Counted from the stretch's first letter, positions 1 through 33,371 are shown. The stretch: DNA of 33,371 bases from Pedobacter sp. (GCA_031179845.1 JAPSHM010000007.1:1-33371), one strand, 5' to 3'. Notes: generated by a model from the sequence alone, not told the origin. Translations and numbers: made by a program.

Positions 1-336
1 TCCGTCGCGGAATGGATAGACAACCTGGTCGATGTTCGCATTGGCAGCAATGTGTGCATTTCCCAAGGGGGGCTTCTGCTTACCGGCAGTCACGATTACA
101 AAGACCCATCTTTTGGTCTCATTACCGGCAGCATTATTTTGAAAGATGGCGTTTGGGTTGGTGCGAAGGCAATAGTAAACCAAGGCATCACTGCAGACAC
201 TCACGCTGTCCTCAGTGCGGGATCAGTTGCCAACAAAAATCTGGAACCCTGGGCCATCTACCAAGGCAATCCTGCAGTTAAAATACGAATCCGATCATTC
301 CCTAACATAATAAATCATGATGACTTACTTCCATGA
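1..336 (+). CDS. WcaF-like hexapeptide (LbH) acetyltransferase, 5'-truncated by window edge
   Basis: Frame is open from base 1; ...VRIGSNVCISQGGLLLTGSHDYKDPSFGLITGSIILKDGVWVGAKAIVNQGITADTHAVLSAGSVANKNLEPWAIYQGNPA is typical of the C-terminus of LbH acetyltransferases. Confidence 0.8.
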   Translation, partial: SVAEWIDNLVDVRIGSNVCISQGGLLLTGSHDYKDPSFGLITGSIILKDGVWVGAKAIVNQGITADTHAVLSAGSVANKNLEPWAIYQGNPAVKIRIRSFPNIINHDDLLP

Positions 337-1423
337 TCACTATCCGCTCTATTATCTGCTCATCGTGATCACTTCATTTTCCATCTCAAGACTAATCATT
401 CCTTCCATTATCCACGTTGCCAAAACCCGACATTTGTATGATGACCTTGGCTACTTACGAAAGATCCATAATCCAGGGATCTCACGTTTAGGCGGTGTAG
501 CAATCTTTGTCAGTTTTAGCATAACTTTACTTTTATGGAACATTAGCAATCCAACATTACCTTCAAATTTTCTTTTAACGGCCTGTATCCTACTTTTTGC
601 TATTGGAATTAAAGACGATTTGGCCGGGGTAGGTCATCGAACCAAATTTGTCATCCAATTTATTGCTGCATTGATCCTCGTTATTCCAGGGAACATCCGC
701 CTCAGCGATTTGCATGATATACTGGGTATGAATGAGCTGTCTTATATCACCAGTGTTATTGTATCAATGCTGATCATTATGATCATCATCAATGCATTTA
801 ATTTGATTGATGGAATTGATGGACTGGCTGCCGTTACGGGAATTATCGTAAATAGTTTTTTTTCAGCCTTATTCATCTACATTCATCAATATGAATTGGC
901 CGCCATATCCTTAACAATAGTCGGTGCAATTTTAGGATTTCTGAAGTTCAATATCACTCCTGCCAAAATCTTTATGGGAGACACCGGCTCTTTAATTATC
1001 GGTATGACGTCTTCAGTAATAGCTTTAAAATTTATAGAAGTAAGCAGTGCAACAGTGCCTCACTCATCCACCAAAGTCGCGTCATCTTTAGGCATTACGC
1101 TCGCAATTTTAATTGGACCAATCGCCGATACTATAAGAGTATTTATCATTCGGCTAGTAGAGGGAAGATCTCCGTTTCAGGGAGATCGGAACCACATTCA
1201 CCACCGCGTTCTGAGGTTAGGTTTTTCCCATCTACAAACCACCATTATCCTTGCTTTACTTAATCTTTCAATGATACTAATCGCCTTCATTTTTTCTCCA
1301 TACGGTAATACGCTTACCATCCTAATTATCATCGCAATAATAATGATGATGAACTGGGTGCTGACCTATTTGATCCGTTCAAAGGAGCGGATGAATTACA
1401 GATTTATGAACTTGTTTGTTTAA
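317..1423 (+). CDS. MraY/WecA-family undecaprenyl-phosphate glycosyl-1-phosphate transferase
   Basis: Polytopic; motifs NAFNLIDGIDGLA, FMGDTGSLIIG and RNHIHHRVLRLG; overlaps the end of the upstream acetyltransferase gene. Confidence 0.88.
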   Translation: MMTYFHDHYPLYYLLIVITSFSISRLIIPSIIHVAKTRHLYDDLGYLRKIHNPGISRLGGVAIFVSFSITLLLWNISNPTLPSNFLLTACILLFAIGIKDDLAGVGHRTKFVIQFIAALILVIPGNIRLSDLHDILGMNELSYITSVIVSMLIIMIIINAFNLIDGIDGLAAVTGIIVNSFFSALFIYIHQYELAAISLTIVGAILGFLKFNITPAKIFMGDTGSLIIGMTSSVIALKFIEVSSATVPHSSTKVASSLGITLAILIGPIADTIRVFIIRLVEGRSPFQGDRNHIHHRVLRLGFSHLQTTIILALLNLSMILIAFIFSPYGNTLTILIIIAIIMMMNWVLTYLIRSKERMNYRFMNLFV

Positions 1424-1487
1424 AGTTAATTTGCCATATTGCAATGATCCTCCCTGCCTAAATTCGAAATCATTATTTAATTATTAA

Positions 1488-2174
1488 ATGAATAATCAAC
1501 CGCGTGCGGATCATAGTACGAACAACATTAGCGCCCTCAACGACAACGCAAATCTCTTCGCACTACTAAAAAAACAGGAACAAGACTACAACGATCTGTT
1601 GATCAGGTTTAATACGCTTTCTAAAGCGACCAGTGATGCGGTTTGGGACCTTGATATCCTTAGTGGTCATATGGTCTGGAATAAAGGTATCGTCGGAATA
1701 TTTGGACATCGCAGTATATCCCCTACAAAAGAATGGTGGCAAAGTCACATTCATCCAGACGACCTAAATTTGGTTCTAAATGAGTTTGAGCTTTTATTTA
1801 AAAACCACAAATCGAGGTCACGAACTGAATACCGGTTCAGGTGCGCGGACGGTAGTTATAAAAATGTTCTGGATCGTTCCTTTATTCTATTTGATGAATC
1901 TGAAAATGCCGTGAGGATTATTGGTTCGATACAAGATATCACAGAGCAAGTTAAGCATGAAAACGCCATGCAACAGCAAAATTTACGATTAAGGGAAATC
2001 TCATGGATCCAATCTCACGAAGTACGTGCACCGCTGGCCAGGATCATGGGATTGGTTAACTTGTTAGATGATGTAGAAGCAAGTCCTGAAGTTAAAGAAA
2101 TGCTAAAACATTTGAGTAATTCTTCAGAGGAGCTAGACAACGTAATCAGTAACATTCTTAAGCGGACCTCTTAA
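1488..2174 (+). CDS. PAS domain protein with HisKA-like H-box and no HATPase domain
   Basis: PAS/PAC segment (WDLDILSGHMVWNKGIVGIFG...EYRFRCADGSYKNVLDRSFILFDE...RIIGSIQDITE) followed by SHEVRAPLARIMGLVNLL H-box; protein stops at 228 aa. Confidence 0.8.
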   Translation: MNNQPRADHSTNNISALNDNANLFALLKKQEQDYNDLLIRFNTLSKATSDAVWDLDILSGHMVWNKGIVGIFGHRSISPTKEWWQSHIHPDDLNLVLNEFELLFKNHKSRSRTEYRFRCADGSYKNVLDRSFILFDESENAVRIIGSIQDITEQVKHENAMQQQNLRLREISWIQSHEVRAPLARIMGLVNLLDDVEASPEVKEMLKHLSNSSEELDNVISNILKRTS

Positions 2175-2186
2175 AGCACTTCATCT

Positions 2187-3794
2187 TTAAAAATCCTGAT
2201 ACAAGTTTCGGAAAGTACTACGCAGACCGAATGTAAATAGCACCGTATTTCCGGGATTAACGGCATTGCTTTCCCTTCTATATATTCCCCCTGCTTCCAG
2301 TCTTAAATTGTATTTGGGATTGAGGAGGTAGGAGGCTTTTGTTTCAGCAAAATAGAGGTTGGTTTTTATACCTTGTCCAATTTTGTTGCCATAGTTTGCA
2401 GCTCTCGTCTCGTAACTTTTAAAGATGTCCTTGCCATAATTTTCACCCTCAGGATCCAATCCATATCGCGCATACATCAGTTGCCCTTGTAAATCAAAAC
2501 GTTTATAGCTATAATTTAAGATTCCAAGCAACTCTCTAAAGTTTGCCCCGAATGGATGAGCCAAAGGCTGGTTCATCGCAGCATAATTGGAAATTCGGTT
2601 AAAGTGCGCGTAAGTATAGGGTCTTGCTGTATTGAATTCTGCCAGGTAATTGAGATTCTTTACCTTAAAGATATCCGATCCTCTGATACCCAACTGCAGC
2701 GCCCATTTATTAGCCCAATAGCCCTTATTGCTAAAAACTTCTTTTGCTGTGAATTCATCGATCATGAATTGTCCGTATAAGGTTGCATTATCCAGAATCT
2801 CATACTTTGTATTGATACCAATACGCATTTTATCAGGCGAATTCACATTAGCACCTTCTACAGATCTTAAGAAAATAAAAGGATGTATGTAATTGAAATC
2901 GAAGCCACGTTTACCTTCCGGCTCCGCATCAGCCCAGGTAACGGCCTGGAAGAAACCTATAGAAAACCGATTGGTCACATTCCAATCAAGGTAATGCATG
3001 GCTGCCCATTTTCCCCGATCACCTAAACGCCTGTCCGTCGTTAATTTCTCCGCCCCCGGGTCCAACATATATCCGAAGATCGTTTGATATTGAACATTCC
3101 CCAAGCTTGTTCTAAGCCTTAAAAAGGAATAATTTGCTGCTACGTCGGACAACAACATAGACCTGTAGCCATCCCCGATAAAATTCTTATCGTATCCCAG
3201 AGCAATATTTAAATGTTTATTCGGAGTATAGGACAACAAAGCAGTTACATATGACCAATCTTTTGTCTTTTTGCCAAATTTTCCACTCATCTCAGAAGGG
3301 ACCACCTGGTTGGCATTGATGAAATCGGTAATGTAATTGGCGAACACGCCTTGATTTTCAAACCCATTGGTATAAAATGAGAACTTTTCCCCAATTGTTC
3401 CACCGATCTGGAAGCCCCTTGTATTTTTCCAGGTAGTTGTACTGTTTTCGAAATCCCTGCCGATCTGGAAGTCTGGAAGAAAATCTGCATATACCGTATA
3501 ATCGTCTCCTTTGAAGTTAAAAAGATGCTCAGTCGTTAGTTTCCTGCGGACCCATGAACGCTGAATTGTGGAATCCTCACCCATTTGCATCAATTCCTGA
3601 TAACGGTCTACCAGTAAAGAATCGTCTGCATAAAAGCCTTTAATGGCAGAATGTGAACCGGTATTTACATCATATACTGACTTGTTCAGCTTTTGATAAA
3701 ATTGATAGGAGTATGGTATGTTTACATTAGGAGTTTGTGCTTTTACCAGAAAGCCGGCAAAAGTTAAAACACCCATCAATAGAATTTTTCTCAT
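2187..3794 (-). CDS. Wzi/RemB-like outer-membrane beta-barrel protein (capsule assembly/gliding-related)
   Basis: Signal peptide MRKILLMGVLTFAGFLVKAQ at internal Met27 of the track ORF (start at 3794, after the upstream stop at 3796); beta-rich body with aromatic strands; capsule-locus context. Confidence 0.7.
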   Translation of the reverse strand: MRKILLMGVLTFAGFLVKAQTPNVNIPYSYQFYQKLNKSVYDVNTGSHSAIKGFYADDSLLVDRYQELMQMGEDSTIQRSWVRRKLTTEHLFNFKGDDYTVYADFLPDFQIGRDFENSTTTWKNTRGFQIGGTIGEKFSFYTNGFENQGVFANYITDFINANQVVPSEMSGKFGKKTKDWSYVTALLSYTPNKHLNIALGYDKNFIGDGYRSMLLSDVAANYSFLRLRTSLGNVQYQTIFGYMLDPGAEKLTTDRRLGDRGKWAAMHYLDWNVTNRFSIGFFQAVTWADAEPEGKRGFDFNYIHPFIFLRSVEGANVNSPDKMRIGINTKYEILDNATLYGQFMIDEFTAKEVFSNKGYWANKWALQLGIRGSDIFKVKNLNYLAEFNTARPYTYAHFNRISNYAAMNQPLAHPFGANFRELLGILNYSYKRFDLQGQLMYARYGLDPEGENYGKDIFKSYETRAANYGNKIGQGIKTNLYFAETKASYLLNPKYNLRLEAGGIYRRESNAVNPGNTVLFTFGLRSTFRNLYQDF

Positions 3795-3795
3795 T

Positions 3796-5748
3796 TTAGT
3801 TGTTTTCTTCAACTGGTGTTTGAACATCCAGTTCTTCAAATACGGAGTTTTTGCTGATGAACTCAGGGACAATGAACTTCATTTGTTTAACTACCTGCCT
3901 ATTATTACTTAGTGAAGCATATTGGATTAACTGATAAATTTGTGCCTCAATCTCATTAAATACATACTCGCGTACCTGTCCAATCATTATTTTTTCATGA
4001 TGGGTAGGAATGGTACTTTCCCTGTCGTTTAACAGCTCTTCAAACAATTTTTCACCGGGTCTCAGGCCAGAAAAGGAAATTTTAATATCTTGATTCGGGA
4101 CCAAACCTGCTAAGCGGATCATTTTTTTAGCCAACTCGACAATTTTCACCGACTTACCCATGTCAAATATATAGATCTCTCCCCCTTTGCCCATACAGCC
4201 TGCCTCTAGTACCAAACGGCAAGCTTCAGGGATAGTCATGAAATAGCGGGTGATTTCCGGATGAGTCACGGTAACAGGCCCTCCTTTTTCAATTTGTTGC
4301 TTGAATCGGGGGATAACAGAACCATTCGAGCCAAGTACATTTCCAAACCGGGTAGTGATAAACTTAGTAATTGGTTTAACATTACCCTCGTTTAAATAAC
4401 TTAATCCATTTGAGAAAAGGACATTTGGATTATTAAGCGAGTTGTTCAGTGACTGCACATACATTTCTGCAATCCTTTTTGAAGCGCCCATTACATTCGT
4501 AGGGTTTACCGCTTTGTCAGTGGATATCATCACAAATTTTTGTACCCCATGCTTTACGGATAAATCGGCAATGGTCTTTGTGCCCAACACATTCGTTTTT
4601 ACAGCTTCTGCTGGATTATCTTCCATTAAAGGGACATGCTTATAGGCCGCCGCGTGATAGACGTAGTGTGGCTTATAAGTAGCAAATAAGGTTTCCATCC
4701 GTTTGACATCTTTTACATCACCAATGAAGGCATGGAAGTTCGTATTGGCATGAGTTTCTTCCAGTTCCAAATAAATGTTATGCAAAGCTGTTTCACTTTG
4801 ATCACAAAGTATGATCAAGCCCGTCTCAAATTTGAGTAACTGCCTAACAATTTCACTTCCAATCGATCCAGCAGCGCCGGTAATCAAGATTCGTTTTCCT
4901 TTCAGCTGATTTTGAATTCCATCGATATCAATTTCTATCGTCTTCCTGTTCAGCAGATCTTCTATATTGATGTTTTGTATTTGTGCAGTGGTGACATGTC
5001 CCCTTGCCCACACTTCCGGAGATGGGATATTTAGAATCTTAACTTCGTTCTCCAGGCAAATATCAACAATCTGGTTTTTACGTTCCAATGGGATTGTATA
5101 GGAAGCGAATATAATCTCATCCACCTCGTGGTCCACAATCAAATGTTCCAAATTCGAGGCATCTAATATTCGAATTCCGTCAATAGTCTTACCGACCTTA
5201 CGCAGGTCATCGTCAACAAACGCAGTAATGGTCTTGTTAACCTTGGGATCATGATCGAAAGTTCTCTTGGTAGCAACTCCTGCTTCGCCGGCTCCATAAA
5301 TGATGATCCGTATTTTGTCTAGATTAGCATTCTTAATGTACATAAAAAAGTACTTTACAACAATTCTATAAGTGATCAAGAACAAAAAGTTACAAAGCGT
5401 ATAGGTAATTATGGTTGCGCTACTAATTACATGCTCGCCAGTTACAACAATTGCAACGGCATGGGTGAAGAATAGAATCAAAGAACTAAGTACTACAGCA
5501 AATAAAATTCTGAAAGAATCCTGTGCAGAGGTATACCTGACAATCCCCGCGAACGTCTTTACGCTATAAAAAACAAAAAAGTTTATTACAATGACTAAAA
5601 CTACTGCTTTATAAAAAGCTAGAAAGTCAATGGAGGAAATAACAAAATTCTTTCTAAGTATAACCGCAAATAAAAGCGCGATAATACTTAAACAAATATC
5701 AATAGTAAAAATAATCCAACGAGATACGATTTGTAGTTTTGTAAACAT
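3796..5748 (-). CDS. CapD/WbpM/PglF-like membrane nucleotide-sugar 4,6-dehydratase
   Basis: N-terminal TM helices, then IIYGAGEAGVATKR and GKRILITGAAGSIGSEIVRQL...STDKAVNPTNVMGASKRIAEMY...RFGNVLGSNGSVIPRFKQQI. Confidence 0.92.
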   Translation of the reverse strand: MFTKLQIVSRWIIFTIDICLSIIALLFAVILRKNFVISSIDFLAFYKAVVLVIVINFFVFYSVKTFAGIVRYTSAQDSFRILFAVVLSSLILFFTHAVAIVVTGEHVISSATIITYTLCNFLFLITYRIVVKYFFMYIKNANLDKIRIIIYGAGEAGVATKRTFDHDPKVNKTITAFVDDDLRKVGKTIDGIRILDASNLEHLIVDHEVDEIIFASYTIPLERKNQIVDICLENEVKILNIPSPEVWARGHVTTAQIQNINIEDLLNRKTIEIDIDGIQNQLKGKRILITGAAGSIGSEIVRQLLKFETGLIILCDQSETALHNIYLELEETHANTNFHAFIGDVKDVKRMETLFATYKPHYVYHAAAYKHVPLMEDNPAEAVKTNVLGTKTIADLSVKHGVQKFVMISTDKAVNPTNVMGASKRIAEMYVQSLNNSLNNPNVLFSNGLSYLNEGNVKPITKFITTRFGNVLGSNGSVIPRFKQQIEKGGPVTVTHPEITRYFMTIPEACRLVLEAGCMGKGGEIYIFDMGKSVKIVELAKKMIRLAGLVPNQDIKISFSGLRPGEKLFEELLNDRESTIPTHHEKIMIGQVREYVFNEIEAQIYQLIQYASLSNNRQVVKQMKFIVPEFISKNSVFEELDVQTPVEENN

Positions 5749-5773
5749 ACTCGATACATAAAAATGATCCGTG

Positions 5774-5781
5774 CAAAACTA
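5774..5781 (-). promoter_or_regulatory. Candidate -7 box TAGTTTTG upstream of the CapD-like gene
   Basis: Matches Bacteroidota TAnnTTTG in a 106-nt gap; no clear TTTG -33 partner. Confidence 0.3.
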
Positions 5782-5854
5782 ACAATAATTACACCAAAAT
5801 ACCGCATTAAACTAATAAGAAAAAGAATAGAATATCAAGATAATGACAAAAAAA

Positions 5855-6802
5855 TTAAGAGATTGCGTTAATCATCAGTTTCTTTTTCAAAAGGACATAC
5901 AATAAGACCAAAGGACCGGTAGTTAAAAGAAAAAGAAATGCAACATTCAACGGTACCCATATAACCGATGCAATGATCATAAGTTGTAACACTGCATATA
6001 AAACAGCTACAAATAGGTGAGGTATTTTTAGATCATTAGCCAGAATTTGATAAAAATGTAATCGATGCGCTTTAAATATATTTTGTTTCAACATCAACCG
6101 ATGAATAATCGTTAATACTGCGTCTACTCCATAAACTGCTAAAAATAATATATAAGCATAATTTCCAGTCTGAATAATCAATTTCAAAATCAGATAGATA
6201 ATCCAAAATGCAATACTGATACTTCCTACATCTCCAGCGAAGCATTTAGCTTTTTTTCGAAAGTTGAAAAACAAGAATACTAAGCAAGCTGCAATGGGAA
6301 ACCAGATCAGATCTGGTTCAATAAAAGGACTAATTTGGTAATTCACATATTGTAACCCGCCTAAAATTACAAGGCTATACAACCCAGTTATGCCATTAAT
6401 ACCATCCATAAAATTATAGGCATTTATGATTCCAATTACTAGGATAAACAATCCGAAACAGATATACCAGGGAAAAAGATTAAAAACGTTTAGAAAGAGA
6501 AACATTAAAGTCACTGCAATTAAATGAAAAATGACTCTAATTCTATTGGATAATGTTATTCTATCATCAACAAAGCTAATAATACCAATGATTAGCATAC
6601 CTAAGATTGGCATCCAATATTCAGGCTGTAAAAAGAAGCTGCAAAATGCTGCAAAGAGAAAGATGATGCCTCCTCCTCTTATCGTGATTTCAACATGGGA
6701 ACTTCTTTCATTTGGTTGATCAATGATATTATAGTGATCTGCTATCTTAAAATAGAGTAGCATTATAACAAACATCAGAAAGATATATAGTAAATATAGC
6801 AT
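5855..6802 (-). CDS. WbpL-like initiating glycosyl-1-phosphate transferase
   Basis: Polytopic; NERSSHVEITIRGGGIIF, AYNFMDGINGITG, FAGDVGSISIAF and HRLHFYQIL motifs of the WbpL/WecA family. Confidence 0.88.
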   Translation of the reverse strand: MLYLLYIFLMFVIMLLYFKIADHYNIIDQPNERSSHVEITIRGGGIIFLFAAFCSFFLQPEYWMPILGMLIIGIISFVDDRITLSNRIRVIFHLIAVTLMFLFLNVFNLFPWYICFGLFILVIGIINAYNFMDGINGITGLYSLVILGGLQYVNYQISPFIEPDLIWFPIAACLVFLFFNFRKKAKCFAGDVGSISIAFWIIYLILKLIIQTGNYAYILFLAVYGVDAVLTIIHRLMLKQNIFKAHRLHFYQILANDLKIPHLFVAVLYAVLQLMIIASVIWVPLNVAFLFLLTTGPLVLLYVLLKKKLMINAIS

Positions 6803-6804
6803 TG

Positions 6805-7707
6805 TCAGTTTATTTTAAATTCTTCCAAAACTGGTGTTGGATTCCAGCCAAACATGTTTACAGCTTTTTGATCATCAAATGTAAGGTCTTCTGTAATTTT
6901 TGTGAGTTTGGCTGAATTAATCGGTGCATAGCAACCGAGAAAATCTCCAATTTTTGCTATAATTCGTGCAATCCAAGTCGGGATATTTAACGGTTTCGAC
7001 TTACCCAATTGACTAGCAATAACTAGAGACAGCTCAGAAAAATTAGGATGTTTTCGGTCAGTTAAATTGTAAATGCCACCTATCATTGCCACTTTAGGTA
7101 TAATTGCAGCAACATCCTTTGCAAGAACAATGCTTTTGCGTGCCTTACCACCGGCAATATCAAAATAATAACCATTGTAAATTCCTTTGATCATAGCACC
7201 AAGGTTGCCTGGAGGATTTATCCCGGCGATAAGTGGTAGCCGTAGAATTGTACCTAAAACATTGTGCTTAGTACACCAGCTTATAATCAAATCTTCGGCC
7301 TGCACCTTACTTAAACCATAAGGGTCTTTCGCAAGTAGATCATATTCCTCAGTGATCATGTTTCCAGTCTCTCTTCCATAGACAGCTACGGAACTGATGA
7401 AAATGAAGCTCTTGGGTAATGTTCCGGATTGTTCAATTCCTTTCAATAAGTTTTCTGTTCCTTTTACATTTATGTCGAAGAATGATTGATTCTCTTTAGT
7501 ATTTCTTGGAACCATATGTGCTTTACCAGCACAATGTATCACCAGATCCACCTCCGGTTTTATAATGGGTATACCAGTAGACAAATCGGCGACCAAATCA
7601 TTGGATTGTTGTCGTCCAAGACTCATGACAATAAAGGATGAAAGATTTTCTAATATTGATCTTCCTAAAAACCCCGTACTTCCCGTTAAAAGAATAGATT
7701 TAATCAT
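6805..7707 (-). CDS. NAD-dependent epimerase/dehydratase (WbpV/WbpK-like 4-keto reductase or epimerase)
   Basis: MIKSILLTGSTGFLGRSILENL Rossmann motif; SSVAVYG..., DPYGLSKVQAE active-site YxxxK; next to WbpL-like gene. Confidence 0.85.
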   Translation of the reverse strand: MIKSILLTGSTGFLGRSILENLSSFIVMSLGRQQSNDLVADLSTGIPIIKPEVDLVIHCAGKAHMVPRNTKENQSFFDINVKGTENLLKGIEQSGTLPKSFIFISSVAVYGRETGNMITEEYDLLAKDPYGLSKVQAEDLIISWCTKHNVLGTILRLPLIAGINPPGNLGAMIKGIYNGYYFDIAGGKARKSIVLAKDVAAIIPKVAMIGGIYNLTDRKHPNFSELSLVIASQLGKSKPLNIPTWIARIIAKIGDFLGCYAPINSAKLTKITEDLTFDDQKAVNMFGWNPTPVLEEFKIN

Positions 7708-8932
7708 TCATCAAGTTTTTGAATCTGTCCAAAATTTTATCCTTTGCATAGCGGGTCATAACAAGCTCGCGCCCTTTTGCACCTTTCCGCTCTGCCTCAA
7801 TAAGCACCTTTGAATCCAATCTATTAAAGAAATCGACAAGTGAATCTACTTCCCATTCATCAAAAGTGTAACCGCAATCGTGAGTCCTAACCATTTTGGA
7901 TATTTCCGTTTGTTTATTCCCTATAAAGAGAATTGGTTTTGACGCAGCTAAAATATTATAAGATTTAGATGGCACGCCTAAGCCATATAAATCTGGTGCT
8001 AACGTAACTAATCCGAAATGGCAGGCATTGAGAAAAACGTTTTGATCATCTCGACACATTGCCCCAGCAAATGTCACATTTGTTAACTGCTGGTTAGTAA
8101 CTTCGGCACGCAAAGTAGTTAAAAGAGCACCATCTCCAATAAACAAAAAATGTACCAATGGATTGTCAATTTTCTTTATAATTTGTAATAACCTTTCCAG
8201 TCCTTGCATCCTACCTAAATTCCCAGCGAAACAAAAGACAATTTTATCATCCAAGCCGTATCTGATTATCAATTCATTTTCTTTGAAATGAGTAGGCGCA
8301 ATTGCATCAACGTTAGCCCAGTTTTCAATAACTTTAATTGGAACTTTATCGTTGGTCTTAGCACTTAAAATCTCTAACATATCCGAACCCAAAACGATTA
8401 AAGTCGACGCCTGACGATAACTCCAGTCAAAAATCTGTTTTATGAAACGATAACCAAGGTTTTTATTTGATCTGATAATCTTTGCAGGAATAAGATTCTC
8501 GGGAAAAACATCGTGAACCAAAATCAATAACCTATTACCTTTTATCCAAGTAATTATGGAATAGAACGGTATTACAAATGCCGGATTTGTCACTATGAAC
8601 ACCGTATCGTTCTTTCCAACCCAAATTAACCCTCTAAAAAACATCCCCAAACTTAGAATAAAAAGTCTAACAATGCGTGTTATAAGGTGGTTCTTATTCA
8701 GATTTAAAGTGCCTATCCGGTGGATTTTAAAATGAAAGTCTAATGTTGCATTCCCGTCATTCAATTTATCGTAACCTGCAGGTCCACATATTACATGTAC
8801 CTCATGATCTTGAGCCAGTGCCTCCGCGATGTTGGTCATAATATACCCCGTAGACGCCTGATCAGGATAGAACAACTCAGATACGATCCATACCTTCGTC
8901 CTTTTCAGATTATTCACTAGTATTCGCTCCAA
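7700..8932 (-). CDS. WbuB-like glycosyltransferase (GT4), candidate L-FucNAc transferase
   Basis: KVWIVSELFYPDQASTGYIMTNIAEAL N-terminus; FAGNLGRMQGLERLL and GLGVPSKSYNILAASKPIL GT4 motifs; directly downstream of the FnlABC-like genes. Confidence 0.82.
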   Translation of the reverse strand: MERILVNNLKRTKVWIVSELFYPDQASTGYIMTNIAEALAQDHEVHVICGPAGYDKLNDGNATLDFHFKIHRIGTLNLNKNHLITRIVRLFILSLGMFFRGLIWVGKNDTVFIVTNPAFVIPFYSIITWIKGNRLLILVHDVFPENLIPAKIIRSNKNLGYRFIKQIFDWSYRQASTLIVLGSDMLEILSAKTNDKVPIKVIENWANVDAIAPTHFKENELIIRYGLDDKIVFCFAGNLGRMQGLERLLQIIKKIDNPLVHFLFIGDGALLTTLRAEVTNQQLTNVTFAGAMCRDDQNVFLNACHFGLVTLAPDLYGLGVPSKSYNILAASKPILFIGNKQTEISKMVRTHDCGYTFDEWEVDSLVDFFNRLDSKVLIEAERKGAKGRELVMTRYAKDKILDRFKNLMND

Positions 8933-10056
8933 ACCACTCTTTTAATGTAATCAACATAGCTTATGATAATACGAACCACCTTATCGGAAACATTTGGCAT
9001 TGAGTAATCAGCCACTCTCCTAAAATTTCGATCCGCTCCCCGTTTTTGGTAAGACAATTGCGTCAAACCCTGCAAAATTCGCTGCGGATTCATTCCTACC
9101 ATCATTACTGACGCTTCTTCCATGGCTTCCGGACGTTCATGGGCATCCCGCAAATTAAGTGCAGGAAAGTTCAATGTTGAAGATTCTTCAGATATTGTAC
9201 CGCTATCAGACAATACGGCATAGGATCTCATTTGTAAAGCGTTGTAATCATTAAAGCCCATCGGTTTAAGGAATTGAACTTCGGGCCTCATCGCTATCTT
9301 TTTAGACTCAATCATATTCCTCGTTCGGGGATGGGTACTTACGATAATCGGATACTTGTATCTCTCAGCGATTAAGTTTAAAGCATCCATTAAACTGGTA
9401 AAATTCTTCTCACTGCTTATATTTTCTTCCCGATGCGAAGATACCACAAAGTACTTCTGATCTTCCAGATCCAATCGACTTAAGATATTAGAACTTTCAA
9501 TCTGAGGCATATAATGATTTAAGACCTCAAACATAGGAGATCCAGTTTTGATAATTCTATCCGGCGGCAATCCCTCACGCAAAAGGTACTCCCGGGCAAT
9601 AGAGCTGTAAGTAAGGTTCACATCAGAAATATGGTCTACAATCTTTCGATTTGTTTCTTCAGGTACCCGCTGATCAAAACAACGATTACCAGCCTCCATG
9701 TGGAAGATCGGGATATGTCGTTTTTTTGCTGGAATTGCACACAGGCAGGAATTTGTATCGCCCAAGATCAAAAAGGCATCTGGCTGCTCGGACTCCAATA
9801 ACGGGTCAATTTTGATCAGGATTTGGCCTACAGTTTCCGTCGCAGTTTTGCCCGCAGCATTTAAAAAAAAGTCAGGTTTGCGAATCGCAAGATCATCAAA
9901 AAAGATCTGATTCAGCTCATAATCGTAATTTTGACCAGTGTGAACGACAACATGTTCAATCGCTTCTGAAGCGTCTAAAGCCGCCATTACCCTTGCTAAT
10001 CTGATAATCTCGGGGCGGGTACCAACAACCGTCATCACTTTTAACTTCTCTTTCAT
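8917..10056 (-). CDS. Non-hydrolysing UDP-GlcNAc 2-epimerase family (FnlC/WbjD/CapG-like)
   Basis: KVMTVVGTRPEIIRLARVMAAL, HTGQNYDYELNQIFFDDL, HMEAGNRCFDQRVPEETNRKIVDH, LSDSGTISEES. Confidence 0.9.
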   Translation of the reverse strand: MKEKLKVMTVVGTRPEIIRLARVMAALDASEAIEHVVVHTGQNYDYELNQIFFDDLAIRKPDFFLNAAGKTATETVGQILIKIDPLLESEQPDAFLILGDTNSCLCAIPAKKRHIPIFHMEAGNRCFDQRVPEETNRKIVDHISDVNLTYSSIAREYLLREGLPPDRIIKTGSPMFEVLNHYMPQIESSNILSRLDLEDQKYFVVSSHREENISSEKNFTSLMDALNLIAERYKYPIIVSTHPRTRNMIESKKIAMRPEVQFLKPMGFNDYNALQMRSYAVLSDSGTISEESSTLNFPALNLRDAHERPEAMEEASVMMVGMNPQRILQGLTQLSYQKRGADRNFRRVADYSMPNVSDKVVRIIISYVDYIKRVVWSEY

Positions 10057-10069
10057 TGATAATTTCTAT

Positions 10070-11191
10070 CTAAACTTCTTCAAAATAAGTGTCAGGATCC
10101 CTCGCATCATAAAACTCGTTGATCCAAAAATTGGTGTATAATTCTTCGTCACCGATATTTTTAATATTATGTGTATACCAAATGGGCATATCGACATAAG
10201 AAGGCTCATCACCATCGAGGTGAAAGTTCAAAACTTCTTCAGTTCCAATTCTCCTCAATTGAATTAATGCTTTACCTTTAATTACAGCGAATCTTTCAAT
10301 TTTTCTTGTATGATAATGATTTCCCCTGGTCACTCCCGGCACTGTTGTAGAAAAAGAAACTTGTCCGCCAACATTCAGGCGTATGATTTCAACAAATGCT
10401 CCCCTGGAATCCATATGCTGTACAAATTTAATAGGATTATGCGATTTGATGTCAATATAGCTTCTGAAAGTATTAAATAAACTAACCTCAAATTGCGTAC
10501 CTAATTCAGGAATTATACCTGATTCAAAATATTGTTCTTTAAACCGTTCTAGTGAGGTTAAAATTTCTGAAACATTATCAACAGAGGTATGGGGAATCAA
10601 AAATAACGGGTTACCTGATTTACTCCTAATTACATCTAATATTACTTTTACTAGTTCATTTATATAAATCAGCCTAACTTCACCATCAACATCAATAGTT
10701 GGTTGTTCATTGTGTGTAAGCTGATGTGAAAAAGTAGCGATAAAAGAATTATAGTACGGACGTCCAAAAGGACCGAATACATTAGGAATTACCAAACCCG
10801 TAAAAGTACCCTTTGCAGCTAACGCCCACTTGGCAAGCAACTCCCTCCCTTCTTTTTTGCTCTTACCATACAGATTGTTCCTTTCCTCCTGTGATGAAGA
10901 AGAAAAAATTACGTGAGCTTTACTTCCAGTTCTCTCAAGTGCATTAATCAGTTGCTTTACCAATCCAATATTTGTCTGGTAAAGTACCTCAGGATTATCA
11001 TGCCTGTTCATTGCTGCTAGGTGAACAATTACGTCACACTGGCTCACAAAAGATTCCAATTTTTGCTCGTCTTTGAAACTATCAATGTGATATGGAACCC
11101 TTTCAAACTCATTAGGAAATAGGGCAACTGTATTGAACAAATGTTGTCCAACAAATCCTTTTTGACCTGTAATACCTACTTTAATTTTCAT
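10070..11191 (-). CDS. CapF/FnlB/WbjC-like bifunctional NAD-binding + cupin enzyme
   Basis: N-terminal VGITGQKGFVGQHLF; C-terminal cupin DSRGAFVEIIRL...GVTRGNHYHTRKIERFAVIKGKALIQLR...DMPIWYTHNIKNIG. Confidence 0.92.
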   Translation of the reverse strand: MKIKVGITGQKGFVGQHLFNTVALFPNEFERVPYHIDSFKDEQKLESFVSQCDVIVHLAAMNRHDNPEVLYQTNIGLVKQLINALERTGSKAHVIFSSSSQEERNNLYGKSKKEGRELLAKWALAAKGTFTGLVIPNVFGPFGRPYYNSFIATFSHQLTHNEQPTIDVDGEVRLIYINELVKVILDVIRSKSGNPLFLIPHTSVDNVSEILTSLERFKEQYFESGIIPELGTQFEVSLFNTFRSYIDIKSHNPIKFVQHMDSRGAFVEIIRLNVGGQVSFSTTVPGVTRGNHYHTRKIERFAVIKGKALIQLRRIGTEEVLNFHLDGDEPSYVDMPIWYTHNIKNIGDEELYTNFWINEFYDARDPDTYFEEV

Positions 11192-11201
11192 CTAATAATT
11201 T

Positions 11202-11627
11202 TTACGCTATGAAATAATCTACAGGAAACAAATAATCATCATTCTTGGCATGTTCAATAGGATAGTCTCCAAACACAACCAATTCAGAATTAGCTGATAT
11301 TGCTCTTAAACTGGTAGCAAAACCTGCGGGTACATGTAAAATAGAATCTTCTTCCGCATTCATTATTATTTTTGTGGGTTTTAAAAGTGCATCAGGTGCT
11401 TCCCAATTGTCGATTTCTATGAGATTAATTTCAAATGCACCTTTACAAACATGAAACCAACGTTGTTCTATCCTGTGTCCTCGCCAACCTCTAGTGATTG
11501 AAGAATCATGATGTAAAACCCGATAAAAACGCTTTACCTGAGTCATGTCAAAGTCATTGAAATAAAAAATAGTCCCACGTTTATCACTATGATGCCCACC
11601 GCCTATTATTTGATATTCATTTTTCAT
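11202..11627 (-). CDS. WxcM/FdtA-like cupin (putative sugar isomerase/epimerase)
   Basis: 141 aa, SDKRGTIFYFNDFDMTQVKRFYRVLHHDSSITRGWRGHRIEQRWFHVCKGAFEINLIEID; RmlC-like cupin pattern. Confidence 0.75.
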   Translation of the reverse strand: MKNEYQIIGGGHHSDKRGTIFYFNDFDMTQVKRFYRVLHHDSSITRGWRGHRIEQRWFHVCKGAFEINLIEIDNWEAPDALLKPTKIIMNAEEDSILHVPAGFATSLRAISANSELVVFGDYPIEHAKNDDYLFPVDYFIA

Positions 11628-12661
11628 TAACCGACGTACTGCACACCAGACATATCTCCAAATACTTCCTCCTTAATTAAGGGTAGATCAGCCAATAGCT
11701 TTTTCATTCCGTCTACACCTTGCTGCTTAGTATTATGTGAATGATAATCTTCAATTGTAGAAATGTCAACCTCTCCTTCCGAAAAATACTGAGCATAATT
11801 TAAATCACGATTATCTGCAGGGATACGGTAAAATTCACCCATATCTTCTGCTTTAACCATTTCTTCACGTGTACATAAAGTTTCATAAAGTTTTTCTCCA
11901 TGCCTAGTTCCGATAATTTTAATTTCATTTTCAGCTTTGCAAAGTTCTTTCAAAGCTTGAGCTAAATCACCGATAGTTCCAGCAGGTGCCTTATTTACAA
12001 ATAAATCGCCAGGCTTCGCATGCTCAAAAGCGAATAATACTAAATCGACGGCATCTTCCAACGACATCAAAAAACGCGTCATGTTTGGATCAGTGATCGT
12101 TAAGGGTTGTCCAGATTGGATTTGTTTTAAAAACAGTGGAATTACAGACCCTCTGGAGGCCATCACATTACCGTACCGTGTCAAGCATACTGTAGTACTT
12201 TTAGAATCTCTTGATGCCGCAATAGCTACTTTTTCCATCAATGCCTTAGAAATTCCCATTGCATTGATTGGGTAAGCAGCCTTATCTGTACTTAAACAGA
12301 TCACTTTTTCAACTTGGTTTGAAATAGCAGCTGAAATTACGTTCTGAGTTCCAAATACATTTGTTTTGGTAGCTTCAATTGGAAAGAACTCGCAAGAAGG
12401 AACTTGTTTTAAAGCTGCGGCATGAAATACATAATCAACACCATGCATTGCTCTCTCTACACTGTGAATATCTCTTACATCACCGATATAAAATTTAAGC
12501 TTATCATTTTTCAGCAAATTACGCATGTCATCCTGCTTCTTTTCATCACGAGAAAAAATACGGATTTCATTGAAGTGATCCGTATGAAGAAACCTATTTA
12601 ATACTGCATTACCAAAGGAGCCTGTGCCCCCAGTGATCAATAATATTTTGTCTTTAAACAT
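11627..12661 (-). CDS. FnlA/WbjB/CapE-like UDP-GlcNAc 4,6-dehydratase/5-epimerase
   Basis: MFKDKILLITGGTGSFGNAVLNRFL, STDKAAYPINAMGISKALMEK, CLTRYGNVMASRGSVIPLF; adjacent to CapF and FnlC. Confidence 0.92.
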   Translation of the reverse strand: MFKDKILLITGGTGSFGNAVLNRFLHTDHFNEIRIFSRDEKKQDDMRNLLKNDKLKFYIGDVRDIHSVERAMHGVDYVFHAAALKQVPSCEFFPIEATKTNVFGTQNVISAAISNQVEKVICLSTDKAAYPINAMGISKALMEKVAIAASRDSKSTTVCLTRYGNVMASRGSVIPLFLKQIQSGQPLTITDPNMTRFLMSLEDAVDLVLFAFEHAKPGDLFVNKAPAGTIGDLAQALKELCKAENEIKIIGTRHGEKLYETLCTREEMVKAEDMGEFYRIPADNRDLNYAQYFSEGEVDISTIEDYHSHNTKQQGVDGMKKLLADLPLIKEEVFGDMSGVQYVG

Positions 12662-12662
12662 C

Positions 12663-12887
12663 TTAAATTATTTTAAAGCTTTGTTTGTAATCAAACCTTT
12701 TTCCGCAATGTAAGCAGGATGTGGCCTGTCCAACCCGGACACTAATTCCAATTAAACAATTCAAAAGGAGGCCAGTTAAATAATAATTCCAATAATCACA
12801 CCCCTTTTTCATCAAATACGATGCTGGAATCCGTCTCCATCGTACAGTACCTACGGACGGTATGTTCTGTTTGTTCCAAAACGTCAC
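12663..12887 (-). CDS. Small hypothetical ORF (74 aa, or 49 aa from internal Met) with a CxxC pair; may be spurious or derived from an inserted element
   Basis: ORF in the 256-nt gap between the GT and FnlA-like genes; ends ...VRVGQATSCLHCGKRFDYKQSFKII. Confidence 0.25.
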   Translation of the reverse strand: MTFWNKQNIPSVGTVRWRRIPASYLMKKGCDYWNYYLTGLLLNCLIGISVRVGQATSCLHCGKRFDYKQSFKII

Positions 12888-12894
12888 AAATATA
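12887..12894 (-). promoter_or_regulatory. Candidate -7 box TATATTTG upstream of the FnlA-like gene
   Basis: Perfect TAnnTTTG in the intergenic gap; no convincing -33 at 19-21 nt. Confidence 0.3.
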
Positions 12895-12917
12895 ATGAAT
12901 ATAATAATAAACAGTAG

Positions 12918-14135
12918 TCAGCAAATATTCAATAGGGTTTTATAAAGATTAATATACTCGTTAAATTTTTTGTTTCTATCGTACAACTCTTCCGCTTTTC
13001 TTCTACAGTTTTCAGAATAGACTGCTTTGCCTTTATCTTTAATAATGACTACTTTTCGACACAATGCACCAACGTCAGTCTTTGGCACAACAAAACCTGT
13101 ATCGTCACACACCGATTCAACACTACCACCAGTTTCAAAAGTAATAACGGGAGTACCACAAGCTAGTGCCTCAAGATTCGTAGTAGGAAAAGTGTCTTCC
13201 AGAGTAGGATTTACAAAGACATCCGCCGCTGAATAAAGATTTGCTAATTCTGCAAGATTTTCGGTTCTCAAAATACCTACCATCGAAGATGGCAAGGCGT
13301 TTCTTTGTTTTTGCGATATCCCAACTAAAACTATAATAGCATCTGAAGGTAACATATCATTTAATTCGATGAAATATTTTAGTCCCTTACGTCCATTCCA
13401 ATTACTTGCTACCCCCAGTATCATAAATGGTTTTGTAATATTGTACTTACTTCTGGTTTTGTAACTAAGAACATTAGGCTTGAATACATCTATATCAATA
13501 CCATTTTGTATAACTCGGATAGGATAGTCTTTTAAAAATGATTCTTTAACAAGGTTTCCTAACCAGTATGACACAGGGACGATCGTCAAGTTTTCTACAC
13601 CGTTAAAAATCTCTTTCTTTCTATTGTAATTAAAACTACTTTTATCAAAAAATAAGGCTTTCGGATATTCGTGTAATTGCGGGCAATTGTAACATTCAGT
13701 TTTCCACTTTTCGCAGTTTACAAATTCAAAATGCGCACAGCGTCCGGTAAATGGCCAACAATCATGCAAGGTCCAAATCACGGGTCTCTTCCTAGTCTTT
13801 AGATATTTAAATAAAATATCAATATTGATATAATATCCGTGTAAATTATGTAAATGTATTATATCAGGATTGATCTTCGTAATATGATCGATTAATTTTT
13901 TGGTAGCATTTTTTGAGGAAAAAGAATGATTATCGAATAATCTAGTTTGCAAAACATGTTTATAAATATCTAGTTTAGTACCTATTTTTATTACAGTAGA
14001 CTTGCTTGGCAAATTATTTCTTGCATATACAATAAAACTTAGCCCATTGTTGTCAATTACTTTTTCGCCAATGTGCCCTGCGATCCTACCAACAGAACCA
14101 GTATTTATTCGGGAGCTTATTTGTAAAATTTTCAT
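12918..14135 (-). CDS. GT4-type glycosyltransferase
   Basis: MKILQISSRINTGSVGRIAGHIG..., WTLHDCWPFTGRCAHFEFVNCEKWKTECYNCPQL, VFVNPTLEDTFPTTNLEALACGTPVITFETGG. Confidence 0.88.
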   Translation of the reverse strand: MKILQISSRINTGSVGRIAGHIGEKVIDNNGLSFIVYARNNLPSKSTVIKIGTKLDIYKHVLQTRLFDNHSFSSKNATKKLIDHITKINPDIIHLHNLHGYYINIDILFKYLKTRKRPVIWTLHDCWPFTGRCAHFEFVNCEKWKTECYNCPQLHEYPKALFFDKSSFNYNRKKEIFNGVENLTIVPVSYWLGNLVKESFLKDYPIRVIQNGIDIDVFKPNVLSYKTRSKYNITKPFMILGVASNWNGRKGLKYFIELNDMLPSDAIIVLVGISQKQRNALPSSMVGILRTENLAELANLYSAADVFVNPTLEDTFPTTNLEALACGTPVITFETGGSVESVCDDTGFVVPKTDVGALCRKVVIIKDKGKAVYSENCRRKAEELYDRNKKFNEYINLYKTLLNIC

Positions 14136-14138
14136 TAA

Positions 14139-15323
14139 TTATAGATTACTTCGTTTTAACGGAAAATATGATATGACAATAATGAATACCGTGAATATAT
14201 ACGGAAAAAGAATTACAAGCTCACCGAAAAAATAATTCCCAAAAAACGGTGTAAATATTGCCTTTTGCAGCATTGCTAATAAAATAATCCAATAAGTTCT
14301 TTTCAATGTCAAGTTATAAATATAAGACAAGGACAAACCTAACAAGAATGGAAAAAAAACTATTCCAAATATTTTATAATCATGGTAAAAACCGTACAAA
14401 TAAGTCCTAGCATTGAACACCTCCAATTGGTCAATATTAATTATAGCAAAATTATCTTTAATACCAAGTAAAGACCACAATGGAGAAAATGTCGCATTGC
14501 CACATAAGTGATAATCAAAATCGCTTAAGATAAGATCATTCAAATTGGCGTAACAAGTAGCTATATAGGTATAAAATATACTAAATAGTGGATTCGATGT
14601 TGTATTCATGATTACCGATTCCGCATTTACTCTTAACAACATAATACCACTAAACATAATAATCAGGATTGAGCTGGCCACAAAAATCACCCGCGACTTT
14701 ATAACATTATACCTAGAATAGATAAATAAAAAAGAAAGAATATATAGAATAAGATCCCCCCTAGAGATTTTAAAAAAGAGGGAGATCGCAATGACTATCA
14801 AAATTATCCCTAAGTCCCATAAGCTATTTTTCTTGGAGTTTTGAATGTTGAAAAAACTCAAAACAGCAACAAATGGCAAGAACAGAGTACCATAATGAAC
14901 ACCAGGAATACCTCCGCCTACTTCTGATTTAAGATCTGAGGAGCCGACATCAGACAGGGAAAACACATACATACCTCCGTGTACCCATTCTAACAGGAAA
15001 CACAACAAACTAATTATAAACAACAATCTTGTAATAAGAATGAGATTAAAGTTATAATCTTTACCTTTTATGGCCAGAGCTCTTGTTGCCTTCAATTTCA
15101 GAAAAAAGCAGGATCCAATCCAAAAAGAAATTGAGCTAAGGAGAACCACAAAATACATTTCTTTCGACCATTTCGACATGAAATCACTGTAGTCAACACA
15201 AGAAATTGCACATGAAACAAACCAAATAGATAGAAATATAGACGCAGGATGAAATATATCCTTTGTATAAAAGAAAAAAAATGATAATTCAATAACCAAT
15301 AAAATAATAAAAATCCAACTCAT
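14139..15323 (-). CDS. O-antigen/capsule repeat-unit polymerase (Wzy-like)
   Basis: 394-aa polytopic protein of low sequence specificity between Wzx and GT genes; ATGA overlap with the Wzx gene. Confidence 0.75.
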   Translation of the reverse strand: MSWIFIILLVIELSFFFFYTKDIFHPASIFLSIWFVSCAISCVDYSDFMSKWSKEMYFVVLLSSISFWIGSCFFLKLKATRALAIKGKDYNFNLILITRLLFIISLLCFLLEWVHGGMYVFSLSDVGSSDLKSEVGGGIPGVHYGTLFLPFVAVLSFFNIQNSKKNSLWDLGIILIVIAISLFFKISRGDLILYILSFLFIYSRYNVIKSRVIFVASSILIIMFSGIMLLRVNAESVIMNTTSNPLFSIFYTYIATCYANLNDLILSDFDYHLCGNATFSPLWSLLGIKDNFAIINIDQLEVFNARTYLYGFYHDYKIFGIVFFPFLLGLSLSYIYNLTLKRTYWIILLAMLQKAIFTPFFGNYFFGELVILFPYIFTVFIIVISYFPLKRSNL

Positions 15324-16540
15324 ACCTCTTTCGCATAACTTATCTTTCTTGAGAAATACAATGCAGAGGTAACTGTCAATAAAGAGATTAATGTATAAAA
15401 CAAATTTTTCAGAAAGATCAGCCTATCTAAAGATACTTTTTCTTTCAAGATGATGAATAACAATATAAAGTAAATGGAAGTACAAAATATATTTATAACT
15501 AATAGTATTTTTCTTTTGTCGATTGAATGTAAGTAATGGTTGAATATAGGTAAGCATGAGAATGGTATTGCACCAATCAATATATCCTTCATTTGTGCGG
15601 TGTAGGATACATATTGGGGAATTATTAATTTTACAAAAGATGGCAATAAAAAGTAGCTTATTAATACAAATATGCAAATTATCAACGTCAACTTTAAGCC
15701 CTCGATAAACACATATCTAAAAGACCTAGTTTGAACTATCTTATTCATGATCATTTCTGTGTAGTTTACTGCAAAAATATTAAATACACTAAATACAAAC
15801 ATTATAACGCTAAACACACCTAAAACTTCCAACCCCCAATACCCTTCAATGAAAAATCGATCCCCAATTGTCGAGAAAAATGTTACACCAGCTGATACAA
15901 ATAAAACTATCCCACTATTAAATAACCTTTTTAGAATAATTAATCCTCTGATTTTACGGAATTCTATTTTCAGGCCATATTGGTTTTTAACAATTAGGAA
16001 ACAAATTAAATGCCCGAAGAAACCACCAATAATTAGTCCTAAAATCCCCCAAATAAACAGACCGATAATTTGAAAAACGATTGGTAAAAGATTAACTATT
16101 AATGAAATATTGATAAACTTTGATTTTACGTTCTCAGCTCTATAAAAAACACGATAAATCATTATCAATGTATTTAAAAATCCTGAAAAATAAAATGTAC
16201 AATAAAACCAAAAATCATCAAAGGTGTAAAAAAACCAAAATATTACGAACACCAAAGAGAAAAACATAGAGGAAAAATACGCAATCCCAAATATTTCCGT
16301 TCGGCGCAATTGACTATTACTATTTGGAAGATGCCGATCTAAACCAAATCGAATTCCAAAGTGAGAAAAACTAAACGACTGAAATATAGATTTCCCTAAT
16401 GTCACACTCCCTAAATCTCGACTATTTAAATACTTTATGGTCAAAATATTTAAAATTAAATTAAAAACAACACTAAAATAACTTATTACGAGATATCTTA
16501 ATATATTACTCTTGAAATGCCTAGTTAAAAAATCTTTCAT
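15320..16540 (-). CDS. Oligosaccharide flippase (Wzx-like, MATE/MVF superfamily)
   Basis: 406-aa polytopic protein; YLNSRDLGSVTLGKSIFQSFSFSHFGIRFGLDRHLPN resembles Wzx N-termini. Confidence 0.78.
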   Translation of the reverse strand: MKDFLTRHFKSNILRYLVISYFSVVFNLILNILTIKYLNSRDLGSVTLGKSIFQSFSFSHFGIRFGLDRHLPNSNSQLRRTEIFGIAYFSSMFFSLVFVIFWFFYTFDDFWFYCTFYFSGFLNTLIMIYRVFYRAENVKSKFINISLIVNLLPIVFQIIGLFIWGILGLIIGGFFGHLICFLIVKNQYGLKIEFRKIRGLIILKRLFNSGIVLFVSAGVTFFSTIGDRFFIEGYWGLEVLGVFSVIMFVFSVFNIFAVNYTEMIMNKIVQTRSFRYVFIEGLKLTLIICIFVLISYFLLPSFVKLIIPQYVSYTAQMKDILIGAIPFSCLPIFNHYLHSIDKRKILLVINIFCTSIYFILLFIILKEKVSLDRLIFLKNLFYTLISLLTVTSALYFSRKISYAKEV

Positions 16541-17975
16541 CTATAGCCTTTAAAAACTGTTCATTGAAATTAGTTTGAGTAAAGCCTTCACTTGATAAAT
16601 TATAATAAACATTACCTTTAATAGTGTTTCTATAATATGCTACAATAAATTTCCTATTGACATCTTGATCTACCACAATAACATTTCTCTTCAGAATTTT
16701 TTCCAAATCATCATACGAGGTTATTTTAAAACAATTGGGGTGGCATTGATAAAAAACGTTCCCAAATACAAAAACGGGCTTGTTATATAGTAATCCTTCG
16801 AAACCAACAGTACTTGTTAAAGTAATTACTCCTAAGCTATTTACGAGTAACTTTTGAATGTTCTCCTCATGAGAAATCAATCTAACATTAGGAATTTTTT
16901 TTAATTCCTTATAATATTTAGTTGATAACTTACCAAAGTTAACAAAGTGCTCCTTAACATATAACTTAGTGCCAAAAGGTAAATTAAAAGCAATATTCCT
17001 AATAAGGGCAACATCATCACAATAATGTCGTGCTAAAACTGAAGTGGAAGACTCTGGTTTAAAATGTTGAGGATATATATAGTATTTTTCAACTTTTAAA
17101 TTTTTGTCGAAGTACTTATGCGCATATCTAATACGAACTTGTTTCTTAAGCTGCAACTTAAAGTTTTTTAATAGCTTCAAAAAAGGATTCCCGATCATAT
17201 AGGAATATTTAATGGATTTATATTCCTTAAACAAAAACTCTAATGACCCAAGTAATAGATTAACCTTATCAATATCTAGATATTTTTTAAAAATCGAATG
17301 ATTCCAATCCAGGTGAGTGCCCTTTGGATGATAGGTAGGCATTTCAGTGGCCTTTCTATATTGTTCTAAAAATTCATCCACATATAATTGAATGTCAGCG
17401 GAAACATTATTTAATTCAACATTATTAAATATGTTCTCAAATCGAGTCGTAGAGCCAAATTCTTCTGTGTATAATTCGAACCTACCTTTCAGGCGACTTC
17501 CCCCGTAGCCACAATAAGGAATTCCATTAACCTTTAAAACCTCAAACGCAGTATAAGCAAAGCTATTAGAAATAGATTCATAAACACATATATTGATTTC
17601 ATTTTCGCTGATAATTGTATCAAAAAAATTCACGAGATTAATCATTAACTTTTCGTATAAATCTTGATCTAGCGCTTTCATTTCTTGATGAATAATATTT
17701 CGATCAAAATCTGAAAAAAAGAGTTTATTAATGTTAATATTATGATATTTATTATCAAATGTTGACTCATCAAAATTTTCTTGAAAGAAGTCAGAAAAAA
17801 CATAATACTTATCATTCTCCAACGTAATTGCCTCTGTATAAAAAGGTAATCTATCCGCAAGGGCATAAACTACATTATGTCCTTGTTCTTTTAGTGAGTT
17901 TCCAAAATTGATATGGAACTGCCCCATTTTAAAAGCTGCGTTTATTAATACTAGAAACGTTTTTTTATTTTTCAT
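16521..17975 (-). CDS. Capsule_synth/KpsS-like surface carbohydrate transferase
   Basis: C-terminal GTKLYVKEHF...PNVRLISHEENIQKLLVNSLGVITLTSTVGFEGLLYNKPVFVFGNVFYQ pattern of capsule polysaccharide biosynthesis proteins. Confidence 0.7.
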   Translation of the reverse strand: MKNKKTFLVLINAAFKMGQFHINFGNSLKEQGHNVVYALADRLPFYTEAITLENDKYYVFSDFFQENFDESTFDNKYHNININKLFFSDFDRNIIHQEMKALDQDLYEKLMINLVNFFDTIISENEINICVYESISNSFAYTAFEVLKVNGIPYCGYGGSRLKGRFELYTEEFGSTTRFENIFNNVELNNVSADIQLYVDEFLEQYRKATEMPTYHPKGTHLDWNHSIFKKYLDIDKVNLLLGSLEFLFKEYKSIKYSYMIGNPFLKLLKNFKLQLKKQVRIRYAHKYFDKNLKVEKYYIYPQHFKPESSTSVLARHYCDDVALIRNIAFNLPFGTKLYVKEHFVNFGKLSTKYYKELKKIPNVRLISHEENIQKLLVNSLGVITLTSTVGFEGLLYNKPVFVFGNVFYQCHPNCFKITSYDDLEKILKRNVIVVDQDVNRKFIVAYYRNTIKGNVYYNLSSEGFTQTNFNEQFLKAIDERFFN

Positions 17976-18163
17976 TTTAAAATTACATTGAGGCTAATGG
18001 CAATCATTAACCGCGTAGAGTAAATAAGAACTATAAAAAGGGGGCGATAAAATCTTTTGTACAATTCAGTTTGACGGATTTACGTCATTTTTGTGATTCT
18101 CATTACTTTTAAATTGATCTATTGCTCGCCAAAAAATGTATAATTTAAACCTACAAGAAATTT

Positions 18164-18868
18164 CTACAAAATTTCATTGTTTTTTATATACCCTTCTTTT
18201 ATAATTGTCTCACAAAGAGCCCAATCAAGTTCAGTGTCAATATCAATTGAGTAAAGGTCGTCTAGAGTATACTTCTTAATTTTTTCAAAATTATATAGTG
18301 GCCTTTCTTTTAAAGCCATTACGTTTATCAGATACATTGAACCATTGTAAAAGAAAACAGGAGGTGCTTCTTGCCTATTTTTAAACAATCCCTTTTTTGA
18401 TTTCTCAAGAAACCCAAATTCATTTTCTTCGAAAAGATTAAAATATGGATTTTGGTGAGATTTTCCAACAGACACGACCATATCTAGATCTGCAGAATAA
18501 AGATTGAAAATATCACTAATATGCTTTTGGGTTCTAAAGGGAGAGGTAGGTTGAAGTAGTAAAATATTATCATAAGTCTTATTTAAATCTTCGAAATATT
18601 TCAGTGCATGTAAAATGACATCGTACGTTCCCGCGGTATCTGTAGACAACGCGGCCGGCCTTTTAAATGGTACACTTAATCCATATCTTTCTACCACCGC
18701 TGTAATTTCATCACAATCGGTTGAGACACAAATATCTTCATCGTTGGCAAAGTTCCTTGCAATATCGATACTATATAAAATCAATGGTTTACCGTTCAAA
18801 GATCTTATATTTTTCTTTGGAATTCCCTTTGATCCGCCCCTTGCTGGAATGATAAATAGAGTTTTCAT
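18164..18868 (-). CDS. CMP-nonulosonate cytidylyltransferase (NeuA/LegF-like)
   Basis: MKTLFIIPARGGSKGIPKKNIRSLNGKPLILYSI, LLLQPTSPFR, DIDTELDW. Confidence 0.92.
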   Translation of the reverse strand: MKTLFIIPARGGSKGIPKKNIRSLNGKPLILYSIDIARNFANDEDICVSTDCDEITAVVERYGLSVPFKRPAALSTDTAGTYDVILHALKYFEDLNKTYDNILLLQPTSPFRTQKHISDIFNLYSADLDMVVSVGKSHQNPYFNLFEENEFGFLEKSKKGLFKNRQEAPPVFFYNGSMYLINVMALKERPLYNFEKIKKYTLDDLYSIDIDTELDWALCETIIKEGYIKNNEIL

Positions 18869-18871
18869 AAA

Positions 18872-19921
18872 CTAAAGATTAATATGTTTGATATCTTCTT
18901 GTGCTTTCTTAAAATCTTCGTGCTTGCCAATATCCAACCAATAACCCGTTATTGGATAAGTTATTAATTTTTTCTTTTGGGCGAGAAGTTCTGTCATAAG
19001 ATCGGTTATATCAAAAAACTTATCAGCTGGAATCATGTTTAATACGCTCTTTTTTAAAAGATAAATTCCAGCATTAGAAAAATAGGTGTATGTCGGTTTC
19101 TCCTTTAGAGACTTAACATCATTTTCATCATTCACTTCTAATACGCCATAAGGCACTTCAACATTGTAGGATGTCGCAGCAACCGCCATGTCGGCATCTG
19201 AATTCTTAAATGTAAGGAAAAAGTCCGCATAATCGATATCTGTTAATAAATCACTGTTCATAATCAAAATATCGTCATGCTCAAACTTTTCAATAAGTAA
19301 AATAGAGCCAATTGTCCCTAATGGTTTGGTTTCACGCACATAATTTATTTGTGCATTATTCTTTTCCCCATCACCAAAGTAATCAACCAATTGATCCCCT
19401 AAATAATTGATGCTTATATGAAGCCTTTTTACTCCATACGTAACTAATCGGTCAATATTATGCTCTATAATTGGTTTATTTCCAACTTTTAACAATGGCT
19501 TGGGGGTGTCTGCAGTCAGAGGCATTAATCTGGTGCCCTTTCCTCCAGCCATTAATACACCATCAGCAGGTATAATGGTCCTTTGAATTCTAAAGTTTAA
19601 AATATCAACGATAACTCTATCTTCATCAACAATAGGAATAATCCTTAAGTTTTTGCTTTTATAAACCTTAAGCTCTTCCAAACTATAACCAGCACGATTA
19701 ATGAAAACCGGGTTATCTTGAATGAATTTTGACAATGGATCGTCAAAACCAAGGTCTCTTATAAATCCACGTCGTAAATCTCCATCTGTCAAAGAACCGA
19801 TTAAACGCTTCTTATCATCTGCTACAAACAAAATAGCATCTGATGCTAATTTATCCAATTTTTTTAAGGCTTCACGAACTGTTTCCGCCTGAAATATTAT
19901 ATGTCTGTCTATCGTAGTCAT
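18872..19921 (-). CDS. CBS-pair + NTP-transferase sugar nucleotidyltransferase (PtmE-like)
   Basis: N-terminal CBS region (VADDKKRLIGSLTDGDLRRGF) followed by DGVLMAGGKGTRLMPLTADTPKPLLKVGNKPIIEHNI. Confidence 0.88.
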   Translation of the reverse strand: MTTIDRHIIFQAETVREALKKLDKLASDAILFVADDKKRLIGSLTDGDLRRGFIRDLGFDDPLSKFIQDNPVFINRAGYSLEELKVYKSKNLRIIPIVDEDRVIVDILNFRIQRTIIPADGVLMAGGKGTRLMPLTADTPKPLLKVGNKPIIEHNIDRLVTYGVKRLHISINYLGDQLVDYFGDGEKNNAQINYVRETKPLGTIGSILLIEKFEHDDILIMNSDLLTDIDYADFFLTFKNSDADMAVAATSYNVEVPYGVLEVNDENDVKSLKEKPTYTYFSNAGIYLLKKSVLNMIPADKFFDITDLMTELLAQKKKLITYPITGYWLDIGKHEDFKKAQEDIKHINL

Positions 19922-21087
19922 ACTTGAGTATCGAAAAATGATTTGGCTTGGAATGACTTGAAATTCAATTCTTTAAAAACCTTTACAATTTGCTCAGAAG
20001 CGCTTCCATCTCCGAAAAGACTTTCATTAGTAGGTAATTCGTTTAGAAATCTAACATCTTTTACCAAAGAAAAAACCTTGTTTATTGAATCGATCGTTGG
20101 CTGACAATTAACAATTGTAGACGCCTGTATTCGACCTTTTTGACGGTTCCCAATATTGATCGTTGGTACTTTAAAATAAGGTGCCTCGACAATTCCACTG
20201 GAACTATTCCCTACAACAGCTGTAACATATTGCATAGTTGACAAGTATAGTAGTTGTCCCATTGAAGTAAACGACATCGCTTTCTGAGAGTTTCTCTCAA
20301 CATACCGATCAATTATCTCATTGATAATCCGGCCATCTGTATCAGCATTTGCTTTTGTAAAAATAAACAGACTATCCTCCTGCTCATCAATAACACTTAA
20401 AAGATTTTCCAATTGAACCTGCGCAGGTACTGTATCTAATGTCGGAGGATGAAATGTAACTAAGTAATTATATTTTTTTAAAGCCACTCCGATTTTAGTC
20501 TCCAAATCTTTGCGACTTAACAAATTCAGTAAGCGAACATTATCCAAGCCGATTGCGCCAACAGTAAATACGGTTGATGGATTTTCTCCGAGCTGTATAA
20601 TTCGTTTTCGATAAACCTCCGTCGCAGCAAAATGTAAATGGCTCATTTTAGTTATGGAATGGCGAATTGCATCGTCATAAGCACCCTCAGTTACTTCTCC
20701 CCCATGCACGTGGGCGATCGGTATTTTTAATATCAGTGCTGAAGAAGCTAAAGCTAACATTTCATATCTATCTCCTAAAATAACTAGCAAATCGGGTAGC
20801 AAATTCGTCAAAGCATCTGCAAACCCAATCATTCCTAATCCCATAGATTTGACTATGCTTCCAGAAGAATCTGAAGAAAGTAACATTTCAACTTTTGCGT
20901 CAATACTTATTCCATCTTTCACAATTTCTTGGAAGGTCAATCCAAATTCAGGTGAAAGATGTGCGCCTGTAACCAAAACCTGCAATTGCCATCTTTCTTC
21001 TTGACTAATTTTATCAATTAGTGGTTTCAATAATCCATATTCCGCCCGGGTACCAGTTGCTACACATATTTTCATTTCACAGTTCAA
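19918..21087 (-). CDS. Hydrolysing sugar-nucleotide 2-epimerase (NeuC/LegG-like)
   Basis: KICVATGTRAEYGLLKPLI, LGDRYEMLALASSALILKIPIAHVHGGEVTEGAYDDAIRHSITKMSHLHF, VVGNSSSGIVEAP; likely start at internal Met5 (21075). Confidence 0.92.
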   Translation of the reverse strand: MNCEMKICVATGTRAEYGLLKPLIDKISQEERWQLQVLVTGAHLSPEFGLTFQEIVKDGISIDAKVEMLLSSDSSGSIVKSMGLGMIGFADALTNLLPDLLVILGDRYEMLALASSALILKIPIAHVHGGEVTEGAYDDAIRHSITKMSHLHFAATEVYRKRIIQLGENPSTVFTVGAIGLDNVRLLNLLSRKDLETKIGVALKKYNYLVTFHPPTLDTVPAQVQLENLLSVIDEQEDSLFIFTKANADTDGRIINEIIDRYVERNSQKAMSFTSMGQLLYLSTMQYVTAVVGNSSSGIVEAPYFKVPTINIGNRQKGRIQASTIVNCQPTIDSINKVFSLVKDVRFLNELPTNESLFGDGSASEQIVKVFKELNFKSFQAKSFFDTQV

Positions 21088-22087
21088 TTAAGTCATCTTC
21101 AAAGAAATCTTGCTTAGACTTTTGCCCTATAACAGAATCCCATTTCATAGGGGAAATGCCCGTACCCGGTCTTTTAACGGCAATATTATCGTCAGTAAAT
21201 ATTTCGCCCATTTTTATCAATTTTTTCGCAACAATGCTTTTCCTCGCAATCAACAGGTTTTTCATTTCAGATGGAGAAGGCTCCTTTGAACCTGAACCCG
21301 ACAATGCCTTTTCAATATTCTTGATAGCAGATACCATAGCTTTTAATTCGTGCGGCTCAAGGGAAGCTTTATGATCTGGTCCTGGCAAACTCTTATCAAG
21401 GGTAAAATGCTTCTCTATAATCGAAGCTCCCATTGCAACTGCAGCTATGGGAACCTCAATGCCTAACGTATGATCGGAGTAACCTACCGCTATATCAAAT
21501 TGCTTCCCTATATGTAACATCGCCTTTAAATTTACATCAACCATTGGCGTAGGGTACTCGGTATTGCAGTGAAGAATAGTAATATTTTCTTTACCTATAC
21601 CCCCTGCAAGAAAAATATCCAAAGCCGCGTTAATCTCTTGGATTGTAGACATTCCTGTGGAAAGAATTACCTCTGAAAACAACGATGCGGCTTTTCGTAA
21701 ATATGGCAAATTGGTGATTTCTCCGGAAGGTATTTTAACTAACGTCAAACCGATATCCGCCAGAAAGTGAAGTGAGTCCAGATCAAATGCAGTGGAAAAA
21801 AAATTTATATTTTTTTTTCGACAATACGCTATTAACTTTTCATGATCTGCCTCTGATAGTTCCAATTTTTTAACCATATCAAATTGAGATTCATTAGCCA
21901 TTTTTGTATTTTCAATTTGGTATTCGGCTTTCTTAGCATTTTTTGTGATACTCAGTTCCGTCTTAAACGTTTGAAATTTCACATAGTCAACACCTGCATC
22001 AACAGCCACATCAATTAAACGAAATGCATTCTCCAAGCTCCCATTATGATTTACACCAGCCTCTGCTATTATAATTGTATTACTCAT
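21077..22087 (-). CDS. Nonulosonate synthase (NeuB/LegI-like)
   Basis: IIAEAGVNHNGSLENAFRLIDVAVDAGVDYVKFQTFK, HCNTEYPTPMVDVNLKAM, GYSDHTLGIEVPIAAVAMGASIIEKHFTLDKSLPGPDHKASL and C-terminal SAF-type region. Confidence 0.94.
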   Translation of the reverse strand: MSNTIIIAEAGVNHNGSLENAFRLIDVAVDAGVDYVKFQTFKTELSITKNAKKAEYQIENTKMANESQFDMVKKLELSEADHEKLIAYCRKKNINFFSTAFDLDSLHFLADIGLTLVKIPSGEITNLPYLRKAASLFSEVILSTGMSTIQEINAALDIFLAGGIGKENITILHCNTEYPTPMVDVNLKAMLHIGKQFDIAVGYSDHTLGIEVPIAAVAMGASIIEKHFTLDKSLPGPDHKASLEPHELKAMVSAIKNIEKALSGSGSKEPSPSEMKNLLIARKSIVAKKLIKMGEIFTDDNIAVKRPGTGISPMKWDSVIGQKSKQDFFEDDLIEL

Positions 22088-22114
22088 CGTAATTCGTTCT
22101 GAAAATAAAACATA

Positions 22115-22744
22115 TTAATTATCGGACATCTTCTTTGCTGGCACGCCAACTACAGTAACAGAATTAGGTACATTTTTTAGAACTAAAGATGACGCACCTA
22201 TAATTGAATCACTTCCTATTGTCTTGTATTGCAAAATAGTTGACCCAACCCCTATGAGATTCCTGTCTCCGATACTTACACCCCCCGAGATGTTGACAGA
22301 TGGATTTATTACGTTACAATTCCCTATAACCACATCGTGTCCAACCGTAGTTAGCAGATTGAAAACGTTGAAATTACCTATTTTTATGTCTATTGTCAAA
22401 GTGACATTAGAGGTGAAGATATTTCCCTTACCCAGTATTATGTTATCGAAATCACCGGTTACATTTGGATGAATCAAATTCGGAAAATCAAACTCTTTGA
22501 ACTTCAATGAAAATTCATGTATCAACTTTGGATTCCCCACTCCAATAGCCAAGTAAACGTTCTGGCTATCTAGTTTAAAAAAGTCTATTTCTTCAATGAC
22601 TGGAATCACCTCGGTTTTGAAAATTAATCCATCCGCTTTTTCATGATTAATAAATCCCTTGACACGATAGCCACCAATAAGTTTAATTAATGCATATACT
22701 TCTTTTGCAAAACCACCACAGCCTATTATATAAATATCTTTCAT
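22115..22744 (-). CDS. NeuD/PglD/LegH-like hexapeptide acyltransferase
   Basis: MKDIYIIGCGGFAKEVYALI, VGHDVVIGNCNVINPSVNISGGVSIGDRNLIGVGSTI; internal Met11 start (22744) avoids overlap with the upstream gene; track ORF is 22115-22774. Confidence 0.85.
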   Translation of the reverse strand: MKDIYIIGCGGFAKEVYALIKLIGGYRVKGFINHEKADGLIFKTEVIPVIEEIDFFKLDSQNVYLAIGVGNPKLIHEFSLKFKEFDFPNLIHPNVTGDFDNIILGKGNIFTSNVTLTIDIKIGNFNVFNLLTTVGHDVVIGNCNVINPSVNISGGVSIGDRNLIGVGSTILQYKTIGSDSIIGASSLVLKNVPNSVTVVGVPAKKMSDN

Positions 22745-22748
22745 AACA

Positions 22749-23486
22749 TTATTGAATTGAGTATCCGCCATCAACTGTCAAACTTTGGCCTGTTATCCAT
22801 CGGCTTTGATTGGAAAGCAAAAATGTGATGACAGGTGTAATATCACCTACTTCGCCGATCCCAAGTGGGTGCATATCTTTAATTCGACTAATATTTTCCT
22901 CGGATAACTCACTAAAAAGCTTTTCAGTTAAAGGTGTGGTTACAATGCCAGGTAAAACTGCATTTACCCTTATTTTTCTTTTCGCTAATTCGATAGCCGA
23001 TGCCTTTACCATGCCTAATATGGCGGCCTTGGTTGAACAATATCCAACCTTTCCACTTTGCCCTAGAGCCCCCATTACCGACGACAAGAAAATAAAGCTT
23101 GCGCCGTCATTACTGTTTTTTTTCTTTGAAACAATTCTCAATAATTCAATCGCAGCAAAAACGTTTATCTCGTAAATCCTTCTGACCTTATCAACCTTAT
23201 ACATTGATAGCGGAATTGTTTCTTCAATGCCGGCACAATGTACAAATCCATCAATTTTTCCGTGAGCACTTATAAAGTTATTAATTAACTCTTCGATACC
23301 TCCTAAATCCGACAAATCAAAAGATTCAAAAAAAAATTGCTTATTACTTTCCAAATTTATCTGCCTTTGTAATTTTGAAATGTCCCTTCCGATTCCCAAA
23401 ATTGTACAATCTTTTTCAAGTAGTGCTGTGGAAAGCCCCAATCCGATCCCCGAAGTCACTCCGGTAACAATGATATTTCCCCCCAT
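22749..23486 (-). CDS. Short-chain dehydrogenase/reductase (FabG/PtmA-like)
   Basis: NIIVTGVTSGIGLGLS cofactor motif; SSVMGALGQSGKVGYCSTKAAILGMVKASAIELA catalytic S-YxxxK; VNAVLPGIVTTPL. Confidence 0.9.
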   Translation of the reverse strand: MGGNIIVTGVTSGIGLGLSTALLEKDCTILGIGRDISKLQRQINLESNKQFFFESFDLSDLGGIEELINNFISAHGKIDGFVHCAGIEETIPLSMYKVDKVRRIYEINVFAAIELLRIVSKKKNSNDGASFIFLSSVMGALGQSGKVGYCSTKAAILGMVKASAIELAKRKIRVNAVLPGIVTTPLTEKLFSELSEENISRIKDMHPLGIGEVGDITPVITFLLSNQSRWITGQSLTVDGGYSIQ

Positions 23487-23488
23487 TA

Positions 23489-23725
23489 TTATTCTTGTTC
23501 AAATCTCTCGGGTCCAATTTTAGTTATTAAACTTTCAATTGTAGTAATTTCGTGTATGTCACTTCCTGTTAAAGAAACACCAAAATATTCAGAGACGTAA
23601 CTTATTAATACCATAGCTTGCAAAGAATCCCATTCATCCAAATCTTTTATATTTGTATTCGCAGTCAATCTACTTTCAATTTCCAATTCTTCAGCCAAGC
23701 CATGAATAAAATCTGATATTTTCAT
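23489..23725 (-). CDS. Acyl carrier protein
   Basis: 78 aa; DEWDSLQAMVLISYVSEYFGVSL with phosphopantetheine-type DSL motif (Ser34). Confidence 0.88.
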   Translation of the reverse strand: MKISDFIHGLAEELEIESRLTANTNIKDLDEWDSLQAMVLISYVSEYFGVSLTGSDIHEITTIESLITKIGPERFEQE

Positions 23726-23737
23726 TTTTATAGTTTT

Positions 23738-24745
23738 TTATAGTCCTTTATTTAAAAATATACTTCCACCACACCAAGACAGTCCAACACCAAAACCAAC
23801 TACGATGATTTCTTCTGTTTTTTGAAAATCATGGCTATTTGAATAATTTTTTAAAGCAATGGGTATTGTACATGAGACCGTGTTTCCTCCATCCTCTAAA
23901 TCAATAAAAAAATTGTCCCTGGAGACTTTTAGCTTTTTCCTCAAAAATTCCAGCATAAAGGCATTTGCTTGATGAAAAATAAATTGGTCAATCTGGTTAA
24001 TCTCGACCTGGTTCTTAATCAAGATTTGTCGAGTAAAATTTGGTATGACTTCTCCCGTAAAATTAAATATTTCAGGTCCGTTCATATATAGCGTGTTATC
24101 GGTATAAACGTTATCAGTACCGTAAATAAACTCTTTTGCATCCGAGTCAAATTGATATTTCGACGCACCATTTTTTATAATTAGATTGTCATGTCCCGAT
24201 CCATCTGTTCCAAATAAAAAGTCGCCAATTTTTCGAGATTTTGAACATGAAATCAATGATGCTGTAGCTCCGTCGCCAAAAATAGCACGATTCGATCTAT
24301 CTTTTGGATGAAGAAATCGTGAATAGGTCTCTGCGGTTATAAGAAGTACATTTTTTGCCTGATTACTTGCGATTAATGATTTACTCAAACTTAACCCATA
24401 GGTATATCCAGAACAACCTAGATTAAAATCAATGGCACCAATATTCTTGTTTAAGCCTAATTTATTTTGCAATATACAGGCTGTGGTGGGCAGTATATAT
24501 TCAGGGCTTTGAGTACAATACAGTATGTAATCTATGCTACTTTTATCAATTCGTTTGAACAACTTATCGCAAGCCTTAATTGCCAGATCCAACGCAGTTT
24601 CGCCATCTACAATATATCGCTTCTTTATCCCTACTTTTTTTTCAAAATTATGAAAGTCATAATCAGGAAATTCTAGGCTGAGTTCCTCATTTGTTAAGCA
24701 TTTTTCAGGTAAAAAATATTCTATTGCTACTAATTCTGCTTCCAT
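23738..24745 (-). CDS. 3-oxoacyl-ACP synthase III (KASIII/FabH-like)
   Basis: Intact Cys-His-Asn triad by motif: NLGCSGYTYGL (C111), FHQANAFML (H258), DGGNTVSCTIPIAL (N288). Confidence 0.92.
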   Translation of the reverse strand: MEAELVAIEYFLPEKCLTNEELSLEFPDYDFHNFEKKVGIKKRYIVDGETALDLAIKACDKLFKRIDKSSIDYILYCTQSPEYILPTTACILQNKLGLNKNIGAIDFNLGCSGYTYGLSLSKSLIASNQAKNVLLITAETYSRFLHPKDRSNRAIFGDGATASLISCSKSRKIGDFLFGTDGSGHDNLIIKNGASKYQFDSDAKEFIYGTDNVYTDNTLYMNGPEIFNFTGEVIPNFTRQILIKNQVEINQIDQFIFHQANAFMLEFLRKKLKVSRDNFFIDLEDGGNTVSCTIPIALKNYSNSHDFQKTEEIIVVGFGVGLSWCGGSIFLNKGL

Positions 24746-24749
24746 TTTA

Positions 24750-25904
24750 TTATAATCTTACTCCACTAGGAATATTGACAATTCTCTCCGATATCCAAAT
24801 GCTATTAGTTAAATCACCAGTTTGGCAATTTTGAAACATTTTTAATCTACTCATCAGTTCCCATATAGGCCTTGTCATTACACCGTTAGAATTGGAAAAG
24901 GTTAAGAAAGCATTACGTTCGTCAAGATCGTTGAATAGTATTGCATTAAGCCAATAATTAGCTTTCGCATCATCAATTTCTTCAACAAATTTAATCTCGG
25001 TTTCTTTAAAGAAGTCTCGATAATCAGCTGCAAGTTCTCTTTTATTTTCTACAAATTTCTCTAACTGTTCTAACTGGGCACAAGCCAAGGCTGCATTCAA
25101 ATTGGGCATTCTATAATTATAACCGATTTCGTCATGCACAAATTCCCACTTATGAGGAACCTTCGCCTGCGTGGTTAAGTGCTTAGCCCTTTTGGCAATG
25201 ACTTCATCATTTGTAACTAATGCACCACCACCACCACAGGTAACTGTCTTATTCCCATTAAAACTGAAGATGCCAATGCTACCAAATACACCGGTATGTC
25301 TACCTTTATAATAACTACCCAATGACTCAGCAGCATCCTCTACCAGATAGATGTTCCATTCTTCGCAAATTGCAGCGATTTCATCAATGCGACAAGGTAA
25401 CCCAAATGTGTGCATAGGCACACATGCAGCTATTTTCCTCCCCGTACCTTTGTTATATGTTCCATCGTGTCTCCTTTCTGCATTTTGGTGTAAAAAATCT
25501 TTCAATGCGTCAGGCGACATTCCTAAAGTATCTTTATCCACATCTAGAAAGACAGGTTGTGCGCCAATGTAACTGATTGCATTCGCAGTGGCAATGAAAG
25601 TTAAAGCCTGAGACAGCACTTCATCTTCTCTCTGTACTCCGGCCAATATAAGTCCCATATGAAGTGCATTTGTTCCATTCACAATTGCAATTGCATATTT
25701 TGCACCGGTAATCCGCATCAACATTTCTTCAAAACGATTTACATACGCCCCAACGGAAGATACAAATGTTGAATCTATAGCATCTATCACATAAATACGT
25801 TCATTGCCGATAAATACAGGTTCATGTAACCCAACAAAGTCTTTACCCGGATATTTGGCTTTAATAAAATCTGTTGTCCCTTGAAATCTCTCCACTACTG
25901 TCAT
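24750..25904 (-). CDS. LegC-like DegT/DnrJ/EryC1 PLP aminotransferase
   Basis: GAYVNRFEEMLMRITGAKYAIAIVNGTNALHMGLILAGV, EDAAESLGSYYKGRHTGVFGSIGIFSFNGNKTVTCGGGGAL (PLP Lys). Confidence 0.92.
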   Translation of the reverse strand: MTVVERFQGTTDFIKAKYPGKDFVGLHEPVFIGNERIYVIDAIDSTFVSSVGAYVNRFEEMLMRITGAKYAIAIVNGTNALHMGLILAGVQREDEVLSQALTFIATANAISYIGAQPVFLDVDKDTLGMSPDALKDFLHQNAERRHDGTYNKGTGRKIAACVPMHTFGLPCRIDEIAAICEEWNIYLVEDAAESLGSYYKGRHTGVFGSIGIFSFNGNKTVTCGGGGALVTNDEVIAKRAKHLTTQAKVPHKWEFVHDEIGYNYRMPNLNAALACAQLEQLEKFVENKRELAADYRDFFKETEIKFVEEIDDAKANYWLNAILFNDLDERNAFLTFSNSNGVMTRPIWELMSRLKMFQNCQTGDLTNSIWISERIVNIPSGVRL

Positions 25905-27091
25905 TACATTTTTGCATCTAAATATTTACCTGTCTCTTTATAACCAAAATTAGGAATCATATAATGAAACAATTTTACTATATCCTCTTTCGACCAGGCC
26001 TTATCTCTTTTCAATTTTGCGATAGAGTCACTGAAATAGTTTAATTTCTCCTGATCGAAACCGGATTCATTCTTCACTACACCCAAATTTTCAAAACGGT
26101 TCATGTCGAGCGTTTCATTTTCGGTAAAAAATTCTTCAAAGTCTTTTTCTCCGGTAGTATCACTCGAGGTGAATAAACATGGCCATTTTTTTAGCTCCGG
26201 TAATGTTCCTGCCAGTTCTCGCGCTTCATTTTCGGTTTTACACAAATAGGGTTCATAGCCTAATCCATTCAAATATTTCCCAGCGATGTCAGCGAAAGTA
26301 ATAAGGTGCAAATGCTCACTTAACTTTGGAAAAAAAATGTCCCGGTTTTCTCCAAACATACAGGACATCAAGCAAAGTTCCCCGGATTCTTTAGGTATTA
26401 CAAAATATCTTTTGATGTCATTTGGAGCAACGATTGGCTGACGCTTTTGTATGCGTTGGTTGAAACCATGTAGCAATGATCCATCGGAAAAAGCCACATT
26501 GGCGAAACGCGCAGTAGAAATATTGATTTCTTCACTTTTACGCATCAAAAACATTTCCATAATACGCTTAGAAGCTCCCATCATATTTACTGGATTTGCG
26601 GCTTTATCAGTAGAAACACAAAAATACTTTTTCACGCCTTTCGCAATAGATTGGTTAACCGTTTTAACCGTATTAAAAATATTTACGTCAATCATCCGCA
26701 TCAAAGTAAACGGATCTTTTTCGCTGCGAACGTGCTTTAACGCAGAAAGGTTAAGTACATAATCATATTCCCCATCTGCGTCAATAAAAGCATCATATTC
26801 TATCGAGCCAATATCCAAAGCAAATGTTTGGAAGTCGCCTTCTATATAACCATAAGAACTTCTTATATCTCTCACCAGCTCAACCATATTATTTTCACTG
26901 ATATCAACAACATGAAGTTTCTTAGGATCTCTTTTAAAGATCTCTTTTGTAACGGCCTGGCCAATTGACCCTGCACCTCCAATAACCAAGAACCTTGACT
27001 TTGAAACTTGATTTGTTAATGCCTCTTCATTTTGACATATATCATTCTGAAATAGCTCTTCCGTCCGTCCAATTAAACTTAGTGTTATCAT
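25904..27091 (-). CDS. LegB-like nucleotide-sugar 4,6-dehydratase
   Basis: RFLVIGGAGSIGQAVTKEIF, STDKAANPVNMMGASKRIMEMFL, TARFANVAFSDGSLLHGFNQRI; directly upstream of LegC-like gene. Confidence 0.9.
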   Translation of the reverse strand: MITLSLIGRTEELFQNDICQNEEALTNQVSKSRFLVIGGAGSIGQAVTKEIFKRDPKKLHVVDISENNMVELVRDIRSSYGYIEGDFQTFALDIGSIEYDAFIDADGEYDYVLNLSALKHVRSEKDPFTLMRMIDVNIFNTVKTVNQSIAKGVKKYFCVSTDKAANPVNMMGASKRIMEMFLMRKSEEINISTARFANVAFSDGSLLHGFNQRIQKRQPIVAPNDIKRYFVIPKESGELCLMSCMFGENRDIFFPKLSEHLHLITFADIAGKYLNGLGYEPYLCKTENEARELAGTLPELKKWPCLFTSSDTTGEKDFEEFFTENETLDMNRFENLGVVKNESGFDQEKLNYFSDSIAKLKRDKAWSKEDIVKLFHYMIPNFGYKETGKYLDAKM

Positions 27092-27098
27092 TTACTCT

Positions 27099-28211
27099 TT
27101 ATGTCAAAATATTTTTAAAAAACCGGCGTATTGTGAGTATTAATGAAATAATCAATCCTCCAATAATGCCTCCAAGGAGTATTGCCTTCATCTTTCCAGT
27201 CCGATCATTTTTTAATGGAAGAATAGGCTGATCAATAACTTGAATTAATGGGGTTTCTTTTAACAATGAAAATTTAGTCATTTCCAAATTCTTCACCATT
27301 TCAGCTACGATAGACTTATTCGTTTCAGCCGAAAATTGAGCTTTTTGCGTTGGTACTGCTCTTTGAACTTGACGAGTCGGATTAAGATTCGGCGTGGCAT
27401 CAGCAACAGCAACCGCTGTATAAATGGCCCCATTCATCACTGCTTTTACCGAATCCGTTTTCTCTTGTAATATTTGCACATTTCGTAATGTTTTTTTTGT
27501 TTTAGTATGTACATAAAACTCGCTTACATTTTTCACCAGCGCATCATTAAATGCTTTAGCAAAAAACTCATTTTTAGCTTTAACATTAACTTCTATGGTA
27601 CTCAACTTTTTATCTGGCTTGGCAACGGACAAATAATTTTTGTTAAGGTCTGACACTATAACACCTAAAATACTATCCCGTAAGCGATTTGGTTTGAATG
27701 CTTTTTGGTTGTTTGCCTTCGTATCAAAAAAAGTCAAATTCGCCAACTCAGGTTTTTCAGCCCAATCCTTATTTAAATCATTTTCTTGAATATACAAGTC
27801 TACCAGCAATTGTGTTGTACCATTTGCTACTATCTTCGTCAACAAGGTTTGCTCCAACATTGTACGAGATTTATATAAACCTAAAATGTTATCACCTTGG
27901 AAAATTCCACCACCACTACCTCCTAGGTCAACGCCTGCTATAGAAGCTAAGCCTGCTAGACTTCCTAACCCTCCAGCACTTTTTTCATCTTCCAATACAA
28001 AAGTGGTAGTGGCAGTATATACGGGCTTTCTAAAGTAAGCATAAATATACCCTATTGTTCCACCCATTAATCCAAATGCGATAATAATTAGCCATTTAGA
28101 AAGCAAATACCTCCACCAATCTCGAATCTTTAAAATCAACTCCTTCAATGAAATCTCGTCCGAATCTGATGAAGTGCTATTAACGTTTTCTAAACTCATT
28201 TTATGTAACAC
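27099..28211 (-). CDS. Wzz-like chain-length determinant/co-polymerase without a kinase domain
   Basis: N-terminal TM (WLIIIAFGLMGGTIGYIYAYFRKPVYTATTTFVLEDE) and C-terminal TM (AILLGGIIGGLIISLILTIRRFF) with VIDQPILPLKNDRTG proline segment. Confidence 0.85.
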   Translation of the reverse strand: MLHKMSLENVNSTSSDSDEISLKELILKIRDWWRYLLSKWLIIIAFGLMGGTIGYIYAYFRKPVYTATTTFVLEDEKSAGGLGSLAGLASIAGVDLGGSGGGIFQGDNILGLYKSRTMLEQTLLTKIVANGTTQLLVDLYIQENDLNKDWAEKPELANLTFFDTKANNQKAFKPNRLRDSILGVIVSDLNKNYLSVAKPDKKLSTIEVNVKAKNEFFAKAFNDALVKNVSEFYVHTKTKKTLRNVQILQEKTDSVKAVMNGAIYTAVAVADATPNLNPTRQVQRAVPTQKAQFSAETNKSIVAEMVKNLEMTKFSLLKETPLIQVIDQPILPLKNDRTGKMKAILLGGIIGGLIISLILTIRRFFKNILT

Positions 28212-28220
28212 TTATCTTTA

Positions 28221-30710
28221 TTACCTCAACAAACTAACTATGATCGCCCCCATAGAAGCAATCGCCGTTCCCAAACCTATCCAACCCTGTGCAGTCATCC
28301 GTTCCCGTTCAGCTCTCTTAGGCACCAATATCTCCGCTCCTGGCTTAACCTTTGGATAATTCCCAAAGAACAAGAACTTGCTTCCTGCCTCTACGGAACC
28401 ATTTGCATACTTAATATATGCCCCTTTTTTTAGTGCATTTGAAGTAAATCCACCAGCACCATTAACATACTGTTTGAAGCTTTTCCCAGGCAAAAACACA
28501 ATGCTATTAGGGTTCAAGACTTCCCCAGTCACCTTTACAGTCTGCAACTGACGAGGGACCCTGATTACATCACCATCCTCCACGATTAAGTCATGACGAG
28601 AATGAGGCTTCGCCAATATTCGATGTAAACTAATGCCAACCAAATCAGATTGGATCAACTGTTGTTCTACCTCTGCCTTGAGCGTATCTACCACACCGGA
28701 TTCTTGTACACGTTTCAAATTTAAAAACTTTTTACTCTCCTCTTCTTTGTCATTAATGACATTTTTATCTCGAGGATTTACGTTCTCAGCTCCCGGTCTT
28801 TTCAAAGAAGCCCCTTCCGCATAAGCAGATGGCGTTAGTCCACCTGCCCTGGCAACCAGATCAGATATCGTTTCATTCTTTTGCTTTATCGTATAGATAC
28901 CCGGATACAAAACCTCTCCTTCTAACTTCACCTGCTTTTGAACCTGGTACCCCTCAGAGCTACGCACAGCAACAACATCATAAGGCTTCAACACAAAGCC
29001 CTTATCTAATAACCGAAGGTTTTGATCCACATTAACGGTAAAAACCTGCGCTATTTTAGCAGAATCCGACATCGCATCGCTATTTCTAACCCTTCTGGAT
29101 ATTTCAATCCTACTCGACGTAGCAGCTTCATTAAATCCACCAGCCATCTGTATTACATCCTCTAGCGTCATGTTTTCAGCATAATCGAAAGTACCAGGCG
29201 TTCTGACTTCACCTTTAATTGTCACATTGTATTCATCACGTAGATCGAATAAAGAAGAAATGGTAATTCTATCTTCTCTTTGCAAAGGAAAATCCTCAGC
29301 AGTTCCAGCTAATATCTTTGCTACATCAAAAGAAAGCAACGCAAGTGTATTATCACTATTTAAACGGTTGATATAACCTCTGTTCAGGAATGCGTCCTCG
29401 GTTAACCCTTCCGCCTTGCCAATCAAACCTTTCAAAGTTAATCCCTTTTCCAATTCAAACTTCCCCGGCCGAAAAACAGCTCCAGCTATTTCTACCCTGT
29501 TTTCGAAGCGATCCAGGATCGCTTCTACAATATATTTATCTCCATTTAACGGTCCGTAAGAGCCAAAGTTCTCAGCATTAACATCAGTAATTTTGCGTTC
29601 TTTATTGGTATTTTGTAACACCTTAATTTGTGCAGTATAAGCCTGGTTTGAAAAGCCCCCAGCAAATCTGATCACATCTTCCAGGCTCTCTGTACTTAAA
29701 ACCTCAAACAAAGCTGGACGTTTAACTTCGCCAGCCATTTCAACTCTGCTTTGATATACCGGAATATTGATCACGTCCTGATCTTGCAAACGAATGTTAT
29801 TTTTCTGAATTCCGTTCAGCAGAAAGTCGTAAACATCAATTGTGGAAACCACTTTATTGCCTCTGATCACCTGAATTTTACGAAAAGATCCATTGGTGTT
29901 TGGTCCACCAGAAGCATTCAAAGCATTAAACACAGTTGATAAGGAAGACAACGTATAAGAACCCGGTTTTACTACCTCACCTAATATCGTAATCCTAATG
30001 CTCCGAATGTTACCAAGATTGACGGCAACACTTGTTCGCCCGGATCTTAATGATGGATAAGTACCTGCTAAATTCGACCGTATCTTAGCCGTTGCCTGTT
30101 CAATAGACAATCCTCCAACAGCTATTGGTCCGGCATATTGTAAACGAATAATGCCTTCCGGATTAACTTTTAAATTATAATTAGCTTCGTTATCTCCACT
30201 AAGATCAATCAATAACTCATCATCAGGACCTATAATATAACTCTTTGGTGTTGCCATTCTAAGATTTGGCTCAAAAGAAATATTGCTATTCGCAAAAAGT
30301 TCAGAACCGAAGATTTTTGGACGTAAATCTTGAAACACATTAACAGGCCTTTGATCTCTCGCTGTGGTGTCATCTTTAACAATACCGCCTTCAACCTGTC
30401 TGCCCTTGAATTCAGTATCGGATGCCCGCTCACCTGCAGCATTAGAACTTCCTCCGGCTTTTCTGATTTCTTCAACCCTGGCTCGCAATTTAACAACCTC
30501 TTCCGGCTTCATGCCCTGCGCCTTTGCCATTTGCTCCAACTGTGCATCGTTATATCCAACAGATTCCGCGCGTTGTATTAACTGTCTGATTTGCGCATCC
30601 GACAAATCGTCAACTTTTACATCAGAATAATTCGACTGTGAATAGGCAGTCTGGGTGATTAGAACGGCAAATAAGAATAAAATTGCAGTTATCGTTCTTT
30701 TAAAGTTCAT
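28221..30710 (-). CDS. SLBB-repeat polysaccharide export protein (Wza-like)
   Basis: Signal peptide; YIIGPDDELLIDLSGDNE Poly_export segment; six GEVxxPGxF...GGF/GL SLBB-type repeats; C-terminal TM-like helix. Confidence 0.9.
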   Translation of the reverse strand: MNFKRTITAILFLFAVLITQTAYSQSNYSDVKVDDLSDAQIRQLIQRAESVGYNDAQLEQMAKAQGMKPEEVVKLRARVEEIRKAGGSSNAAGERASDTEFKGRQVEGGIVKDDTTARDQRPVNVFQDLRPKIFGSELFANSNISFEPNLRMATPKSYIIGPDDELLIDLSGDNEANYNLKVNPEGIIRLQYAGPIAVGGLSIEQATAKIRSNLAGTYPSLRSGRTSVAVNLGNIRSIRITILGEVVKPGSYTLSSLSTVFNALNASGGPNTNGSFRKIQVIRGNKVVSTIDVYDFLLNGIQKNNIRLQDQDVINIPVYQSRVEMAGEVKRPALFEVLSTESLEDVIRFAGGFSNQAYTAQIKVLQNTNKERKITDVNAENFGSYGPLNGDKYIVEAILDRFENRVEIAGAVFRPGKFELEKGLTLKGLIGKAEGLTEDAFLNRGYINRLNSDNTLALLSFDVAKILAGTAEDFPLQREDRITISSLFDLRDEYNVTIKGEVRTPGTFDYAENMTLEDVIQMAGGFNEAATSSRIEISRRVRNSDAMSDSAKIAQVFTVNVDQNLRLLDKGFVLKPYDVVAVRSSEGYQVQKQVKLEGEVLYPGIYTIKQKNETISDLVARAGGLTPSAYAEGASLKRPGAENVNPRDKNVINDKEEESKKFLNLKRVQESGVVDTLKAEVEQQLIQSDLVGISLHRILAKPHSRHDLIVEDGDVIRVPRQLQTVKVTGEVLNPNSIVFLPGKSFKQYVNGAGGFTSNALKKGAYIKYANGSVEAGSKFLFFGNYPKVKPGAEILVPKRAERERMTAQGWIGLGTAIASMGAIIVSLLR

Positions 30711-30770
30711 ATAGTATATAGAGCGGCTAATGTTTTATTTAATTTAAAGGTTTTTTGCAAAAAGCGTTTT

Positions 30771-30935
30771 CTAATAGTTTGACTTAGATTGCCCTTTTTG
30801 GAAACAAGCTACCAATTCATGTTTAGCTCCAGCGGGACTAGCTTTGCTTGAACGGATGATCTTAATCATCATTGAAGAAGACACAATGCGCTCTTCATCG
30901 CCGGTCAATACGATTTTGGTTAGTACAACTTTCAT
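30771..30935 (-). CDS. Candidate 54-aa small protein of unknown function (not in ORF track)
   Basis: Continuous frame MKVVLTKIVLTGDEERIVSSSMMIKIIRSSKASPAGAKHELVACFQKGQSKSNY*, with TATATTTG box just upstream, 60 nt before the SLBB gene. Confidence 0.5.
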   Translation of the reverse strand: MKVVLTKIVLTGDEERIVSSSMMIKIIRSSKASPAGAKHELVACFQKGQSKSNY

Positions 30936-30964
30936 TGGGTAGATGTTAGTTTTAGTATTAGTTG

Positions 30965-30972
30965 CAAATATA
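30965..30972 (-). promoter_or_regulatory. Candidate Bacteroidota -7 box TATATTTG for the locus
   Basis: Perfect TAnnTTTG, 29 nt 5' of the small-ORF ATG; imperfect TTTC -33 at 21-nt spacing (30994-30997). Confidence 0.5.
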
Positions 30973-31013
30973 TCATTAATATTGAAATGTGATGAAATGT
31001 GAGGCGATAAACA

Positions 31014-31709
31014 CTATCGGTTACTTCCGAAATTGAATTGAATTCCAACGGAAACCGGGTTCAGTAAGAACTCAGATTTATTATATTTGTTCAAAGTTAT
31101 GGTGTTATTAGCATCGGCTGCTACGACTTCCTGACGCTCGTAAGCATGAAACCACTGAAGGCTGCTTTCCAGGAAAATGGTTAACTTGTCTATCGGATTA
31201 ATTTTGATACCGAAAACCGGGGCCATGGTAAAACCGGTCTTACTCGTTTCCACGCCATCGGGTCTGACAGGAGTAGCCGTATTTTCGTCTAGAATACTGG
31301 TCGAAATCAATGTCCCGTCAAACTTATTATAACGAAACCCAAGGTCAATGGCAAAATACGGCTGTATCACCGAAAAATTCAAACTCTTTTCAAAACCAAT
31401 ACTAAAATTGTAATCTTTCATCTGTCCATTCACCTCCTGGCAAGTGGCGCAGTTGTTTACAATCTGTGTATCTTTACTGATGTAGCTTCCACCCAATCTG
31501 TAACTGATTTGATTGTCGTTGAATTTGATCATACCTCCACTGAGGTAAGAACTGGTAAAATTATCCCTATTCTTTTGATTTAAGACTTTCGGCATCTGCA
31601 GGAGACTGTATCCTCTTACTGCTACACTGTAACTATAGTCACCGTTGATCTGAGAAAAGCCGGCATTTGATAATAAGACAGACAGTCCAATTAGTAGATA
31701 TTTTTTCAT
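31014..31709 (-). CDS. Outer-membrane beta-barrel protein (hypothetical)
   Basis: Signal peptide MKKYLLIGLSVLLSNAGFSQ; alternating beta-strand pattern; C-terminal VSVGIQFNFGSNR. Confidence 0.7.
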   Translation of the reverse strand: MKKYLLIGLSVLLSNAGFSQINGDYSYSVAVRGYSLLQMPKVLNQKNRDNFTSSYLSGGMIKFNDNQISYRLGGSYISKDTQIVNNCATCQEVNGQMKDYNFSIGFEKSLNFSVIQPYFAIDLGFRYNKFDGTLISTSILDENTATPVRPDGVETSKTGFTMAPVFGIKINPIDKLTIFLESSLQWFHAYERQEVVAADANNTITLNKYNKSEFLLNPVSVGIQFNFGSNR

Positions 31710-31744
31710 TTATTTATTCCCCCAAAATGTTGTTTTTATCTAAC

Positions 31745-31775
31745 CAAATGTAGTATTATATACACTTTTCCCAAA
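31745..31775 (-). promoter_or_regulatory. Bacteroidota-type promoter TTTG-N19-TACATTTG
   Basis: Exact -33 TTTG, 19-nt spacer and TACATTTG -7 box, upstream of the beta-barrel gene. Confidence 0.75.
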
Positions 31776-31897
31776 AAAAGCAACAGCAATTCCCGAACAT
31801 TTACCATGCCAATATCCTGAAAACCTTTATATAATAAAAAATAGGTTACATGTGCTGTTTCTTATTCAAGATTTTAATATCTTTAAAAGAAAACGGC

Positions 31898-32236
31898 ATG
31901 AATCATGTAGGCAAAAACATTAAAACTTTGCGTAAGCAAAAGAGGTGGACCCAAAAAGATGTCGCAGATCAGTTGGATGTATCAGTCCCTGCATTTTCTA
32001 AAATAGAAACCGGGATGACAGATCTTAATATCTCCCGACTAAATCAAATCGCACGCCTGTTCGGAGTAAAGCCGGCAGACCTATTGACTGATGGTGTAAT
32101 AGACGGCTCAACAACGAGCTCTGGTGCACTTGATCTCATGAAAGCGCAGCTTGCAGCCAAGGAAGAAGAAATCATTCGCCTGCAAAGCAAAGTCATCATG
32201 TTATATGAAACCGTGCGTTCCTCCAGAGGAGACTAG
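31898..32236 (+). CDS. XRE-family HTH transcriptional regulator with C-terminal coiled coil
   Basis: MNHVGKNIKTLRKQKRWTQKDVADQLDVSVPAFSKIETGMTDLNISRLNQIARLFGVKPADLL; start at internal Met17 of the track ORF. Confidence 0.9.
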   Translation: MNHVGKNIKTLRKQKRWTQKDVADQLDVSVPAFSKIETGMTDLNISRLNQIARLFGVKPADLLTDGVIDGSTTSSGALDLMKAQLAAKEEEIIRLQSKVIMLYETVRSSRGD

Positions 32237-32406
32237 TTCTTGGCAATCACAGATTTGATGGTAACGGTTAAAAGACACCCGGCTTTTTGTATTAAACCCC
32301 ATCCTCGAAGCAACACATTGCGTTAAAAAGAGATTAAACTTTAATAAATTTAATAAAAAGTACGCACCAAAACGTTCTATTCGCACTTTTCCATACAAAA
32401 ATATCC

Positions 32407-32414
32407 TACATTTG
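32407..32414 (+). promoter_or_regulatory. Candidate -7 box TACATTTG upstream of the histidine kinase
   Basis: Perfect TAnnTTTG about 105 nt before the ATG; weak -33. Confidence 0.35.
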
Positions 32415-32518
32415 AGCATATCTTGCAATAGTTAAAATGAAACTTTATAATTAAACCGCTCGAAAACTGTGACGACCAAACCTTTCAACAGCGCAAATCT
32501 CAACTCACCACACTAACT

Positions 32519-33371
32519 ATGCCTCACAACTATTCTTTCTTGAAGAAAAAGATCCTGTCTTTTTTTGAATGGCCAATAAAGCATATCCTATGGCAAGAAA
32601 CTAGTATCATCAACCGCTCGCGCCTCCGAATGCTTTCCTATGGACTTATGTTGGGCCTCATTACCACAACTATAGTAATTATTTCGCTCTATTACCATGA
32701 CGATACGAGACAAGCATTTCGCGCATTGATCTTTTATTTAATATTGATCGTCACTTTAGTATTGACAAGATTTAATAAGATAAAATGGCTCAAAATGGTG
32801 CATTTCTCACTGCTTACTATGGTCACCGTTATCTGGACAAACATACTTTTTTTTGACCATCACATCAATCTGATCACTACCCAATTCATTCTATTGGTTT
32901 TTATTTATGCTAATTACCTCCTTGAAAGGCGTGGTAGATTTATATACCCAATAATCAGTGTCATCCCAGTTATTGCCCTCACCCTATTTGGTGAGGAAAT
33001 TAAATTGTTGTTCCCATTCCAGCATCCACCGGTTGATAAGTTCACTTACTTTACCACTATCACACATAATTTTGCCCTCATCTTTTACATACAATATTAC
33101 TTCTTGAATACTTTCAACCGCGCTGTAGGTAAATTGGAGACATCAAGAAAAGAATTAAGTGTACAGGTGCTATTTCAAAAGCGCCTGATTGCAGGGATTA
33201 GCCATGATATCAAGAGTCCGTTGAAATACCTCGCCATTACCATTCGAGGCGTATTTAGACGTGCAGAAGCTGAAAATTCAGTTTGGGTGGATGATATGAG
33301 AGATGCCTATAAATCTTCATTGAAAGTATATCACTTTACCGAAAATCTTCTTCAATATGCAGGTGTTTACC
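32519..33371 (+). CDS. Membrane sensor histidine kinase, 3'-truncated by window edge
   Basis: Read by eye from ATG at 32519: MPHNYSFLKKKILSFFEWPIKHILW... several TM helices, then KRLIAGISHDIKSPLKYLAITIRGVF H-box; open to the window end so absent from the ORF track. Confidence 0.8.
   Translation, partial: MPHNYSFLKKKILSFFEWPIKHILWQETSIINRSRLRMLSYGLMLGLITTTIVIISLYYHDDTRQAFRALIFYLILIVTLVLTRFNKIKWLKMVHFSLLTMVTVIWTNILFFDHHINLITTQFILLVFIYANYLLERRGRFIYPIISVIPVIALTLFGEEIKLLFPFQHPPVDKFTYFTTITHNFALIFYIQYYFLNTFNRAVGKLETSRKELSVQVLFQKRLIAGISHDIKSPLKYLAITIRGVFRRAEAENSVWVDDMRDAYKSSLKVYHFTENLLQYAGVY

Follow-up and report, generated by a model that had tools for sequence, protein, structure and literature searches.

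A KASIII, ACP, SDR and acyltransferase cassette occupies the legH slot of a Pedobacter legionaminic acid operon and probably supplies a 3-hydroxybutanoyl group

In Pseudomonas syringae, the island vioA/vioS/acp/vioR/vioB contains a single KAS (vioS, a KASIII), and its viosamine bears an N-3-hydroxybutanoyl group; deletion of vioR or vioB abolishes the modified sugar (PMC3927599). The O-polysaccharide genes wfpCDEFG of Flavobacterium psychrophilum (locus MK214917) include two KAS, and their predicted product is a 3,5-dihydroxyhexanoyl group on Qui2NAc4N, for which the authors envisaged a dedicated ACP as the donor (PMC6519341). Among nonulosonates, Acinetobacter baumannii lgaABCHIFG makes Leg5Ac7-[(R)-3-hydroxybutanoyl] with a seven-gene module in which no KAS or ACP is mentioned, and which differs from the diacetyl module in its acyltransferase and synthetase genes (PMC9676051). 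ACP and 3-oxoacyl-ACP reductase genes are also found in nonulosonate/flagellin islands, namely the group II flagellar glycosylation islands of Aeromonas (PMC7874193) and the flagellin islands of enterobacteria (PMC4875605).

We analysed a 33,371-nucleotide stretch of Pedobacter sp. DNA (hereafter the window), which is an entire contig from a 75%-complete, 3.9-Mb assembly. It carries genes for a KASIII, an ACP, an SDR and a sugar acyltransferase inside a legionaminic acid operon. This kind of cassette is already known, its rationale having been described for viosamine and for Qui2NAc4N, and the predicted product sugar is known too. The P. syringae vio island shares with the window one KASIII, an ACP, a 3-oxoacyl-ACP reductase, a VioB/PglD-type acyltransferase and an adjacent 4-aminotransferase, but it has a dTDP-viosamine acceptor for the flagellin glycan, no nonulosonate genes and another gene order. 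Like the window, the wfpCDEFG set combines KAS, ACP and reductase genes with a PglD homologue, next to pglE/pglF and in a Bacteroidota host; it differs in its two KAS, its UDP-Qui2NAc4N acceptor and the absence of Leg genes. Likeness to wfp and vioS was judged from gene order, gene family and the Burkholderia glumae vioA cluster described below. The A. baumannii module yields the very sugar predicted here, but no KAS, ACP or SDR is described for it, nor is it said where the acyl donor comes from (PMC9676051). Unlike the window, the Aeromonas and enterobacterial islands carry an AMP-dependent synthetase, LuxE and LuxC instead of KASIII, and their role is putative.

The positions of the genes are given in Table 1. 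An initial sequence-only reading had described four co-oriented, closely spaced reading frames with intact motifs between legC and legI, and both the frames and the motifs were confirmed by ORF and profile searches. Pfam and NCBIfam assigned the domains ACP_syn_III, PP-binding, adh_short_C2 and PglD_N plus Hexapep/TIGR03570. The KASIII catalytic triad C111/H258/N288 was the same in 8 of 8 aligned relatives, the SDR carries Ser135/136 in addition to the Tyr and Lys of its YxxxK motif, and the ACP has its serine (Ser34) in a DSL motif. The acyltransferase falls in the NeuD/PglD/VioB sugar acyltransferase family by PF17836, PF00132, a TIGR03570 score above cut-off and its catalytic His146. The KASIII triad, ACP serine, SDR YxxxK, PglD-like gene and adjacent 4-aminotransferase together make this a KAS-ACP-KR-acyltransferase cassette. 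The earlier label of a mini fatty-acid module was right about the gene set, although the name is slightly too grand for one KAS and no dehydratase; one KAS without a dehydratase would yield one hydroxyacyl unit only.

Table 1. Genes of the cassette and of the surrounding operon in the window.
Feature	Coordinates	Strand	Evidence
LegB-type NDP-sugar 4,6-dehydratase	25904..27091	minus	PF02719; 81-83% identity to 3 Pedobacter LegB
LegC aminotransferase	24750..25904	minus	TIGR04181 551.6 bits (cut-off 420); 73-78% to other Pedobacter LegC
KASIII, C-type (predicted first condensation, acetyl-CoA + malonyl-ACP)	23738..24745	minus	PF08541/PF08545
Free-standing acyl carrier protein, Ser34 in DSL	23489..23725	minus	PF00550 36.4 bits
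SDR, predicted 3-oxoacyl-ACP reductase	22749..23486	minus	PF13561/PF00106, Y149/K153; 50-62% to SDRs of KAS-ACP cassettes
NeuD/PglD-type acyltransferase	22115..22744 (ATG start preferred)	minus	TIGR03570 163.6 bits (cut-off 160.8), His146, tree placement
LegI/NeuB nonulosonate synthase	21077..22087	minus	TIGR03569 494 bits; 70-74% to Pedobacter LegI
LegG/NeuC-type hydrolysing 2-epimerase	19918..21087	minus	TIGR03568 455.9 bits
PtmE-type CBS-domain sugar-1-phosphate nucleotidyltransferase	18872..19921	minus	PF00483 + CBS; conserved in syntenic loci
LegF/PseF-type CMP-nonulosonate synthetase	18164..18868	minus	PF02348; TIGR03584 below cut-off

Homologues of LegB, LegC, the acyltransferase, LegG, LegI and LegF lie together, as in a legionaminic acid operon, and the PtmE-type CBS nucleotidyltransferase suggests a GDP-sugar route. 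From LegB to LegF the intergenic spacing ranges from an 11-nt overlap to a 27-nt gap, all genes lie on the minus strand, and no terminator-like site was found within this operon. Promoter-like matches were not above chance (30 versus 26.5 expected). The longest ORF of the acyltransferase starts at TTG 22774 and shares 26 nt with the SDR gene; ATG 22744, 4 nt past the SDR stop, is the more likely start. The cassette does not stand out clearly as foreign DNA by its base composition (GC 30-38%, against 33-38% in the flanks). Wza/Wzz-type genes lie upstream of the Leg genes, and Wzx-like, Wzy-like and L-FucNAc genes lie farther downstream, so that a surface polysaccharide of the Wzy-dependent kind is the probable product.

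The cassette is set apart from the housekeeping fatty acid genes. The idea that the window KAS is the main or ordinary FabH of the genome was rejected: two further KASIII matches are located on other contigs (C136 and C353) and are 28-36% identical to it, and Pedobacter FabH sequences form a clade of their own, apart from the window KAS. Its identity to the KAS of 4-aminosugar loci in other genomes is 58-68%. Eight further PP-binding matches were found in the same genome, one of them an 84-codon frame compatible with a free ACP. The window ACP is distinct from these remaining domains and is nearest to the ACPs of KAS cassettes, at up to 60-64% identity.

A syntenic Leg operon is present in three Pedobacter genomes (G045/L171, G059/L172 and G046/L173), with identities to the window of 81-83% for LegB, 73-78% for LegC, 70-74% for LegI, 49-61% for LegG, 60-65% for PtmE and 56-66% for Wzz. 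In all three the legC-legI slot holds a single gene, legH, and the window acyltransferase is only 24-31% identical to its products. Because the LegH proteins of L171, L173 and a further relative (G217) are 55-62% identical among themselves, this distance amounts to more than rapid legH evolution. Ordinary Pedobacter LegH/NeuD (L171, L173) shares with the window enzyme the same slot and the same PglD_N plus hexapeptide family, but it is a lone gene, belongs to another clade and shows the Glu-His...His pattern of PglD 3bss. Given the conserved flanks, the single legH in the relatives and the placement of the acyltransferase in the tree described below, the simplest reading is that legH gave way to the four-gene KAS-ACP-SDR-acyltransferase block. 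The slot seems to be a place where acyl chemistry is exchanged, its occupant being an acetyltransferase, a formyltransferase, an ATP-grasp ligase or, as here, an acyl-making cassette. A KAS in the legC-legI slot was seen in 1 of the 41 LegC loci examined, the window alone. The KAS clade of the window is present in 21 of 396 genomes of the phylum sample; two LegC-bearing genomes in the sample (G301 and G319) have it, but distant from legC.

In a 48-row tree, the window acyltransferase sits with 24 KAS-linked acyltransferases and is split from 17 LegH of Leg loci with an SH-aLRT support of 99. Mapped onto it, the labels require 6 changes; when they are shuffled, the mean is 19.5. The closest relative is a sister enzyme from genome G135 (48% identity), followed by KAS-linked enzymes (33-39%) that score above all other LegH; exceptions among these best matches are L190 and L192, from loci without KAS. 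Judged from tree placement and best matches, ACYLTRANSFERASE belongs with the KAS-linked set, and the candidate of an ordinary LegH was rejected on this grouping and on the low identity to the syntenic LegH. The residue preceding the catalytic His is Gly in the window and in 24/24 KAS-linked enzymes, and Glu or Asp in 17/17 LegH, while the position at +9 is His in 17/17 LegH and in PglD 3bss and Val in the window enzyme. We rejected these residues as proof of acyl specificity. Since two relatives of solved structure, VioB (7txp) and 4m9c, have neither the Glu nor the His, the residues were kept as a clade mark only.

The G135 sister enzyme is encoded in a Leg operon that has neither KAS nor ACP nor SDR in its vicinity, and the sole KASIII match of that genome is distant and of a FabH-like, housekeeping type. 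An enzyme of the sister type would thus either draw on a general donor or transfer some other acyl group. As a counterweight to the main reading, a G135-type enzyme can work without the cassette. In view of this locus, an ACP-bound rather than CoA-bound donor for the window enzyme is no more than likely.

The set of 95 related loci was assembled from similarity to a C-type KAS and carries the corresponding bias. Within it, 81 loci carry KAS, ACP and SDR. This recurrence excludes chance co-location, and together with the ORFs, profiles and residues it led us to reject chance or a misreading of the gene set. A PglD-like gene is present in 33 of the 81 loci, 31 of which also have a DegT aminotransferase. 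C-type and E-type KAS form two separate clades. Five loci from Flavobacterium, Chryseobacterium and Lacinutrix (L050-L052, L054 and L055) have the order C-type KAS, ACP, E-type KAS, SDR, PglD, PglE, which is also that of wfpC-G; in three of these (L050, L052 and L055) the KAS is 67-68% identical to that of the window. Sphingobacterium and Olivibacter (L057, L060 and L065, with L060 from Olivibacter and L065 from Sphingobacterium siyangense) have a one-KAS version with a PglE-like aminotransferase downstream; upstream of it lies a sugar transferase resembling PglC, for which the Bac_transf domain was checked in L060. The KAS, ACP and SDR of KAS-ACP-SDR-PglD-PglE loci without Leg genes match those of the window. 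Single-KAS loci retain the C-type, as the window does, in a set gathered with a C-type query; one locus (L046) has an E-type KAS only. Farther afield, a Burkholderia glumae plasmid carries vioA, KAS, ACP, SDR and acyltransferase, with a KAS 43% identical to that of the window, and in a Porphyromonadaceae genome (L072) MaoC and KAS-ACP-SDR adjoin PseI (523 bits). In a Treponema genome (L127), a two-KAS cassette adjoins LegC (527.9 bits) and LegB. Co-occurrence of KASIII-ACP-SDR with Leg genes, which the sequence-only reading had proposed to look for, is thus seen in Treponema as well.

We consider it probable that the four genes are an acyl-supply-and-transfer cassette which replaced legH and makes 3-hydroxybutanoyl-ACP for the 4-amino group of the LegC product, leading to CMP-Leg5Ac7-(3-hydroxybutanoyl). 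KASIII would join a short acyl-CoA, most likely acetyl-CoA, to malonyl-ACP, giving acetoacetyl-ACP on the dedicated ACP, which the SDR would reduce to 3-hydroxybutanoyl-ACP. The NeuD-like enzyme would then transfer the 3-hydroxybutanoyl group from the ACP to the 4-amino group of NDP-2-acetamido-4-amino-2,4,6-trideoxyglucose, the predicted LegB/LegC product, and LegG, LegI and LegF would convert the acylated sugar to the CMP-activated form. The 4-amino nitrogen of the LegC product becomes N-7 of legionaminic acid after LegG, LegI and LegF. The gene set, the catalytic residues, the replacement of legH and the evolutionary tie of the acyltransferase to KAS-ACP-SDR follow directly from the sequence comparisons, and from these we infer the chain length, the starter, the ACP-bound donor and the placement on N-7; starter and stereochemistry are not readable from sequence. 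By analogy with P. syringae and F. psychrophilum, the acyl group is most likely 3-hydroxybutanoyl. From established chemistry, the LegC-product acceptor is chemically the sugar of bacillosamine-type loci, so a cassette from such loci could serve here, which would explain its fit. The original proposal of a dedicated hydroxyacyl supply for the 4-N-acyltransferase gained support from the replacement of legH in syntenic operons, from the KAS-linked clade of the acyltransferase, from the recurrence of the set beside 4-aminosugar genes without Leg genes, and from the single-KAS P. syringae set with its 3-hydroxybutanoyl sugar (PMC3927599).

The same cassette logic could deliver another acyl group, through a different starter (propionyl-, isobutyryl- or hydroxylated acyl-CoA/ACP) or a KASIII acting twice, with 3-hydroxypentanoyl or 3,5-dihydroxyhexanoyl as example products. 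The position aligned with FabH Phe87, a starter gate, is Leu85 throughout the eight clade members that were aligned, and some KAS relatives lie in two-KAS loci arranged like the C6 dihydroxy set of F. psychrophilum (PMC6519341). We nevertheless regard another acyl group as rather unlikely: the window is without the second, E-type KAS that marks C6 loci, and the single-KAS set of P. syringae serves a C4 hydroxyacyl sugar (PMC3927599). A further reading, which we hold to be quite improbable, is that the acyltransferase uses acetyl-CoA or a general CoA thioester while KAS, ACP and SDR work towards something else, for example an O-acyl group or a lipid. If so, the G135 sister in a Leg locus without KAS or ACP would be accounted for, as would the count of 33 acyltransferase-bearing loci among the 81, some of the others having no PglD-like gene nearby. 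However, the acyltransferase changed along with KAS-ACP-SDR while all flanking genes were kept, it groups with KAS-linked enzymes in the tree, and its gene abuts or overlaps the SDR gene.

The sequence-only reading had also allowed for a PtmA-type SDR whose substrate is the sugar; KAS and ACP would then be incidental. This alternative was disfavoured and is now very improbable, since each of the 13 nearest SDRs found (48-62% identity) belongs to a KAS-ACP locus, in most cases one that lacks Leg genes, and no SDR occupies the legC-legI slot of the syntenic Pedobacter operons (L171-L173). The judgement is based on the context of the homologues; the SDR superfamily is promiscuous, and the best NCBIfam subfamily match of the window SDR is a glucose-1-dehydrogenase-like group, below cut-off. 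That the cassette is a relic which has decayed or fallen silent is scarcely credible. The draft assembly is incomplete (75%), but every ORF is full length and in frame with motifs intact, and with the ancestral legH absent from the slot, decay would leave the pathway without an acyltransferase.

A description of KASIII-ACP-SDR in a legionaminic acid operon was not found in the open-access literature, to which the search was confined. The placement of the cassette inside such an operon looks new, with the Treponema genome as a second case. As a tentative generalisation, the cassette may be a movable acyl unit for 4-aminosugars, in which a C-type KAS gives 3-hydroxybutanoyl and a C-type plus an E-type KAS gives 3,5-dihydroxyhexanoyl, and which passes from one class of sugar to another, be it viosamine, bacillosamine-type sugars or nonulosonates (in Pedobacter, Treponema and the PseI locus), making the N-acyl group readable from the genome.

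Nonulosonic acids expose their N-acyl groups, which act as epitopes and phage receptors and are now being predicted from genomes. If the cassette is indeed movable, then there is a legionaminic acid whose acyl group is purpose-made on an ACP, and if the chain-length assignment is also true, then one could tell the acyl group of a strain from whether it has KAS genes and of which type. On the proposed pathway one would further expect a sugar acyltransferase that draws on acyl-ACP in a setting other than lipid A synthesis. In this Pedobacter, the single gene for adding acetyl to a sialic-acid-like surface sugar appears to have been swapped, at the legC-legI slot, for a four-gene set that would make and attach a longer acyl group.

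The cassette was not confined to the window. The Treponema locus L127 is a second legionaminic-type context for it, outside the phylum of the window, and judging from its two KAS genes, one from each of the two KAS clades, a C6 dihydroxyacyl group would be predicted there. The PseI-type locus L072 may yield an acyl group that is dehydrated or differs in some other way. Coordinates are collected in the table below, together with those of the L-FucNAc-type genes in the window.

Features located in the window and in the compared loci
Locus	Position	Strand	Feature	Source or basis
Window	8917-12661		L-FucNAc-type set of a dehydratase, a cupin-tailed reductase and an epimerase	Named by eye
Window	11202-11627		FdtA-like protein, 141 aa, inside the L-FucNAc-type set	
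L072	4166-14150		PseI-type locus: MaoC-like dehydratase, KAS-ACP-SDR, ATP-grasp protein	Porphyromonadaceae assembly
L127	7937-13667		ACP, E-type KAS, SDR, C-type KAS, acyltransferase, LegC, LegB	Treponema sp. assembly
L171	7354-8900		Between legG and ptmE: PIG-L de-N-acetylase, formyltransferase	Pfam assignment
L172	8858-9502		legH split over two reading frames	Pedobacter genome
L191	7118-7777	minus	Phosphopantetheinyl transferase-like gene within two-KAS cassette	Genome G395; NCBIfam match below cut-off
L216	7042-8364		Unannotated KAS-like sequence, two frames, between acp and SDR	Burkholderia glumae pBGF3

Variant and partial sets were found as well. Pfam gave no match for the phosphopantetheinyl transferase-like gene of L191, whose presence would fit a dedicated holo-ACP. 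On the Burkholderia plasmid, the order KAS-ACP-KAS-SDR-acyltransferase may be present, though interrupted or mis-sequenced. Loci L039-L045 carry a distinct conserved set in the order C-type KAS, ACP, E-type KAS and SDR, without a PglD gene; the acyl chemistry is possibly unchanged, a GNAT protein acting as the transferase. In most of these loci the SDR is followed by GT2-like and GNAT-like proteins, named by eye. The KAS-ACP-SDR trio occurs in L080-L128, many of them from Chryseobacterium genomes, with no PglD-like acyltransferase close by, and two Olivibacter loci (L062 and L075) encode a closely related KAS (446-449 bits) with ACP and SDR absent nearby.

Among the Pedobacter Leg operons syntenic with the window, L173 holds genes matching the PIG-L de-N-acetylase and formyltransferase of L171, likewise between legG and ptmE. 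The pair looks as if one N-acetyl group were removed and a formyl group put in its place. The two-frame legH of the related operon L172 is possibly a frameshift or a sequencing error. Elsewhere, formyltransferase look-alikes, judged from the start of the sequence, lie between legC and legI in L143 and L149.

Across Bacteroidota, the content of the legC-legI slot was highly variable, and the NeuD-type LegH is one of several occupants. Pfam tests identified a formyltransferase (PF00551) there in L138 and L153, and an ATP-grasp ligase (PF15632) in L135 and L164. Such a range of occupants, from LegH to formyltransferases and ATP-grasp ligases, suggests that N-acyl chemistry is generally exchanged at this site.
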